Shown piece by piece: positions 1-64,000 of a stretch of DNA of 64,000 nucleotides. This DNA comes from Bifidobacterium choladohabitans. GTDB lineage: Bacteria > Actinomycetota > Actinomycetes > Actinomycetales > Bifidobacteriaceae. Each line of letters starts with the position of its first letter. Positions within the stretch are counted from its first letter, which is position 1. A program made the position numbers and the translations under genes. The notes beneath the pieces were generated by a model. It had not been told where the DNA came from and searched no databases. It worked only from the letters and a program-made list of their open reading frames with translations. The stretch is taken from the NCBI RefSeq assembly GCF_016102005.1, contig NZ_JACFPL010000001.1, positions 1-64,000 on the forward strand, in the 5' to 3' direction.

Positions 1-218
1 CAGATACCCCAACACCACACTCTGACCAACACACAACCAAACCCACACACAGAACCTAAAACAACGCGTTTAGTTCCTATAGGCCGAGATCGGCGGCCTA
101 TCGCAAGAATCAAACAGTCATTCATAGAGTGGTCATTCATGGACGAAGCCGCCCTCCGTCGACCATGGCGGGGAGCGGCTTCGTTCAGGCCGGGCTGGGA
201 CGGTGAGGGGTCGTCCCG
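1..218. other. Non-coding left edge with two hairpins
   Basis: No convincing gene. Two perfect inverted repeats are visible: an 8-bp stem (79-86 with 94-101, 7-nt loop) and a 10-bp stem (143-152 with 175-184, 22-nt loop). The second lies just past the greA stop on the minus strand and could end that transcript, but no clear T-tract follows it, so an intrinsic terminator is uncertain. Confidence 0.4.
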
Positions 219-698
219 CTACTTGAGGGGCTGGGCATCCTTGACGGTGACCGAGATGTCCTTGCCATTGGGAGCCTTGTAGGTCACGGTCTGACCCTTC
301 TTGGCACCCATCAGGGCCGCGCCGATGGGCGACTCGGGGCTGATGACATCGTAGTCGGTGGCCACGGTCAGATCCCTGGAGCCCAGCACATAGACCATTT
401 CGTTGCCGGCCATGGTCAGGGTCACCAGGGAGCCATTGCCCACCGTGCCCGCCTTGGGGGCCTTGAGGATCTTGGCGTTGCGCAGCTTGACGATCAGCTC
501 GTTGATCCGCCCTTCGTTCTTGCCCTGCTCCTCGCGGGCAGCCTGATAGCCGCCGTTCTCGCTCAGATCGCCCTCAGCCCGAGCCGCCGCGATGCGTTCG
601 GTGATCTCGTCGCGGTACTCGCCCTGACGGTGGTCAAGCTCCTCCTTCAGCTTGTCGTAAGCGGCCTGTGTCAGCAGAATCGTCTTTTCCTCAGCCAT
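219..698 (-). CDS. greA: Transcription elongation factor GreA
   Basis: GreA enters the RNA polymerase secondary channel and stimulates cleavage of backtracked transcripts. The 159-residue protein has the family's usual length. An N-terminal coiled-coil hairpin (about residues 10-80) carries the acidic tip motif GDLSEN (residues 43-48), and a globular C-terminal domain follows (about 85-159) with a GAALMGAKKGQTV segment. The ATG at 698 is chosen because AAGGAGG lies 7 nt upstream; an in-frame ATG at 722 would add eight atypical residues and lacks a ribosome binding site. It lies downstream of the FKBP gene, with a terminator-like hairpin between them, so it is probably transcribed separately. 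Family assignment is firm. Confidence 0.96.
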   Translation of the reverse strand: MAEEKTILLTQAAYDKLKEELDHRQGEYRDEITERIAAARAEGDLSENGGYQAAREEQGKNEGRINELIVKLRNAKILKAPKAGTVGNGSLVTLTMAGNEMVYVLGSRDLTVATDYDVISPESPIGAALMGAKKGQTVTYKAPNGKDISVTVKDAQPLK

Positions 699-762
699 GT
701 GATTCCTCCTTGTTTGATGCACTTGTCTCGTGGCCCGACCTGAACTGCAAAGTCAAGGGTAT

Positions 763-791
763 GAAAAAGGCGCCGGCCCTCACCGGCGCCT
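763..791 (-). terminator. Intrinsic terminator after the FKBP gene
   Basis: On the minus strand an 8-bp perfect GC-rich stem (783-790 with 769-776, 6-nt loop) is followed by CCTTTTTC. It sits 13 bp after the FKBP stop codon, a classic Rho-independent terminator. Confidence 0.85.
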
Positions 792-803
792 GGAGACCCT
801 TGT

Positions 804-1211
804 CTACCGTGTCGATATGATGTCGATCACGAAAACCAGGGTATCGTCGCCGCCGATGCCCGCCTGGGGCATCCCCTGACGACCATATCCATACTCCGGC
901 GGAATGGAGACCACCAACCTGGACCCCACGTTGTGACCGGGCACCGTCTGGTCCCAGCCGCGAATGACCTGCCCCACGCCAATGCCGAAGCTGGCCGGCT
1001 GATGACGCTGGAAGCTGGAGTCGAAGACCTGATCCGAACCCCAGACGACACCGTGGTAGTTGACGGTGACGGTATCGCCCTTGCGGACGACAGGCCCGTC
1101 CCCCTCGACCAGCTCCACGGCGCGCAGCCCGCTGGGTGCCGGACCATGGAAGGTTATGGTCGGCGTGGCGCCGAATTCGGCGTTCACCTCGGGCATGGAT
1201 TGGTCACTCAT
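804..1211 (-). CDS. FKBP-type peptidyl-prolyl cis-trans isomerase
   Basis: Catalyses cis-trans isomerisation of peptidyl-prolyl bonds. The protein has 135 residues: a short N-terminal extension (about 25 residues) and a single FKBP domain. Family landmarks are a GDTVTVNYHGVVW strand, the VFDSS segment, VIRGWDQTVPG, and the C-terminal GGDDTLVFVIDII strand. No signal peptide or lipobox is visible, so it is probably cytoplasmic. The ATG at 1211 follows AAGGAG on the minus strand. A strong terminator follows the gene, separating it from greA. The gene order FKBP-greA is common in bifidobacteria, as far as I know. Confidence 0.93.
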   Translation of the reverse strand: MSDQSMPEVNAEFGATPTITFHGPAPSGLRAVELVEGDGPVVRKGDTVTVNYHGVVWGSDQVFDSSFQRHQPASFGIGVGQVIRGWDQTVPGHNVGSRLVVSIPPEYGYGRQGMPQAGIGGDDTLVFVIDIISTR

Positions 1212-1301
1212 GACAACTCCTTTGGTTTTCTTGCGTACCAGAGTATCGGTTCATCGGCCGGGTGACAAGTCGCGACACTGCCCTCCAAGCCGATGAGGCC
1301 T

Positions 1302-1387
1302 TGGTGCCCCGGGTGGGAATCGAACCCACAAGCCGGTGAAGGCGGCGGATTTTAAGTCCGATGCGTATACCATTTCGCCACCGGGGC
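1302..1387 (-). tRNA. tRNA-Leu (anticodon TAA)
   Basis: The minus strand folds as a class II tRNA: acceptor stem GCCCCGG (1387-1381) pairs with CCGGGGC (1312-1306). A D-arm with GGCGAAATGGTATACGC is followed by an anticodon loop CTTAAAA giving TAA, a long variable arm of leucine type, and a T-loop GTTCGATTC. The discriminator A is at 1305 and CCA is encoded (1304-1302). It lies alone between the Ppx/GppA and FKBP genes. Confidence 0.95.
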
Positions 1388-1405
1388 CGTAACCCATAAC
1401 GCCTT

Positions 1406-1434
1406 AGTATATCATTCGCGCAGGAGGGTCCGAC
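1406..1434 (-). promoter_or_regulatory. Possible promoter for tRNA-Leu
   Basis: Minus-strand TATACT (1411-1406) lies about 19 bp upstream of the mature tRNA 5' end and is a good -10 hexamer. The hexamer 17 bp upstream (GTCGGA) is a poor -35, so this is a weak call based on position and the -10 alone. Confidence 0.4.
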
Positions 1435-2428
1435 CGTAGTCCAGGACCAGGCCATCCAGGAGGCCGTGCTCGCTGGCCACATAGGTACCCGAAGCCAGCG
1501 CGCTCGGGCTGGCCTGACCCAGTCGCTCCAGCAGACGGCTCCAGATCAGGGCGCCCCCGCCGATCACATCCACACGCCCGGGATGGATGGCCTTGAGCTC
1601 CCTACGTTCCTGGCGGCTCATGTTCAGCACCTGGTCGTCAACCCGGCGGGCCGCAGCGACCGGAATGGACCGGCCATCGACAGCATGGCGATCGTAGACC
1701 TTGCATCCCAGGGCCAGTGCGCTCATGGTGGTGACCGTGCCGGAGACCCCGATCAGACTGCCTACACCGGCTACAGGGACCTGGTCGAAGGCCCGGTCGA
1801 TCCAGCCGTCAACATCCTCAAGCGCCTGGTCGATCTGCTCCTGGGTGGGCGGATCGTCCAGCAGATGGCGCTCGGTCATCCGCACGGAGCCGATGTTCAT
1901 GGAGTAGGAGGCCTTGACCTTGTCGACAGGTAGATCGCTCCCCTCCCCGCCCAGGACCAACTCGGTGGAGCCGCCACCCAGGTCGACCACCAGGAAGGGC
2001 GCAGGTGGCATGTCGTCGCTGCCGCGCTGCTCGAGCACGCTGACCGCGCCCAGAAAACTCAGGGAGGCCTCCTGAGAGCCACTGATGACCTCGGGCGTGA
2101 CCCCCAGGATGGAGCGCACACCCTCTTCGAAACTTTCTCGGTTGTCAGCATCCCTGGTGGCCGAGGTGGCCACAAAGCGCAGGCCATCCACAGGGTGCTC
2201 CTGCAGCTGCCGGGCGAAGAGCCGACAGGCCTCAAAGGCGCGCTCAAGGGCCTGGTCGGAAAAGCGGTGGTTGCGGTCCACGCCCTCCCCCAGCCTGATG
2301 ACCCGCATCAGCCTGGGAGCCACCGGATGGAGTCCCTGTCGGTCCACCTGGGCTATCAGCAGACGTATGGAGTTGGTGCCGCAGTCCACGCCCGCCACCG
2401 TCACCTGATCCATGGAAACCCCCTTCAT
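1412..2428 (-). CDS. Ppx/GppA-family exopolyphosphatase or (p)ppGpp phosphohydrolase
   Basis: An ASKHA-fold phosphatase that hydrolyses terminal phosphates from polyphosphate and/or pppGpp. About 338 residues, the short two-subdomain form typical of actinobacteria. Phosphate-1 motif GVDCGTNSIRLLIAQ lies near the N terminus and the phosphate-2 motif DLGGGSTELVLG near residue 150; GGGALIW near residue 295 is the adenosine-like loop. The ATG at 2428 overlaps the upstream DUF501 stop by ATGA and follows AGGAG, so translational coupling is likely; an ATG at 2413 with its own GGGGG is an alternative. Polyphosphatase versus GppA activity cannot be separated by reading. Confidence 0.92.
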   Translation of the reverse strand: MKGVSMDQVTVAGVDCGTNSIRLLIAQVDRQGLHPVAPRLMRVIRLGEGVDRNHRFSDQALERAFEACRLFARQLQEHPVDGLRFVATSATRDADNRESFEEGVRSILGVTPEVISGSQEASLSFLGAVSVLEQRGSDDMPPAPFLVVDLGGGSTELVLGGEGSDLPVDKVKASYSMNIGSVRMTERHLLDDPPTQEQIDQALEDVDGWIDRAFDQVPVAGVGSLIGVSGTVTTMSALALGCKVYDRHAVDGRSIPVAAARRVDDQVLNMSRQERRELKAIHPGRVDVIGGGALIWSRLLERLGQASPSALASGTYVASEHGLLDGLVLDYGRTLLRE

Positions 2429-3138
2429 TGCCTCTCCTGCCGGTTCTCTTGTTGGGATGTCCCGGTCCAGGGCTGGGCGCACCTGCAGACCTGCGGATCG
2501 AACACCTGACGCACCAGACCCAGAACCCGGTCACCCAGTGGATTGACCCCGGGGCCCATAACCAGGGACTGGGCGGTCAGAGCGTGCAGACACTTGACCC
2601 GCTTGGGCATGCCCCCGGCCGAGATTCCCGCGATGTGCCCCTCGTCGTCGCCCAGCCGCTGGGCCAGGGCAGAGCGGAAGGCCAGATACAGCTCGTGGGC
2701 CCTGCGGTAGGCGCTGGCCAGGTTCGCGTCCGAACCCAATTCGGTGTTCCAGTCGGCCATGATGCCGTCGGCCTCAAGTCGTGAGACGGCCTTGACGGCC
2801 TCGGGGCTGGTCAGATAGCAGGTGGTCGGAAAGGGCGTGCCATCCTCCAGCTGGGGCCGGGTGACCACAGCCAGGGGGTTTCCACAGACACAGCGGGCGC
2901 CGACGGCCACTATGCCCCGCGGATAGCGGCCAAGCTGCCGGTTCACAACGGCTATCTGCTCCGGTGTGGCCGGAGTCGCCAGAAGCTCCTGGACTCTTTC
3001 TCTTACCGCGGCCAGATCCCGGTCAGCAACCAGGCCGGAAATTTCGACCTTGTCCTGCCCAACCTGTGGCTCGACCCGGGCCTTGTCGCCGGCTTGAGGT
3101 TCCACTGCTGCCTGGGGCCTTCCCTGGGCCTTGATCAC
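2425..3138 (-). CDS. DUF501 family protein
   Basis: A 237-residue actinobacterial protein of unknown function. After a charged, Gln/Pro-rich N terminus (about 1-35) comes the conserved domain, with the VNRQLGRYPRG segment, paired cysteines in GARCVCG, a PFPTTCYLTSP stretch, and the near-C-terminal GMPKRVKCLHALTA. These cysteine/histidine segments are the family's hallmark. It is typically encoded between FtsB/DivIC and Ppx/GppA genes, as here. The start codon is GTG at 3138 with GAGG five bases upstream. A role in metal binding or envelope biology has not been established; I infer none. Confidence 0.88.
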   Translation of the reverse strand: MIKAQGRPQAAVEPQAGDKARVEPQVGQDKVEISGLVADRDLAAVRERVQELLATPATPEQIAVVNRQLGRYPRGIVAVGARCVCGNPLAVVTRPQLEDGTPFPTTCYLTSPEAVKAVSRLEADGIMADWNTELGSDANLASAYRRAHELYLAFRSALAQRLGDDEGHIAGISAGGMPKRVKCLHALTAQSLVMGPGVNPLGDRVLGLVRQVFDPQVCRCAQPWTGTSQQENRQERQ

Positions 3139-3217
3139 GCTGTCCTCGTCTTTCCTAATTGTTTGCTGCTGCTGGGTTCATTGACTGTTGACGCAACGGA
3201 ATCCGAACCTTCGGAGT

Positions 3218-3802
3218 TCACTGCGCTCCCCCACCCTTGGATGGAGAGGGACTGTCAGAGCCACCTGGACTGTTGGAACCAGCTGGACCAGCAGATCCGC
3301 TCGGACTGGCTCCGTCACCAGGTTGCTGACCTGCGCTCCCCTTGCTCCTATTGCCCACCGGGTCCTGGTCGGCCTTGGCGAAGGAGTAGGCCATCTCCTG
3401 ATACCAGGGCAGGGAGTTCCTCCTGGGGGCCCGAACCCCCTTGCTTCCGGCCTGGTCCTTGTCCTTGCTGCCCGTGACCGCCTCCGGATGCAGGACCCGG
3501 ATGGCCTCCTCGTCGGGGAAGACGAATCCCAGCCGGTCCCGGGCCTGGGCGGTCACATAGGCTTTGTCGTCCCAGCGGCGGATCTGGTTCTCCAGGTCAC
3601 GCTTGTGCTCGACAAGCTGGGCCTGCTGGTTGCGCAGCCCGTTGAGCTCGGAAAGATTGATGGCGTAGGCGTGGAAGGTGGAGACCAGCTGGATCAGCCC
3701 CAGGGCCACGACGATGACCGCCACAAAGAAGGTGATGGGTCCCGACGACCGCCTGCTTGTCCGCCGGTCGGCGCCGTCACGTTTGTTCTTGGCCATACCC
3801 AT
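3218..3802 (-). CDS. ftsB: FtsB/DivIC-type septum formation initiator
   Basis: A bitopic division protein expected to act with FtsL and FtsQ at the septum. A basic cytoplasmic N terminus (about 1-22, rich in K/R) precedes one transmembrane helix (TFFVAVIVVALGLIQLV). A coiled coil (about 48-80, LSELNGLRNQQAQLVEHK) and the YVTAQARDRLGFVFPDEE segment follow. The C-terminal 75 residues are Ser/Gly/Pro-rich and probably disordered. ATG at 3802 or 3796 could start it. Neither has a strong ribosome binding site, because the enolase terminator hairpin sits immediately upstream. Confidence 0.86.
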   Translation of the reverse strand: MGMAKNKRDGADRRTSRRSSGPITFFVAVIVVALGLIQLVSTFHAYAINLSELNGLRNQQAQLVEHKRDLENQIRRWDDKAYVTAQARDRLGFVFPDEEAIRVLHPEAVTGSKDKDQAGSKGVRAPRRNSLPWYQEMAYSFAKADQDPVGNRSKGSAGQQPGDGASPSGSAGPAGSNSPGGSDSPSPSKGGGAQ

Positions 3803-3840
3803 AAAAATACCCGCGGCAGCCGACGCGGACCGCCACGGGT
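3803..3840 (-). terminator. Terminator hairpin after enolase
   Basis: Minus-strand stem ACCCGTGG (3840-3833) pairs with CCGCGGGT (3816-3809), one G-T pair, followed by ATTTTTATG. The T-tract abuts the ftsB start codon, so the same bases end the enolase mRNA and begin the next gene. Confidence 0.65.
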
Positions 3841-3851
3841 GAAAGACTTCA

Positions 3852-3889
3852 CGGTCGGGTCAAAACCTGCAGAGGCTCCGACCCGACCG
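3852..3889 (-). terminator. Second hairpin just past enolase stop
   Basis: A perfect 10-bp inverted repeat (3852-3861 with 3880-3889, 18-nt loop) begins nine bases after the enolase stop. No strong T-tract follows, so it may stabilise the enolase 3' end rather than terminate on its own. Confidence 0.5.
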
Positions 3890-3897
3890 GCAGGACC

Positions 3898-5226
<1,329 letters not shown>

Positions 5227-5236
5227 TTACAGGATA

Positions 5237-8200
5237 CTAGTTTTGTTGGACGGGCGCGGGACCCGCTGGCGTGCCATCGTCCGAGGACTTGGGCAGCCCC
5301 CAGGCCAGATCGTCCAGCAGGGTGTCCACCCAGGCGGTCATGGCCGCCGAATCCATGGGTCCCGAACCCAGGGAGCCCGCGAAGGGCGCTGGGATCAGCA
5401 GGGTCTGCGTCACCGGACGGTACTGGCTGCCCTTGTAGATTCGTGCAATCCTGGCCTGGAGGGAGTCGGGCATGGTCACAGGCCTGATCCGCACCCTGGA
5501 GCCCTGGGAGGCGATCTCCGCAATGCCCAGGGAGCGAGCCTTGGCCCGCAGCCTGGCCACCGCGAAGAGGGTGTCGAACTGGGCCGGCGGACGACCGTAG
5601 CGGTCGGTCAGCTCCTCGTGCAGGTCGCGCAGGTCCTGCTCGTTGCGGGCCGAGGCCAGCTTGCGGTAGGCCTCCAGACGCAGCTTGTCCGAGTCGATGT
5701 AGTCCACCGGAATGGAGGCCTCCAGGGGCAGGTCGATGCTGACGGTGACCGGCTCTGTCCGCCCGGGCTCCTTGTACTCCTCCACCGCCTCGGAGACCAT
5801 GCGCACGTAGAGGTCGAAGCCGACCCCCTCGATGTGGCCGGACTGCTCGTCGCCCAGCAGGTTGCCTGTGCCACGCAGCTCCAGGTCCTTCATGGCCACG
5901 TCGTAGCCGGACCCCAGGGCCGTGTTCTGGGCGATGGTGGCCAGCCTGTCGTGGGCGGTCTGGGTCATGGGCTTGCTGGGGTCGTAGAGGAAGTAGGCGT
6001 AGGCACGCTCCCGGCCACGTCCCACCCGGCCGCGCAGCTGGTGGAGCTGGGAGAGCCCGAAGCGGTCGGCCCGGTCCACGATCAGCGTGTTGGCGTTGGG
6101 TATATCCAGGCCGGTCTCGACGATGGTCGTGCAGACCAGCACATCGATGTCCCGGTGCCAGAAGTCGCGGATGACCCCGTCCAGCTGCTTCTCCCCCATC
6201 TTGCCGTGGGCCACGCCCACCTTGGCCTCGGGGACCAGGGTCTGGACCTTGGCCGAGACCTTGCCGATGTCCTCCACCCGGTTGTGGATGTAGAAGATCT
6301 GCCCCCCACGCAGGAGCTCGCGGCGAATGGCCGCCGTCACCTGGGCATCCTCGTAGGCGCCCACATAGGTCAGGACAGGCAGACGGTCCTCGGGGGGCGT
6401 GGCCAGGGTGGACATCTCCCGGATGCCGGTCACCGCCATCTCCAGGGTGCGTGGAATGGGCGTGGCCGACAGGGACAGGACGTCCACGTTGGTCCGCATG
6501 GCCTTGAGGGTCTCCTTGGCCTCCACGCCGAAGCGCTGCTCCTCGTCCACGATCATCAGGCCCAGATCCTTGAAGCGGATGCGCGGGTTGAGCAGCTTAT
6601 GGGTACCGATGACCACATCCACGGCCCCGCTGGCCAGGCCCTCCATGGTGGCCTGGTTCTCCTTGGCGGTCTGGAAGCGGCTCATGGCGGCCACATCCAC
6701 CGGGAAACCCTCGAAACGCTCGGTGAAGGTCTGGTAGTGCTGCTGGACCAGCAGGGTCGTGGGTACCAGGACCACCACCTGCTTGCCGTCCTGGACGGCC
6801 TTGAAGGCGGCACGGATGGCTATTTCGGTCTTGCCGAAGCCCACATCCCCGCAGATCAGCCGGTCCATGGGCACCGGCTTCTCCATGTCGGCCTTGACCT
6901 CGTCGATGGCGGTCAGCTGGTCGGGGGTCTCCTGGTAGGGGAAGGCATCCTCCAGCTCCTTCTGCCAGGGGGTGTCCGGGCTGAAGGCGAAGCCCTTGGT
7001 GCGCTGCCGGGCCGAGTAGAGCTTGACCAGGCCCTGGGCGATCTTGTGGACGTGCTTACGGGCCTTGGCCTTGGTGGCCGACCAGTCGGATCCGCCCAGC
7101 TTGTTGAGCCTGGGGATCTCGGCGCCGATGTAGCGGCTGACCTGGTCCAGCTGGTCAGCGGGCACGAAGAGCTTGTCCGGTGGGGCATTGCGCTTGGAGG
7201 GGGCGTACTCCAGGACCAGATACTCCCGGCTGCCCTTGCTGGGGCCCACGCCCACGCTGCGCTGACGCATGCCCAGGAAGCGGCCGATGCCGTGCTGGTC
7301 GTGGACCACGTAGTCGCCGGGCTTGAGCTCGTCCAGGTCGATGGCCTTGCGCCGACGGTTGGAGGTCTTGCTTCCGGCGGCCACGCTGGTACGGCCGGTC
7401 AGGTCACGTTCGGTCAGCAGGGCCAGATGGGCGGACTGGTCCACGAAGCCGTCCACGGCCAGGGAGCGGTGGTACTCCACCCCGACAACGCCAGTGGTCT
7501 GTACAGCCCGGCGCAGACGGCTCAGCGTCCCCTGGGCCGGAGCGGTCACCACAACCCGGTCGCCGCGCTCCAGCAGGGAGGCGATGCCCGAAGCGGCCCG
7601 GTCCTCGTCGCCGCGGTACTGGTCAGGTGCCAGGGCATCCAGACGCTCGGCGCCCTCCCGGTCCGGATCCACCGACAGATCGGTCAGCTTCCAGACCTCC
7701 CCCTTGCGGTACTCCAGGGATGAGATGACCTCGTCGTAGTCCAGGAAGCTGGCCCTGTCGAAGCTGATGGGCGCGCCCGAGCCCTGCCCGGAGGCTGCCA
7801 CATGCCAGCTGGCGGCCAGGAACTCGTTGGCGGTCTTGACCAGGTCCTGGGCGGAGCGGGCCAGCAGCTGCGGCTCAGACAGCAGAATCAGAGCACCCTC
7901 GGGCAGCATGGACCCTACCGGCACCAGATCGTCGACCAGGGCAGGCAGGAGGGACTCCATGCCCTCCACCGGAATGGCCTGGGCGATGGACTCCAGCATG
8001 TCGTCGGCGTTGGGGATGCTCCCGATCAGGGAACGTGCGCGGGCGCGGACCTGGTCGGTCAGCTGCAGCTCGCGGCAGGGCGGCGCCCAAATCCGGTCCA
8101 GGTCGGGGCCATAGGTGCGCTGGTCGGAAGCGTGGAAGCTGCGGATGGTGTCCACCTCGTCGCCAAAGAACTCGATGCGCACCGGATGGGCCATGGTGGG

Positions 8201-8839
8201 GACGAAGACATCCAGGATGCCGCCTCGGACGGCGAACTGGCCGCGCTCCATGACCAGGTCAACCCGGGTGTAGGCGTTGCGGACCAGGGCTTCGACTGCC
8301 TGGTCCAGGGGCAGCTCCTGGCCGCGCAGAAAGACCAGGGGCTCCACATCCTGCAGACCCTTGACCACCGGCTGCAGCAGGGAGCGCACGGGCATGACCA
8401 GTATGCGGATGGGTCCGAAGTAAGGGTCGTCCTGGACCGGATGGGCCAGCCGCCTGAAGACGGCCATCCGGGAGGCCACGGTGTCTGCCCGGGGCGAGAG
8501 CCGCTCGTGAGGCAGGGTCTCCCAGGAGCGCAGCAGGGCTACGTCACCCGGGTCGCCCTCATACCAGGAGCGGATGGCACCGGTCATCTCCTGGGCGTCA
8601 CGTTCGGAGGGGACCACCAGGACGACCGGTGCCCGTCCGGCTGCTGCGGCGGCCAGGGCCGGCCTGATGCCCTGGGGAGCCTGGACCATAAGGGAGGTGT
8701 CGGTGTCAGCCGCAGGTTCGGAGTCCCCTTGGACCAACCTCTTGAAGGCAGCATCCGCCTGCAGGTCGTCCAACAGAGGACGCAGGGACCCGTTCAGCGA
8801 TTCCTGGGTTTGCGCCTTCTGTGTATCCTCATCGACCAT
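5237..8839 (-). CDS. mfd: Transcription-repair coupling factor Mfd
   Basis: ATP-driven translocase that displaces stalled RNA polymerase and recruits UvrA to lesions. The 1200-residue protein is full length. The N-terminal UvrB-like module covers about 1-350. The RNA-polymerase-interaction (CarD-like) domain begins near residue 500 with GDYVVHDQHGIGRF. Superfamily 2 motor motifs follow: GDVGFGKTE (about 663), DEEQRFG (about 765), SATPIPRT (about 790) and QLRGRVGRG. The C-terminal TRCF domain covers roughly 1040-1150. The ATG at 8839 follows AGGAG and overlaps the 3' end of pth by 11 bp. An upstream in-frame extension to 9157 is only pth read in another frame. Confidence 0.97.
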   Translation of the reverse strand: MVDEDTQKAQTQESLNGSLRPLLDDLQADAAFKRLVQGDSEPAADTDTSLMVQAPQGIRPALAAAAAGRAPVVLVVPSERDAQEMTGAIRSWYEGDPGDVALLRSWETLPHERLSPRADTVASRMAVFRRLAHPVQDDPYFGPIRILVMPVRSLLQPVVKGLQDVEPLVFLRGQELPLDQAVEALVRNAYTRVDLVMERGQFAVRGGILDVFVPTMAHPVRIEFFGDEVDTIRSFHASDQRTYGPDLDRIWAPPCRELQLTDQVRARARSLIGSIPNADDMLESIAQAIPVEGMESLLPALVDDLVPVGSMLPEGALILLSEPQLLARSAQDLVKTANEFLAASWHVAASGQGSGAPISFDRASFLDYDEVISSLEYRKGEVWKLTDLSVDPDREGAERLDALAPDQYRGDEDRAASGIASLLERGDRVVVTAPAQGTLSRLRRAVQTTGVVGVEYHRSLAVDGFVDQSAHLALLTERDLTGRTSVAAGSKTSNRRRKAIDLDELKPGDYVVHDQHGIGRFLGMRQRSVGVGPSKGSREYLVLEYAPSKRNAPPDKLFVPADQLDQVSRYIGAEIPRLNKLGGSDWSATKAKARKHVHKIAQGLVKLYSARQRTKGFAFSPDTPWQKELEDAFPYQETPDQLTAIDEVKADMEKPVPMDRLICGDVGFGKTEIAIRAAFKAVQDGKQVVVLVPTTLLVQQHYQTFTERFEGFPVDVAAMSRFQTAKENQATMEGLASGAVDVVIGTHKLLNPRIRFKDLGLMIVDEEQRFGVEAKETLKAMRTNVDVLSLSATPIPRTLEMAVTGIREMSTLATPPEDRLPVLTYVGAYEDAQVTAAIRRELLRGGQIFYIHNRVEDIGKVSAKVQTLVPEAKVGVAHGKMGEKQLDGVIRDFWHRDIDVLVCTTIVETGLDIPNANTLIVDRADRFGLSQLHQLRGRVGRGRERAYAYFLYDPSKPMTQTAHDRLATIAQNTALGSGYDVAMKDLELRGTGNLLGDEQSGHIEGVGFDLYVRMVSEAVEEYKEPGRTEPVTVSIDLPLEASIPVDYIDSDKLRLEAYRKLASARNEQDLRDLHEELTDRYGRPPAQFDTLFAVARLRAKARSLGIAEIASQGSRVRIRPVTMPDSLQARIARIYKGSQYRPVTQTLLIPAPFAGSLGSGPMDSAAMTAWVDTLLDDLAWGLPKSSDDGTPAGPAPVQQN

Positions 8840-9428
8840 TGAACTGCTCCTGAGCCTGGTTGAGGCCCTTGGTAATGACGATTTCTGCGGCATCCGCGCC
8901 GTCGGCCAGAAACTCGGGCAGACGTTTGCGCTGATCGCCGACAAAGGTGCCCAGGACCCAGTCCACAGTGCGGCGGTGGGCGTCCGTTCCCCTCCGGGCA
9001 TGCCCCACGCCCATGCGGACCCGGGCGTAGGCGTTGCTGCCCAGGGAGCGGTCGATGGAACGGATGCCGTTGTGCCCGCCCGAGGACCCGCCGGCTTTGA
9101 CCTTGATCCGGCCAAACTCCAGGTCCATGTCGTCATGGATGACCACGACCCGGCCAACCGGTATGTGGTAGTAGGAGCAGATGGAGGCCAGGGCGTCGCC
9201 GGAGTCGTTCATGAAGGTCAGCGGCTTGGCCAGGAAGAAAGGTATGCGCCGTCCGTCAAGATCCAGGGTGCCACGGCCCAGTTGGGCCAGACCCTTGTGG
9301 TCGCGCAGGTTGACCGACCATCGTTCGGCCAGCAGATCGGCGCACATGAAGCCCATGTTGTGCCTGGTGCCCTCATACTCGTCACCCGGGTTGCCCAGTC
9401 CGGCTATCAGCCAGAAATCGGATGCCAT
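8829..9428 (-). CDS. pth: Peptidyl-tRNA hydrolase
   Basis: Releases peptides from prematurely dropped peptidyl-tRNAs. The 199-residue protein is the usual size. The active-site region LGNPGDEYEGTRHNMGF contains the catalytic His23 and conserved Asn13. IHDDMDLEFG and the GGSSGGHNGIRSI loop follow, as in all Pth proteins. The ATG at 9428 has AGGAGG about ten bases upstream. Its 3' end overlaps mfd, so the two are almost certainly co-transcribed and translationally coupled. Confidence 0.97.
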   Translation of the reverse strand: MASDFWLIAGLGNPGDEYEGTRHNMGFMCADLLAERWSVNLRDHKGLAQLGRGTLDLDGRRIPFFLAKPLTFMNDSGDALASICSYYHIPVGRVVVIHDDMDLEFGRIKVKAGGSSGGHNGIRSIDRSLGSNAYARVRMGVGHARRGTDAHRRTVDWVLGTFVGDQRKRLPEFLADGADAAEIVITKGLNQAQEQFNGR

Positions 9429-9468
9429 GTAGGTGATACCTCCTGCTCTCAAACGGGACGGTGAGATT

Positions 9469-9999
9469 CTACACAGGCTCCCCGACCCCGTTTCGCTCAA
9501 GGGACAGGCTCCAGTAGGAGACATCATGCAGGGCGAACCGGTCCCAGGCGGCCTGGGGAAGAAGACCGAAGCGGCTGAAACCGAACCTGTGCAGCAGGGC
9601 CTTGGAGGCCGAATTGTCATCGAAGATGATGGCCACGGCCAGACGCATGCCCTCCTGCTGGGCGCACTCCAGCAGGGAATGGACCATCAGGGCGCCCAGA
9701 CCCCGTCCACGGCTGTCGCGGTCCACGTAGTAGCCCAGCTCGCAGGTCTCCTGGTAGCCGGGCCGGTCGTAGTAGGCCGACAGGGAGCCGAAGGCCAGCA
9801 CCCTGCCCTCCTGCTCCAGGACCAGGACCGGATGGCCCTGGTCCGGCTCGTGGCCCAGCCACCACTGCAGGCGCTGGTCCAGGCTGACCGGGGCCGTATC
9901 CGCTGTGGAACCACCGTCCATGACCGACTGGTTGTAGATGGCGGTGACCGCCTCCAGGTCCCCGCGACGGCAGAGCCGGATGCGCGGGGTGGCGCTCAC
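9469..9999 (-). CDS. GNAT-family N-acetyltransferase (phosphinothricin-acetyltransferase-like)
   Basis: A 176-residue GCN5-related acetyltransferase transferring acetyl from acetyl-CoA to an unknown amine. The N-terminal IRLCRRGDLEAVTAIYNQSV resembles the phosphinothricin acetyltransferase (Pat/Bar) subgroup. The acetyl-CoA loop is visible as YYVDRDSRGRGLGALMV, and the C-terminal half carries the LLHRFGFSRFGLLPQAAW segment. The start is GTG at 9999, overlapping the upstream UPF0182 stop as GTGA, so it is coupled to that gene. The substrate cannot be told from sequence. Confidence 0.88.
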   Translation of the reverse strand: MSATPRIRLCRRGDLEAVTAIYNQSVMDGGSTADTAPVSLDQRLQWWLGHEPDQGHPVLVLEQEGRVLAFGSLSAYYDRPGYQETCELGYYVDRDSRGRGLGALMVHSLLECAQQEGMRLAVAIIFDDNSASKALLHRFGFSRFGLLPQAAWDRFALHDVSYWSLSLERNGVGEPV

Positions 10000-12900
10000 T
10001 TGTTGCCGCCCTCCTGGTCGGAGGCCTCCTTGAGGGCTTCGCGCAGGCGGTTCTGCGCCTCGCCGTAAGCGCTGAAGTCGCCCTTCTTCAGGGCGGCATC
10101 GCCGTCGCTCATGGCCTGGTTGGCCTTGTCCAGGGCCTGTTTCAGGGCCTGCCCTCCTGTCGCCGACGCCCCGCTGGACCCGGTGGTCTTGTCAGGGGCC
10201 TTACCGGATTGCCCGCTCTGGTCAGCCTCGGCATTGGTACGCCCGGTGTTGTCGGCATCACCTGCCGATGCGCCCGAGTTGCCCTGGAAGGTCTTGTCAA
10301 GGGCTGCATCCAGCGTCGCCGAGGAGGAGACCTTGTCTCCGAAGGCCACCAAAACCCGCTTGAGCAGGGGGAAGCTGGTGGCGCCGCTGGACTGCACGTA
10401 GACCGGCTGGATGTAGATCAGTCCGCCGCCTATGGGCAGGGTCAGCAGGTTGCCTCGTTTGACCTTGGTTGACCCGGACTGGAGCAGGTTGAGCTCGGTG
10501 GAGACCGCAGCATCCGAGTTGAAGTTGTTCTGCGCCTGCCCAGGGCCAGGCACATTGGAATTCTTGGGTAGCTCCATCAGCCGGATGGTCCCGTAGTCCG
10601 GGCCTATCACCCCCTTGGTCGACCCGGCGTCGGAATCCACGGACAGGAACCCGGTCAGGATCTCCCTGGTGGAGGTGCCGGCGGGGATGAAGGTGGAGGT
10701 CAGCGAGAAAGCGGGCTTGTCGGTCCCCGGGGTCTGCAGGGTCAGATAGTAGGGAGGCTGCTTGATCCCGGCCTTCTGCTCCTTGCTGGTCCCGGTCGGA
10801 TCCACAGGGGTCTGCCAGAAGTCCTCGCCGGAGAAGAACTGGCTGGCCGAGTTGACGTGGTACTGGGACAGGAGCTGGCGCTGCACCTTGAACAGGCTCT
10901 CCGGGTAGCGCATGTGGCTCATCAGGTCGCCCGAGATGGACGAGAGCGGCTTGAACTGGCCGGGGAAGACCTTCTGCCAGGCCTTGAGCACCGGATCCTT
11001 TGCATCCCAGGCATACAGGTCCACCGAACCGTCGTAGGCATCGACCGTGGCCTTGACGGAGTTGCGGATGTAGTTGGCCTTCTGGGAGCCCAGGCCCTTG
11101 ACGGCCTCCGAGCTCAGGGTGGTCGTGTCCTGGGTGATGGGTCCCAAGTCCACCTTCTGGGAGTAGGGGTAGGCGTCAGAGGTGGTGTAGCCGTCGACGA
11201 TCCACTTGACACGTCCGTCAACCACAGCCGGGTAGACGCGCCCGTCCAGGGTCAGATAGGGGGCGATCTGGGCCACACGCTCCTTAGGTGAGCGATTGTA
11301 GAGGATCTGCGAATCGGGGGTGACGCGGTCCGAGAAGAGGATCTGGTCGGATCCAAAGCGGATGGCGTAGAGGACCCGGGCCAGGAAGTTGCCCACCGAG
11401 GGGCCGCCGTTGCCCTTGAAGGTGTTGGTGGCTCCCTTGGAGCCGGTGGGATAGTCGAACTCCCAGCCCGACGAGCCCTGTGGCGCGCCGACGATGGAAT
11501 ACTCGGGCGCGTTGGGCGAGAAGTAGATTCGCGGCTCGTAGTGCTGGCTGTCGGTCAGCTTGCCCTTGGTGGGGATGTCCTGCTCGAAGAACTCGGGCTG
11601 CCCGTCCGGAGTGACCTTGTTGCCATAGGCGGCCACGATGCCGTAGCCGTGGGTGAAGACCGTGTGGTCGTTGACCCAGTTACGGTTGTCGTTGCCCTCC
11701 AGGTCCAGCTCGCGAGCGCCGATGACCGTGTCCTGGCTGACTCCGTCGATGTCGTACTTGTCGACGGCCAGGGTGTCCTCGAAGGTGTAGTACTGCTTGG
11801 ACTGCTGCAGCTGACGGAAGGTGGGGGAAACCACCTGGGGATCCAGCAGACGAATCTGTGCAGTCGTCTCCGCATCACGGGAGAGGGCGCCCGACTGGAC
11901 CTCGGTGGTGGCGTCATAGGCCTCGGTCTTGAGCTTGTCCAGCCCATAGGCCTTGGTGGTGGCGGCGATGTTGCGCTGGATGTAGGCGGACTCCATCTCC
12001 TGGGCGTTCGGGTTGACCCGGAAACGCTGGACCAGTGCCGGCCAGAACACGGTCAGCAGCAGGGACAGGACAACGGTGACGGCCACAGCCAGGACGGGCA
12101 ACCGCCACTGCTTGACGGCCGAACCCAGGGAACCTGCATGGATACGGCCGGGTTCCAGGGTGCGAGAGCGCAGAATCCAGACAGCCAGGATGATGCCCAG
12201 CAAGGCCATGACCACGGCCATGATAAGGGTTACGGGGATGGCCGCCTTGACCGAGGTGTAGGAGGCGCCGGTGATCCTATCGCCTTCCTCGGTCAGCCTG
12301 CCGAAGACACCCAGGGCGGTGTCACCGGCCCAGACCAGCATGAACAGGATCAGCCAGACGGCCACCTGGCGACGGGCGGGACGGGTCATCTCTAGAATGC
12401 CGCGTCCATGCACGGGCATGGTCAGCCGAATACCGCCCATGAGGAAGTTGGTGACCAGACTGAAGACCGTGGCCGCCAGCAGCATCATCAGCAGGGAGGA
12501 GACCAGCAGCTGCAGGCCGGGCAGGATGAAGACATAGAAGCCGTTGTCCAGGCCGAACTGGGGGTCGCGCACCCCGAAGGACTGGGCGTTGAAGAGCAGG
12601 AGCACCTGCTTCCAGTCCGCGTTGAACTGGAAGCCGAAGAAGACGCCGACGACCAGGGAAACCACCACGGCCACCTTGAGCGCGGTGCGTGAGGAGACTC
12701 CCTTGCCTACCTCAATCAGATCGCCCTTGACCCTGATGGTGGACCCGTCAGGCGAATCGGGACGGCTACGAATTGCCAGGATGGCCGAGAGCAGGGTCAC
12801 CGCGGCCAGCAGCAGGGCATATGCCAGCCATAGGCCCACCTTGATGCCCAGCTGGGTCCAGACGATCTGGGCCGCCCCCAGCTGGGAGAACCACATGACA

Positions 12901-13202
12901 TCAGTGATGAAGCGGCTGAGCGCGAACAGGAGCAGGAAGACGACCAGGACGACTGCCACAACCACGGCCAGGATCCGCGAACCCCGCGAGGGCCCGTCAT
13001 TGCCCTTTCTGCGGGAAGTCAGCCGGGGGTCACCTGGTCCGGGGAAGCGAAAACGGGGTGTGCCGCCGCCCCTCTGGCCGGGACCCTCCCCATCGGTTTG
13101 CACGTGCAGGATGACCGGGTCGTCTTCATTGCGACGCCGGCCTGGTCCTCCTGGACCGCCCTCAGGGTCGAACATGGAACCGAAGAAATCAAAGAATGAC
13201 AT
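9996..13202 (-). CDS. UPF0182 family membrane protein
   Basis: A 1068-residue actinobacterial protein of unknown function. A disordered Gly/Pro/Arg-rich N terminus (about 10-65) is followed by roughly seven transmembrane helices between residues 70 and 400. A very large extracytoplasmic portion (about 420-980) then contains family landmarks such as QIRLLDPQVVSPTFRQLQ and DVMSHMRYPE-like segments. A Ser/Ala/Gly-rich tail with Gln/Lys-rich helices ends the protein. The ATG at 13202 is preceded by CTAGGT. The 3' end overlaps the acetyltransferase gene by GTGA. No catalytic motif was recognised. Confidence 0.9.
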   Translation of the reverse strand: MSFFDFFGSMFDPEGGPGGPGRRRNEDDPVILHVQTDGEGPGQRGGGTPRFRFPGPGDPRLTSRRKGNDGPSRGSRILAVVVAVVLVVFLLLFALSRFITDVMWFSQLGAAQIVWTQLGIKVGLWLAYALLLAAVTLLSAILAIRSRPDSPDGSTIRVKGDLIEVGKGVSSRTALKVAVVVSLVVGVFFGFQFNADWKQVLLLFNAQSFGVRDPQFGLDNGFYVFILPGLQLLVSSLLMMLLAATVFSLVTNFLMGGIRLTMPVHGRGILEMTRPARRQVAVWLILFMLVWAGDTALGVFGRLTEEGDRITGASYTSVKAAIPVTLIMAVVMALLGIILAVWILRSRTLEPGRIHAGSLGSAVKQWRLPVLAVAVTVVLSLLLTVFWPALVQRFRVNPNAQEMESAYIQRNIAATTKAYGLDKLKTEAYDATTEVQSGALSRDAETTAQIRLLDPQVVSPTFRQLQQSKQYYTFEDTLAVDKYDIDGVSQDTVIGARELDLEGNDNRNWVNDHTVFTHGYGIVAAYGNKVTPDGQPEFFEQDIPTKGKLTDSQHYEPRIYFSPNAPEYSIVGAPQGSSGWEFDYPTGSKGATNTFKGNGGPSVGNFLARVLYAIRFGSDQILFSDRVTPDSQILYNRSPKERVAQIAPYLTLDGRVYPAVVDGRVKWIVDGYTTSDAYPYSQKVDLGPITQDTTTLSSEAVKGLGSQKANYIRNSVKATVDAYDGSVDLYAWDAKDPVLKAWQKVFPGQFKPLSSISGDLMSHMRYPESLFKVQRQLLSQYHVNSASQFFSGEDFWQTPVDPTGTSKEQKAGIKQPPYYLTLQTPGTDKPAFSLTSTFIPAGTSTREILTGFLSVDSDAGSTKGVIGPDYGTIRLMELPKNSNVPGPGQAQNNFNSDAAVSTELNLLQSGSTKVKRGNLLTLPIGGGLIYIQPVYVQSSGATSFPLLKRVLVAFGDKVSSSATLDAALDKTFQGNSGASAGDADNTGRTNAEADQSGQSGKAPDKTTGSSGASATGGQALKQALDKANQAMSDGDAALKKGDFSAYGEAQNRLREALKEASDQEGGNK

Positions 13203-13211
13203 GTACCTAGC

Positions 13212-14375
13212 CTACATGAGACGGCGGTCTTGAATGGCTTGCCGGTAGACCTCCTCCACCTGATCGGCCACGGTGGTCACGTCGTAGCGGTCCAGGAGCG
13301 CAATCTGGTCATGGCGCACGTTCCGCCTCCAGGAGGGGTCCCCCAGAGCCTGGGCAACTCGCCGGGCCAACAGTTCGGGGGTGTTGGGCGAGTCGACGGG
13401 CACCAGAGCCCGCTCATCGCCCATAAGGGTGGACCTGTAGCCGGGATTGTCCCCGGCCAGCACAGGAGCCGTGCCCGAGGCGATGGCCTCCAGCAGGACG
13501 ATGCCGAAGGACTCGCCCCCGGTGGAGGGAAAGACGGTCAGGTCGGAGGAGGCCAGCAGGGCGGGCTTGTCCTTCTCGTCCACAAAACCGGGGAAGGCCA
13601 CCGGGGTGTGCATGGCGGCGGCCTGTCGACGGCAGTCCTCCAGCAGCGGACCCTTGCCGGCCATGGTCACATGCAGGCCTTCGGGCAGGATGCCGGCCCG
13701 CTCCCCCGCCCGGAGGGCCGAGAGCAGAATCCCTGCCCCCTTGCGTGCCACAAATCGTCCAAGAAAGACCAGATGCGGCCCCTGGCCGTGCAGGCGCGCC
13801 ACCTCCTGGTCGCCGGCGGCCTGACGGGCCTGGCGCAGGGCGGCCACGTCCACGGGGTTGGCCACAACCCTGCTGGGCACGCGGGCAGTCTGCCTGGCAT
13901 AGCTGGCCGCCACAGGTGAGACCGCGATGACCCTGTCGATGCGTCTATGGGTCCGGCGGTTGATTATCCCCAGCAGCCGTCCGCCCAAGAGCTGCAGGTC
14001 TCCCGTGGGGGCGATGTGATAGGTGGCCACCAGGGCCGTTGCCGGGTCTGCGGCGCGGATGACCCGCCCGGCCAGAAATGGACTGTAGGGTGCCTGGACG
14101 TGCAGCAGGTCGAAGTGCCCGGCCTTCAGGACCCGGCGGATGGGCGCCTTGGGCGCAGGCAGCGGTATGCGCATCCTGTTGCCGTTGAAGGAGACCATGA
14201 CGTTACGGGATAGGGAGTGAACCCCGTCAACCGGCGGATGGGCGGTCTGCCCGACCAGGTACTGGACCCTATGGCCCCGCCTGCCCAGCTCCCGTCCCAG
14301 GGTCAGAATGTGCTGCTGAACCCCGTCAAACACATCCAGGGTGTCATCGAAGACGAACCCGATGTTGAGCGTCAC
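13212..14375 (-). CDS. GT4-family glycosyltransferase, PimA-like
   Basis: A 387-residue GT-B glycosyltransferase resembling actinobacterial phosphatidylinositol mannosyltransferases. It opens with LNIGFVFDDTLDVFDGVQQH, the PimA-type N-terminal loop. The donor half carries LVFLGRFVARKGAGILLSAL and a nucleotide-sugar motif PSTGGESFGIVLLEAIASG, whose first glutamate is the expected catalytic or donor-binding acid. No membrane segment is visible; peripheral association is likely. The start is GTG at 14375, overlapping the upstream flavoprotein gene as GTGA. A role in mannosylated lipid or glycolipid synthesis is inferred from family only. Confidence 0.85.
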   Translation of the reverse strand: MTLNIGFVFDDTLDVFDGVQQHILTLGRELGRRGHRVQYLVGQTAHPPVDGVHSLSRNVMVSFNGNRMRIPLPAPKAPIRRVLKAGHFDLLHVQAPYSPFLAGRVIRAADPATALVATYHIAPTGDLQLLGGRLLGIINRRTHRRIDRVIAVSPVAASYARQTARVPSRVVANPVDVAALRQARQAAGDQEVARLHGQGPHLVFLGRFVARKGAGILLSALRAGERAGILPEGLHVTMAGKGPLLEDCRRQAAAMHTPVAFPGFVDEKDKPALLASSDLTVFPSTGGESFGIVLLEAIASGTAPVLAGDNPGYRSTLMGDERALVPVDSPNTPELLARRVAQALGDPSWRRNVRHDQIALLDRYDVTTVADQVEEVYRQAIQDRRLM

Positions 14376-15004
14376 TGAGCGTCCTGGCCTGCTCCGGGCT
14401 CGGTCCCTGCAGCCAGCTGACGCCCCTTCAAGGCCAAGGCCACCAGGTGCCGGTCGGCGGCCTCCCGCGCCTGCTGCTCGTCATTGCCCGAGTCCAGCTT
14501 GTCCACATAAATGGTCTCCACCTGGGTGGCCTGGCAGTACTTGAGGAAGGTCTGCCTGCGCAGCTGGTTGTCCAAGGCCTCTCCGATGCCGCTGGACTGG
14601 TACCATTCCTTGTCTCCGCCGGTCAGCATGACCAGCTCCACACGCCGTCCGGCCAGGGCTCCCGGGGTTCCATCAGCGTTATAGGCGAATCCCCTGCAAA
14701 TGACCCGGTCGATGAAGCCCTTCATGATGGCCGGCATGCTGTACCAGTAGACGGGGAAGACCAGGGCCAGCACGTCCGCATCCTTGATGCGCTCCTGCAT
14801 GGCCTGGACATCCTCGGGCAGGGGTCCCTGGCCCAGGTAGTGGGTCCTGTCCTCCATGCCGAAGACGGGATTGAACCCCTCGGCGCAAAGGTCGATCAAC
14901 TCGGTGCGAGCCCCGCCCTCGGCCGCACCGTCCAGCAGGGCATTGCCCGCCGCATCGGTCAGGCTCTTGGGTTCGGGGTTGGCCGTGACTGCCACGATCT
15001 TCAT
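14372..15004 (-). CDS. Flavodoxin-fold NAD(P)H dehydrogenase / quinone reductase
   Basis: A 210-residue FMN-dependent NAD(P)H oxidoreductase of the NQO1/azoreductase fold. The N terminus MKIVAVTANPEPKSLTDAA is the FMN phosphate-binding loop. ALVFPVYWYSMPAIMKGFID is the conserved core strand and helix of the family, and MLTGGDKEWY follows at the flavin-contact position. The ATG at 15004 follows AAGGAG; an ATG at 15028 would add a poor extension. It is the first gene of the minus-strand block and is divergent from the M-box-controlled ABC operon. Confidence 0.88.
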   Translation of the reverse strand: MKIVAVTANPEPKSLTDAAGNALLDGAAEGGARTELIDLCAEGFNPVFGMEDRTHYLGQGPLPEDVQAMQERIKDADVLALVFPVYWYSMPAIMKGFIDRVICRGFAYNADGTPGALAGRRVELVMLTGGDKEWYQSSGIGEALDNQLRRQTFLKYCQATQVETIYVDKLDSGNDEQQAREAADRHLVALALKGRQLAAGTEPGAGQDAQ

Positions 15005-15107
15005 GGGGATTCGCTCCTTACATTCCATTTCGCGCCTGCACCGACTGCGTGCAGACCCTTGTCATTGTCAGTCCTGGCAAGGACGGCAACACTGGTTCGG
15101 CAAATGC

Positions 15108-15137
15108 TTGACACTGCCCCCGGTGCCCATCTATGTT
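15108..15137 (+). promoter_or_regulatory. Promoter of the M-box ABC transporter operon
   Basis: TTGACA (15108-15113), 18 bp, then TATGTT (15132-15137): a near-consensus housekeeping promoter. Transcription would begin near 15144, just before the first M-box helix. Confidence 0.7.
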
Positions 15138-15146
15138 ATTGGGTGG

Positions 15147-15275
15147 TCGGTAGGTGAAGCTACCGCATGGACAAGGCATGCTGCCGCAAAGTGGTGGAGA
15201 CACCCCGCGCAGGTCAACAGTCCCCGTCGGATCAAGGCAGGGACTAATGCAGGGCCAAATACCATGCGAAGCCGA
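15147..15275 (+). promoter_or_regulatory. M-box (ykoK) Mg2+ riboswitch
   Basis: Conserved M-box segments appear in order: AGGTGAAGCT (15152), GCTGCCGC (15179), GGAGACACC (15196), AGGTCAACAG (15211), a CGGATCAAGGCA-like stretch (15228) and CTAATGCAG (15244). A 7-bp helix joins CGCATGG (15164-15170) with CCATGCG (15262-15268), and TCGGT (15147-15151) can close the domain with GCCGA (15271-15275). The match to B. subtilis mgtE (ykoK) leader landmarks is from memory. It precedes the ABC permease gene by about 95 nt. Confidence 0.85.
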
Positions 15276-15293
15276 AGCTTGAACGATGACAAT

Positions 15294-15312
15294 GATCGGC
15301 GCATGGCCGATC
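15294..15312 (+). promoter_or_regulatory. Expression-platform hairpin of the M-box leader
   Basis: GATCGGC (15294-15300), loop GCATG, GCCGATC (15306-15312): a perfect 7-bp hairpin. Its left arm could instead pair TCGGC (15296-15300) with GCCGA (15271-15275), the closing strand of the M-box. This gives two exclusive folds. No T-tract follows, so control may be Rho-dependent or act on translation. Confidence 0.55.
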
Positions 15313-15370
15313 GCCACGCCGTCTTCGAGGCTGCCGACAGGGATGTTCCGCACCTTGGAGGGAGGCCATC

Positions 15371-17134
15371 GTGAATACTGTCGCACTGCCAGGAATGCTC
15401 CGTTCTCCACTGAACGACGACCGCAGCCAGGCATCGCGCTCCACCCGTATATGGACGGGCCTGGCCGTAGCCATAGGCGCTCTGGTCCTGCTGGGGGCCC
15501 TGGCCTATCTGCTGCCGGCCCTGGGCGCGCCCATCGGCCCGGCCGGCGTACCCTCGCATGTCTCCACCGACCCGGCCAACTTGCCCTACTATGCGCTGCG
15601 CTCCCTCTTCCGCATGTTCACGGCCCTGATCATCTCCCTGGTCTTCGCCTTCCTCTACGGACTGGCCGCCGCACGCTCCCGTCGCCTTGGCTCCGTGCTC
15701 ATCCCCCTGCTGGACATCCTGCAGTCGGTGCCCGTCCTGGGCTTTCTGTCGGCCACCATCTCCATCTGGCTGGTCCTCTTCCCCGGGTCCATCATGGGCG
15801 TGGAGGCGGCCTCCATCTTCGCCATCTTCACCAGCCAGGCCTGGAACATGGCCTTCTCCTTCTACAACTCCCTGACCAGCGAGCCCGCCGACCTGGACGA
15901 GGCGGTGAGGCTGATGCGCCTGACCCGCTGGCAGCGCTTCTGGAAGCTGGACGTGCCCAACTCCATGATCCCCCTGCTCTGGAACTGCATGATGAGCATG
16001 GGCGGCGGCTGGTTCTTCCTGACCGCCTCCGAGATGATCTCGGTCAACAACAGGACCCTGGCCCTGCCCGGCATCGGCTCCTTCGTGGAGGAGGCCACCG
16101 CCGAACAGGACCTGGGCAAGGTGGGGCTGGCCATCCTGACCATGATCGTGGTGGTCCTCTTGATTGACTTCCTGCTCTGGAAGCCGCTGACCGCCTGGGC
16201 CGAGAAGTTCCGCTACACCAGCAGCCAGTCCACCGAGCCCCGGCGCAGCCTGGTGCTGACGGTCATCCGTCTGTCCGGGGTCAAGGACCTCTTGGGCCTG
16301 GTGGGCCATCCCCTGTCCGACCTGCTGGACCGGATCACCCGCCCCCTGGGCCGCACAGGGGCACGCTGGAGCCGTGGCGGCGGACACAGGCGGGCCAGCG
16401 ACCTGGTCTGGTGGGCCTGCCTGGCCCTGATCGGCCTGTGGGGACTCTGGCAGCTGGACCGCCTGGTCATCCGCCCGCTGGGCCTGGGCGAGGTCGGCCA
16501 CGTCTTCCAGCTGGGTTTGCTGACCTTCCTGCGGGTGCTGATCCTGATGGTGGTCTGCACCATCGTCTGGGTGCCCATCGGCGCCCTGATCGGCATGAAC
16601 CCGCGCATCTCCCGCTACCTGCAGCCCCTGGTGCAGATCCTGGCCTCCTTCCCGGCCAACTTCATCTTCCCCTTCGTCACCATGGTCTTCATCATCTGGC
16701 GAATCGACATCAACTGGGGCAGCATCCTGCTCATGGCCCTGGGCACCCAGTGGTACATCCTCTTCAACGTCATCGCCGGGGCCTCGGCCATCCCCGACGA
16801 CCTATTGGAGATGTCGCGCAGCCTGGGCCAGAACCGCTGGCAACGATGGAAGACCCTGATTCTGCCGGCCCTGTTCGGCTCCTGGTGCACCGGCGGCATC
16901 ACAGCGGCCGGCGGGGCCTGGAACGCCTCCATCGTCTCCGAGGTGGTCTCCTACGGGAAGACCGAACTGACGGCCCGGGGCCTGGGTGCCTACATCGCCC
17001 AGGTGACCGCAACCGGCGACACCCCCCGCATCATCCTGGGGGTGGCCGTCATGAGCATCTTCGTGGTCCTGGCCGACCGGTTCTTCTGGTCTCCCCTGCA
17101 ATCACTGGCACAACGGCGCTATTCCCTGACATGA
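15371..17134 (+). CDS. ABC transporter permease, two fused permease domains
   Basis: A 587-residue inner-membrane protein with two BPD_transp_1 permease domains in one chain (about residues 80-275 and 375-580), plus helices near 25-50 and 345-365. Each domain has an EAA loop contacting the ATPase: DLDEAVRLMRLTRWQRFWKL in the first and DLLEMSRSLGQNRWQRWKTL in the second. The nearest families are annotated nitrate/sulfonate/bicarbonate-type permeases, but no substrate-binding protein is encoded nearby. The M-box leader instead suggests a divalent-metal-linked role. The start is GTG at 15371 with GGAGGGAGG upstream. It overlaps a possible ATPase start by ATGA. Confidence 0.9.
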   Translation: MNTVALPGMLRSPLNDDRSQASRSTRIWTGLAVAIGALVLLGALAYLLPALGAPIGPAGVPSHVSTDPANLPYYALRSLFRMFTALIISLVFAFLYGLAAARSRRLGSVLIPLLDILQSVPVLGFLSATISIWLVLFPGSIMGVEAASIFAIFTSQAWNMAFSFYNSLTSEPADLDEAVRLMRLTRWQRFWKLDVPNSMIPLLWNCMMSMGGGWFFLTASEMISVNNRTLALPGIGSFVEEATAEQDLGKVGLAILTMIVVVLLIDFLLWKPLTAWAEKFRYTSSQSTEPRRSLVLTVIRLSGVKDLLGLVGHPLSDLLDRITRPLGRTGARWSRGGGHRRASDLVWWACLALIGLWGLWQLDRLVIRPLGLGEVGHVFQLGLLTFLRVLILMVVCTIVWVPIGALIGMNPRISRYLQPLVQILASFPANFIFPFVTMVFIIWRIDINWGSILLMALGTQWYILFNVIAGASAIPDDLLEMSRSLGQNRWQRWKTLILPALFGSWCTGGITAAGGAWNASIVSEVVSYGKTELTARGLGAYIAQVTATGDTPRIILGVAVMSIFVVLADRFFWSPLQSLAQRRYSLT

Positions 17135-17154
17135 GAAGTCTGAGAGGTTCGACA

Positions 17155-18507
17155 ATGACCAAGATCAATTCCAACGGGATCATCACGGCCGAGCACGTGA
17201 CCAAGACCTACCAGTCCGACAAGGGCGCGGAGCTGACCGTTCTGGACAACATCGACTTCACCCTGCACGAGGGCGAGGTGGTGGCCATCCTGGGCCGCTC
17301 GGGCGCCGGCAAGTCCACCCTGCTGCGCATCCTGGCCGGCCTGGTCCCGGCCAGCGAGGGCAGCGTCGAATACCGGGGCAAGCAGCTGGACGGGCCCAAC
17401 CCCGGCGTGGCCCTGGTCTTCCAGAGCTTCGCCCTGATGCCCTGGCTGACCGTCAAGGACAACGTGGAACTGGGCCTGCAGGCCCGGGGCGTGCCCAAAA
17501 AGGAGCGCGAAAAACTCTCCCTTGCCGCCATCGACGCCATCGGCCTTGACGGTTTCGAGAGCGCCTACCCCAAGGAGCTCTCCGGGGGCATGCGCCAGCG
17601 CGTGGGCATCGCCCGGGCCCTGGTCCTCAAGCCGGACGCCCTCTTCATGGATGAGCCCTTCTCGGCTCTGGACGTGCTGACCGCCGAGAATCTCCGCCAG
17701 GAGGTCCTCAAGGTCTGGTCCGAGGAGGCAGGCAGCGTCAAGTCGGTTCTGATCGTCACCCACAACATCGAAGAGGCCGTGGAGATGGCCGACCGGGTCC
17801 TGGTCCTGGACTCGCATCCCGGCCGGGTCATCGCCAACGTGCCCATCAACCTGGACAGGCCTCGGGACAAGCAGTCCGACCTCTTCCAGTCCTGCGTGGA
17901 CTACCTCTACTCCATCCTGACCGGCCAGCGCGACAGCGAGGACATCCGCCGCCGTCTGCAGACCAAGGTGCGCAACCGTCAGGCCGTGCGGGACTCGGTG
18001 CGGGACGAGGACACCGCCGAGCGCAACCTGCCCGACGCCACCCCCGGCGGCCTGGCCGGTCTGGCCGATGTCATGGTCAACCAGCCCAACGGCATGGACC
18101 TGGCCGACCTGGCCGCCAAGCTCTCCTTCGAGGTGGACGACCTCTTCCCCCTGATCGACGCCGGGCTCATGCTGGGCATCTTCCAGGCGGACAACGGGCA
18201 TGTCAGGCTGACCGACCAGGGCCGGGCCTGGCATGATGCCGACATCCTGGAGAGCAAGGAGATGTTCTCAAAGATGCTGATGGACCACGTCCCGCTGATC
18301 CGCATCATCGACCGGGCCCTGAAGAACAGCGACGACAAGAGCCTGCATGGCTCCCTGATCCTGGACCTGCTGCGGGCCCACCACTCGGACAAGGAGGCCG
18401 TCCAGCAGTTCGACACCGCCATCACCTGGGGCCGCTACGGCGAGCTTTTCGATTACGACGCCGACGACGATCGGCTGACCCTGGACCCCGAGAATCACAC
18501 CGAGTGA
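17155..18507 (+). CDS. ABC transporter ATPase with AAA-associated C-terminal domain
   Basis: A 450-residue nucleotide-binding subunit partnered with the fused permease. Walker A GRSGAGKST lies near residue 47, the Q-loop in ALVFQSFALMPW, the signature LSGGMRQR near 142, Walker B ALFMDEPFSALD and the switch His in IVTHNIEEAVEM. Beyond about residue 260 is a long C-terminal extension, with winged-helix-like segments such as LADLAAKLSFEVDDLFPLID, matching the AAA-associated C-terminal domain found with this transporter class. That extension may sense substrate. The ATG at 17155 has GAGAGG upstream; an ATG at 17131 overlapping the permease stop is an alternative. Confidence 0.9.
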   Translation: MTKINSNGIITAEHVTKTYQSDKGAELTVLDNIDFTLHEGEVVAILGRSGAGKSTLLRILAGLVPASEGSVEYRGKQLDGPNPGVALVFQSFALMPWLTVKDNVELGLQARGVPKKEREKLSLAAIDAIGLDGFESAYPKELSGGMRQRVGIARALVLKPDALFMDEPFSALDVLTAENLRQEVLKVWSEEAGSVKSVLIVTHNIEEAVEMADRVLVLDSHPGRVIANVPINLDRPRDKQSDLFQSCVDYLYSILTGQRDSEDIRRRLQTKVRNRQAVRDSVRDEDTAERNLPDATPGGLAGLADVMVNQPNGMDLADLAAKLSFEVDDLFPLIDAGLMLGIFQADNGHVRLTDQGRAWHDADILESKEMFSKMLMDHVPLIRIIDRALKNSDDKSLHGSLILDLLRAHHSDKEAVQQFDTAITWGRYGELFDYDADDDRLTLDPENHTE

Positions 18508-18549
18508 ACAACTGCAGCAAGTACGGAAATCACGGTCCTCTGGCGCCCC

Positions 18550-18555
18550 TAGAAT
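18550..18555 (+). promoter_or_regulatory. -10 element of the crcB operon
   Basis: TAGAAT lies seven bases before the first helix of the fluoride riboswitch, exactly where the transcript should begin. No good -35 is seen about 17 bp upstream. Confidence 0.55.
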
Positions 18556-18562
18556 GAGCCTC

Positions 18563-18622
18563 GGGCGATGGAACCCGCCCGGGGCTTGAGCCCCGAACCG
18601 CAAACTGCTGATAGTTCCTGCA
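18563..18622 (+). promoter_or_regulatory. Fluoride (crcB) riboswitch
   Basis: GGGCGATGG opens the motif. GGGCG (18563-18567) pairs with CGCCC (18576-18580), a GGGGC/GCCCC hairpin follows, then AACCGC and GCTGATAGTTCCTG. The pseudoknot GGAAC (18570-18574) with GTTCC (18614-18618) is intact. Order and sequence match the crcB motif, and two crcB genes follow. Confidence 0.88.
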
Positions 18623-18714
18623 CCATGATTCGACGACCCGTCTGTGGGCCGGGTGCAGGCACATGCCATCCAGCCCGACACGCAGATGCTGATCCGTCGG
18701 GAACCGAGCCTCCA

Positions 18715-19152
18715 ATGACCAAACCTCCTACCGGACCTGACATGGCCACAGCCCTGGTGGTGATGCTGGGTGGAACCCTGGGCACCGGCTGCCGGTACGC
18801 CTTGAGCCTGCTGCCGGGCCAGAGCGGCCCACTGCATCCGGGAACCCTCCTGGCCAACCTGATCGCCTGCGCAGGCTACGCCCTGCTGACCGCTTTCCTG
18901 GCCGGGCTGCCAAAAAGCGCACATCCGCACCGAAGGCAACTGACCAACAAGGGTCTGGGCATGGGCCTGTGCGGAGGACTGTCAACCATGTCCACCCTTT
19001 CGCTGGAACTGGTCCAAGGCCTGTCAGGCGGTCAACTCCAAGCAACCCTTGCCTACCTGCTGGTCTCCTTCGCCGGAGGCCTCTTGGTCTCCTGGGCCAT
19101 GGCAACGCTGGGAGCGCGTCTTGCCGCACGCATCCAGGCGGGTGCGCGATGA
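18715..19152 (+). CDS. crcB: Fluoride channel CrcB/Fluc, first subunit
   Basis: A small fluoride-export channel subunit of about 145 residues with four transmembrane helices. Fluc landmarks are GGTLGTGCRYALS, the LLANLIACAGY helix with its channel asparagine, and GLCGGLSTMSTLSLE containing the track Ser/Thr residues. The start is uncertain: ATG at 18715 or 18742, neither with a strong ribosome binding site. Longer upstream frames run into the riboswitch and are rejected. It overlaps the second crcB by ATGA. Paired non-identical CrcB proteins in Gram-positives form heterodimers, and I infer that here. Confidence 0.88.
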   Translation: MTKPPTGPDMATALVVMLGGTLGTGCRYALSLLPGQSGPLHPGTLLANLIACAGYALLTAFLAGLPKSAHPHRRQLTNKGLGMGLCGGLSTMSTLSLELVQGLSGGQLQATLAYLLVSFAGGLLVSWAMATLGARLAARIQAGAR

Positions 19153-19529
19153 CCATTACGTTTACGTTGCTGATTTGCCTGTGCGGCGGCCTGGGTGCCG
19201 CACTGCGCTACCTGCTGGACACACTGGTCAAGGCCCGCTGGCAGGTGGACCTGCCCCTGTCGACCATGCTCATCAACCTGCTGGCCGGATTCGCCGCAGG
19301 ACTGGTGGCCGCCCTTGCCACCTTCCACGGACTGCCCGCCTGGGGACGGCTGCTGCTGGCCACAGGACTGCTGGGCGGCTTCTCCACCTTCTCGACAGCG
19401 GTCAACGAAGTGTTGGCCCTGACCCGGCAGAGACGGCACCTGGCGGCTCTGGGCTATCTGGCAGCTTCAATCTTTCTGCCGCCACTGCTGACTGCCCTTG
19501 GTTTCATGCTGGCCGGACCGGGCATGTAG
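19149..19529 (+). CDS. crcB: Fluoride channel CrcB/Fluc, second subunit
   Basis: A 126-residue four-helix CrcB protein. Visible motifs are GGLGAALRYLLDTLV, STMLINLLAGFAAG with the conserved asparagine, and GLLGGFSTFSTAVNE. It begins at ATG 19149, four bases into the end of the first subunit gene, so the two are translationally coupled and controlled by the same fluoride riboswitch. Length is typical of Fluc. The convergent BASS gene ends 33 bp away. Confidence 0.92.
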   Translation: MTITFTLLICLCGGLGAALRYLLDTLVKARWQVDLPLSTMLINLLAGFAAGLVAALATFHGLPAWGRLLLATGLLGGFSTFSTAVNEVLALTRQRRHLAALGYLAASIFLPPLLTALGFMLAGPGM

Positions 19530-19561
19530 CAGATCCAGCCAGCAATCAAGGCGTTCCGGAA

Positions 19562-20569
19562 TCAGGCGCGAGCCGGTTCCGGACGACCCTGGGCGGAGTC
19601 AGCGGCGATCCCCAGGCGGTCGTCATGCCGACGCCACCAGGCGGACAGTACCGATCCGGAGATGTTGTGCCAGACGCTGAAGAAGGTGGAGGGGATGGCC
19701 ACGATCGGGTCGGCTGCGAAGGCCTGCAGGGCCAGAGTCGCGCCCAGTCCGGAATCCTGCATGCCCACCTCAAAGGTGATGGCCTTCTGCTGGGCGTAGC
19801 GGAAGCCCTTGGGGTAGATGCGGTACATGAGCCGGCTGAAGAGGAAGCCCAGCCCGTATCCGCACAGGTTGTGGAGCATGACCACCGGCAGAACCAGGGC
19901 AGTGGCGGCGGTGAAGAGCTTGGCATGGTTGACGGAGACGACCACGCCGATGATGACCAGGATGGCGATCTGCGAGACTGCCGGCAGGGCCACGGTCACC
20001 TTCTGCACCTTCTCCTTGAAGATGGCGTGGACGGCCAGGCCCAGGGCGATGGGGATCAGCACCACCTCAAGGGCGGTCAGGAAGAGCTGCTTGGTGGGGA
20101 TGGCCACATACTGGCTGGCCAGCAGGTTCATCAGCATGGGGATCATGAAGGGCGCGCAAAGCGTGGAAAGCAGGCCTATGGACACGTCCAGGGCCACATC
20201 GCCACGCGACAGGTAGGACATGACGTTGGAGGAGGTCCCCGAGGGGCAGCAGCCCACCAGGATGACTCCCACGGCGATCATGCCGTCCAGCCGGAAGATG
20301 CGGCAGAGCAGCACGGCCAGCAGGGGCATGATCAGGTAATGGGCTATGGTGCCGACGATGACCATGAGCGGCATTTTGACGATTCGCTTGAAGTCGTCCA
20401 GGCTCAGGGTCAGTCCCATGCCGAAGAGAATAATGCTCAGGAAGTAGTTGGTGTAGCTGCGGGCCCAAATGCTAATCTGCGGGACAAAGAAGTTGATGGC
20501 GGCCCAAACTAGGACCACCAGAATGAACCACTTAGTCAACCAGTCACTGAACCGCTGCACCTTTTGCAT
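19562..20569 (-). CDS. Bile acid:sodium symporter family (BASS) transporter
   Basis: A 335-residue membrane protein with nine or ten helices, starting FSDWLTKWFILVVLVWAAINFF. The family's Na+-site region is clear: GVILVGCCPSGTSSNVMSYL in the crossover helix, and KAITFEVGMQDSGLGATLAL in the second repeat, which carries the family's conserved E and Q. Substrates of bacterial BASS proteins include bile acids, pyruvate and pantoate; none can be assigned here. The ATG at 20569 follows AGGA; upstream in-frame residues look non-coding. It is convergent with crcB. Confidence 0.9.
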   Translation of the reverse strand: MQKVQRFSDWLTKWFILVVLVWAAINFFVPQISIWARSYTNYFLSIILFGMGLTLSLDDFKRIVKMPLMVIVGTIAHYLIMPLLAVLLCRIFRLDGMIAVGVILVGCCPSGTSSNVMSYLSRGDVALDVSIGLLSTLCAPFMIPMLMNLLASQYVAIPTKQLFLTALEVVLIPIALGLAVHAIFKEKVQKVTVALPAVSQIAILVIIGVVVSVNHAKLFTAATALVLPVVMLHNLCGYGLGFLFSRLMYRIYPKGFRYAQQKAITFEVGMQDSGLGATLALQAFAADPIVAIPSTFFSVWHNISGSVLSAWWRRHDDRLGIAADSAQGRPEPARA

Positions 20570-20675
20570 GATTCCTGACCACTTCCTCTCGATAGTTCTC
20601 TCTGTTGTAGGGGCAAAATTAGGAAACCCAAGTCGAGAGCGCAGGTGAATGGTCACATTTTGGACGTGCTGAAAT

Positions 20676-21458
20676 TCACTTGACCAGGACGGGTGTGCCG
20701 GCGGGCACGGACTGCATGATCCATAGGGCGTCGGGCGCGGTCAGTCGGATGCAACCGTGGGAGCTAGGGCGGACACCCAGCAAGTCAGCCTCCTCCTTGA
20801 TGTAGCTGCCGCTGGAATCAGTGGGGACCGAGTGGAAGAGGAAGACCCCGTGGTTCAGAAAGCTGGTGTAGTAACGGGCGCCCATCCCCTCCCTGGGGTT
20901 GTAGAAGTGGTCGCCGCGCTCAGACTGGATGCGGAAGCTGCCCTTGGGCGTGGAATCGTCCATGCCCGTCGAGGCGTACATGGTGTAGAGCAGTTGAGAC
21001 CCGTCGCGCACATAGACCCGCTGATCCTGAAGGCTGACCTCCAGGGAGAGGCCAGGATGGACCGCAGGATCCGGGTAATCGACCTGCTGCGAAGGCTTGA
21101 GCCAATCGACAGGCTGAGCAGATGCGCCAGCAGGCTCGGTCTTCTGAACCTTTGTCCGCTCCCCTGCTTGTTCTTTTTTCGCTGATGAAGCGGAGGACTC
21201 GGATTTACCGGAATGATGCGCCTTGGGAAATTGTCTCGCCGAAACGGTGGCTGTGCTGGAAGCGCTCGCACCTGCTGAACGTTCCGCATGGGCCGCATCC
21301 ACCGGCTGGATCAGGTTGACGATCATGACTGTCAACAACAGCGTCAACAGGGCGGTTGTCACCACCACAGGCGTGCGGCGGATAGGGTCCAGCAGCCAAC
21401 GGAGCATGGCAATCACACGCCGCTTAAGGCGTTTGCTATCCAATCCCCAGACAGCCAT
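20676..21458 (-). CDS. Membrane-anchored L,D-transpeptidase (YkuD domain)
   Basis: Forms 3-3 peptidoglycan cross-links or attaches proteins outside the membrane. A cytoplasmic N terminus leads to one signal-anchor helix (TPVVVTTALLTLLLTVMIVNLI). A Ser/Ala/Lys-rich linker and a C-terminal YkuD domain (about 140-260) follow. The catalytic motif SHGCIRL near residue 240 supplies Cys and His, and GSFRIQSERGDHFYNP and NHGVFLFHSVP are also family-typical. The ATG at 21458 follows AAGGGGAAGG; one at 21479 has no ribosome binding site. No peptidoglycan-binding repeat is seen. Confidence 0.91.
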   Translation of the reverse strand: MAVWGLDSKRLKRRVIAMLRWLLDPIRRTPVVVTTALLTLLLTVMIVNLIQPVDAAHAERSAGASASSTATVSARQFPKAHHSGKSESSASSAKKEQAGERTKVQKTEPAGASAQPVDWLKPSQQVDYPDPAVHPGLSLEVSLQDQRVYVRDGSQLLYTMYASTGMDDSTPKGSFRIQSERGDHFYNPREGMGARYYTSFLNHGVFLFHSVPTDSSGSYIKEEADLLGVRPSSHGCIRLTAPDALWIMQSVPAGTPVLVK

Positions 21459-21533
21459 GTCCTTCCCCTTCGTTGCCATCGAACGAACCTATATGCACAG
21501 TTCATTTTAGCGGCAGAAGGAAATAGGGAGGAC

Positions 21534-22334
21534 TCAACCTTTCAGCACTTGCCTGGCCCAATCCTCCAGCAGGTCGCACACCAGGGCCGTCTGCTCGATC
21601 TGCACATTGTGGCCGGCCTGGTCCAACACCGAGTAGGAGGCCCGGGGGAAGCGGCAGGCCAGGTCGAATTGGTCCAGGTAGCCCACACGGTCGTCCTGGC
21701 GGCCGCAGACGAAGAGCACAGGGGCTATGAATCCGGACCAAACCTGGTCGAATTCCATATCCAGCTGGTAGTGCCCCTCCATTCGAGCCACCGTATCGGC
21801 ATCGGCCGAACGAATGCCGGGCATGATGGTGCGTTGGTAGGCCTCAAGATGCTCCCGGGACTCGACCACAGCCATCTGCCGGTAAGCATGCCTGGTGAAC
21901 TCGTCCACATCGGCCAGTCCCTGGTCGTCCCGGACCAGCACCTGACGCGGGGGCAGGCGCCTGTGGGCGGTCACCGGGTCGACCACTGAAGAAAGCAGAG
22001 CCATCCCCCGGCAGCGGTCCAACCGACCGGCTGCAGCATGGCGACTGAGCAGCCCGCCCAGGGAGTTGCCCACCAGGGCGAAGGGGCCGCCACCGCTGAA
22101 AATGTCCACCTGGTCATCCAGCCACCGGGCCAGACCGTCCAGATCGAGGATAGACGGGTCGGGCGGTGTGCGGCCGAAGCCAGGCTGGTCCAGGTAAATC
22201 CGCTCGAAGCCGCAGACCCGCTCAAAGACGGGGTCCAGGTCGTCGAAGATGTGGTGGTCCACACCTGATCCGTGCACAAAGATCAGCGGCAGCCCATGAC
22301 CCCTGCGAATGGCGAACCCGGGCTTGGAGTTCAC
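21534..22334 (-). CDS. Alpha/beta-fold hydrolase
   Basis: A 266-residue hydrolase of unknown substrate. The oxyanion region is LIFVHGSGVDHHIFDDLDPVF. The nucleophile elbow GNSLGGL supplies the catalytic serine near residue 88. A late acid lies in CGRQDDRVGYLDQF, and the terminal His in AGHNVQIEQ completes the triad. No signal peptide. The start is GTG at 22334, overlapping the upstream ychF stop as GTGA, so it is the second gene of that pair. Confidence 0.88.
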   Translation of the reverse strand: MNSKPGFAIRRGHGLPLIFVHGSGVDHHIFDDLDPVFERVCGFERIYLDQPGFGRTPPDPSILDLDGLARWLDDQVDIFSGGGPFALVGNSLGGLLSRHAAAGRLDRCRGMALLSSVVDPVTAHRRLPPRQVLVRDDQGLADVDEFTRHAYRQMAVVESREHLEAYQRTIMPGIRSADADTVARMEGHYQLDMEFDQVWSGFIAPVLFVCGRQDDRVGYLDQFDLACRFPRASYSVLDQAGHNVQIEQTALVCDLLEDWARQVLKG

Positions 22335-23437
22335 TTCTTTGAACCGGAGGGGATGCCGGTCTTGAACTCCACGATGTCGCCGTCCTGCATGACGTAGTCC
22401 TTGCCCTCGAGGCGCATTTTGCCCTCCTCGCGCACCTTGGCGTAGGAGCCGTCGGCGGCCACGAAGTCGTCGTAGGAGACCACCTCGGCCTTGATGAAGC
22501 CCTTCTCGAAGTCGGTGTGGATGACCCCGGCGGCCTGGGGGGCGGTCCAGCCCTTATGGATCTGCCAGGCGCGCACCTCCTTGACCCCGGCGGTCAGGAA
22601 GGTCTGCAGACCAAGGATGTCGAAGCCCACCCGGGCCAGCTGGTCCAGGCCAGATTCCTTGAGTCCGGCGTCAGTCAGCATCTCGCGGGCGTCGGCCTCG
22701 TCCAGCTCGGTCAGCTCGGACTCGAATTGGGCATTGAGGAAGATGGCGGGCGCAGGAGCCACGGAGTCGGCCAGCTGCTTCTTCAAGTCCTCGTTCTGCA
22801 GCTCGTCGTCGTCCACGTTGAAGACGTATATGAAGGGCTTGGCGGTCATCAGATGCAGGTCGTAGAGCTCGTCCTTGTCGATGTCCCCGGCCTGGGCCGC
22901 CTGGTCGATGGTCCGCCCCTGGCCCAGAATCTCCTTGGCCTTGCGGACGGTGTCCAGGTAGGCGGGCTTGATCTTGCCGCCGCGCTGGTCCTTCTCCAGC
23001 TTGGGCAGGGCCTTGTCGATGGTCTGCATGTCGGCCAGGATCAGCTCGGTGTTGATGGTGTCGATGTCGTCGGCCGGATCCACCTTGCCGTTGACGTGGA
23101 CGATGTCGTCGTCATTGAAGGCGCGGACCACCTCGCAGATGGCGTCGGCCTCGCGGATGTTGGCCAGGAACTGGTTGCCCAGCCCCTCCCCCTCCGAGGC
23201 CCCCTTGACGATGCCGGCGATGTCCACGAAGGTGACCGTGGCGGGCACGATCTTGTCTGTGTGGACCAGCTTGGCCAGGACGGGCAGCCGGTCGTCGGGC
23301 AGGGGCACGATGCCGGTATTGGGCTCGATGGTGGCGAAGGGATAGTTCTCCGCCAGAACGTTGTTGCGGGTGAGAGCGTTGAAGAGTGTGGACTTGCCGA
23401 CGTTGGGCAGCCCGACGATTCCTATGGTTAACGACAT
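22331..23437 (-). CDS. ychF: Redox-regulated ATPase YchF (Obg family)
   Basis: A ribosome-associated P-loop ATPase of 368 residues. The G1 motif GLPNVGKSTLFNAL and the switch segment NYPFATIEPNTGIV are diagnostic. FVDIAGIVKGASEGEGLGN gives G3, and FIYVFNVDDDE lies at the altered G4 that favours ATP over GTP. A coiled-coil insertion (about 130-200) and a C-terminal TGS domain (about 280-365, WTAPQAAGVIHTDFEKGFI) follow. Full length. It lies upstream of, and overlaps, the hydrolase gene. Confidence 0.97.
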   Translation of the reverse strand: MSLTIGIVGLPNVGKSTLFNALTRNNVLAENYPFATIEPNTGIVPLPDDRLPVLAKLVHTDKIVPATVTFVDIAGIVKGASEGEGLGNQFLANIREADAICEVVRAFNDDDIVHVNGKVDPADDIDTINTELILADMQTIDKALPKLEKDQRGGKIKPAYLDTVRKAKEILGQGRTIDQAAQAGDIDKDELYDLHLMTAKPFIYVFNVDDDELQNEDLKKQLADSVAPAPAIFLNAQFESELTELDEADAREMLTDAGLKESGLDQLARVGFDILGLQTFLTAGVKEVRAWQIHKGWTAPQAAGVIHTDFEKGFIKAEVVSYDDFVAADGSYAKVREEGKMRLEGKDYVMQDGDIVEFKTGIPSGSKK

Positions 23438-23479
23438 ATGTACCAGTCTATTGCCCGGACTGCCCCGGCGTGGCTCCCC

Positions 23480-24283
23480 CTAGTCGCCGCGCTCCACCGC
23501 ATCGATGGCCTCGATGACCGCTCCACGGAAGCCGTGCTTCTCTAGGGATGCAACGCCCTTGATGGTGGTTCCGCCCGGCGAGCAGACCGCGTCCTTCATG
23601 GCTCCGGGGTTGGTACCGGTGGCCAGGTAGAGGGCTCCGGTCCCCTCCACCATTCGCGCCGCCAGCCTGTAGGCCGCCTGCCTGGGCAGCCCATGCTCCA
23701 CCCCGGCGTCGGCCAGGGCCTCCATGTACATGGCCGTGTAGGCGGGTGCGCATCCGGCGATGGTCGTGCCCACCGAGACCAGCTCCCGGGGCAGCCGCTC
23801 GATCATGGCCACCGGGTCGAAGACCTGGGTGAAGAGCTCCCGCTGCTGGTCGGTCAGGGTGTCGTCCTCCTGGGTGACCAGAATCCCCTGCCCTACCGAA
23901 ATGGGGGTATTGGGGATGGCGCAGATCAGGTGGGTGCCCTCCTCCAGGATGTCGGCATAGTCCTCAAGGGTCATGCCGCCCACCACCGAAAGGACCATGC
24001 GGTCCGGGTCAGCCAGCTCATGGCGGATGGGCTCGCAGACCTGGGCCACCTGCCCAGGCTTGACGGCCAGAATCACCAGATCAGCGGCCGCAGCCACCTC
24101 GGTGCCGGAGTGCATGGGCCGCACCCCCAGCTGTGCCGTCCGCACCACCAGCCGGTCGTAGTGGGCTGCACAGGCCACAATCCGGCCGCCGGGCAGCACG
24201 CCCGCGTCGACCAGCCCCTGGGCCATGGCCTGGGCCATGTTGCCGTATCCGATGAAGCCGAGAGTCAATGAGTCCGTGTTCAT
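23480..24283 (-). CDS. proC: Pyrroline-5-carboxylate reductase
   Basis: Last step of proline synthesis: reduces pyrroline-5-carboxylate with NAD(P)H. A 267-residue protein. The Rossmann loop GFIGYGNMAQAMAQGL opens it, VVGGMTLED lies mid-protein, and the C-terminal dimerisation region carries AGCAPAYTAMYMEALADAGV and SPGGTTIKGVASLEKHGFRG, the family signature. The ATG at 24283 was chosen because the Rossmann fold starts directly after; the ribosome binding site is only GAGG-like. It lies between ychF and the peptidase gene on the same strand. Confidence 0.96.
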   Translation of the reverse strand: MNTDSLTLGFIGYGNMAQAMAQGLVDAGVLPGGRIVACAAHYDRLVVRTAQLGVRPMHSGTEVAAAADLVILAVKPGQVAQVCEPIRHELADPDRMVLSVVGGMTLEDYADILEEGTHLICAIPNTPISVGQGILVTQEDDTLTDQQRELFTQVFDPVAMIERLPRELVSVGTTIAGCAPAYTAMYMEALADAGVEHGLPRQAAYRLAARMVEGTGALYLATGTNPGAMKDAVCSPGGTTIKGVASLEKHGFRGAVIEAIDAVERGD

Positions 24284-24293
24284 GCCCTCAAGT

Positions 24294-25673
24294 CTAGCCG
24301 CGCGCCGGGAAGAGCCCCTCCAGATCGCCGCGTTCCAGGGCCAGCCGGTAGAGGTGGGCGAAGACCCTGTCCCCGTGCAGACCGTCATGCTCGAACTCGT
24401 TGGTCACCCAGGCATGGGCGTGACCCACGCGCGAGAGGGTGTCCAGCTGAAGCTCGGAGGGCACGTAGAGGTCGTCGGCATAGACCGCTGCCTGCAAGGG
24501 AACCTGATTGTCGGCCAGACGCTCGGGATCGTACAGGTGGCCCCAGGAGCCCTCCTCCATGAGCAGGCTGACCGCCGGGCCGAAGGGGCGCAGGGCCGAC
24601 TCCTGCTCGAACATCCAGGGGAAGATCGCCTCCCCGGTGAACATGAGCGGGCGGGCAGCAGTGTCGAATTCGGGTCGGGCATCGCGCACCCGCTGCCCAG
24701 CCCAGCGCAGGGGTTCACAGTCCCCATCGGCGTAGATGAACTCCTGCAGGGGCCAGTAGAGCGGTGTAACGGCAGTGGCCGCCCGCACCCCCTCCAGGAA
24801 GGTCTGCGAGAGGGTGGCCCGTGAGCTGCTGGGGCCGGAGGCGGGCAGGCTGCCGTCGCCTTCCAGGAAGGCCGTGTCCAGCAGCCAGTGGAGGCGCTCG
24901 AACCCGCCGCTCTTGCCCAGGTCGGCGCCCAAGGTCTGCAGCCGCTCCACGCTCAGGGGGTCGCCGCCGGGCAGGACCACATCGCCCTGGGCCAGCCGGT
25001 CGGCAATGGCCGCCACTCGGTCTTGATCCCCCGGATAGCGCTGATAGAAGGCCTGGGACCGCTGGGCCATCTTGGTAAAGGTGTGGGAGAAGAGCTCGTA
25101 TGCATCAGTGGGGATGTGGGGTACGCCTCCGGCAGTGAAGGCCGCAGCCAGCCCTTCTGGGAAGTTCGACAGGTAGGCCAGGGTCAGATAGCCGCCAAAG
25201 CTCTGCCCCAGAGCGACCCAGGGACGGCCGGCGAAGACCGTGCGACGCAGGTGCTCGAAGTCCCGGATGATGGAGTCGGCCAGAAAATGCTTCAGATAGT
25301 CGGCCTGGGCCCGGGGCTCACCCAAGGAGGCCATGGTGGAGCCATCAATGGCGTTGGACCGGCCCGTACCCCGCTGGTCGGGCAGGACAATGCGGAAGTG
25401 GCGCAGGGCCTCAGGCATCCACCCGTCGGCAGTGGCGTTCAACGGCCGTGGGGCGCCCGAGCCTGGTCCGCCCTGCAGGTAGACCAGCAGCGGCAGGTCA
25501 TCGTGGATGTGCTCGGGGGCACAGACCACGCGGTAGAAGCAGCGGATGACCCCCTGGTCCGAATGATCTTCGGCTCGCCAGACGCCAGGTTCACTGCCCG
25601 CCCAGTCCAAGGGAACGGGGATGGACCCCTCCCGAACGTAGAGTCCCGGCAGATAGTATCCCTGGTTGGTCAT
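24294..25673 (-). CDS. Proline iminopeptidase-like peptidase (S33 alpha/beta hydrolase)
   Basis: A 459-residue S33-family hydrolase that probably removes N-terminal proline or cleaves small peptides. The oxyanion motif YLQGGPGSGAPRPLN and the downstream LPDQRGTGRSN are diagnostic. GQSFGGYLTLAYLSNFPEG provides the nucleophile serine (about 195), and the C-terminal EFEHDGLHGDRVF supplies the His. A cap domain separates these (about 220-370). No signal peptide, so cytoplasmic. The ATG at 25673 has AAGGAG eight bases upstream. Proximity to proC suggests but does not prove a proline-recycling link. Confidence 0.9.
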   Translation of the reverse strand: MTNQGYYLPGLYVREGSIPVPLDWAGSEPGVWRAEDHSDQGVIRCFYRVVCAPEHIHDDLPLLVYLQGGPGSGAPRPLNATADGWMPEALRHFRIVLPDQRGTGRSNAIDGSTMASLGEPRAQADYLKHFLADSIIRDFEHLRRTVFAGRPWVALGQSFGGYLTLAYLSNFPEGLAAAFTAGGVPHIPTDAYELFSHTFTKMAQRSQAFYQRYPGDQDRVAAIADRLAQGDVVLPGGDPLSVERLQTLGADLGKSGGFERLHWLLDTAFLEGDGSLPASGPSSSRATLSQTFLEGVRAATAVTPLYWPLQEFIYADGDCEPLRWAGQRVRDARPEFDTAARPLMFTGEAIFPWMFEQESALRPFGPAVSLLMEEGSWGHLYDPERLADNQVPLQAAVYADDLYVPSELQLDTLSRVGHAHAWVTNEFEHDGLHGDRVFAHLYRLALERGDLEGLFPARG

Positions 25674-25926
25674 ATGCTGGCTCCTTTCTTTGAGATCAGT
25701 CGGATTCATTGTTCCCGGGCGGTTGGACCTGGCTCGTGTGTTGTCCGTGGGCCGGGTGGTAGGGTGAAAAGCGGGGGATGTCGAGAAGACGGCTGGCTTT
25801 TGTCGTGACTCGTGCAGTCTGTTGCACGGGCTGGTATTGAGCAATGGGCGGCTTTCCGAAAAGAAGAACTTTGTTATGCAAGCGGCGTTGATTCCGTTTG
25901 GTGTTTGGTGAAGGGGTTTTGGTTTG
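25674..25926. other. Divergent promoter region, no gene
   Basis: About 250 bp between the peptidase gene (minus) and the surface-protein gene (plus). It must hold both promoters. No riboswitch, repeat or convincing small gene was recognised. Confidence 0.5.
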
Positions 25927-28900
25927 ATGCATCTGGTTTCCCGTCTGCGTCGCATCATGGCGATGATGACCGTCCTGATCAGCCTGCTGGCAGGCCTGGG
26001 CGTCGCATCCGCCCAGGCGGCGGATGCTCCTGTCCTCACCGGGGGGGGGGGTCGTCAGACCCCTCGCGTAGCTGAGCAAACCCCCGGCATTCCCCCCAGC
26101 AACACTCCAGAAACCCCACTGCCCTCGCCATCGCCGATACAAGCCGCCACACCGTTAAGCCAAACAGCAAGTACAGGAACCCCGTCATCGACGACGGGAA
26201 CACCCGGCAGCATAGGCTCCGCCCAGACCAAACCAGCCGAAAAGAGGGATGGTCAGGCTTCGCACATAGTGCGCTTCGACCCGGCCGACGGCAGCAAACC
26301 CACCCAAACGAGCGTGAAAACCGGCACCCTCGCCGATCCCCCGCAGCAGAACCCTCAACGTGAGGGCTTCCGGTTCGACGGATGGACACACGACGGCCAG
26401 CCCTTCGACTTGCAGACCCCCATCCTCCAGGACACGACCCTGAAAGCCCAATGGTCGAAAACCACGGACTGGACGCTGAACCCGGATCATGGGCCCGCCT
26501 CCGGCGCCCGGCTGACAATCAGCCCGCCCGACAGGCAGGAGCCTCAATTCGCCAGCATCCAAACGGCAGGCGGCCAGTTCCTCGGCTTGGCCGGCGACGG
26601 CCGCATCTACACCTGGACGCAGGAGAGCACACCCAAACAGGCTCCCTCCCCCGTGCAGGCCCCTGCCGGGTTCCGCTACCTGCAGGCCGCAGCAGGCAGC
26701 CGATCGCAGGCCGCGTTAGGATCCGACCAGCGGATATACACCTGGAACAGCAGACAAGCAACGCCCACCATCCTCGACACCGGCAAGGATGCCGGGTTCA
26801 CCAGCATCAGCACGGACAATGACCTCCTGCTGGCGGTGGACCGGCAGGGACAGGTCCACGCCTATCAGGCCAGCAATGCCGACAGCCAGGGCCTGAACCC
26901 GAAATTCTTGGAGCAGGCCGCCATCAGCCTGCCCGGGCAGGCGCAGGCCGTCACCGCCGTCGCCTCCGCCAGCCAGGCGCTCATCGTGGACGAGGACGGG
27001 CAGGTCTGGACCTGGGAGATGAGCAATCTCGGGAAAGCCGAGCCTGCACGCGTCAAGCAGCAGCCGGAAACCCGTATCGTCCAGGCCCAGGCCCTCAGCC
27101 AGGGGTTCCTCCTCCTGGACGCGGACGGGCAGGCCCGGTACCTGCCAGACGGGAAGAGCAGCCCGACAATCGTCAGCCTGCCCGGCGGCGAGCAAACCGG
27201 CAGAATCAACAGCAGCGACGATCAGGCCACGATCATCGACAAACACGGCCACGTCTGGGCCTGGCAGCCCGGAGAAACCCCCAAGCGCGCGGACGACGGG
27301 AGCCAGCAGTACATGCAGGCCACCGCTGCCGGCGGCAGGATCGCCGCCATCAGCAGGCAGGGCAATATGTTCACTTGGAGCCTAGATAAGCAGGGCCGGC
27401 CCGGCAAGCCAGCCAGACTCGACACCACAGCCAGACTCGACACCACAGCCGCGCCCATCTTGGAAACAGCCAGCATGGACAGCCAACCGCTCAAACTCAC
27501 CAAGAACAACAACTCATGGCAGACAAGCATGCCCGCGCATAAGCCAGGGCCAGCCGCCATCCTCATCACCGGCAGGCAGGACGGGCAGCCTTTCGCCAGG
27601 AGCCTTGCGTACACAGTCGACCAGCCGCCGGCACGAGCTGCGGAACCAGGATCCGCGTTCACGGTCCGCTTCGACACGGGAGGCGGAAACCCCAAACCAG
27701 CAGACCAGACCGTCCCCGCCCCATACGGGAGGGCGAAGCGGCCCTCCCCCGACCCTGTGCGGGAAGGCTTCCTGTTCGACGGATGGTTCACCGGGCAGGT
27801 CGCCTACGATTTCAGCAGGCCCGTCGACAAGGACCTGGCCCTGACCGCCCACTGGTCGCCGGACAGCGGGAACAGCACGTGGAGCATCAGCCCGGACAAG
27901 GGCAGCCAGCTGGGCAGGGAATCCACCACCATCACTCCGCCTGACAGCGCCAGCCGGGGCATCAGGTTCAACCAGGTCAGCGCATCAATAGATGACAGAT
28001 ATCCTTCCTATGGTTTTTCCTTGGCTGTGGGCAGCGACGGGAACGCCTACGCCTGGGGAAACAACCAGTTTGGCCAGCTCGGCGACGGGACGAGAACTCA
28101 ACGGACTACACCGGTCATAGTGAAGACGCCCGACCGCAACACGTACCCGGACCTGCCCCAGGATTTCACCTACGTGCAGGTCAGCGCCGGATACCGGCAT
28201 TCCCTAGCCCTGGGCAGCGACGGGAACGCCTACTCCTGGGGATACAACGGCTATGGCCAGCTCGGGGAGGGGACGGGCACCGAACGGCATGCGCCGGTCA
28301 GGGTGAGGACGCCCGACCGCAACACGTACCCGGACCTGCCCAAGGATTTCACCTACGTGCAGGTCAGCGCCGGAAACGATTTTTCGCTGGCCGTGGGCAG
28401 CGACGGCAACGCCTACGCCTGGGGATACAACGGCTATGGCCGGCTCGGCGACGGGACGAGCACCGACAAGAATGCGCCGGTCAGGGTGAAGACGCCTGAC
28501 CGCAAGGCGTACCCGGACCTGCCTGCGGATTTCACCTACCTGCAGGTCAGCGCCGGAGGCACTCATTCCCTGGCCCTGGGCAGCGACGGCAACGTTTACG
28601 CCTGGGGAGCCAACGGCTTTGGCCAGCTCGGCGACGGGACAGACAGCGACCGGCATGCGCCGGTCATGGTGAGGACGCCCGACCGCAACATGTACCCGGA
28701 CCTGCCCAAGGATTTCACCTACGTGCAGGTCAGCGCCGGAAACGATTTTTCGCTGGCCGTGGGCAGCGACGGGAACGCCTACTCCTGGGGACGGAACGAC
28801 AATGGCCAGCTCGGCGACGGGACATACGCCACTCGGTATACGCCGGTCAGGGTGAGGACGCCCGACCGCAAGGCGTACCCGGACCTGCCCCAGGATTTCA

Positions 28901-29583
28901 CCTACGCTCAGGTCAGCACCGGATTAGATCATTCGCTGGCCCTGGGCAGCGACGGATACGCCTACGCCTGGGGATGCAACCTGTATGGTAGCCTCGGCAA
29001 CAACACCGGCGGCAGCTACAATCCGAGTCTTGTTCCTGTGCGCGTGCGCGACCCCGCCAGCCCCACTGATAAGAGCAAAGGACTGCAAGCCACGCAGGTC
29101 AGCGGCGGATACCATTATTCGCTGGCAGTGGGCAGCGACGGGAACGCCTACGCCTACGGACGCAACTACTATGGCCAGCTCGGCAACGACAGCATCCCCA
29201 CAGGGCAATATAACAGTAGCGCTAGGAGTCTTGTTCCTGTGCCGGTGTCGTTCAACCTGCAGCTGGTGATCACCGGCGTCAGGTTCGACCAGACCGCCGC
29301 ATCAGGGCTGACGCGCGGCGACGGCAGCAGCGTCACCGTGACTACGCCCGCGCACCAGCCGGGCCCGGTCACCGTCAGCGTGGACTACACGCTGGGCGGC
29401 GCACCCCAAACGCCCGACACCTCCCTTCGATACACGTACCTGCCTGCAGGCGTGCTCCCCAAGGCAGGAGGGGAAGGCATCCTGCTCGCCCTGGCCACGG
29501 GCATGACCGGCATGGGCGGGGTGCTGGCATCCCGCCGCCACCGCAGGGAACAACACCGACTGCTTCATGCTTCACTCGAGTAA
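25927..29583 (+). CDS. Secreted RCC1-repeat / InlB-repeat surface protein
   Basis: A 1218-residue probable cell-wall protein. A signal peptide (about 1-33, ending AQA) is followed by a disordered Pro/Thr region. An InlB B-repeat lies at about 112-177, and a divergent RCC1-like block at about 215-490 with repeated YTW/WTW turns. A second InlB B-repeat follows at about 577-643, then seven regular RCC1 repeats (about 695-1090, WGxNxxGQLGDGT). The C terminus has LPKAGGEG, a hydrophobic helix and RRHRR, the layout of a sortase signal with Ala in place of Thr. The ATG at 25927 follows GAAGGGG. An 11-G run lies at codons 39-42. Role unknown; adhesion is plausible. Confidence 0.85.
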   Translation: MHLVSRLRRIMAMMTVLISLLAGLGVASAQAADAPVLTGGGGRQTPRVAEQTPGIPPSNTPETPLPSPSPIQAATPLSQTASTGTPSSTTGTPGSIGSAQTKPAEKRDGQASHIVRFDPADGSKPTQTSVKTGTLADPPQQNPQREGFRFDGWTHDGQPFDLQTPILQDTTLKAQWSKTTDWTLNPDHGPASGARLTISPPDRQEPQFASIQTAGGQFLGLAGDGRIYTWTQESTPKQAPSPVQAPAGFRYLQAAAGSRSQAALGSDQRIYTWNSRQATPTILDTGKDAGFTSISTDNDLLLAVDRQGQVHAYQASNADSQGLNPKFLEQAAISLPGQAQAVTAVASASQALIVDEDGQVWTWEMSNLGKAEPARVKQQPETRIVQAQALSQGFLLLDADGQARYLPDGKSSPTIVSLPGGEQTGRINSSDDQATIIDKHGHVWAWQPGETPKRADDGSQQYMQATAAGGRIAAISRQGNMFTWSLDKQGRPGKPARLDTTARLDTTAAPILETASMDSQPLKLTKNNNSWQTSMPAHKPGPAAILITGRQDGQPFARSLAYTVDQPPARAAEPGSAFTVRFDTGGGNPKPADQTVPAPYGRAKRPSPDPVREGFLFDGWFTGQVAYDFSRPVDKDLALTAHWSPDSGNSTWSISPDKGSQLGRESTTITPPDSASRGIRFNQVSASIDDRYPSYGFSLAVGSDGNAYAWGNNQFGQLGDGTRTQRTTPVIVKTPDRNTYPDLPQDFTYVQVSAGYRHSLALGSDGNAYSWGYNGYGQLGEGTGTERHAPVRVRTPDRNTYPDLPKDFTYVQVSAGNDFSLAVGSDGNAYAWGYNGYGRLGDGTSTDKNAPVRVKTPDRKAYPDLPADFTYLQVSAGGTHSLALGSDGNVYAWGANGFGQLGDGTDSDRHAPVMVRTPDRNMYPDLPKDFTYVQVSAGNDFSLAVGSDGNAYSWGRNDNGQLGDGTYATRYTPVRVRTPDRKAYPDLPQDFTYAQVSTGLDHSLALGSDGYAYAWGCNLYGSLGNNTGGSYNPSLVPVRVRDPASPTDKSKGLQATQVSGGYHYSLAVGSDGNAYAYGRNYYGQLGNDSIPTGQYNSSARSLVPVPVSFNLQLVITGVRFDQTAASGLTRGDGSSVTVTTPAHQPGPVTVSVDYTLGGAPQTPDTSLRYTYLPAGVLPKAGGEGILLALATGMTGMGGVLASRRHRREQHRLLHASLE
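26041..26051 (+). repeat. Homopolymeric G tract (11 G) inside the surface-protein gene
   Basis: Eleven consecutive G in the coding strand just after the signal peptide. In the present length the gene is in frame. Gain or loss of one base would stop translation early. Confidence 0.9.
28045..28975 (+). repeat. 183-bp tandem RCC1 coding repeats
   Basis: Six repeat starts (near 28050, 28233, 28416, 28599, 28782 and 28965) are spaced exactly 183 bp. Long DNA stretches are almost unchanged, including GACGCCCGACCGCAA-type blocks, so the array could shrink or grow by recombination. Confidence 0.9.
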
Positions 29584-29930
29584 GAGCGGCCGGGCGGCGT
29601 ATCAATCCCCCCGCCCCCGGCCCATACAGGGGGAGCAGGGAGGAAACGTGTCACTGAAGGCTCATCCCCAAGAGAGCCGACACTTCCCTTCCGCGCCCCC
29701 ACCACACTTCTGCAGGCGGAAGCCGAGGGCAGGCATGCACGCCCGCGCCCCGCCTGGGAGAGAGGGGAACACGGCCAGGCCGACCAAGAGACTCAACAGC
29801 CTCCAGTCGGCCCGGCCGCTGTTCATCTCCCTATCCCAGCATAATCGCGCAAAACAGTAACCTTTCCCCGGGCATTCAGCTTCGATTATCTTCACTCAAA
29901 GCCAAGCCTCGACGGGCCATGCTGTGAAAG
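29584..29930. other. Non-coding gap after the surface-protein gene
   Basis: About 350 bp without a convincing gene. A 97-codon frame at 29567-29860 has no ribosome binding site and no recognisable features. No clear terminator was found. Confidence 0.5.
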
Positions 29931-29959
29931 TTGCGGTATCGTTACCGCACTGATATAAC
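29931..29959 (+). promoter_or_regulatory. Promoter with LacI-type operator
   Basis: TTGCGG (29931-29936), 17 bp, TATAAC (29954-29959). An 18-bp near-palindrome TGCGGTATCGTTACCGCA (29932-29949), with the central CG typical of LacI/PurR-family operators, covers the -35 and spacer. It would let the regulator just downstream repress its own operon. Confidence 0.7.
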
Positions 29960-30060
29960 TGAAGGCTGTCAGAACCGTTCGCCTGCCCATGGCGGCGGTC
30001 AGGCAACCGCCGAGGTCGGCAGTCCGGCCCGGCGGCCGACCACTTCGACGAAAGGCCATG

Positions 30061-31095
30061 ATGGCGTACGCGACGATCAGGGATGTGGCCCAACGGGCCG
30101 GTGTCTCCGTATCGACGGTCTCCCGAGCCCTCAACGACTCCGGGCGCATCTCCCCCGCCACACGACAGCGCATCAACCAGGTCATCCACGACCTGCACTA
30201 TGTGCCGGACTCCCGGGCCCGATCCATGCACTCCGCACACTCGCGCACCATCGGCCTGCTCATCCCCGACATCCGCAACTCCTACTTCGCGGACCTGGCC
30301 TATCTGATCCAGGGCCAGCTGCTCAACCACGGCTTCCAGACGCTGATCTGCACCTCCACCCAGGGCGACCCCGGCGAGGACCGGGCCCAGGTGCGCAATC
30401 TGCTGGGCCAGCACATCGACGGAGCCATCATCGTGCCCGGGCCGCGTTCCTCGCACACCTTGGAGGAACTGACCCGACGCGGACTGCCACTGGTCTGCGT
30501 GGACCGTGCCGCCGAGGGTGCCGCCGGACGCGGCGGGCGGGCCATCCCCTGCGTGGACGCCGACCCCGAGTCCGGCCTGAGGCAGGCCCTTGAGGATCTG
30601 CACGCCCAGGGCCACCGACGCATCACCCTGGTGCCCGGACCCCTCAAGGAATCGGCCACCTTCCGGGAACGCCTGAACGTCTACCGGGACCTGCTGGCAG
30701 GCATCGAAGGCATGGACGACCCCCTGGCCGACCAGGTAGAGCCCGGCACCTTCGACCCCGACATGATCGACCTCTGGGCCCGGCAGGGCATCACCGGCGT
30801 GCTCTTCGGATCCTCCCTGGATGCCATACGCGCCATCAAAACGGCACAGTCGCGAGCAATCAGCATCGGCGAGGACCTGTCCATGGTCACCTTCGACGAC
30901 CTGCCCGTCTTCCGCATCCTGACCCCGGCCGTATCGACCATCTCCCAGCAGATCGACACCATGGGGACCCGCTGCGTGGACATGCTCCTGGCTCTGATGG
31001 CAGGCTCGCCCGTGCGGTCGGTCCGGCTGCAGACCAGCTACCGCCACTGCGCCTCGGTGGGTCGCCCGCCCGCGCACACCGGCCAGGATCCCTGA
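30061..31095 (+). CDS. LacI-family transcriptional regulator
   Basis: A 344-residue repressor. The N-terminal helix-turn-helix and hinge are textbook: ATIRDVAQRAGVSVSTVSRA, then the TRQRINQVIHDLHYVPDSRAR hinge segment. The periplasmic-binding-like sensor domain follows (about 60-335), with TIGLLIPDIRNSYFADLAY and MVTFDDLPVFRILTPAVSTI. The ATG at 30061 (or 30058) has AAAGG just upstream. It probably binds the palindrome at 29932-29949. The next gene is a ribokinase-family kinase 54 bp away, so the ligand is likely ribose, a nucleoside or a related sugar. Confidence 0.93.
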   Translation: MAYATIRDVAQRAGVSVSTVSRALNDSGRISPATRQRINQVIHDLHYVPDSRARSMHSAHSRTIGLLIPDIRNSYFADLAYLIQGQLLNHGFQTLICTSTQGDPGEDRAQVRNLLGQHIDGAIIVPGPRSSHTLEELTRRGLPLVCVDRAAEGAAGRGGRAIPCVDADPESGLRQALEDLHAQGHRRITLVPGPLKESATFRERLNVYRDLLAGIEGMDDPLADQVEPGTFDPDMIDLWARQGITGVLFGSSLDAIRAIKTAQSRAISIGEDLSMVTFDDLPVFRILTPAVSTISQQIDTMGTRCVDMLLALMAGSPVRSVRLQTSYRHCASVGRPPAHTGQDP

Positions 31096-31149
31096 ACCTG
31101 TCACAGCGTGATCATCAAGGCGGACAAGCTCATCAAGGAACGGAGAAAC

Positions 31150-32133
31150 ATGATTCAAGATATGGCGGCGGCACCCGACCAGGTGCTCAAGGGACTGGAT
31201 ACCATCACAGGGTCCATCTCGGTGGTCGGGTCCATGAATGCGGACTACACCGTCAACACCGACCGGCTGCCTAAGCCCGGCGAGACCATCAACGGCGGTC
31301 CCCTGCAGGTGCTGCCCGGGGGCAAGTCGGCCAACCAGGCGGCGACCGCGGCCCGCATCGGCGCCCAGGTCAGGCTCTTCGGGGCCGTGGGATCCGACTC
31401 CAACGCCGACTTCCTGCTGGGGCAGCTGGGCAATGCCGGGGTGGACGTCTCCCATGTGATGACCGTGCCGGGAGCCAGCGGAACCACAGTCATCACCGTG
31501 GATGCGCGCGGCGAGAACACCATCGTCTACTCCCCCGGCTCCAACGGCAAGGTGGATGTGGACTACGCCCACCGCTCCCGCCAGGCCCTGACCTCGGCCA
31601 AGGTGCTGGGCCTGTGCCTGGAGAGCCCCATCGAGACGGTCACCGAGGCCGCGCGCATGGGCCACGAGGCCGGCATGACCGTGCTGCTCAACGACTCCCC
31701 CTTCCGCGCCGACCTGCCCGCCGACCTGATCGCCAACTCGGACCTGATCCTGGTCAACGAGCATGAGATGGCTCAGCTGCTGGGCATCGACGAGCCCGAG
31801 GACGGCGACTGGCTGGGGGCCGACTGGGACCGAATCAACCAGACCATGCAGGACTTCGGCTTCCACCGGGCCATCGTCACCTTGGGCGGCGAGGGATCCA
31901 TGGTGCTGGACCAGGGCCAGACCTACCGGATTCACGCCGTGCATGTGGATGCCGTGGACACCACCGGCTGCGGGGACGCCTTCATGGGCACCGTGCTGGC
32001 CGGCCTTGCCTCCGACATGACCCTTGTGCAGGCCGCCCAGCTGGCCTCCTACGTCTCCGCCTACGCCGCCACCGGGCAGGGGGCGCAGGCCTCCTACGGC
32101 ACAGCCGAGCAGATTCGGCTGCGTTTCTCCTGA
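31150..32133 (+). CDS. Ribokinase (PfkB family carbohydrate kinase)
   Basis: A 327-residue PfkB kinase, probably phosphorylating ribose at O5 to feed the pentose-phosphate/bifid shunt. The substrate loop NADYTVNTDRLPKPGETI and GGKSANQAATAARIGAQVRL are strongly ribokinase-like. The second signature VDTTGCGDAFMGTVLAGLA holds the catalytic aspartate; Cys replaces the usual Ala after TTG. The ATG at 31150 follows ACGGAG. It is co-transcribed with the LacI regulator. No sugar transporter is adjacent, so the substrate must enter by another locus or arise internally. Confidence 0.9.
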   Translation: MIQDMAAAPDQVLKGLDTITGSISVVGSMNADYTVNTDRLPKPGETINGGPLQVLPGGKSANQAATAARIGAQVRLFGAVGSDSNADFLLGQLGNAGVDVSHVMTVPGASGTTVITVDARGENTIVYSPGSNGKVDVDYAHRSRQALTSAKVLGLCLESPIETVTEAARMGHEAGMTVLLNDSPFRADLPADLIANSDLILVNEHEMAQLLGIDEPEDGDWLGADWDRINQTMQDFGFHRAIVTLGGEGSMVLDQGQTYRIHAVHVDAVDTTGCGDAFMGTVLAGLASDMTLVQAAQLASYVSAYAATGQGAQASYGTAEQIRLRFS

Positions 32134-32475
32134 GACCGGGCGCTCGGAGGCGGATCATCAAGGTCGAGCCATCGGGATTAGTCCACCGGGATCTTATGAC
32201 CAAGGTCCGTTGGTCAGGGTCCGATGATTAGTCAGGTGGACCGGCCCCTCCCCCGGCTTTGTCAGGCCGACGAACCGTTGTGGAATGCACGACGGGGAGT
32301 CGGCCTGACTGGTATTTGAGCGAAGGAACGGTATTAAACCCCTCGAGGTGGCTAAACCGATGATCAGTAACCACATCTGCAAAGCCACAATTCTTCGGCA
32401 GCCAGGGACAACATTTGACCACATCATCCCTCGGACTGATGGCGCCTCCCATCACCCACGAATATTGTTGGTTCC
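32134..32475. other. Non-coding gap with an 11-bp inverted repeat
   Basis: About 340 bp. GTCAGGCCGAC (32261-32271) and GTCGGCCTGAC (32299-32309) are a perfect inverted repeat with a 27-nt loop and no T-tract. It could end the kinase transcript or act as an operator for the histidine-kinase gene. No small gene seen. Confidence 0.55.
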
Positions 32476-35220
32476 ATGAACACAGTCAGTCAAACAGCGC
32501 AGCGGCCGATCACCAGGTCCAACAGTCGAGTGCTGCTGACTGACACTCTCTTGGCCATCCTTCTACTTCTACTGGTGAGCGGCCCCACCTCCGCTTCCGA
32601 TCCAATAGATGGAGCCCTGATCCCCTCGCAGAAAATCCAAATCCTGATCTGGACGATCCTGATCATAGCGCCTGTCATTATCCGTCGCCGATTCCCCGAC
32701 CTGGCAGCCGGGCTCTTCGTCGCTGTGGCTCTGGCTCAGCTCCTGTTGGGGCCTGCCATCATGCTAGCTGATGCAGTCTGCCTGGTAATGGTCTATTCCT
32801 GTCTGCTCTACGGACGCCCATCCTTGCGTCGACTCTACCTGACCTTGACCTGGGTCATGATGTCCTTAGCATGCCTGGCCTTCACGTTGGTCAATTCGGG
32901 GTTTCTGCCTCCAGGCAGGACACGGCGGGACTGCACCTTCATGTCGCCGAGCTCATTGAGGGAACTGACAATCAACTTCCTATTGAATTTTCTGTTCGAT
33001 GGGCTTCTGCTGCTCGTCGCCATCATTGCGTCCTACTGGACGCAGACCAGGCGGGATGCCCTTGACGAGGCCCGGCGACGCAACCACGCCTTGGCCCTGC
33101 AGGCAAAACAAAGCGCGGCCCTGTCTGCAAGCGCTGAGCGGGCCCGCATGGCCCGTGATATGCACGATGTTGTCGCACATACACTGTCCATTGTCATCGT
33201 GCAAGCAGATGCCGGCAGATACGCTGCCACTGCCGATGCGAACCTGGCCCTCAAGACCATGCGCACCATTGATCAAGAGGGCCGTCGCGCCCTACGTGAG
33301 CTGAGCTCGCTCTTCGACAAACTCAGGGCTCCATCCAACCAAGCGGCCGACGCCAGCCAAAAAACAACGAATTTCCCTCCAGGTCAACACCCGTCTTCCC
33401 CAAGAATACTTGACCAATCTCAAGCAACTACCCAAACGAGCTCTACTCGTCAATTCGCGAACGAGCATGATCGCAATTCAGTTGATGCAGAAGGTGCTCA
33501 ACCAAGACAAGCCAGCGATCATCCTCCCACAATTCAAGAGGCTCCAACTGTTGACACTGGCAAGGCCAATGTTGATACAACCGACAATGCACATACTTGG
33601 CCCTCGGCTGCCACCTCTTCAAGCAACCCACCGACCAGCTACGGATCATGGACAGACCTGATAGATGCGGCTCGACTCACTCAGCCAGAATCCCAATTCA
33701 GCCGGCACGTCGAAGGCCGACCCCAACCACAGAGGTTGGATCGCAGCCGCGCCATAACTGCTTATAGGGTCTTGCAAGAAGCATTGACCAATGTTCGCAA
33801 GCATGCCGCTCCTGCTTCACACGTGCTGATTGAAGAGCAGTGGCTCACGGACGGTTTGAGCCTGACTATTGAGGACTACCCGCTTGACCTTGCCACTACT
33901 ATTTCAGATTCTCAGACGCAGATGGAACAACCTGAGCATTCAGGCTTTGGACTTTTGGGAATGCAGGAACGACTGACGTCTCTGGGAGGCAACCTTCAGG
34001 CTGGCCCCAAACCAGGTGGCGGTTACCACCTTCAGGTATGGATTCCTTTTGTCGCTCCGCCAAAATCCGACCCCAAAATGGGAATATACGCAAATCGACA
34101 AGCTCAGTGGTCCTTGCGCTCGATTGTCTCCAAGCTCTTCATTTGGTTTCAAAGCCATCCATTGACGGCCGACCTGGGTTTGGTAATCGGACTCGTATTG
34201 GTAGAGAATCCAGGTCAAGCTGCTGCTATAGCATCTGTCATGCGACAATATGATCCGGGCCGACCAGTAAAGGTCATCGCCACGCTAGGTATCGCTTTGC
34301 CTTTGATTGTGCGCAGAGTCCGCCCCGGCATTTGCGCCGCCCTAGTGGCTGCAGCTGCCGCCCTGCTGCTGCTCTTCTCGCCATGGCTGCCAGAGGCTGC
34401 GATCTGTTCCCCAATCGCCGTCTATTCAGCAATGGTTTACGGTAAATACACCACCCGACGGTGGGTTCCGTTGGCGGTCATCACGGATACGGTTTTATGG
34501 GCTGTCAGATGTGTAGCCAATAACCAAGGGTGTCCAACCATTCTGGCCTACATGACAGAAGGCCCGGCAGAATCATCTTTCTCTGTATCCCATTTAACAC
34601 TTTTCATAGTGATGGCCGCACCGGCCTTGATCTGTCTGCTGACCATTCTGATTGCCTCACGCCGACGTACTCGTGGTTCGGTCCTGCTCCTCCAGCAGGA
34701 ACGCGAGCGCGCGCTAAACCAGACCCTGCAGGAAAGCCAGGCTCTGGCAGCCAATCAAGAGCGCGAACTCATTGGCTCTACCATGCAGGTAGAAGTGGCT
34801 GCAACCCTGAATACAGTCATTGCATCCACTACCAAAGCCATCTCCGAGTTGAACCATTATCAAGTCAAGGGGGTGAACCCTTCCCCAGAGCAGGTAGCGC
34901 AAGCCTTCGGCGACATTGCAACTCAAGGACGCCAGGCCCTAGCTCGCATGCGACAACTGCTCACTATCCTGCGTCACAGTTCCAGAACCGATTTGCGTTC
35001 AAACATTGACACCGCCGATTCCCAAGACACGAGCCTCGATTTATGCAGGAACCAGATGGTCGAACCCACACACAAGACCATACCTTTGCCGGCTCTTCAT
35101 CCAGCCAAACCCCTGCCAGTAGATCTCGATGATCAGCTCGACAACCATTCGCAACAATCACAACAGGATAAGGAGCCAGAGCATGCCCAATCGGACCAAT
35201 CAGAGCAATCGAACTCCTGA
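32476..35220 (+). CDS. Double-length sensor histidine kinase with a degenerate second module
   Basis: A 914-residue membrane protein. Module 1: about six helices (20-190), a HisKA_3 domain with ARDMHDVVAHTLS (phospho-acceptor His near 230), a long Gln/Ser/Thr-rich linker (about 287-408), and an HATPase with EALTNVRKHA (about 434) and GFGLLGMQERLTSLGG (about 489). Module 2: a second set of helices (about 563-735), then a dimerisation-like helix with ERELIGSTMQVEVAATLNTV (about 760). There the phospho-acceptor His is absent and no second ATPase follows. The ATG at 32476 has no good ribosome binding site. A NarL-type response regulator gene follows. Confidence 0.88.
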   Translation: MNTVSQTAQRPITRSNSRVLLTDTLLAILLLLLVSGPTSASDPIDGALIPSQKIQILIWTILIIAPVIIRRRFPDLAAGLFVAVALAQLLLGPAIMLADAVCLVMVYSCLLYGRPSLRRLYLTLTWVMMSLACLAFTLVNSGFLPPGRTRRDCTFMSPSSLRELTINFLLNFLFDGLLLLVAIIASYWTQTRRDALDEARRRNHALALQAKQSAALSASAERARMARDMHDVVAHTLSIVIVQADAGRYAATADANLALKTMRTIDQEGRRALRELSSLFDKLRAPSNQAADASQKTTNFPPGQHPSSPRILDQSQATTQTSSTRQFANEHDRNSVDAEGAQPRQASDHPPTIQEAPTVDTGKANVDTTDNAHTWPSAATSSSNPPTSYGSWTDLIDAARLTQPESQFSRHVEGRPQPQRLDRSRAITAYRVLQEALTNVRKHAAPASHVLIEEQWLTDGLSLTIEDYPLDLATTISDSQTQMEQPEHSGFGLLGMQERLTSLGGNLQAGPKPGGGYHLQVWIPFVAPPKSDPKMGIYANRQAQWSLRSIVSKLFIWFQSHPLTADLGLVIGLVLVENPGQAAAIASVMRQYDPGRPVKVIATLGIALPLIVRRVRPGICAALVAAAAALLLLFSPWLPEAAICSPIAVYSAMVYGKYTTRRWVPLAVITDTVLWAVRCVANNQGCPTILAYMTEGPAESSFSVSHLTLFIVMAAPALICLLTILIASRRRTRGSVLLLQQERERALNQTLQESQALAANQERELIGSTMQVEVAATLNTVIASTTKAISELNHYQVKGVNPSPEQVAQAFGDIATQGRQALARMRQLLTILRHSSRTDLRSNIDTADSQDTSLDLCRNQMVEPTHKTIPLPALHPAKPLPVDLDDQLDNHSQQSQQDKEPEHAQSDQSEQSNS

Positions 35221-35545
35221 CATAGGCGTTCCTGATGAGGAGCACCTCCTAAGACGAACATACAGAAAAATGAGCACTCTATAAGTCATACACCCGAAGA
35301 TTAGCCCACTACAGGCAACGATAGCTGACGAGCGCCACTCCACTATTTAACAGTCGCTCCGACGACAGTTGTTCAGTCAACATTTCAGTCAACATTTACT
35401 CAGTCAACAATCAACCAGGCAGCGATTACATTGATTAGAAATTGAAACCGGTCGTAATTCCCAGTCATAATTCCCAGCAACACTCAACTCAGATAAAATC
35501 GGATGGTGGCGCTGGCCATCATCTAGCGGAAAGAAGCAGGCTCTC
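35221..35545. other. Non-coding gap with direct repeats upstream of the response regulator
   Basis: Three copies of TCAGTCAACA begin at 35373, 35385 and 35400. Two 13-bp tandem copies (GTCGTAATTCCCA 35451-35463, GTCATAATTCCCA 35464-35476) lie nearer the gene. These may be regulator binding sites. The presence of this gap shows that the kinase and regulator genes are not tightly coupled. Confidence 0.6.
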
Positions 35546-36235
35546 ATGGAACGGACCGAACCCATCAGCGTTGCCGTCGTGGACGACCAGGATCTGGTCC
35601 GAGCCGGTTTTGCCATGGTCATCGGCTCCCAGGATGACATGACCGTGGTTGGCCAAGGCGCGGACGGCGAGCAAGCAGTGGATCTGGCCTCACGCCTGCG
35701 TCCTGACGTGATCCTCATGGATGTCCGCATGCCCGGCATGGATGGTTTGACAGCCACCCGCCTGATCACTGCTTTGTCACCCGACCGTCCGGAGCCCAGG
35801 GTCATTGTGCTGACCACCTTTGATCTTGACGAATACGTCATGGCTGCCATAAAAGCCGGTGCATCAGGATTTCTGCTCAAGGATACCGAGCCTGAAACCC
35901 TCCTGTCCTCCATCCGTACAGTTCACCGGGGCAATGCGATCATCGCTCCTTCGGCTACAAAACGCCTGATCGAACACATGGCCCATGACGTGCCTGCGGC
36001 CGGGTCCATGCCATCGGGATCGACCTACCGCGATCCCGAAGTGGACCTGCTCACTGATCGCGAGCTGCAGGTCCTGATTCACATAGCCCAAGGTCTGAGC
36101 AACCAGGAGATAGCCGACAATCTGGGGATCTCACTGCCCACAGTGAAAACTCATGTCACTCACATTCTCCAGAAGATCAATGCCCGGGACCGCGTCCAGG
36201 CGGTGGTCTTCGCTTACGAAAACCATCTGGTATGA
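35546..36235 (+). CDS. NarL/LuxR-family response regulator
   Basis: A 229-residue DNA-binding regulator, the likely partner of the preceding kinase. The receiver domain (about 1-125) has acidic pocket residues in VAVVDDQD, the phospho-acceptor Asp59 in ILMDVRMPGMDG, the conserved Thr in VLTTFD and Lys in SGFLLKD. The C-terminal LuxR helix-turn-helix (about 165-225) reads LTDRELQVLIHIAQGLSNQE then IADNLGISLPTVKTHV. The adjacent minus-strand ABC modules are candidate targets by proximity. The ribosome binding site is weak. Confidence 0.94.
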   Translation: MERTEPISVAVVDDQDLVRAGFAMVIGSQDDMTVVGQGADGEQAVDLASRLRPDVILMDVRMPGMDGLTATRLITALSPDRPEPRVIVLTTFDLDEYVMAAIKAGASGFLLKDTEPETLLSSIRTVHRGNAIIAPSATKRLIEHMAHDVPAAGSMPSGSTYRDPEVDLLTDRELQVLIHIAQGLSNQEIADNLGISLPTVKTHVTHILQKINARDRVQAVVFAYENHLV

Positions 36236-36254
36236 ACCTGGACGTCATGCAGCA

Positions 36255-38930
36255 TCAATCGTCACTAAGAGCCTCAATGGGTGAAACCTTGACTGCCTCC
36301 CTGGCTGGCAGCACACTGGCTGCCACCGCAGCCAGCAAGGCCACTGGCAGTATCAGCGCAAAAGTCGACCATGGCACGGTGAAGGTCACGGATCCTAAGG
36401 GCACAAAGACCTGGTAGGCTCCTATCCATCCGAAGAGCGTTCCTAGAACGATTCCAGCCAGACTGGCTCCCAGGGCTATCATGCAGGCCTCGACTCCCAA
36501 GGATCGACGAACCTGGACGCTGCTCATGCCGATTGCCCTGAGCGTGGCAGTCTCACGACGGCGTTCCAGCACCGACATCATCAAAGTGTTGGAAACCCCT
36601 ATCAGGGCGATAATCACAGCAACGCCCAGCAATGCCACCATGATTGCCAACAAGGAATCGATTGTTTCGCTCCATGTCCTCATTTGCGTCAGCCCTCCGC
36701 TCATAGCCATGTCGTCATGCTCTCCTACAGCCTGACGTATGTCATCCAAGAGCAGTGCAGCATCGCGATCTCCCTGCGTCCTAATCCAGATTTCATGCGT
36801 CTTGGTGTCAATCCCAGCGACATTCCGGGAGTCCGTGATTGCATAGACGCCACTGTTATCCAGCCCTCCGAATCCGGCGAAGACCCCGGTCAATGTTCTT
36901 CTTGCATCTGCCTCCTTTTCACGTTCGTCGTCCGCCTGAGGATCAGCTATCGACAACTTCAGCTGACTTCCATCCCGGTAACCGGAATGCTTGGAAATCG
37001 TTCTGGTCGACACCAGTAGCGCATCCGACCTTTGCATACCTGGACCCAGATCGGCATGAAGCACTCGCCTGATCCGTGAAGCATCCAAGGCATAGACAGT
37101 CATGGAAGCTTGTGAGGGGCCTCCTGACTCGACCTTGGCATTAAATCGCTGCACCAGCTCTGCATCTGCAACACCTTCGACACGCTCAATGGCCCGCACA
37201 TTTCTCTTGTTCAGCCCCTGACCAGATATTTCAATATCCACGGAATAACGCTGATCAATATCCTTGAACAAAGTACGTTTAGCGGTTACCGCACCCGTAG
37301 CCAAAGTGGAGACCAGAGTTACGCCAATCAGCAGAGCAACACCTGTGGCAGCGACTCGTGAGGGATTTCGAGCGATATTCGCCACTCCGACCCTGCAAGA
37401 TGGTCCAATCTTGGACACAGGTTTACCCAGGCAACGCAGAAGAGCCGGAATCCATCGACGAGCCCCTATCAACGCACCCAGAAAAATCAGCAAAACACCC
37501 AATACCGCGAGACCTAGCAAGAGTTCCTGCTGATTACTGGCCTGGACTGTATTGCCAGAGTTTGTCCTGACTAGCTCGGTGACGCGCCAAGAGGACCAGA
37601 TCACCAATGCCAGACCAACGGCAGCCAGCAGGATACTGATTCGTAAACCGGCCCGCTTCCTGCTGCCTGGGTCCTGATGATCCACTGGCTGCAGGGCTTC
37701 AAGCGGTCTGACCCTGATAGCCGTACGAGTAGACCCAAAGGCAGCCACCAAGGTTGCCAAAACACCGAGCGCAAACGGAACCAGGAGGGCAGCAGGGGTA
37801 AGCAAGAGTTCAAGCTTCATTGTGCCCGAATGCAAACCAAAGCAACCGGCAAGGCCCATCAATCCCATGGCCAGCAGGATGCCAATAAAGGACGATATGA
37901 CGCCAAGGAGCAAAGCCTGTTGCAGCACACTTACCCTGATTTGCCGTCGATCAGCACCAATAATCCTCAGCAGGGCCAGATACCTGCGCTGTCGGGCCAC
38001 CATGATCTGGAAGGTGTTGGCAATCACCAAGGCAGCAACCACCATGGCCAGCACACCGAAAGTCATGAGGAAGACGGTCATGAAGTCCACACCATTGCCC
38101 GTCTGCTCACTGAGCAGTCTGTCCTCCATGGCACCACGGTCCTCCAGCCGGTATCCATCGGGAACGTATCGACTGATGTTTTGCAGAGTGTTTTGGAGTT
38201 CCTTGCCTTGGCCGTCAACCAGCAGATAGATGTTTTCCACAGAGGGAGACTCAGGTCCAACCATTCCCGCCATAGTCAGCAGGCGATCAATCCGAGAACC
38301 CGTCAGCACCACAGCTCCGCCGAAGTCGTCGTACTGTCCGCCACGGCTCGCGCTGATGCCTGAGACGGTCAAGTCCACAGTGCCCTGATCGACAAGGCGT
38401 TCTGTACTCGAAGAATCCTGAGCACTATCGCTATCACTACCTGGCAGCATCATCGGGGACAGATGAAGGCGCACCTTATCGCCCAGACCCACACGGAGCC
38501 TGTCGGAAACGGAATGCGGCAACACAACCTGATCATCTGAATCCGGCCATTGCCCCCGGTCCAGATCAACAGGCATGAGTTCCTGCCTGGCACCCGCAAT
38601 GGCAAGAATCCCCTTGCTGGACTGACCGTTTGCTTCCATATCCATCATGAGGCTGACATCAGGGCGCAGACCACGAACCCCCTGCAATTTCGACAGTCCT
38701 TTGCTGTCAAACTTGTCGAACAGGATTGGCTTGTCCTGATCCTTTCTGGAGGTCACAGCATAGTTGGCTCGACCGGCATCCAGGCTAATCTCACGACGCA
38801 TGGAGGCATTCGCCACGTTGCCAAAAAGGAGCGTCAGACACATAAAGAGGGCGCCGATCACGATGGCCAGGCCAGCCGGCATCATCATACGTGCATCGCG
38901 CTTCATCATCGTACGGGTTATCCGCCACAC
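36255..38930 (-). CDS. FtsX-type ABC transporter permease, first module
   Basis: An 891-residue permease with two FtsX/MacB-type domains. One helix near the N terminus (LAIVIGALFMCLTLLFG), a large extracytoplasmic region, three helices with an EAA-like KxxALLRIIGADRRQ segment, a second extracytoplasmic region, and a final three-helix set with ERRRETATLRAIGMSSVQVR. The start is GTG at 38930: GGGGG lies six bases upstream and the paralogue begins at the equivalent place. It is downstream of its ATPase gene (10-bp gap). Likely exports or senses a peptide, antibiotic or lipid; substrate unknown. Confidence 0.88.
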   Translation of the reverse strand: MWRITRTMMKRDARMMMPAGLAIVIGALFMCLTLLFGNVANASMRREISLDAGRANYAVTSRKDQDKPILFDKFDSKGLSKLQGVRGLRPDVSLMMDMEANGQSSKGILAIAGARQELMPVDLDRGQWPDSDDQVVLPHSVSDRLRVGLGDKVRLHLSPMMLPGSDSDSAQDSSSTERLVDQGTVDLTVSGISASRGGQYDDFGGAVVLTGSRIDRLLTMAGMVGPESPSVENIYLLVDGQGKELQNTLQNISRYVPDGYRLEDRGAMEDRLLSEQTGNGVDFMTVFLMTFGVLAMVVAALVIANTFQIMVARQRRYLALLRIIGADRRQIRVSVLQQALLLGVISSFIGILLAMGLMGLAGCFGLHSGTMKLELLLTPAALLVPFALGVLATLVAAFGSTRTAIRVRPLEALQPVDHQDPGSRKRAGLRISILLAAVGLALVIWSSWRVTELVRTNSGNTVQASNQQELLLGLAVLGVLLIFLGALIGARRWIPALLRCLGKPVSKIGPSCRVGVANIARNPSRVAATGVALLIGVTLVSTLATGAVTAKRTLFKDIDQRYSVDIEISGQGLNKRNVRAIERVEGVADAELVQRFNAKVESGGPSQASMTVYALDASRIRRVLHADLGPGMQRSDALLVSTRTISKHSGYRDGSQLKLSIADPQADDEREKEADARRTLTGVFAGFGGLDNSGVYAITDSRNVAGIDTKTHEIWIRTQGDRDAALLLDDIRQAVGEHDDMAMSGGLTQMRTWSETIDSLLAIMVALLGVAVIIALIGVSNTLMMSVLERRRETATLRAIGMSSVQVRRSLGVEACMIALGASLAGIVLGTLFGWIGAYQVFVPLGSVTFTVPWSTFALILPVALLAAVAASVLPAREAVKVSPIEALSDD

Positions 38931-38940
38931 AGTGCACCCC

Positions 38941-39825
38941 CTAGTCCCGTACCTGGGAATCGCCAGCAGTGCCAGCCGACACTTGTTCAGACAGAAGGTC
39001 ATTCATGGCCTTCACCGTCGGATCCTGTCGGTCCGCAACGATCTGTCCGTCTGCAAAGACCAGCGCACGGTCGGCATAGGATGCGGCATAGGCATCATGA
39101 GTGACCATGATGACGGTCTGCCCCAGCTCGCGGACCGAATCCCGAAGGAAGCTGAGCACCTCGGTCGAGGAAACCGTGTCCAGGTTTCCCGTAGGCTCGT
39201 CCGCAAAGACGATTGAAGGCTTGGTGATGAGGGCCCTGGCAATGGCCACACGCTGCTGCTGGCCACCCGAGAGCTCGCTGGGCCGATGGTCCAACCTCTC
39301 CGACAATCCCAGAGTCTCTACCAGCTGCTCCATCCATGAGGTGTCGGGCCGAACATCGTCCAGTACCAGCGGCATGAGGATGTTCTGTTTGGCAGTGAAC
39401 ATAGGCAATAGGTTGAAGCTCTGGAAGATGAATCCCAGATGCCGTCTCCTGATAAGGGTCAGCTGACGGTCGTCCATTCGTGTCAGGTCGACTCGGCCGG
39501 CCTGATCAATCGATGGATGGTGACGATCTCCGCTCTTCGAATGCAGAAGATCAGCGGCCATATAGACATGGCCTGAGGTGACAGTATCCAGACCAGCCAG
39601 AACGTGCATGAGCGTTGACTTGCCCGAACCTGAAGGACCCATGATGGCGGTGAACCGGCCACGCTCGAAATTCACGTCAATTCCGCGCAGGGCATGGACG
39701 GCGTTAGATCCTTGCCCATAATCCTTGGTCAGCTGCCTGGCGCTGACGGCCGGCTGACCCACGATGCCTGGACCTGCTCTGTCGATCAACCCTTGTGAAG
39801 ACGAAGTATCCGCTTTGTTCTGCAT
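38941..39825 (-). CDS. ABC transporter ATPase (MacB/LolD type), first module
   Basis: A 294-residue ATPase partnered with the downstream FtsX-type permease. Walker A GPSGSGKSTLMHVLAGLD, Q-loop GFIFQSFNLLP, signature LSGGQQQRVAIARALI, Walker B IVFADEPTGNLD and switch MVTHDAYAASYADR are all intact. The ATG at 39825 follows AAGGAG; a longer frame to 39927 looks non-coding. A 67-bp block is identical in the second ATPase gene. It reads toward the response regulator from the opposite strand. Confidence 0.93.
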   Translation of the reverse strand: MQNKADTSSSQGLIDRAGPGIVGQPAVSARQLTKDYGQGSNAVHALRGIDVNFERGRFTAIMGPSGSGKSTLMHVLAGLDTVTSGHVYMAADLLHSKSGDRHHPSIDQAGRVDLTRMDDRQLTLIRRRHLGFIFQSFNLLPMFTAKQNILMPLVLDDVRPDTSWMEQLVETLGLSERLDHRPSELSGGQQQRVAIARALITKPSIVFADEPTGNLDTVSSTEVLSFLRDSVRELGQTVIMVTHDAYAASYADRALVFADGQIVADRQDPTVKAMNDLLSEQVSAGTAGDSQVRD

Positions 39826-40229
39826 GGTGCTCCTTATCCGCGAGGAAACCTTTCTCCCGTCAGCTTCCGACCCTATGCGGCTATTAGCTGCCGCGATATG
39901 CTCCCTGGGAGCGATGAAGATAATCATCCTTACGGATGAGTGCGCTGAAGAAGTCCTCCTGTTAGGCTGACACCATCCAACTCAACGCGGGGCTGCGGGA
40001 ATGGACATTTGCGGAGATGAAGCAAATCATGTCAAGCATCTTGCTCAACACAAAAGACACGAGTCACAAGACATGCAACCATAGGACCAAGGGATTGAAA
40101 CAGTTGCCTGGATTCCCGTGATTGACTACAGGAACACCCAAGCAGCGTCAAGGAAAACATCACCTGGCAGAATGAGTCATTCATTCCCGGCGCCGACCAA
40201 GGCATGCCAGAATGAAGGTTGGCTTGCCG
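39826..40229. other. Promoter region of the first ABC module with an inverted repeat
   Basis: About 400 bp. TCATCC (39924-39929) and GGATGA (39934-39939) form a 16-bp inverted repeat with a 4-nt centre, about 100 bp upstream of the ATPase start. Its form suits a NarL-type regulator site, but this is inference. No small gene found. Confidence 0.45.
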
Positions 40230-42923
40230 TCATTCCTCTGCAAGAGCCACGACCGGCGGAGTCCGGTTGACGCGTCTTGCAGGCAGAACGCTTGCCAAAA
40301 TCGCGGCTACGAGCGCCACCAGCAGAATCACTATGCCTATGGTCCAAGGAATGGGGAAAGCCACCGTACCCAGAGAGGAGAAAATCTCATAGGCTGCAGC
40401 CCAGCCGAAGAGCAGGCCCAGGATCATGCCAGACAAGGACGACACCAGAGCTATCAACCCTGACTCCACAGCCAGGGACCGCCTGATCTGCTTCCGGGTC
40501 ATCCCGATGGCCCGCAGAGTGGCGGACTCCCGTCTGCGTTCCAGTACCGAGAGGGAAAGCGTGTTGGCCACGCCAATCAGGGCGATGGCCACTGCAACCG
40601 CCAAGAGAGCCAGGATGATCATGAGCAGGCTGTCGATGGTCCGATCCCACTGCTGCTTTTCAGCCAGACCACCCTTGACGGAAACAGCCGAATAACCAGA
40701 AAGCGCGTCTTTCACCTTGTCAATGAATGCTGAGACTGTTGGTGAACCATCGACCTTGGCCCAGATCTGCACGGTCTGAGGCTGAACGCCATTTAGCGAG
40801 GATGAGTCAGTCAGACCATAGAAATTACTGGCATCAATCCCCTGGAAGGGCGCATAGACACTGGTCACGAAGAGTCTTTGAGCCACCGATGCGGATCCGC
40901 CATGAGCGTCGCCTTGAATCGGGTTGAGAATATTGAGCCCCAGATTCCCTCCGTCATGAAAATCCTTCTGTTTGTCCATGCGGCTTTCTGGAAGCAGAAG
41001 GGCATCCTGTCCGGAAAGATCCTTGCCGACCTTGGCGTTCAGGAGACGATCGATCTTCTGCGAGTCAAGGGCGAAAATAGTCATTCCCGCACCGTTCTCG
41101 CCGCCTGATTTGACCATGGCAGCATACTGGGGCACCAGCTCGGCCTGAGCGACCCCGTCGATTCGCCGAATGGCATTCAGAGCCTTGTCATCCAGGCCAT
41201 CGGCGCTGATCTGCAGATCGACGGAGTAGTGCTCGTCCAGCATGTCGGCCATGGTCTGCTTGGCGCTGGCGGCGCCCGTGGCCAGGGTGGCGACCAGTGT
41301 CACGCCAATCAGGAGGGCGGTACCCGTAGCTGCCACACGGGAGCGGTTCCGAGCGATGTTGGCCACAGCGATTGTGGACGAGGGCCCGATCCGAGAAACC
41401 AGGGACCCGACTCCCCTGAGCATGAAGGGAATCCAACGATTGGCACTGAACAAAATGCCCAGGAATGCAAGAACAATGCCGATGACGGCCATGGCAGCAA
41501 CAATGTTCGGCCCGTCTCCGGATGTCTTGCTGGCCTTGTCTGCCGTGACACTGAGCCTGACCTGCCAGAGGGACCAGACCGTCATGGTGATGCCCAGCAG
41601 AATCATGACCACGCTGACGAACAGACGCATCCTGCTCGTCCGCTTGTTCTCCAGAAGATCGGCAGGCCTCAGCGCCTCCAAAGGACTGACCCTGGTGGCG
41701 GCCCACGAGGAGCCCAGGGAGGCCAGGACCGTGACAATGATGCCGAAAACAAGAGGCACCAGGAAGACTGCCGGAGTCAGCTTCAATTGGAAGTAGAGGG
41801 AACTCGTATGAGCTTTGGCTGCACCCAGAACTGCCATGATGCCGATGGCGACGCCAACCCCGATCAGGGATGCCACAGCGCCCAGGATGATTGAACGCAT
41901 CAGAACACTGGCCCTGACCTGGCTCTTATTGGCGCCTATCGTCCTCAGGAGGGCCAAATAGCGACGTTGCCGAGCGACCATGACCTGGAAAGTGTTGGCA
42001 ATGACGGTGGCAGCCACGAACATGGCCAGTGTGCCAAAGACCAGAAGGAAGGTGGTCACGGGGTTTTGGGAACCGCCGAGCGCGGTCTTGACCAGTCGGT
42101 CCTCCACGGTGTGACGGTCCTCTAGGGAATAGCCCGAAGGCATGAGCTTGCGCAGAGAGGCCAGAGCCCCATCGAGGTCGCTGCCCTGCCCGGCAACATT
42201 CAAGTATGCATTTTGGGCATACAGATTACCCATGTTGCCAAGGCCTGCTGTAGCCATAAAGTCATCTATGGTCTTGGGGGTCAGCACGATTGCACCGCCC
42301 GACTCGCCAAACTCGCCGCCCTCGTTCCCCCGGTTCGAACTGACGCCCGACAAGGTCAGGGGCTTCGATATGAACCTGCCCGCCACCTGGTCGGCACTGG
42401 CCTGATTTTTCGACCCATGGTCCTCGGATATGTACAGCATGTTAGGCGACAGATTCAGATTCACTCTGTCACCCAGGGAGAGCTTGAGCCTGGACACAGT
42501 CGGCCCGGGTAGGACCACTTGGTCGTCGGCACTGGGCCAGGATCCCTTGGCGAGACCGACCGGCATCAGCGATGAATCCGCCATAGGAATGGCAATCACG
42601 CTCTCGCTTTTGATTTTGCCGGCGCGGACATCCGCCATGAGCTGGGTGTCTGACCTGACTGCGTGAACGCCTGGGACTTTTGCCAGCTCCTCGGTTTTGA
42701 AGTCCTTCACTCTCTTCTGATCTGGATTGCTGCCTTCCGCGGGGATGATGGCGTAGTTGGCCTGGGCCGCATCGGATGAGACCATCTGCCGCATGGAAAC
42801 GTCCATGGTGTTGCCGAAGAGGAAGATCATGGCAATAAACAGTGTTCCGACGACAATGGCGATGCCCGCGGGAACCATCATGCCCAGGTCATGCCGCATC
42901 ATTTTTCTGGCGACGAACCACAT
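40230..42923 (-). CDS. FtsX-type ABC transporter permease, second module
   Basis: An 897-residue paralogue of the first permease, same layout: N-terminal helix (GIAIVVGTLFIAMIFLFGN), extracytoplasmic domain, three helices with RQRRYLALLRTIGANKSQVR, second extracytoplasmic domain, and last three helices with ERRRESATLRAIGMTRKQIR. The ATG at 42923 was chosen because AGGGG lies eight bases upstream; an ATG at 42929 is too close to it. Its ATPase gene lies just upstream with an 11-bp gap. The extracytoplasmic parts differ more from the first copy than the helices do, suggesting different ligands. Confidence 0.88.
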   Translation of the reverse strand: MWFVARKMMRHDLGMMVPAGIAIVVGTLFIAMIFLFGNTMDVSMRQMVSSDAAQANYAIIPAEGSNPDQKRVKDFKTEELAKVPGVHAVRSDTQLMADVRAGKIKSESVIAIPMADSSLMPVGLAKGSWPSADDQVVLPGPTVSRLKLSLGDRVNLNLSPNMLYISEDHGSKNQASADQVAGRFISKPLTLSGVSSNRGNEGGEFGESGGAIVLTPKTIDDFMATAGLGNMGNLYAQNAYLNVAGQGSDLDGALASLRKLMPSGYSLEDRHTVEDRLVKTALGGSQNPVTTFLLVFGTLAMFVAATVIANTFQVMVARQRRYLALLRTIGANKSQVRASVLMRSIILGAVASLIGVGVAIGIMAVLGAAKAHTSSLYFQLKLTPAVFLVPLVFGIIVTVLASLGSSWAATRVSPLEALRPADLLENKRTSRMRLFVSVVMILLGITMTVWSLWQVRLSVTADKASKTSGDGPNIVAAMAVIGIVLAFLGILFSANRWIPFMLRGVGSLVSRIGPSSTIAVANIARNRSRVAATGTALLIGVTLVATLATGAASAKQTMADMLDEHYSVDLQISADGLDDKALNAIRRIDGVAQAELVPQYAAMVKSGGENGAGMTIFALDSQKIDRLLNAKVGKDLSGQDALLLPESRMDKQKDFHDGGNLGLNILNPIQGDAHGGSASVAQRLFVTSVYAPFQGIDASNFYGLTDSSSLNGVQPQTVQIWAKVDGSPTVSAFIDKVKDALSGYSAVSVKGGLAEKQQWDRTIDSLLMIILALLAVAVAIALIGVANTLSLSVLERRRESATLRAIGMTRKQIRRSLAVESGLIALVSSLSGMILGLLFGWAAAYEIFSSLGTVAFPIPWTIGIVILLVALVAAILASVLPARRVNRTPPVVALAEE

Positions 42924-42934
42924 GAGCATTCCCC

Positions 42935-43825
42935 TCAGCGATGAGCAGCTGAGCCAGCTGTAGCTGCGGAGGCCATGACTTCCTCGGAGAGCAGGGAGTT
43001 CATGGAATCCACAGTGGGTCTGTCCTGGTCTGCCACGATCCGCCCATCCGCAAATACCAAAGCCCGGTCGGCAAATGAGGCCGCAAAGACATCATGAGTG
43101 ACCATGATGATGGTCTGCCCCAGCTCGCGGACCGAATCCCGCAGGAAGCTGAGCACTTCGGTCGATGAGGCCGTGTCCAGGTTTCCCGTAGGCTCGTCCG
43201 CAAAGACGATTGAAGGCTTGGTGATGAGGGCCCTGGCGATGGCCACACGCTGCTGCTGACCGCCCGAAAGCTCGCTGGGCCGGTGGCTCAGCCTGTCCTC
43301 CAGGCCCAGGGTCTTGGCCAGAACCTCCAGCCAGGCTGTGTCCGGCTTGGCCCCATCCAGGATCAAGGGCATGAGGATGTTCTGCTTGGCCGTAAACATG
43401 GGCAGGAGGTTGAAGCTCTGGAAAATGAAGCCCAGGCTCTGGCGCCTCAAAAGGGTCAACTGATTGTCGTTGAGCTTGGTCAGGTCGACCACTCCCCTCC
43501 GCCCTCCACGACGGCTGGTCCGCTTGCCCTTCACCCCGGCAGCCTCGGCCCCGTTCAGGTAGACATGTCCGGAGGTAACGGTGTCCAAGCCGGCCAAGGT
43601 GTGCATGAGAGTGGACTTGCCCGACCCCGAGGGACCCATGATGACCGTGAACCTGCCCCGCTCGAATTCGACATCGACACCCCGCAGGGCATGGACCAGG
43701 TTCTCCCCACTCCCATAGTCCTTGGTCAATCCCTTGGCCCTGATGGCCACCTGGGCAATCTGCCTCGGTTTCCCCACACCGGACGACGGATCGGAAGACG
43801 ACCTCGTCTTTGCTCCATGTTTCAT
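42935..43825 (-). CDS. ABC transporter ATPase (MacB/LolD type), second module
   Basis: A 296-residue ATPase. Walker A GPSGSGKSTLMHTLAGLD, Q-loop GFIFQSFNLLP, signature LSGGQQQRVAIARALI, Walker B IVFADEPTGNLD and switch MVTHDVFAASFADR are intact. A basic insertion (KGKRTSRRGGRRGV) sits near residue 110, absent from the first copy. The ATG at 43825 has GGAGG immediately upstream. It is the first gene of the second module. Confidence 0.93.
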   Translation of the reverse strand: MKHGAKTRSSSDPSSGVGKPRQIAQVAIRAKGLTKDYGSGENLVHALRGVDVEFERGRFTVIMGPSGSGKSTLMHTLAGLDTVTSGHVYLNGAEAAGVKGKRTSRRGGRRGVVDLTKLNDNQLTLLRRQSLGFIFQSFNLLPMFTAKQNILMPLILDGAKPDTAWLEVLAKTLGLEDRLSHRPSELSGGQQQRVAIARALITKPSIVFADEPTGNLDTASSTEVLSFLRDSVRELGQTIIMVTHDVFAASFADRALVFADGRIVADQDRPTVDSMNSLLSEEVMASAATAGSAAHR

Positions 43826-43855
43826 GCCTCCATCTTACCCACCGCAACATTTCCG

Positions 43856-43869
43856 CCTGACTGGTCAGG
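43856..43869. promoter_or_regulatory. Palindrome upstream of the second ABC module
   Basis: CCTGAC-TG-GTCAGG, a perfect 14-bp palindrome 31 bp before the ATPase start codon. A repressor or regulator site is plausible; none can be named. Confidence 0.4.
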
Positions 43870-43921
43870 TGCTGTCTGCGACTGGAAAGGGGTGAAGAGA
43901 GGGCACATACAAAGGCGCCCA

Positions 43922-43943
43922 TCGAAACGTAATGAGGTTTCGA
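43922..43943 (-). terminator. Hairpin after metY
   Basis: TCGAAAC (43922-43928) and GTTTCGA (43937-43943) form a perfect 7-bp stem with an 8-nt loop, about 80 bp past the metY stop. No T-tract, so termination is uncertain. Confidence 0.35.
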
Positions 43944-44020
43944 CAGGCACCTTGTATTTCTTCGCCTTCTCGGTCATATATCACGCATATACGGGACCAA
44001 GAAGGAAGCGTGATTGCCGG

Positions 44021-45340
44021 CTACTTGGCCAGACCGGACTCCTTCAATGCCTGGAAGGCACCCTTGAGATCATCCAGAATATCCTCGATGTTCTCCGTGC
44101 CGATGGAGAGCCTGATGGTACCGGGATGGATGGCTTGATCCTCCAGCTCCTCCGGTGTCTCCTGGGAGTGGGTGGTCGATGCCGGATGGATGGCCAGGGA
44201 CTTCACATCTGCCACGTTGGCCAGAAGGGAGAAGAGATGCAGGTTGTTGATGAAGACCCTGGCCGCGTCCTTGCCGCCCTTCAGATCGAAGGTGAAGATG
44301 GAGCCGGCGCCGTTGGGGAAGTAGCGCTTGTAGAGTTCGTGGTCGGGGCGGCCCTCGATGGCCGGATGGCTGACCGACTCCACCTCCGGCACGGTCTGCA
44401 GGTAGTCCACCACCTTCAGGGCGTTCTCGACATGACGCTCAACCCTCAGCGAGAGCGTCTCGGTCCCCTGCAGGAGGAGGAAGGCTGCAAAGGGCGAGAT
44501 GACGGCGCCGGTGTCACGCAGGAGGATGGCGCGGATACGGGTGACGAAGGCCGCAACCCCCAGATCCTGGTAGAAGCGCAGACCGTGGTAGCTGGGGTCG
44601 GGTTCGGTCAAGGTGGGGAACTTGCCGGGCACTGCCGCCCAGTCGAACTTGCCGCCTTCCACGACGACCCCGCCCAGGGTGGTGCCATGGCCGCCGATGA
44701 ACTTGGTGGCCGATTCCACGACGATGTCAGCCCCGTGCTCCAGCGGACGGAACAGGTAAGGAGTGGCGAAGGTGTTGTCGACAATCACCGGCAGGTTATG
44801 GGCATGCGCGATCTTGGAGATGGCCTCGAAGTCGGGCAGGTCGGCGTTGGGGTTGCCGAAGGTCTCGAAGAAGACCAGCTTGGTGTTCTCCTGGATGGCC
44901 GACTCGAAGTTGGACGGGTCCGAAGGATCAACGAAGGTGGTCTCGACACCATCGCGGGGCAGGGTGTGCTTGAGCAGGTTGAAGGTTCCTCCGTAGATGT
45001 TCTTGGAGGATACGATATGGTCCCCGGTCTGGGTGATGTTCCGGAAGGCATACTCCACGGCTGCGGCTCCCGAGGCCACGGCCAAACCGGCGGTGCCGTT
45101 CTCCAGGGCGGCGATCCTGTCCTCGAAGACCCCCTGGGTGGAGTTGGTCAGACGGCCGTAGATGTTGCCCGGGTCCTTCAAGGCGAACCGGGCCTCGGCA
45201 TGGTCGAAGTCGTGGAAGACGTAGCTGGTGGTGGCGTAGATGGGCACGGCCCGGGAATCAGTGGCGGGGTCGGCCTGCTCCTGGCCCACGTGGAGCTGAA
45301 GCGTCTCGAAATGGTACTTGTGCGGGTTCTGGTCGGTCAT
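44021..45340 (-). CDS. metY: O-acetylhomoserine sulfhydrylase (aminocarboxypropyltransferase)
   Basis: PLP enzyme of direct sulfhydrylation: O-acetylhomoserine plus sulfide gives homocysteine for methionine synthesis. A 439-residue Cys/Met-metabolism fold-type I protein. FETLQLHVGQEQADPATDSR and PIYATTSYVFHDFDHA open it; IYGRLTNSTQGVFEDRIAAL follows. The PLP lysine lies in ESATKFIGGHGTTLGG, and the C-terminal HPASTTHSQETPEE is typical of the MetY rather than MetB/MetC subgroup. The ATG at 45340 follows AGGAA. It is divergent from a pyridoxal-kinase gene, which supplies its cofactor. Confidence 0.94.
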   Translation of the reverse strand: MTDQNPHKYHFETLQLHVGQEQADPATDSRAVPIYATTSYVFHDFDHAEARFALKDPGNIYGRLTNSTQGVFEDRIAALENGTAGLAVASGAAAVEYAFRNITQTGDHIVSSKNIYGGTFNLLKHTLPRDGVETTFVDPSDPSNFESAIQENTKLVFFETFGNPNADLPDFEAISKIAHAHNLPVIVDNTFATPYLFRPLEHGADIVVESATKFIGGHGTTLGGVVVEGGKFDWAAVPGKFPTLTEPDPSYHGLRFYQDLGVAAFVTRIRAILLRDTGAVISPFAAFLLLQGTETLSLRVERHVENALKVVDYLQTVPEVESVSHPAIEGRPDHELYKRYFPNGAGSIFTFDLKGGKDAARVFINNLHLFSLLANVADVKSLAIHPASTTHSQETPEELEDQAIHPGTIRLSIGTENIEDILDDLKGAFQALKESGLAK

Positions 45341-45449
45341 GTCGATTCCTATCTGTTTCTGATGGATGGTGCGCCTGTTGGTGACGTGCGTCCTCGTCCA
45401 AGCTCTTGAATGCGACCATAAGCGGCCCAAGCCCACCTGTTCAAGCCGG

Positions 45450-45474
45450 AAAGGACTTTTCGGTATCGTCCTTT
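45450..45474. promoter_or_regulatory. Hairpin in the metY-pdxY divergent region
   Basis: AAAGGAC (45450-45456) and GTCCTTT (45468-45474) form a 7-bp stem, next to an A/T-rich stretch reading TATAAAAAA on the minus strand that could be the metY -10. It may be a leader hairpin or operator for metY. Confidence 0.35.
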
Positions 45475-45629
45475 TTTATAACAGCTTCCAAAAGGTTGAA
45501 AGCGGGCCTTTTCCGTCTCGACATTGCACACGCGGAGGTACCCGTTTAACCACTTCGCTGTAGAGTCGGGTAAGCAACGGAGAAGGCTCCGCTGCGAACA
45601 GCCTCAGCAGGCATGAAGGAGTTCAAAAG

Positions 45630-46526
45630 ATGGCCGGACAGTCGGACGATCAGAACAGGCTCTACCAGCGCGACAGCAAGTACATCCCCCGAGTCGCCGC
45701 TGTGCATGACATGTGCGGGTATGGCAAGTGCTCGCTGACGGCCGCCATCCCCATCCTTTCGGCAGCCGGATGCGACGTTTGCCCGGTACCCACGGCCCTA
45801 TTCAGCGCACACACCATGTTCAAGGAATACACCTTCCACGACACCACCGAGATGCTGCCGGGATACCTGGATGCCTGGCAGAAGGAGGGCGTCGAGCTGG
45901 ACGGGATCTACAGCGGGTTCCTGGGCAGCGCCGAGCAGGTCGACATCATCCAGCGCATGTATCGGGAATACCCCAAGGCTCTGCGGCTGGTCGACCCGGT
46001 CATGGGCGACGGCGGATCCATGTACCCCACCTACACCGAGGAGATGTGCCGGGCCGTGACCAATCTGGTCGATGGAGCCGACCTGCTCATGCCCAACCTG
46101 ACCGAGGTCAGTCTGCTGACCGGCATCGACTACGAAGGCCAGGACCTTGACGATGCCCAGGTTGGCGAGCGTCTGGGCCGTCTGCTGGACATGGGCGCGA
46201 AAAACGTCATCATCAAGGGCATTGACCGGAAGGACGGCAAGCTGCGCAACTTCGTGGCCTCAGCGGATCATGGCGGTGTCAGCGAGCGCACTGAGCTGGT
46301 CCACGACAAGCTGCCCTTCATGATTCACGGAACCGGCGATGCCTTCGCCTCCAGCCTCTGTGGGGCGCTCTTTGCGGGACGAGGCCTGGCCGATGCCGCC
46401 CGGATCGCCGGCGAGTTCGTCCGCTCGGCCATGCAACACACACGCAATCAGCCCGATTATCAGCAGCGCGGGGTCAGCTTCGAGCTGGATCTGGGGCAAA
46501 TGACAGCTCTGATGCAGGAGCGGTGA
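45630..46526 (+). CDS. pdxY: Pyridoxamine/pyridoxal kinase
   Basis: A 298-residue ribokinase-fold kinase making pyridoxal phosphate from salvaged vitamers. VAAVHDMCGYGKCSLTAAIP is the N-terminal substrate loop. LVDPVMGDGGSMYPTYT and LLMPNLTEVSLLTGIDYEG are family signatures, and MIHGTGDAFASSLCGAL is the anion-hole/catalytic Asp motif. The ATG at 45630 follows AAGGAG at ideal spacing. It is divergent from metY, a PLP enzyme. Confidence 0.92.
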   Translation: MAGQSDDQNRLYQRDSKYIPRVAAVHDMCGYGKCSLTAAIPILSAAGCDVCPVPTALFSAHTMFKEYTFHDTTEMLPGYLDAWQKEGVELDGIYSGFLGSAEQVDIIQRMYREYPKALRLVDPVMGDGGSMYPTYTEEMCRAVTNLVDGADLLMPNLTEVSLLTGIDYEGQDLDDAQVGERLGRLLDMGAKNVIIKGIDRKDGKLRNFVASADHGGVSERTELVHDKLPFMIHGTGDAFASSLCGALFAGRGLADAARIAGEFVRSAMQHTRNQPDYQQRGVSFELDLGQMTALMQER

Positions 46527-47051
46527 GCCCAAGCCCGGTGAAAGCGGCATAGGCGTCCAGGCATGTGTCAAGAGTGGGAGGCCAAGGTGGATGAATGGAA
46601 TCCAGACCGCATAAATCACTGCATTTTGCCAGCCAAAGACCCGGTCGACAGGGTGACAAATCAGTCATAAAGATAAGTTGCTGACCACAGCAGATCGGAA
46701 GGCATTGCCAACGAATTCGCCGGCGGTGCCTTCCGGTCTCTGTTATCTCTTTGTTTCTGGTTCATTTAGCTGCCTACTGTCATGCCCTCCCTTGCTTCCT
46801 TGGTTTCTGTTCCCCTAGTTCGGCTTTACCTGGTCCTTTTTGCCTGGTTTCTACTTTACTTGGCACTGCTTTCTTCCGTCTCAGTTCTTCTTGCCTCTGC
46901 GGCCGCTGCCTGATACAGAAATGAATAGAATCGATACAGCGTCAGCATCGTCAATCCACTCGTTCATCCACTTTCGTGCGTGCAAAGGTTCATTCGACCA
47001 CATGCTTGGTTCGACTAGTCGCCGACCTCCTTCCAGTGGTCTCCTAGAAAC
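46527..47051. other. Non-coding gap, pyrimidine-rich
   Basis: About 525 bp without a supported gene. From about 46730 to 46910 the plus strand is strongly C/T-rich with repeated CTT/CCTT/TTCC blocks, unlike surrounding DNA. No riboswitch, terminator or tRNA was recognised. Confidence 0.5.
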
Positions 47052-47780
47052 ATGGACACACAAGCACTGACTAGACCAACCAATCTCCGCGCATTCATCA
47101 ATGACAAAGACGACAGAACCGATGCTGACGCTATGATCGCAGACCCATCGGTCACACAGCCCATAAGCGCTCTGCCCGATTCCATAAGGTCCGTCGACAA
47201 TCCAGAAACCATGCGCCCTGGGAGGACAAGGTTAGGCACAAGCAACGATGAATCCTTCGACATAGAGCTGGCGGATCTTGAACGACAGATCGGAGCCAGT
47301 GGCATAAACAGCCGAGAGCTAGGACGATTGGGCGAGGACTACGCCTGCCAGTGGCTGCGGCAACGAAATTGGAGAATCCTGGCCCGGAATTGGAGAAGCC
47401 GGTTCGGCGAGCTGGACATCATCGCCCTGGATCCCGAGGCGATTCTGGTCTTCGTAGAGGTCAAGACCAGGCGCACCGGTCGGTTCGGATCCCCAGAAGA
47501 GGCTGTCGGCCCGCGCAAGCAGACCCACCTGCGTCGCGCAGCAGTCCAATGGCTGATCAGCCACGACCGAGATCCCAGCGCGCGACATCGCGGCACCCGT
47601 TTCGATGTCATCAGTCTGTCAGTCAAGTCCGACCCTGGCAGAAACATTCATTCCGAGAGCCCTTATCCTTTGGCTTCCAGTCAGGCATCCACCGAGGCCG
47701 TCAGGGGATCCAACCGTTCGGGCAGGGGCGGCTGGAATCCGGGATCGGTCTTCCTCAGACACACCAGGGAGGCCTTCTGA
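47052..47780 (+). CDS. YraN/UPF0102 family nuclease-like protein with extended N terminus
   Basis: UPF0102 proteins have a Holliday-junction-resolvase-like endonuclease fold; function is unsettled. The conserved domain lies at about 85-200: GRLGEDYACQWLRQRNWRIL, then the catalytic-type core FGELDIIALD and VFVEVKTRR (D, E-x-K). The first 85 residues and last 40 are low-complexity and unlike the family's usual about 120 residues. The start is uncertain, as no ATG has a clear ribosome binding site; 47052 is the longest. Its TGA overlaps the comM ATG (TGATG), so the genes are coupled. Confidence 0.85.
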   Translation: MDTQALTRPTNLRAFINDKDDRTDADAMIADPSVTQPISALPDSIRSVDNPETMRPGRTRLGTSNDESFDIELADLERQIGASGINSRELGRLGEDYACQWLRQRNWRILARNWRSRFGELDIIALDPEAILVFVEVKTRRTGRFGSPEEAVGPRKQTHLRRAAVQWLISHDRDPSARHRGTRFDVISLSVKSDPGRNIHSESPYPLASSQASTEAVRGSNRSGRGGWNPGSVFLRHTREAF

Positions 47781-49366
47781 TGCGTCTTGGATCCGCTGAA
47801 TCCGTGGGACTGATAGGCCTCAAGGCCTTTCTCATCCACGTACAGTCCTTCATCTCCCCCGGTCTGCCCTACTTCTCCATCATCGGTCTGCCGGACGCCT
47901 CCTTGTCGGAGTCGCGAGAACGGGTCAAATCCGCCTGCTCGGCCTGCGGATTCCGGTGGCCGCAGACCAGGGTCACCGTCAACATGTCCCCTGCTTCAAA
48001 ACCCAAGCATGGCTCCTCACACGATCTGGCCATTGCGACCAGTGTTCTGGAAGCCGGCGGAGCGCTGCCGACGGAAGGCCTGGACCATACGGTCATCCTG
48101 GGCGAACTCAACCTGGACGGCACGATTCTGCCCATCAATGGCCTGCTGCCCATTCTGACTCAGGCCAGAGCTCAGGGAATCACACGGGCTTTCGTCCCCG
48201 CAGACAACCTTGACGAGGCCCGTCTGGTTCCCGATATAGAAGTCGTGGGACTGCGCCACCTGGGCCAGCTCATCCAGGCCTTGGGCGGGCAAAGCAGGGT
48301 TGCCGTACCTGAGTCAGACAGCCACAAGAACTCTGACAAACCGGCCGACATAGCGAGTGTGCACCCCAGGAACCCAGGTCATCAAGACAACTCCCCCGCC
48401 AATGCCGGCCCAACTCCCCCCAAGCCGGATATGGCTGACGTGATCGGTCAGGAGGAGACCAAGTGGGCCATGATGGTGGCTGCAGCCGGCGGTCACCACA
48501 TGCTCATGGTCGGTCCCCCGGGAGCCGGCAAGAGCATGCTTGCAGAACGGCTACCCAGCATCATGCCCGCTCTGGATGCTGTTCAACAGTTGGAGGTAGC
48601 CTCCGTCCGATCCCTGTGCGGTACGCTGAGCCAGTATGGAATCACCGATGTGCCGCCCTTCGAGGCCCCACATCATACGATCTCCATGGCGGCCATGGTC
48701 GGGGGCGGCGCAGGACTGGCCACGCCCGGCGCTATTACCCGTGCCCATCGTGGCGTCCTCTTCATGGATGAGGCTCCGGAGTTCTCTCCAAGGGTGATCC
48801 AATCCCTGCGCGAGCCCCTGGAAATCGGACGAATCTTCCTGTCCCGCGCCAAGGGCAGCACCACCTTCCCTGCTCGTTTCCAGCTGGTCATGGCCGCCAA
48901 TCCCTGCCCCTGCGGATACGGATACGGCACCGGCGAGCGCTGCACCTGCACGCCCCGCGAACGCCTCCGCTACTGGAACAGGCTGTCAGGACCCATCATG
49001 GACCGCATCGACATCCAAACCACGGTCCCCCCTGTGACCGACCCTGGTCTCGACGACCACCGTCCACGCCAACACAGCGCACAGATCCGTCAGCGTGTGA
49101 CCCGCGCCCGCCAGGCAGCAAAAGAGCGTTTTCACAAGGAAGGCTGGACCTGCAACGCCCAGATCAGCGGCGAATGGCTACGTCAGAACACATCAGCCAA
49201 GGCACGTTCGGTCGTGGATCAGGCCTTGCGCAGGCAACGGATCAGCCTGCGAGGTGCCGACCGGACCATGCGCCTGGCTTGGACTCTGGCAGACCTGGAC
49301 GGGCGGACCAGCCCCGGTGCCGACGATGTGACCACTGGCATCCTGCTTAGAACAAGGGCCGTCTGA
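47780..49366 (+). CDS. comM: YifB/ComM family Mg-chelatase-like AAA+ ATPase
   Basis: A 528-residue AAA+ protein; the ComM subgroup drives branch migration during natural transformation. The N-terminal domain (about 1-165) contains FSIIGLPDASLSESRERVK. The AAA+ core has Walker A GPPGAGKSMLAERLPSIMP, Walker B VLFMDEAPEF and the MAANPCPCGYGYG loop with a Cys-rich insert (ERCTCTPRERLRYW). The C-terminal Mg_chelatase_C domain ends the protein (about 430-525). ATG at 47780. It lies between yraN and dprA, the common actinobacterial order. Confidence 0.94.
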   Translation: MRLGSAESVGLIGLKAFLIHVQSFISPGLPYFSIIGLPDASLSESRERVKSACSACGFRWPQTRVTVNMSPASKPKHGSSHDLAIATSVLEAGGALPTEGLDHTVILGELNLDGTILPINGLLPILTQARAQGITRAFVPADNLDEARLVPDIEVVGLRHLGQLIQALGGQSRVAVPESDSHKNSDKPADIASVHPRNPGHQDNSPANAGPTPPKPDMADVIGQEETKWAMMVAAAGGHHMLMVGPPGAGKSMLAERLPSIMPALDAVQQLEVASVRSLCGTLSQYGITDVPPFEAPHHTISMAAMVGGGAGLATPGAITRAHRGVLFMDEAPEFSPRVIQSLREPLEIGRIFLSRAKGSTTFPARFQLVMAANPCPCGYGYGTGERCTCTPRERLRYWNRLSGPIMDRIDIQTTVPPVTDPGLDDHRPRQHSAQIRQRVTRARQAAKERFHKEGWTCNAQISGEWLRQNTSAKARSVVDQALRRQRISLRGADRTMRLAWTLADLDGRTSPGADDVTTGILLRTRAV

Positions 49367-49367
49367 G

Positions 49368-51029
49368 ATGTCCAAACCTTTGATGAGAACCATGCCCGCC
49401 GGCCAACCGCGACCAATGTCCATGGCTGAAAACGACTGGCTTGCCAGAGCTGTACTGACCCTGGCGGCAGACGGCCCCGATGCCTTCATGATTGCCTGCC
49501 TGCTGGGCTCGGACCAGGCTGCCGACCTGTGCCGAAATCTGATCGAGTTGGGAGCGCCGAATCAGTCGGAGAGCGACAGTCCCCATGATGCTGCTCGTGT
49601 CAGTCTGGACGAACGCTTTCTTAAAGGGGCGGTTCGATGGGGACGGCAAACGAGCCCTGAGGACCTCACCCGGTTCCACAAAATCAGCAATTCCTGGCGA
49701 AAACGCCTGGCGCCCTTGCTGGCCATGGACACCGACCAGGTACGAACCATGATGACAGGTGGGGGCCAATTCTGGGTGATGACCCCAGATGACCCCTGCT
49801 GGCCAGGCCAGGTGGATGACCTGGCACGCCGCTCCGACTGGGCCCCTCCCTTCTGCCTGTGGGGACGAGGCAATCCTGAAACATTGATCTGCTGTGACCA
49901 GCCCCTGGCCGTGGTCGGGTCCAGAGCCTGCGACGAGTATGGACGGTCCATCGCCCATCAGATCGCCAGACAGGCCGCCGGCCAAGGCCACCTGGTCGTC
50001 TCCGGCGGAGCCATGGGCACGGACGCCGCGGCCCACTGGGGAGCCCTGGCCGCCGGCGGCGGACGCACGGTGGCCGTTTTTGCCGGAGGCTTGTTGCATA
50101 TGGGTCCCAAACGCAACAGCCGTCTGTTCGAGAACATTGAGGCAGATGGCGGCGCGCTGATCAGCGAGCTGCCGCCTGGCACCATCCCCGAGGCGCGTCG
50201 GTTCCTTCTGCGCAACAGGATCATCGCCGCCCTGGCCTCCGACATCGTTGTAGCACAGGCCCGTCACCGATCCGGTGCGCTGAACACCGCCAATTGGGGT
50301 GTGGAATTGGGCCGTCGCGTACTGGCTGCCCCCGGCAGAATCGACCAGCCTGAAAACACCGGCTGCAACCGGCTTATCCATGAAGGCAAGGCGGAGCTGC
50401 TCCTGTCGGCCTCCGACGTCCAAGACATCTGCCATCCCGCCCATGCACCTATCCACCCTGACGAGTCTGTTCAACAAGGAGCCGGAGTTTCAGCCAAAAC
50501 CACCGAAGATCATGAGCATCAAGCAAGTAGACAACCCACGCAGCGCACACCGCCGCTTGACTGTGATCATCCTATGCAAACCACTCACGGCAATCAGCCG
50601 CTCCCGATCACGCTCAAACAATCCGGTACTAATAAAGGCAGGCTTTCGACCCACTCTCAGCACAAAGAGCATCCTTCAACCCCGCCATCAAATCCAGGCA
50701 TGGCCCACGAACACGAAAAAGCCAACGACGATCGCCTGACCAAGGAGGAGGGACCCCTGCTGGCGGCTATCCGTACCTGCCAGCTCCGGGGCGGTCCGCC
50801 CATGATGGGACAGCTTCGCACTGAGCTGGCCAATCAGGGACATGAACTCTCAGTCAGGCATCTGATGCAGCTGCTGGGTTCCCTGGAGATTCGTGGTCTG
50901 ATCAACCTGCAGGACGGATGCGTCGTAGCTGAAGATCCGAAGAGTCAGGCCTTCCAGCGACAGCGATCCAAATCAACCACCCAGCCATCTGCACCAGCAG
51001 ATTCATCGCTGCGGGGAGGAACAAAATGA
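49368..51029 (+). CDS. dprA: DNA-processing protein DprA with long low-complexity linker
   Basis: DprA protects incoming single-stranded DNA and loads RecA. The 553-residue protein is long for the family. The Rossmann-like core (about 125-350) has LAVVGSRACDEYGRSIA, VSGGAMGTDAAAHWGAL, ELPPGTIPEARRFLLRNRII and GALNTANWGVELGRRVLA. A Gln/Thr/Ser-rich linker (about 357-457) separates it from a C-terminal winged-helix domain (about 460-530). The ATG at 49368 lies one base after the comM stop. Its last 85 bp overlap the convergent MGMT-like gene. Confidence 0.93.
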   Translation: MSKPLMRTMPAGQPRPMSMAENDWLARAVLTLAADGPDAFMIACLLGSDQAADLCRNLIELGAPNQSESDSPHDAARVSLDERFLKGAVRWGRQTSPEDLTRFHKISNSWRKRLAPLLAMDTDQVRTMMTGGGQFWVMTPDDPCWPGQVDDLARRSDWAPPFCLWGRGNPETLICCDQPLAVVGSRACDEYGRSIAHQIARQAAGQGHLVVSGGAMGTDAAAHWGALAAGGGRTVAVFAGGLLHMGPKRNSRLFENIEADGGALISELPPGTIPEARRFLLRNRIIAALASDIVVAQARHRSGALNTANWGVELGRRVLAAPGRIDQPENTGCNRLIHEGKAELLLSASDVQDICHPAHAPIHPDESVQQGAGVSAKTTEDHEHQASRQPTQRTPPLDCDHPMQTTHGNQPLPITLKQSGTNKGRLSTHSQHKEHPSTPPSNPGMAHEHEKANDDRLTKEEGPLLAAIRTCQLRGGPPMMGQLRTELANQGHELSVRHLMQLLGSLEIRGLINLQDGCVVAEDPKSQAFQRQRSKSTTQPSAPADSSLRGGTK

Positions 51030-51289
51030 ACGCCTTCATCCTCCAGCAGCTGACGCTGACGTTCAGGCCCGCCAAAAGCGAATCCCGGGGCCAGAGAACC
51101 ATCGCGGAAGACCACGCGATGACAGGGAATCACCCCAGGTTCAGGATTGTCATGAAGCGCATAACCCACGAACCTGGCGTTGCGCGGATGGCCAGTCAGA
51201 GAGGCGACCTGACCATAGGTGGCCACCTTGCCGCGAGGGATCCGCCTGACGACCTGATAAACCTGCTGTGAGAAGGAAAGCTCGGTCAT
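50945..51289 (-). CDS. MGMT/alkyltransferase-like DNA-binding protein
   Basis: A 114-residue protein containing only the C-terminal DNA-binding domain of O6-alkylguanine alkyltransferases. The winged-helix core is [20 protein letters not shown] with [20 protein letters not shown]. The active-site motif is IPCHRVV, with the alkyl-acceptor Cys present, unlike classical ATL proteins where it is Trp. The ATG at 51289 has AGGT-like sequence upstream. It is convergent with, and overlaps, dprA by 85 bp. Either a minimal repair methyltransferase or an ATL-like damage sensor. Confidence 0.87.
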
Positions 51290-51367
51290 AAGACCTATTC
51301 TGCCCACGCAAGCAGACATGCACTGGTAGGGCTGCCGCTATCAATAGGTCGTGACAGTATCGATGGT

Positions 51368-53269
51368 ATGAATCCGCAGAAGGTCAGAAACCGCTATGAT
51401 GCCGTCATCGTCGGAGCCGGAGCGGCCGGGTTGTCAACGGCTCTGGGACTGTACAGAGCTTTAGAGGGCAAACAGAGCGAAAGCAGCTCGTCGCCAAAGG
51501 TCCTGGTCATCTCCAAGCTGCAGCCCCTGCGCTCCCACACCGGTTCGGCGGAGGGCGGCATTGCGGCCAGTCTGGGCAACCAGGAGAAGGACGACTGGCA
51601 TTGGCACTACTACGACACCGTCAAGGGCAGCGACTGGCTAGCTGACCAGGATGCCGTGCGGATTCTGGCCGAGCAGGCCCCGGGCATCATCATCGAGCTG
51701 GAGCATGACGGAGTGGCCTTCTCTAGGACCGAAGACGGGCACATCGCCCAGCGGAAGTTCGGCGGCCATACCGCTGATTATGGCGGCCATCCAGTCAGGA
51801 GAGCAGCCTATGCAGCCGACCGTATCGGCCACCAGATCCTGCACGCCCTTTGGCAGCAGTGCCTGCGTCAGGGAGTCGAGTTCGCCGAGGAGTGGTATGT
51901 GACCGATCTGGTCGTTGATCCGCCCACTGATGAGGAATCCGGCGGCCATGCCCGAGGACTGATCGTCCTGGATACCCACGCCGGCAAGCTGCAGGCCATC
52001 CAAGCCGACAATATCGTCCTGTGCACAGGCGGGGCCGGCCGGCTCTTCCATACGACCTCCAACTCCTGGGATCTGACCGGCGATGGCATGGCGCTAGCCC
52101 TGCAGTCCGGCCTGCAGCTGGAGGATGTGGAGTTCATCCAATTCCATCCCACGGGCCTGGGCCACACGGGCATCCTGTTGTCGGAGGCCTCACGCGCAGA
52201 AGGCGGCGTGCTCAGGAACAGTCAGGGACGGGCCTTCATGCAGGACTACGCGCCGGGACACGGCGACCTGGCCGCCAGGGATGTGGTCAGCCGTTCCATC
52301 ATGGCCGAGATTGATGCAGACCGGGGAGTGGCCGATCCATCGGACCCTGACGGACCTCATGATTGCGTCTGGCTGGATATGACCGGCATTGACGCCCAGC
52401 GCATGGCTGCCCTGCTCCCCCAAGTCACCGAGACCATCCATCGCTACGCCCACCTGGATCCCACTGTGGACATGGTTCCGGTCAAACCCACCGCCCACTA
52501 CACCATGGGAGGCATTCCCATTACCGATCGTGGTCGCGTCTACCGCTGGCAGAATGGCCACCGTCGAATCGTCAACGGACTGTTTGCCGCCGGGGAATGC
52601 TCCTGTGTCAGCGTTCACGGGGCCAACCGGCTGGGCGGCAATTCCCTGCTGGACGCCTGCCTCTTTGGCACCCGGACTGGGCAGACCATCGCCGCCGCCA
52701 TGTCCAATGCCGACGAGCCAAACGACATGACCGACACGTCTCCGCTCGCACCAGCCCTGCAAAGGCGTCAGGCCTTCATGGACGTGTTGCTGGCTGGCGC
52801 AAGCAAGGCCGAGCCCACGGAACCAGCATTGGCCGACAACCAAAACGAAGAAGCCAACACCGGTGTCGATGCCGACCTGAACAACCCTTATGCGCTGATG
52901 GGCCGACTGGGACGGCTGATGGAGGAGGCCGTTGCCGTCCGATGCGATCAAAGCAGCATTGAAAAGGGTTTGCAAGGATTAAATCAACTGGATGCCGATG
53001 CCAGACAGCTGCATGCGCACAGTGACACAGCAGTGCTCAACCAGGAGGTGACCGCCATCATGGAGGTGGACAACCTGCTGACACTGGCCCGGGCTGTGTT
53101 GAACGCCAGCCTGCGGCGTCAGGAATCCCGCGGCGCCCTGTACCGGAGCGATTATCCGCAGCGTGATGACGAACACTATCTGGCTCACACCATGATCGAT
53201 GCCAAGGAAAACGTCTCCTGGCAGCCTGTTCATATCGTCGACATGCCTCCCAAGGGCCGCGACTACTGA
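51368..53269 (+). CDS. sdhA: Fumarate reductase/succinate dehydrogenase flavoprotein subunit
   Basis: A 633-residue FAD subunit. The dinucleotide loop [20 protein letters not shown] opens it. [14 protein letters not shown] holds the His that carries covalent FAD in SdhA/FrdA (absent in L-aspartate oxidase). FHPTGL, the catalytic RAEGG region and [18 protein letters not shown] (substrate Arg) are intact. An insertion or spacer rich in Ala/Glu/Asn lies at about 470-510 before the C-terminal helical domain. ATG at 51368 lacks a strong ribosome binding site. The iron-sulfur subunit gene follows; no membrane-anchor gene does. Confidence 0.9.
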
Positions 53270-53411
53270 TGGACTCTGATGATGGACTCTGGGCCCAATC
53301 TGTTCAGACAGACACCTATTCGACATCTATCCAGGCCAGTCAGCGATTAGGATGGAATTCGCGCATATCAATGGGCATCGGGCCAGATTCCGAGCAAGAA
53401 CAGGAGCAACC

Positions 53412-54560
53412 GTGACATCACAGTCCACGGGATCAGACGAATCCAAGGCATCCTCACCGGATCGCGATCCCCGTCCAGTGACCTTTAGAATAGCCCGGTT
53501 TACCCCACGACCTCAATCAGAGCGGCCGGCACGAACCAACCCATTCTCCAAAAGCAATCCTTTCGCCACGACAGGCAACCGACGGGCTCGAGGTCGCCGC
53601 TGGACGCAGGAGTACACAATCCGGATTGCTCCACAGCGCACTGTTCTGGATGCCCTTCTGCAGATCAAGCGAGCAGTGGATCCTACGCTGAACTTCCGGT
53701 ACTCCTGTGGACATGGCATGTGCGGATCGGATGCCGTGCTCATCAACGGCCGCCCGGATCTGCTCTGCACTGCCACCATCGCCGACTGCCTGTCCGCACC
53801 CAAATCCATGCCGAACGCCTTCGCCTCACCAGGTGCAGCTAGTGGAAGTCCGCAGGTCCAACAGCCTCCAGCCTTCCGTCGTACCGGTACGGCGACCACC
53901 ACCACGGGCGTATCCTCGTCGGTTGCGCTTTCGGATTCGGCCTCAAACTTTACGACCACAGATCCTACTGGAGCCGGTCCGACCGATCCTGCAGAAGCTA
54001 CAGACCTTACAGAAACCACAGGCCGTATAAAAACATCAGGACTGACAAAAACTTCAGACACCGCAGAATCTTCAGTTGTAGAGATCCGCCCACTTCCTGG
54101 CTTCACCCCGCTCAGGGACCTGATAGTGGACACCAATGCCATGTTCGAGCAGATTCGGCGCTTCAAGCCTTATCTGCTCCATGATGACTCCTCTGCCGAT
54201 AGCGGCCAAGCGGACAGGACGAAAGCAGCCAGCACAGAACCAGCGTCAGAATACAAGCAAACGCCGGAAGAGCTGGCCCGGTATGAACTGCTCAGCACCT
54301 GCATCGCCTGCGGGCTCTGCCAGGGCGCCTGTCCTATTTATGCGGGCGGTGAGGCCTTCGCCGGTCCGGCGGCCATGATCGCAGCGGCTCGATTCATCAA
54401 CGATTCCCGCGACGGCCATCGTCAGGAACGTCTTGAGGCCATTGACCAGGTGGACGGGATCCAGGCATGCCAGTCCATACGGGCCTGCACCCGACCCTGC
54501 CCCAGAGGCATCGACGTGGGTGAAGAGATGTGGAAGCTGGTCGAAGCCGTCAAGGAGTAG
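53412..54560 (+). CDS. sdhB: Fumarate reductase/succinate dehydrogenase iron-sulfur subunit with insertions
   Basis: A 382-residue electron-transfer subunit; relatives are about 240-260. The [2Fe-2S] ligands lie in YSCGHGMCGSD and DLLC (about 98-120), the [4Fe-4S] motif is CIACGLCQGACP (about 297-308), and CQSIRACTRPCP holds the remaining cluster ligands (about 354-365). Three additions are visible: about 34-63 (Arg/Asn/Pro-rich), about 128-220 (Thr/Ser/Ala-rich) and about 258-285. The start is GTG at 53412 after AGGAG; a longer frame from 53352 has no ribosome binding site. Confidence 0.88.
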   Translation: MTSQSTGSDESKASSPDRDPRPVTFRIARFTPRPQSERPARTNPFSKSNPFATTGNRRARGRRWTQEYTIRIAPQRTVLDALLQIKRAVDPTLNFRYSCGHGMCGSDAVLINGRPDLLCTATIADCLSAPKSMPNAFASPGAASGSPQVQQPPAFRRTGTATTTTGVSSSVALSDSASNFTTTDPTGAGPTDPAEATDLTETTGRIKTSGLTKTSDTAESSVVEIRPLPGFTPLRDLIVDTNAMFEQIRRFKPYLLHDDSSADSGQADRTKAASTEPASEYKQTPEELARYELLSTCIACGLCQGACPIYAGGEAFAGPAAMIAAARFINDSRDGHRQERLEAIDQVDGIQACQSIRACTRPCPRGIDVGEEMWKLVEAVKE

Positions 54561-54626
54561 TCAGACTCCTGCGCACACACAGGGCACTAGGAGCTGACGA
54601 CAGGCTTGTGCCCTCTGGTCGTTACC

Positions 54627-55313
54627 ATGGTTAGCATGGACAAAACCTCGTACAACAACATCGCCAGAGGATGGGAATTCGCCGAGGCAAGCGCTCTGAA
54701 CGTCGAATCCGACAAGTTGCAGGCCTTGCGAGACAAGGCTTCAGAGGCCGGATTCGCCCAGTGTTCCCGGTCTCAAGGCGCCTTTCTGCAGTTTTTGGCA
54801 GGCCGAAACGCTCCGGCATCCATCATCCTGGTCGGCAACGGCTCCGTGGTCGAAGCCCTGCGCCTGATGACAGGCCTACACGGCCATGGCCAGTTCACCG
54901 CCGTCGACTCCACAGCCCAAGGCACCTCCCTGGTCAAAAAAATATTCGCGGGCATGGAGAAAGCCCACCCAGGCATGAGGCTGCGGGCGGTCAACGCTGC
55001 TGCCCGAACCTACTTCCCCAGGCTCAACCCCAGCGACTACGATCTTATCGTCGTCTCGGGCAATGGGGACAACTACCAACAGGTTATGGACCAGTCTCCA
55101 CGCCTGCTCAAGGACCGAGGACAGCTGATCTTTACCGATGCCTTCGATCTGCTGGACGAGCCTGACAAGGGCGGCGTGCTCAACCCGGCCAATAGATCCG
55201 AGAAAACGACCATCTTACGCACCATCATGGAAGACATAAGCAAAGACAATGCCTGGGAATCCTGCCTGCTGCCCATCGGCACGGGCATGATCATGGCCAC
55301 CCGCGCCCGCTGA
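54627..55313 (+). CDS. O-methyltransferase-like SAM-dependent methyltransferase
   Basis: About 228 residues with a class I Rossmann fold resembling actinobacterial small-molecule O-methyltransferases. The N terminus has TSYNNIARGWEFAEASALNV. The SAM-binding strand region is SIILVGNGSVVEALRLMTGL, followed by an acidic strand end (FTAVDS) and DYDLIVVSGNGDNY, then GQLIFTDAFDLLDE. The usual GxGxG loop is reduced to GNGSV. The start is uncertain: ATG at 54627 or 54636, no ribosome binding site, possibly leaderless. Substrate unknown. Confidence 0.75.
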   Translation: MVSMDKTSYNNIARGWEFAEASALNVESDKLQALRDKASEAGFAQCSRSQGAFLQFLAGRNAPASIILVGNGSVVEALRLMTGLHGHGQFTAVDSTAQGTSLVKKIFAGMEKAHPGMRLRAVNAAARTYFPRLNPSDYDLIVVSGNGDNYQQVMDQSPRLLKDRGQLIFTDAFDLLDEPDKGGVLNPANRSEKTTILRTIMEDISKDNAWESCLLPIGTGMIMATRAR

Positions 55314-55331
55314 CTGCCGCTCGCCTAATTT

Positions 55332-56099
55332 TCAGGCACGGTGACGCAGGATAGCCTGGACAGCCTCATCAGGATCATCAGTGCGGATGACCAGATCGGG
55401 GTCCAGATCAGAGATCATGCCCCGCTGCCTCACCGTGTCTGAGATCCAATCGAAGAGCCCCTGCCAGTAGGCCCTGTCGAAGAGGACGATGGGCATGCTG
55501 GGCGCCTTATGGGTTTGGACCAGGGTCAGCACCTCGAACATCTCATCCAGGGTGCCGAACCCACCAGGGCAGACGATGATGCCCGAGGAGTATTTCATGA
55601 ACATCATCTTGCGCACGAAGAAGTAGCGGAAGGTGATGCCCAGATTCACCCAGCGGTTCAGTCCCTGCTCCATGGGCAATTCGATGCCCAGGCCGACGGA
55701 CTTGCCACCGACCTCAGCAGCGCCCTTGTTGGCCGCCTCCATGATGCCAGGCCCTCCCCCCGTGATGACCGCCATACCGGCCTTGGCCAGGTCGCCGCCC
55801 ATCTTGCGCGCAGCCGCATAGGTGGAATCATCCCTGCCAGTCCGGGCTGACCCAAAGATAGCGGCTGCGGGCCCCAGCTCCGCCAGTGCACCGAACCCGT
55901 CGACGAACTCGGCCTGGATGCGCAGCACACGCCAAGGATCCATATGCAGCCAGTCCGTGTCACCGCCCGACGAGAGCAACCCAGCATTGGCATCCGCCTC
56001 GGGAATCATGGGCCCGCGCATGATGACCGGACCACTGTGGTAGGTCCTGCCCAGGTCCGGGCCTTCATCGTCATTGTGATTGTCAACCATATCCGCCAT
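55332..56099 (-). CDS. LOG-family (TIGR00730) Rossmann protein
   Basis: A 255-residue protein related to cytokinin-riboside phosphoribohydrolases, which remove the base from a nucleoside monophosphate. The motifs PGGFGTLDEMFEVLTLVQ and ITGGGPGIMEAANKGAAE are diagnostic; IFGSARTGRDDSTYAAARK is the entry strand. An N-terminal extension of about 55 residues, rich in Asp/Asn, precedes the fold. ATG at 56099 with AAGGAA upstream. It is convergent with the methyltransferase gene. Confidence 0.92.
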   Translation of the reverse strand: MADMVDNHNDDEGPDLGRTYHSGPVIMRGPMIPEADANAGLLSSGGDTDWLHMDPWRVLRIQAEFVDGFGALAELGPAAAIFGSARTGRDDSTYAAARKMGGDLAKAGMAVITGGGPGIMEAANKGAAEVGGKSVGLGIELPMEQGLNRWVNLGITFRYFFVRKMMFMKYSSGIIVCPGGFGTLDEMFEVLTLVQTHKAPSMPIVLFDRAYWQGLFDWISDTVRQRGMISDLDPDLVIRTDDPDEAVQAILRHRA

Positions 56100-56423
56100 G
56101 TACGCATTCCTTCATCGGGCCCCAATCCGAAGGACCCGCTCGATCCTGTTCCGGCTCTCATGATAGCGGCCCCCGCCGCCCGTCTGGCGGCAAGATCAGA
56201 TTCATATCAGGAGAAATAACCGCAGGCGCTGAGGGTAGCGTGGACGAGCTGAATCAGACCAACAGAGTATGGTGCTGCAGTCCCAGACATGGACAAATAA
56301 CCAAGAGAAAAACCGAGTTTGGCCCTCTAACCCTCCTATGGCTGGTGGCATGAATAACTTATGACTTGCTTGAATATTTCAACTTTCAAACATGTTTAAT
56401 TAATGACACTTCGGGTTCCAAAC
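56100..56423. other. Non-coding gap at the edge of the AT-rich segment
   Basis: About 320 bp. Base composition visibly shifts to AT-rich from about 56230. No gene or clear terminator was seen. Confidence 0.5.
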
Positions 56424-57179
56424 TCACTCCACATCCCATTTGAAACCGCGAACCGCCAAAAACACAAGCACTGCAGTAACAGCAAGCACGATGGAAGTTG
56501 AAAGCATAGCGCCCGTTTGCTGCAGAGGATTTTTTGATGCCCAGAAAATGAGATCTCCAAAGAGAGTCGACGGAATCCATCTGATAACATTCGTCAACCA
56601 ATCCGGAAGGATGGCGAAAGGTATGGCCAGACCGCTGAGGAACAAAGCCAACAATTGCACGAGAGTTCCCAAGTTGGTTGCCAACTGCGGTGACGAAAGC
56701 CAGCCACCCATTAAATACCCCAAGGCAAGGAACATGACCAGTCCCAATAAGGACACGACAAAAACTCGACCTACATCCCTAAACGGAAGCAGAGTCAGCA
56801 ATACCGAAGCGCCTACTATGACAAGGATCTGCGCGGTCGCCATGATGAGCCTTACAGCCAGATATGTCATCAAATAGTCAGCTTTGCGAATCGGCGTCGT
56901 TGAAAGCACACGAAGAGCTCCCGATTGCCTGACCTCAGCCAAAGGACCTGCGGTCATGGTCAAAGCTGTACCGGTCACTGCCAGAAAGAGCGCCATGGGC
57001 ATGACAAATGGGCTGAAATCCGGAGCATCAGCCTGTCCCTTCATCATCGCGGACATGAGAAGAAACATTCCCGCCATGGCAAAAGGGAAAATTATGACAA
57101 AAATAAAGTATGAGGTGTTCCTGATCAATTCACGAGTCTGCAGCGCCAACAAAGGGCGAAGGTGCCTTTTTTCTATCAT
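56424..57179 (-). CDS. ABC-2 type transporter permease (DRR-like)
   Basis: A 251-residue six-helix permease. It begins RPLLALQTRELIRNTSYFIF, a typical ABC-2 cytoplasmic helix, then helices at FPFAMAGMFLLMSAMM, FLAVTGTALTMTAGPLAE, AQILVIVGASVLLTLL, VSLLGLVMFLALGYLMGG, LVQLLALFLSGLAIPFAI and a last one near the C terminus. The ATG at 57179 follows AGGA. The ATPase it needs is encoded just upstream but is interrupted by a stop codon. Typical cargo is an antibiotic, peptide or polysaccharide. Confidence 0.87.
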   Translation of the reverse strand: MIEKRHLRPLLALQTRELIRNTSYFIFVIIFPFAMAGMFLLMSAMMKGQADAPDFSPFVMPMALFLAVTGTALTMTAGPLAEVRQSGALRVLSTTPIRKADYLMTYLAVRLIMATAQILVIVGASVLLTLLPFRDVGRVFVVSLLGLVMFLALGYLMGGWLSSPQLATNLGTLVQLLALFLSGLAIPFAILPDWLTNVIRWIPSTLFGDLIFWASKNPLQQTGAMLSTSIVLAVTAVLVFLAVRGFKWDVE

Positions 57180-57210
57180 CTGGAGTCCTAACAAAAATGA
57201 GTATCATCAA

Positions 57211-58125
57211 TTATTCGAAATCATGCCCGGTCAACTTCACGAAGGCGTCATAAAGACTTGGTTCGTTCATACGTAATTGGGAAACCGCAGGATTGCTCGA
57301 CAGCACAGCAATAACAGGATCCGTATCATCGGCACGTACTGAAACGGTTGTCTTATCAATAACTTCCGGTTCACCAAAAGTTCGAAGCATGCTCACAAGG
57401 TCCGATATTCCATCTGGCGTTACTTGGCAGGAGATTAACGTTCCCTTGGCATGTTTCCTTATGAGTTCCTCTGGACTGCCTTGGGCTACAGACCGACCAT
57501 GATCTATCACTGCTACTTCGTGACAGAGAACTCGCGCTTCATCTAGATCATGTGTCGATAGGACAATCGTCGTACCTTCCTCAGCCAGAAACCTAAGCAC
57601 CTTCCAAAGGTCATCCCGAGCCATTACATCAAGACCAGTGGAAGGTTCATCAAGTATGGCTAATTTCGTCCGTCCGATGATGGATAGACCAACGTTCAGA
57701 CGCTGTTTTTGTCCACCTGATAATTTCGCTACTTTGCGGAGCAGCAATTCGTCCAAGCCCATCCATTTTGCGACTTGATCCACGTCGCGCGGGTGATCAT
57801 AAAGACTGGCCCAGAATGACAGTATCTCCCCCACTCTTTCCTGGGGAAAGATAGTGGACTCCTGAGGTTAAATACTCACCCGCTGATGAATCCACTGTGA
57901 ATCAGTCTGCGGATTCCTATCGAATACTATGACAGTTCCGAAAGTCGGTTTTCTCAAGCCGACAGCTATTTCGAGCGTTGTTGATTTTCCAGCACCGTTA
58001 GGGCCCAGCAGACCAAAGATGCCCCCTTCAGGAACAGTTAAATTGAGATGATCAAGTGCTTTGATAACCCCTGCAGGCGTTTCATACTCTTTAACCAGAT
58101 TGCCAAGTTCTATAGCAGCATTCAT
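57211..58125 (-). pseudogene. ABC-2 ATPase (DrrA/CcmA type) interrupted by an in-frame TAA
   Basis: One reading frame of 305 codons encodes a complete ATPase: Walker A GPNGAGKSTTLEIAVGL, Q-loop PQESTIFP, signature LSGGQKQRLNVGLSI, Walker B LAILDEPSTGLD, switch LSTHDLDEA and a C-terminal domain ending KLTGHDFE. It is cut by TAA at 57870-57868, between HQRVSI and PQESTIFP. There, relatives usually have Gln, so a single C-to-T change of CAA explains it. Frame is unchanged across the stop. The ATG at 58125 follows AAAGGG. The pair with the permease is therefore probably inactive unless read through, or this is a sequencing error. Confidence 0.85.
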
Positions 58126-58221
58126 TGGTGCCACCCTTTATGGTAGGTACAGCGGTTCGTTAAAGTTTCATTGCATTGAGCGGCCAAACCTGCCAGACAC
58201 TCTTCGAAAAGAGTACCACCA

Positions 58222-58389
58222 ATGGTGATTGAAATATATCGGCATCAGAACCGCTGTCTGTTAGGACCGAATGCACAAGCACCTGTCTACAAATTTAAAG
58301 AGGAACAGGTATCTCAAATCTTTGGCGAATCAATCGAATCACCAGTATCTCCCGCACGTTCATGGAAAGAAACAAAACTCACTCATTAA
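58222..58389 (+). CDS. Possible 55-residue small protein
   Basis: An ATG frame of 55 codons plus TAA, starting MVIEIYRHQNRCLLGP and ending WKETKLTH. AAAAGAG lies about ten bases upstream, and an intrinsic terminator follows 98 bp after the stop on the same strand. No family recognised and no double-glycine leader. It might be a real small gene (regulator, peptide) or chance. Confidence 0.25.
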   Translation: MVIEIYRHQNRCLLGPNAQAPVYKFKEEQVSQIFGESIESPVSPARSWKETKLTH

Positions 58390-58446
58390 TTCGATCAGCC
58401 ATGGCAATTCGGAATCTCTTTGGCTCCCCCAATAGGCTATCTGCTG

Positions 58447-58458
58447 CCCCCCCCCCCC
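58447..58458. repeat. Homopolymeric C/G tract (12 bp)
   Basis: Twelve consecutive C on the plus strand (G on the minus), between a possible small ORF and a plus-strand terminator and about 60 bp past the stop of the 49-residue gene. Not in a supported coding region. Confidence 0.85.
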
Positions 58459-58486
58459 GTCAGCAACCGCTACTCATACTCACTCG

Positions 58487-58508
58487 ATGCCGGCCACCGG
58501 CATTTTTT
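58487..58508 (+). terminator. Intrinsic terminator on the plus strand
   Basis: ATGCCGG (58487-58493), loop CCA, CCGGCAT (58497-58503), then a run of T to 58508. A perfect 7-bp stem with T-tract. It implies a plus-strand transcript in the preceding 300 bp, where the only candidate gene is the 55-codon frame. Confidence 0.8.
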
Positions 58509-58518
58509 CACCGGGTGC

Positions 58519-58668
58519 TCATATGGCAAGCCAAACGGCGAACGCCAGGCATGCTACGCCCAATATGCACAGCGCAAACCAGCGCTTGTCATTCTTGCCC
58601 CGAACGACTCCCAGAATTAGAAGCACCAGCCCGAGCAAAGCCTCGAATACCATAATCCAGAAACCCAT
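58519..58668 (-). CDS. Small two-helix membrane protein
   Basis: A 49-residue protein: MGFWIMVFEALLGLVLLILG, a short basic loop (RGKNDKR), then FALCILGVACLAFAVWLAI. It starts at ATG 58668, three bases after the TAG of the upstream ATPase gene, with AAAGGA upstream, so it is the fourth gene of that transporter operon. Possible accessory or immunity subunit; no family recognised. Being short, it is easily missed by annotation. Confidence 0.7.
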   Translation of the reverse strand: MGFWIMVFEALLGLVLLILGVVRGKNDKRWFALCILGVACLAFAVWLAI

Positions 58669-58671
58669 GCT

Positions 58672-59337
58672 CTAGTCCTTTCGTTGAAGTTTGATGATTC
58701 GATCATGTTGGTCAGCCAGTGAGGCATCATGGGTAACGGTGACGATTGTGGATCCTGAATCGTGGTTCAAGCCAAAGAGCAGGGCGATGATCCTCGACCG
58801 GTTCTCCGAATCGAGCGAGGCAGTGGGCTCATCCGCAAGAACAACCTCGGGGTTCATAATGACGGCTCGTGCGAAGACTGCTCTTGATTTTTCCCCTCCG
58901 GAGCATTCAAGCGGTTTTTTGCTCAGTATCGACCCGATACCTAAAGAGTCCACCACCTGGTCGAATCTTCGGGAATCCACCTTGCGCGGTTTCCGCGCGT
59001 AAAGCAGGGGCAGCTTGATGTTGTCCTCTATGCTCAAGGAGCTGATAAGTGCTGATTCCTGCAGGACGAATCCGATTTTCTCATTCCTCCATGCGGCCGA
59101 TTCGAGGTCGGACAGCGTGCGCGCGGATCTGCCGAGCAGCCTGTAAGAGCCTTCATAGCGTGTATCGAGCAGACCGAGGATGTTCAGCAATGTGCTCTTG
59201 CCAACGCCAGACTCTCCAACGATTGCGACCTTCTCGCCCTCGGTGACTGTCAGCGAGAAATGTTCAAGAAGAGTGACTGAAGATGAGCCCTTCCTGTATG
59301 TTTTATGATCCAGGTTGAGATCGATGACCTTGTCCAT
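58672..59337 (-). CDS. ABC transporter ATPase (LolD/MacB-like)
   Basis: A 221-residue ATPase. Walker A GESGVGKSTLLNILGLLD, Q-loop GFVLQESALISSLS, signature CSGGEKSRAVFARAVI (Glu where the classic LSGGQ has Gln), Walker B VVLADEPTASLD and switch TVTHDASLADQHD. The ATG at 59337 overlaps the permease stop by one base (TAATG). A longer frame to 59472 reads through permease coding sequence and is rejected. Resembles ATPases of bacteriocin-associated FtsX-type transporters. Confidence 0.9.
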   Translation of the reverse strand: MDKVIDLNLDHKTYRKGSSSVTLLEHFSLTVTEGEKVAIVGESGVGKSTLLNILGLLDTRYEGSYRLLGRSARTLSDLESAAWRNEKIGFVLQESALISSLSIEDNIKLPLLYARKPRKVDSRRFDQVVDSLGIGSILSKKPLECSGGEKSRAVFARAVIMNPEVVLADEPTASLDSENRSRIIALLFGLNHDSGSTIVTVTHDASLADQHDRIIKLQRKD

Positions 59338-60560
59338 TATTGCAGCACCCCCAATGAGATAGGAACATGCCTGAGCCTCCAGGTGATCAATTGAGCGAGC
59401 ATAGCAACCAGAAGAAAATCGAACAGCGACGCGACAAGTAAGGCCAGCCAGTCCATCCTGATCATTCCCCACAAGCCATAGGTCATTAAGAATGCATCCT
59501 TCTTTCGCCAGTAGCTATGCCGCGAATAAGCTGCCATAGCGAAAACGGCAAGCAATGCAATTAAGGAAAGGCCCGCATAATATGCGTAGAAAAGCCGACG
59601 AAGTCTGCCATAGCTCAGTCCCACCATGAGGTTGATCGTGAAATCACGCATCATTACCCGCACACTGATCAGTACACTCCAGACAGACAGCAAAACGACG
59701 AGAATAAGCAGTAGGCCTGAAGCCACGGTCAGAAAACGCAAAGAAGAGAACAAATATTCGTTGTAATAGTCAATGTTGTCCTGATAACTGTAAAGGTTGA
59801 ACTTGGCCCCAATCGTCTTGTCGATGTAATCACCCAATTCGGACACGTCCGCACGATCGGTATCAGATAGAACGAGATCGTTGAGCGCGTTGATATTAAA
59901 ACTGACATCAGCCTGTTTGATGAAAGCCGTGGTGACGGGCACAACTACTGAAAAATTATAGTACTTCTTCGAATTAAGCGCATAGAAGTTTGAACGCACC
60001 GAATTATCGGCGATGACACCGACGACCTTCACCCTTACTTCTCGCAGCAGGGCAGGGTCATGCATCTTGAATTGCGTGCCAAGCGGATAGTCGTTGGCCA
60101 GTCCCTCGCCCACCAACACGGGAATCGTATCGTTCCGCACCAGGCTGTAATCAAACGTCAACCCGCTTCCTTGAGCAATGGCAAACCCATCCAGGTCGTT
60201 ATATCGCTGATTCATATAACTCACTGGAACCTTAACCCCGCAACCATTAGCCAGATTGGTCATCATTCCGTCCGTATAGAGCGCGTAGTGATATCGGCTG
60301 TCCAGACGATCGTAGACTTTCTGAATCGATGCTTTTGAGATGTCCTTGTTACCAAAATCTGAATCCGGATCCAGATTCGCTACGAATGTTCCCTCCTTGT
60401 CAAAATGCGCCATTTGCTGGTATCCCTCACGCGTGGACAAGACACTATGAGCTGTCAGGAATGCCATGTAGTTGGCCATCAAGAACAAGACCAGCGCACC
60501 TATGGCAAAGATTGGTTTCCTGAGAAATACACGAGTCAGAAAGAAGCGGAAAACCTTCAT
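59337..60560 (-). CDS. FtsX-like ABC transporter permease
   Basis: A 407-residue permease: one N-terminal helix (PIFAIGALVLFLMANYMAFL), an extracytoplasmic domain of about 230 residues, then three helices (LLLILVVLLSVWSVLI, AGLSLIALLAVFAMAAY and LLVASLFDFLLVAMLAQLI). Cytoplasmic FTINLMVGLSYGRLRRLFY is the ATPase-coupling loop. Layout is that of MacB/FtsX and bacteriocin-associated integral membrane proteins. The ATG at 60560 overlaps the upstream gene as ATGA. Codon use looks less GC-rich than the housekeeping genes. Confidence 0.82.
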   Translation of the reverse strand: MKVFRFFLTRVFLRKPIFAIGALVLFLMANYMAFLTAHSVLSTREGYQQMAHFDKEGTFVANLDPDSDFGNKDISKASIQKVYDRLDSRYHYALYTDGMMTNLANGCGVKVPVSYMNQRYNDLDGFAIAQGSGLTFDYSLVRNDTIPVLVGEGLANDYPLGTQFKMHDPALLREVRVKVVGVIADNSVRSNFYALNSKKYYNFSVVVPVTTAFIKQADVSFNINALNDLVLSDTDRADVSELGDYIDKTIGAKFNLYSYQDNIDYYNEYLFSSLRFLTVASGLLLILVVLLSVWSVLISVRVMMRDFTINLMVGLSYGRLRRLFYAYYAGLSLIALLAVFAMAAYSRHSYWRKKDAFLMTYGLWGMIRMDWLALLVASLFDFLLVAMLAQLITWRLRHVPISLGVLQ

Positions 60561-61006
60561 CTTGCCCCCAAGAACGCAGCGCTCAACAGTACGTATGCGG
60601 CCAGGGCCAAGAGCACATAGAAGCTATCAACTATCTCGAAACCCAACAGCAGATGGACCACAGTCGAAAGCAAGAAAGAAATGCCGAGCAATATCAGGCA
60701 TTCGACAAGATACCTGAGTTTTATCTGCCTCAACGTATCTCCCACCAGTACCCGGCATCTGACCTCAGTTCTGGCTTTTGTCACCAATTGATAAAGAAAC
60801 ACCAACACAAACGCAGAAAACCCCAGAACGAAAGCGCGCCGTTTTTCGATCATGAATTTGATGTAACTCATCAACACTTCCGAATCATCCGCCTGGTGTT
60901 TCAAATACACGAAAAACCCAGCCAATAGAAAGCAGCCCAAATACAGAAAGACCAACTCCAGGCGATTGTTGAGCCTCAGTATCGATCTATCCATAAAGCG
61001 TCTCAC
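60557..61006 (-). CDS. Membrane protein of the ABC cassette
   Basis: A 149-residue protein with four predicted helices: LVFLYLGCFLLAGFFVYL, AFVLGFSAFVLVFLYQLV, LVECLILLGISFLLSTVVHL and FYVLLALAAYVLLSAAFL. A basic segment (RTEVRCRVLVGDTLRQIK) lies between helices two and three. The start is probably GTG at 61006 with AAAGG upstream; ATG at 60994 is an alternative, while a TTG at 61099 is unlikely. It may be a second, half-size permease lacking the extracytoplasmic domain. No named family recognised. Confidence 0.65.
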   Translation of the reverse strand: MRRFMDRSILRLNNRLELVFLYLGCFLLAGFFVYLKHQADDSEVLMSYIKFMIEKRRAFVLGFSAFVLVFLYQLVTKARTEVRCRVLVGDTLRQIKLRYLVECLILLGISFLLSTVVHLLLGFEIVDSFYVLLALAAYVLLSAAFLGAR

Positions 61007-61163
61007 CGTGCCACCTTTCGCAGACGCCACCAGGCTAATTTCGACATGTCCGAGCTGCTTGATTATCCAGTGATACTTACCTTTGATGATGCTGATCAAA
61101 TTTCATGACTTATTTCGAGCGGCAGAAGAGGCTCAATCAAATCCAATTCTCTCTGTAAAGCCA

Positions 61164-61170
61164 CCTCCTT
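61164..61170 (-). promoter_or_regulatory. Strong ribosome binding site without a matched start
   Basis: AAGGAGG on the minus strand. At the usual 5-9 base spacing no ATG, GTG or TTG is present; a GTG overlaps the motif and would give only 22 codons. Confidence 0.4.
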
Positions 61171-61189
61171 GTGAAGCATGTGAGCTTAC

Positions 61190-61213
61190 ATTAAAACTTA
61201 TAAATTAAAACTT
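61190..61213. repeat. Direct repeat ATTAAAACTT x2
   Basis: Exact 10-bp copies at 61190-61199 and 61204-61213 (14-bp period) in the AT-rich leader of the ABC cassette. On the minus strand they overlap TATAAA/TATAAG, likely -10 elements, so they may be a regulator site. Confidence 0.5.
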
Positions 61214-61217
61214 TATA

Positions 61218-61313
61218 CTACGCGTTGATAAAAGTCAGCAATATAAATGCAAACAGTTCAAGCTTACTCGGAACAGTCTTTGGAGCAATCAATTTTGGAA
61301 TGAAATCTCGCAT
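61218..61313 (-). CDS. Possible 31-residue peptide
   Basis: ATG at 61313 to TAG at 61218: starts MRDFIPKLIAPKTVPSKLEL and ends with a hydrophobic FAFILLTFINA. GAGGAA lies about ten bases upstream. It precedes the ABC cassette on the same strand. A basic-then-hydrophobic small peptide could be functional, but chance is equally likely. Confidence 0.2.
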   Translation of the reverse strand: MRDFIPKLIAPKTVPSKLELFAFILLTFINA

Positions 61314-61416
61314 TCACCACTCGTTCCTCAGTTTGTTCGGAAATATTCTGACTGCCTATGATGTAGTGTTGCCTTCTCTGCCGTTTGGCGATACCAAGAG
61401 TCGGTCCAAGCCCTCT

Positions 61417-63174
61417 CTACAAGGACCAGTCTGCGCTCTCTGCCTGCAAACGAACCATCCGCGCAAATTCACCATCTGCGGCCATGAGCTCCTGCGGGGA
61501 ACCTTGCTCGACCACGCGCCCATGGCCCAGAACCACAATCTTGTCAGCCTGCTCGACAGTGCGCATCCGGTGGGCAATGACCATGACGGTCTTCCCCACC
61601 AGCAGTTGTGACAGGGCTTCCTGCACCTGCGTCTCGTTCTCCACATCCAGGGAGGAGGTAGCCTCGTCAAGCAAGACAATCGGTGCATTCTTGAGAATGG
61701 CTCTGGCAATGGAGATTCGTTGCCGCTCGCCCCCGGAAAGTCTGGAGCCGTTTTCACCAATCTTCGTCTGGTACCCCTGTGGCAGGCACGAGACGAACTG
61801 GTCGCAGTTGGCGGCCCTGGCTGCAGCCAACACTTCCTCATCAGTTGCACCGTTCCGACCCATCCGTATATTGCCCATGACCGTGTCATCAAAGAGCATC
61901 ACGTCCTGGAAAACCACGGCATAGTCGCGCAGAAGAACCTCCGGATCCACTTGGCTCACATCCACTCCTCCTACGGTGATGGAGCCTGCAGCAGCTTCCC
62001 AGAAGCGAGCCGCCAGCCGAGCACAGGTCGATTTCCCGGAACCCGAAGGGCCGACCAGGGCCGTGACCTCCCCCTCCCGGGCGGTGAAACTCACATCTTC
62101 GAGAACCGGCCCGCCTACCGCCTTACCCTCAAGCGCGGGATAGGAAAAGGCAACGTGGTCGAAGACGATATCGTGCCCATCGGGGTGGAATTCCTCACTC
62201 CCCTCAGCTACAGGTTCCTCGTTGATGGAGCGAATCCGCCGGGCCGAGCCCTGGGATTGGAAAAGTTCCGAAACCAGCATCAGCGCCTGATCAAAGGGCG
62301 AGTAAATCCGTGAGACCATCAGGAGGAATAGGAACATGACCATGAAGTCGATCCTGCCCTGGATGATCAATCCGGCAGCCACCAGGAAGGTCGTTGCCAC
62401 ACCCAACCTCAAAACCACCATGGCGGAGTTCAATATAAGGCCATTGGTCATCTCGGTTCGGACCGTAGTGGCTTCGGTGTCATCGATGGTCGAGGAAAGC
62501 CTTTCCAGATACCTCTCTTCCTGGTTGGTGGCGTGAATCTCCCGAACGCAGTCAAGCGCCTCCTGAATGCCGTCACTGACCCGAATCTGGGCCTGCCTCG
62601 TACGCCGTGACGAAGCTTCAACGAATCGTCGAGTGGCAAAGATGATAGTGAAGGCCACCGGCACGCTCCAGAATGCAGCCAAATCAAGTACCCAATTGAT
62701 GGGCAGAAGCGACAGGAATATCAGGACGGATGAAACGACCGCACCGTAGAGCTGGCTCAGCGCATGGGCGTAGGCATGTTCCATGGTGGCCACATCACCC
62801 AGAATGGTATCGGTCAGATCAGCCAGGTCACGCCGCCCGAAAAAGGAGAGCGGCAGTTTGCGCAATCGCTCGGCAAGGTCGATCCGCTGGGTTCCGGTCT
62901 GACTGAAAACCGCACCGTAGGAATAACTGTATTGAAACCAGGAGGAGCCGAAGAGAATAAGCGCAAAGACCAGGAGACCAACCAGATAGGGCAGGACCTT
63001 CGGTAAAGACGCCCCTGCCGTCAGGTGCTCAACAAAAGCGTTCATGACCAGCAGAAGGGAGGTTGTTCCCGCCATGATGATCAGATTGGTCAGTGTGGTC
63101 CACAGCGTTCCCAAAACCACGATCTTCATGCCTCGGTCGGACAGGGCATACTTCTTCTTGAATGAGGCGAACAC
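61417..63174 (-). CDS. ABC exporter half-transporter (TM plus ATPase), second subunit
   Basis: A 585-residue fused exporter. Six helices lie within about 20-300, with coupling-helix residues in RRTRQAQIRVSDGIQEALDC. The ATPase (about 340-575) has Walker A GPSGSGKSTCARLAARFW, signature LSGGERQRISIARAIL and Walker B IVLLDEATSSLDVENE. The start is GTG at 63174, directly after the TAA of the upstream half-transporter, with AGGAGG about ten bases earlier. The two genes should form a heterodimer. Substrate unknown. Confidence 0.93.
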   Translation of the reverse strand: MFASFKKKYALSDRGMKIVVLGTLWTTLTNLIIMAGTTSLLLVMNAFVEHLTAGASLPKVLPYLVGLLVFALILFGSSWFQYSYSYGAVFSQTGTQRIDLAERLRKLPLSFFGRRDLADLTDTILGDVATMEHAYAHALSQLYGAVVSSVLIFLSLLPINWVLDLAAFWSVPVAFTIIFATRRFVEASSRRTRQAQIRVSDGIQEALDCVREIHATNQEERYLERLSSTIDDTEATTVRTEMTNGLILNSAMVVLRLGVATTFLVAAGLIIQGRIDFMVMFLFLLMVSRIYSPFDQALMLVSELFQSQGSARRIRSINEEPVAEGSEEFHPDGHDIVFDHVAFSYPALEGKAVGGPVLEDVSFTAREGEVTALVGPSGSGKSTCARLAARFWEAAAGSITVGGVDVSQVDPEVLLRDYAVVFQDVMLFDDTVMGNIRMGRNGATDEEVLAAARAANCDQFVSCLPQGYQTKIGENGSRLSGGERQRISIARAILKNAPIVLLDEATSSLDVENETQVQEALSQLLVGKTVMVIAHRMRTVEQADKIVVLGHGRVVEQGSPQELMAADGEFARMVRLQAESADWSL

Positions 63175-64000
63175 TTATGTCTCACCTCCTTTCCTCTGGA
63201 TGTCGGAATCACCGGTAGACGAGTCCGTAGCGAATGGCCCGACACCGGGAACGACGTGCTTCTCACCCGCAATGGGGCCTGCGGGATTTTGACCCGCTCC
63301 GGCGGCAGACCTCGGAGAGTTGTCGACCTTCCAGGAGACCGCCCGTTCGTAATCAGACCAGATACGGGCATAGGTACCCTGTACGTCAAGAAGCTGGCGA
63401 TGAGTGCCCTGCTCTACCAGGTGGCCCCCATCCAATACCAGGATTCGATCGACATGAGCCACAGTCGATAGACGGTGGGCAATCATGAGAACGGTTCGCC
63501 GTCGGCCCCCTTCGCCGCGTGTCAATTTGGTCAGCGCCTTCTGTATCAAGAATTCATTCTCGGGATCGGCAAAAGCAGTCGCCTCATCCAGGACCACAAT
63601 GGGAGACTCCTTGAGGATTGCCCTGGCCAGGGCCACACGCTGGACCTCTCCCCCGGAAAGGTAGGTTCCACCTGAGCCGAGCATGGTATCCAGCCCCTCG
63701 GGAAGCTTGTCAACGATGTCCATGCACTGAGCCGCTCTCAATGCCTCCATAACCTGCTCAGGAGCGGCGTCCGGTCTGGCTGCGCGAACGTTCTCCAGCA
63801 GGGTGGTCGAAAAGAGCCTGTTGGTCTGGAAGACAAAGGCGACCTGCCCCATCAGATCATGTGGATCGATGGATCTGACATCAATGCCACCCACAGCGAC
63901 CCTGCCCGAATCCACATCCCAAAAACGTGGCAACAGACTGGCACAGGTCGATTTGCCGCCTCCCGAGAGACCGACCAGAGCGACCATTCCACCCTCCGGC
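63175..64000 (-). CDS. ABC exporter half-transporter, first subunit (5' end beyond window)
   Basis: Only the C-terminal part is present; the frame is open to the window edge. Walker A GLSGGGKSTCASLLPRFW begins about 15 residues in. The signature YLSGGEVQRVALARAIL, Walker B VVLDEATAFADPENEF and switch IAHRLSTVAHVDRILV follow, and a Gly/Ser/Pro-rich tail ends the protein. The ATAFADPENE wording, as I recall, is common in siderophore-related half-transporters of the IrtAB/YbtPQ group, so iron or multidrug transport are both possible. Confidence 0.9.
   Translation of the reverse strand, partial: PEGGMVALVGLSGGGKSTCASLLPRFWDVDSGRVAVGGIDVRSIDPHDLMGQVAFVFQTNRLFSTTLLENVRAARPDAAPEQVMEALRAAQCMDIVDKLPEGLDTMLGSGGTYLSGGEVQRVALARAILKESPIVVLDEATAFADPENEFLIQKALTKLTRGEGGRRRTVLMIAHRLSTVAHVDRILVLDGGHLVEQGTHRQLLDVQGTYARIWSDYERAVSWKVDNSPRSAAGAGQNPAGPIAGEKHVVPGVGPFATDSSTGDSDIQRKGGET

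Follow-up and report, generated by a model that had tools for sequence, protein, structure and literature searches.

The two-gene operon that follows an M-box leader in the window (the whole 64,000-nucleotide stretch of DNA analysed here) is probably a Mg2+-limitation module, encoding an ABC-type Mg2+ importer that would be induced at low Mg2+ and would work without a dedicated binding protein. We regard this transporter as a probably unrecognised bacterial Mg2+ importer because it is placed under M-box control and because its relatives often stand beside Mg2+ genes and replace these in Gardnerella. The aptamer, the gene order, the domain content and the recurrence with M-boxes and Mg2+ genes are read directly from the sequence.

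A covariance search placed an M-box (ykoK-type) Mg2+ riboswitch aptamer (RF00380) at 15,139-15,297 on the plus strand, with 95.3 bits against a gathering score of 44 and an E-value of 8.9e-20, a score that rules out a chance match; it is the single RF00380 match in the whole genome. The alignment is full length (model positions 1-169 of 169) and takes in the long-range outer helix. Both the M-box leader and the long-range helix claimed in the first-pass annotation were thus borne out, the coordinates agreeing within 8 bases, and the covariance search that it had proposed returned a score far above threshold. The aptamer lies 5' of the permease gene on the same strand, 73 nt from its GTG start, and is preceded by a putative sigma-70-like promoter at 15,108-15,137 (plus strand, TTGACA-18-TATGTT, 10/12 matches), the one such site observed in a consensus scan for which 0.1 were expected from shuffled sequences. 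The probable expression platform at 15,298-15,370 (plus strand) was delineated by folding, alignment with relatives and terminator scans. Folding predicts a hairpin at 15,294-15,312 and a stem at 15,318-15,366 that lies partly over the Shine-Dalgarno sequence GGAGGGAGG (15,357-15,365), with z-scores for the leader of -1.4 in the window and of -3.1 and -0.9 in two relatives. Terminator scans found no intrinsic terminator in the window leader and weak hairpin-plus-T candidates in 6 of 21 other leaders, a sample that leaves out the M-boxes of L014 and L024-L030 and a further 11 that belong to no locus. The window M-box is predicted to repress on binding Mg2+.

The host is a Bifidobacterium of bee-gut type. 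Its permease gene (15,371-17,134, plus strand, GTG start) encodes a COG4986-like chain of 587 aa in which two fused TMD units are recognised as two BPD_transp_1 stretches (PF00528, the only Pfam family matched), and the ATPase gene (17,155-18,507, plus strand) encodes 450 aa with an ABC_tran domain (113.7 bits) and a C-terminal AAA_assoc_C domain (PF09821, residues 318-435, 121.4 bits against a cut-off of 27.6), both above cut-off. The two permease domains in one chain and the AAA-associated ATPase tail were correctly described at first pass, as was the lack of a binding protein: none was recognised near the operon by eye in the list of open reading frames from 9 to 25 kb or among the seven proteins scanned. 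NMT1-type binding proteins (PF09084) are present elsewhere in the genome; by eye, the main PF09084 gene has its own permease gene next downstream, and the other PF09084 proteins adjoin other transport genes where inspected. A distantly placed binding protein may nevertheless serve the transporter. It is unusual for an ABC importer to lack a binding protein, which counts against the Mg2+-importer reading, and inspection by eye of conserved acidic residues in the permease revealed no clear cation path.

Transporters of this type usually carry a nitrate/sulfonate label by homology. The solved structures nearest to the permease are indeed CmpB (bicarbonate) and NrtB (nitrate), which also counts against Mg2+ import, and the ATPase is homologous to NrtD and CmpD. 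Neither protein, however, reached the cut-off of any curated NCBIfam model for nitrate, taurine or sulfonate transport (TIGR01183 (NtrB), 74.5 against 209.05, or 209 when rounded; TIGR01184, 193.9 against 291.8; TauC, 54.2 against 342; taurine ATPase PRK11248, 214.7 against 357), and a canonical nitrate, taurine or sulfonate transporter was rejected on these grounds. A Pfam scan likewise assigned neither operon protein to the CorA, MgtE, P-type ATPase or Nramp families.

We then considered how regularly M-box and permease occur together. M-boxes are present in 41 of 189 genomes of the host's family; 40 of them lie directly 5' of the permease and share its strand (gap 73-780 nt) and the 41st abuts a permease fragment. 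The permease is found in 68 family genomes at E 1e-84 or better (a tally of 118 includes 50 that match weakly, as expected of other ABC permeases), the gene being in two pieces in G026 and G042 and represented by a fragment only in G112. Twenty-seven of the 68, including 6 of 12 Gardnerella, have no M-box match, which weighs against the Mg2+-importer reading; a search relaxed to E 1 for a degenerate M-box found none in eight loci lacking one at the usual threshold. The survey upstream of relatives suggested by the first-pass annotation extended the pairing to Nocardia (5 loci), Tsukamurella (3) and the same-class genome L064 and, outside Actinomycetota, to an Anaerolineae MAG (gap 198 nt) and Citrifermentans (gap 551 nt). 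It therefore recurs across three phyla with differing gene orders, and in a quick tree of 82 permease rows the M-box-paired permeases are spread over separate, supported groups (alignments A1, A2 and A3 each hold a subset, of 16, 52 and 43 rows). By a rough estimate about 0.004 placements would be expected by chance in the named genomes, against 12 observed; together with the 40 of 41 family placements, this led us to reject chance placement of the M-box. As named loci we took the best 80 of at least 559 relatives, a set that thus leans to the actinobacterial branch; the M-box search was genome-wide for 49 of them, whereas for L093 and the other 30 it was made at locus level.

Among these best 80 loci, mgtA, mgtC, corA or nramp genes are neighbours in 24 (MgtC 14, MgtA 7, Nramp 6, CorA 2; raw counts that ignore kinship among loci, with examples checked). 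All four Mg2+-translocating P-type ATPase neighbours tested scored above the curated cut-off, and in one family genome (G024) M-box, permease, ATPase, MgtA and MgtC stand in one row, albeit with MgtA and MgtC frames matched in part only, a point against Mg2+ import. Consistent pairing of homologues with anion genes, which the first-pass annotation would have taken as a refutation, was not observed: no nitrate, sulfonate or taurine assimilation family was present among 40 of 42 neighbour clusters, each assessed by a single representative or by the gene of the window itself (c29 and c33 were left out, and five representatives had no Pfam match). Two of the clusters allow another reading: two Nocardia loci have a PALP/rhodanese (sulfur-type) gene 5' of the M-box, and three Tsukamurella loci have acyl-CoA carboxylase genes upstream on the opposite strand, in each case outside the operon. 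Acyl-CoA carboxylases use bicarbonate. Of the 38 non-actinobacterial loci among the best 80, three have a Mg2+ neighbour or an M-box, one of these being a weak Nramp match. The earlier proposal that the transporter class carries Mg2+ or Mn2+, or is required alongside them, is accordingly supported by sequence context within the actinobacterial branch and in a few outliers, and is not demonstrable for the class as a whole.

In the family, MgtE was found in 0 of 189 genomes and CorA is missing in 35 (deduced from the tally for 15 of them). Nineteen CorA-less genomes are of good quality (completeness >=90%, contamination <=5%): 11, all Gardnerella, have the window-type transporter, 8 have MgtA (searched at E up to 1e-100) and none has neither. 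A search for CorA, MgtE, MgtA and Nramp in 12 Gardnerella genomes found none, and the window-type transporter is kept in all 12. Identity between the Gardnerella permeases and each named Gardnerella record is 86.8% or higher; as one related group, these genomes count for about one event, which reduces their weight for the Mg2+-importer reading. A PF03600 carrier, also present in the CorA-less permease genomes, is a further point against that reading; the one Gardnerella PF03600 protein examined as a possible citrate-type Mg2+ carrier matched no NCBIfam model. CorA is retained in 55 of the 68 permease genomes, the window's among them, so that the window-type transporter is no general replacement. 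Of the 13 CorA-less permease genomes, 12 gave no Nramp match and the remaining one a fragment; all 13 have ZnuA/MntA-type binding proteins (Mn or Zn), and the window's genome has its own Nramp.

From these observations we infer Mg2+ as the moved ion, an inward direction, a translational switch and a role for the ATPase tail. At high cellular Mg2+ the M-box aptamer would fold and expression would be lowered, most likely through Shine-Dalgarno masking, perhaps with Rho too, because no intrinsic terminator was found. When Mg2+ drops, permease and ATPase would be made. The ABC importer would comprise both TMD halves, joined in a single chain, and two ATPase copies, with ATP hydrolysis driving Mg2+ inward without a dedicated binding protein, and the PF09821 tail, put forward at first pass as a possible sensor, may be regulatory.

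A transporter made under Mg2+ starvation might instead move a different cargo needed at low Mg2+, either an anion (bicarbonate or phosphate, for instance) or a counter-ion. The permease is a homologue of CmpB and NrtB and the ATPase one of NrtD and CmpD, which agrees with this, as do the carboxylase and PALP/rhodanese genes of Tsukamurella and Nocardia, and MgtC, the commonest neighbour among the best 80 loci, exemplifies Mg2+-regulated operons that hold proteins other than plain Mg2+ transporters, its function being called 'elusive' in the literature consulted. We nonetheless consider such a cargo unlikely in view of the 40 of 42 neighbour clusters checked, which lack assimilation families, the curated models all below cut-off and the retention of the transporter in Gardnerella, where CorA, MgtE, MgtA and Nramp were undetected. 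An ordinary anion transporter joined to the M-box by lineage-specific accident is strongly disfavoured: annotation by homology, the 27 of 68 family homologues without an M-box and the 35 of 38 loci outside Actinomycetota (among the best 80) with neither Mg2+ neighbour nor M-box would fit it, yet it has to accommodate a three-phylum recurrence in differing gene orders, 40 of 41 family M-boxes at the permease and the 12 placements where roughly 0.004 were expected.

Import of manganese, or of mixed divalent ions, by a system whose M-box senses Mn2+ in the window's lineage appears quite improbable, if somewhat less so than an accident. M-box RNAs bind Mn2+ in crystals and one mycobacterial M-box class accompanies genes annotated as manganese transporters, according to the literature consulted, and Nramp is undetected in nearly all CorA-less permease genomes. 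Mg2+ is favoured over Mn2+ as substrate by the curated Mg2+ families found as neighbours (the P-type ATPases, MgtC and CorA) and by the ZnuA/MntA-type proteins in every CorA-less permease genome; the Nramp of the window's genome points the same way.

Beyond the window, we lean towards a further class of Mg2+ importer, consisting of a fused-TMD ABC permease and a PF09821 ATPase without a dedicated binding protein, that would be M-box-induced at low Mg2+ in Bifidobacterium, part of Gardnerella, Nocardia, Tsukamurella, a Chloroflexota MAG and a Desulfobacterota species, and would be the sole recognisable Mg2+ uptake system in Gardnerella. As noted, the link to Mg2+ covers the actinobacterial branch with a few outliers, and not demonstrably the whole transporter class. 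If correct, this class would amend the homology-based nitrate/sulfonate label, explain the essential Mg2+ supply of Gardnerella, where CorA, MgtE, MgtA and Nramp are undetected, and pose the problem of Mg2+ selection by an ABC transporter that has no dedicated binding protein. The portion of the literature searched ascribes Mg2+ import in bacteria to CorA, MgtE, MgtA/B and NrmT, with CorB/C in one list; no ABC-type Mg2+ importer was found there, and wording of that kind refers to MgtA or MgtB where checked.

NrtBCD and CmpBCD provide the nearest solved permeases and ATPases by sequence and differ from the window proteins: their permeases are separate chains of some 280 residues each, and their ATPases are of two kinds. 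They have dedicated binding proteins. Closer in architecture is the 'Nrt/Ssu/Tau-like' CLIBASIA_02415/02420 of Ca. Liberibacter asiaticus, which shares the fused TMDs, the PF09821 tail and the lack of a binding protein but is alphaproteobacterial, with no substrate assigned and no Mg2+ link described in the text available (PMC3688454). In L. crescens, the permease is listed in a published table headed 'Essential gene set'. The window leader shares with known M-boxes its full-length match and its position 5' of a transporter operon. Its ABC transporter target is unlike those printed in the sources consulted, which are 'almost always' corA, mgtE or mgtA, plus nrmT, and include pe/ppe-mgtC operons in mycobacteria. 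Already in print is an M-box within the 5' UTR of Bbr_0406-0407 of B. breve UCC2003, an ABC transporter with a COG4986 permease, for which the authors suggest bacterial metal ion homeostasis (PMC5746004); the available text devotes a table row and one sentence to these genes, with no survey and no link to MgtA, MgtC, CorA or Gardnerella. Their locus tags are absent from the main text of the B. breve essentiality paper. NrmT was itself recognised because an M-box preceded a transporter credited with other metals, and Mg2+ transport was then shown (PMC4072509). It belongs to another protein family, uses another energy source and is experimentally proven, whereas the window system is a predicted Mg2+ transporter; the M-box logic applied here to the window transporter has NrmT as its precedent.

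The first-pass annotation placed an M-box ahead of the fused-permease ABC operon, and this was borne out by an Rfam scan of the window, which returned a full-length RF00380 match at 15139-15297 on the forward strand (score 95.3 bits, gathering threshold 44, E-value 8.9e-20), the only one in the whole genome. A promoter-like site was found by sequence match at 15108-15137 (TTGACA-18-TATGTT). The permease starts at a GTG codon at 15371, 73 nt from the aptamer end, and its 587 residues comprise two BPD_transp_1 stretches, while the ATPase gene (17155-18507) encodes ABC_tran and AAA_assoc_C domains. The source is a Bifidobacterium near B. apousia and B. mizhiense (permeases 99% and 98% identical, respectively), both of bee-gut origin. 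A fluoride riboswitch (RF01734, 18555-18627, forward strand, 36.4 bits, cut-off 34) was also observed 48 nt past the ATPase stop, followed by two crcB genes (18716-19529, forward strand, starts placed by eye), so that a Mg2+ switch and a fluoride switch stand in tandem; the permease locus L097 carries the same fluoride riboswitch.

Among the 189 Bifidobacteriaceae genomes, 41 contain an M-box and 68 a close fused permease (match at E 1e-84 or better; in two pieces in G026 and G042, a fragment in G112). All 41 M-box genomes belong to these 68, and in 40 of them the M-box lies 73-780 nt upstream of the permease on the same strand; in the last, G112, it abuts the permease fragment. The pairing is not a local accident. 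The reverse association is weaker, with no M-box match in 27 of the 68 permease genomes (for example G049 and G095-G107), six of these being Gardnerella; at eight loci lacking one, relaxed search settings turned up none either.

A survey of the best 80 of 559 relatives, taken from named genomes, showed that the pairing recurs outside the family. Besides Bifidobacterium and Gardnerella, an M-box precedes the permease, in the same orientation, in five Nocardia and three Tsukamurella loci, in an Anaerolineae MAG (198 nt away) and in Citrifermentans bremense (551 nt away); it was also present at L064, from a genome of the same class. The 49 genomes searched yielded 38 M-boxes in 19 genomes, and 12 of these M-boxes fall within 1.2 kb upstream of the permease, as against a rough chance expectation of about 0.004. 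On a quick permease tree, the M-box-bearing members are spread over separate supported groups. The Streptomyces orinoci operon is flanked by two M-boxes, one of them ahead of an Nramp gene. That genome (G493, locus L086) holds eight M-boxes, and five of the eight are packed into about 17 kb on a single contig.

The same best 80 of 559 loci were searched by tblastn with four Mg2+-related proteins. Neighbours were detected at 24 loci (MgtC 14, MgtA 7, Nramp 6, CorA 2), and a Mg2+-related neighbour or an upstream M-box at 31, which supports the proposal that the transporter moves, or is needed with, Mg2+ or Mn2+. Linked loci were concentrated in Actinomycetota (28 of 42 by name), with only 3 of the 38 others. 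Gene order varies: MgtC is directly 5' of the permease in Nocardia and Tsukamurella, Crossiella and Streptomyces lincolnensis have it 3' of the ATPase, and MgtA is 5' of the permease in Amycolatopsis and others. Within the family, the single-contig genome G024 has M-box, permease, ATPase, MgtA and MgtC in a row on one strand, the last two frames being partial matches and possibly shifted. MgtC identity was checked by PF02308 in four examples, and all four MgtA proteins tested exceeded the cut-off of TIGR01524; for CorA, L111 passed its cut-off and L127 fell below it (186 vs 200.75). Since the Nramp neighbours match PF01566 and reach no NCBIfam cut-off, they may be NrmT-like; the L151 match is weak (33% identity). 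At L138 and L083 the Mg2+-related neighbours are on the opposite strand.

No nitrate, sulfonate or taurine assimilation family appeared among the 40 of 42 neighbour clusters checked through one representative each or the window's own genes, so homologues are not consistently found with anion genes; five cluster representatives had no Pfam match. Possible counter-evidence comes from two Nocardia loci with a PALP/rhodanese gene ahead of the M-box and from three Tsukamurella loci where acyl-CoA carboxylase genes are encoded on the other strand. A response-regulator-type gene (cluster c6) was observed near the permease at seven loci (L128, L129, L131, L136, L139, L144, L152), accompanied at five by a histidine kinase (c3), the pair being divergent from the permease in Pseudomonas gingeri (L152); such a regulator could act where the M-box is absent. 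Near the operon at L083, L084, L088, L100, L130 and L138 there is a small regulator of cluster c8, ArsR-like in the one member scanned; three of these six loci also have MgtA.

The distribution of other uptake systems was recorded across the family. MgtE was found in none of the 189 genomes (9 of 14 controls positive) and CorA in 154. The 35 CorA-less genomes comprise 18 with MgtA (G168 a fragment under cut-off, G013 with two internal stops), 13 with the fused permease and four, all under 80% complete, with neither. Restricting these to genomes with completeness of 90% or more and contamination of 5% or less left 19: 11 with permease, 8 with MgtA, none with both or neither. Twelve of the 13 permease genomes are Gardnerella, with permeases 86.8-100% identical to four named Gardnerella records (four identical to one record), and because they form one related group they count as about one evolutionary event; six carry an M-box. 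The thirteenth, G110, is an uncultured Bifidobacterium MAG, 82% complete. Nramp was not found in the 12 Gardnerella genomes and was a fragment in G110. The 13 genomes also encode ZnuA/MntA-type binding proteins, a PF03600 carrier and NMT1-type binding proteins; by eye, in the single-contig Gardnerella G118, one NMT1-type protein lies between ATPase and permease genes, another beside a permease gene and a third beside a ykoE-like gene.

As M-boxes turn genes off at high Mg2+ (PMC4072509), the transporter would be made when Mg2+ is low, which would fit an importer. We consider Mg2+ favoured over Mn2+, membership of the operon in Mg2+ homeostasis highly probable, and import of Mg2+ by the transporter itself likely. 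No intrinsic terminator was picked up by scans of the 73-nt stretch leading from the aptamer to the GTG codon; predicted folding gave a hairpin and then a stem partly over the Shine-Dalgarno sequence, with modest scores (z -1.4 for this leader, -3.1 and -0.9 for those of two relatives). This region is similar in relatives, other relatives having longer leaders (271-780 nt). A translational expression platform is plausible, since M. tuberculosis pe20 is reported to be preceded by a translational M-box with Rho-dependent termination (PMC12810186).

No solved relative of the ATPase tail was found by sequence, and a winged helix was predicted by HHsearch for the Liberibacter tail (PMC3688454). That paper describes the two-TMD PF09821 system of Ca. 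L. asiaticus as possibly novel with substrate unknown, and the duplicated permease of L. crescens is tabulated in a section titled "Essential gene set and Las gene expression profile" (PMC4837290). In the main text of a review on Mg2+ transporters (PMC9276622), no word starts with "ABC", and passages of PMC9495176 and PMC4974804 do not mention the fused-permease/PF09821 system. In B. breve, Bbr_0406-0407, with a COG4986 permease, is preceded by a ykoK/M-box leader, and a role in metal ion homeostasis was suggested (PMC5746004). The solved structures closest to the permease are CmpB and NrtB. The operon is a machine of a known kind, with an ABC transporter placed behind an already established riboswitch, but its function has, on a search of open-access papers, probably gone unrecognised so far.
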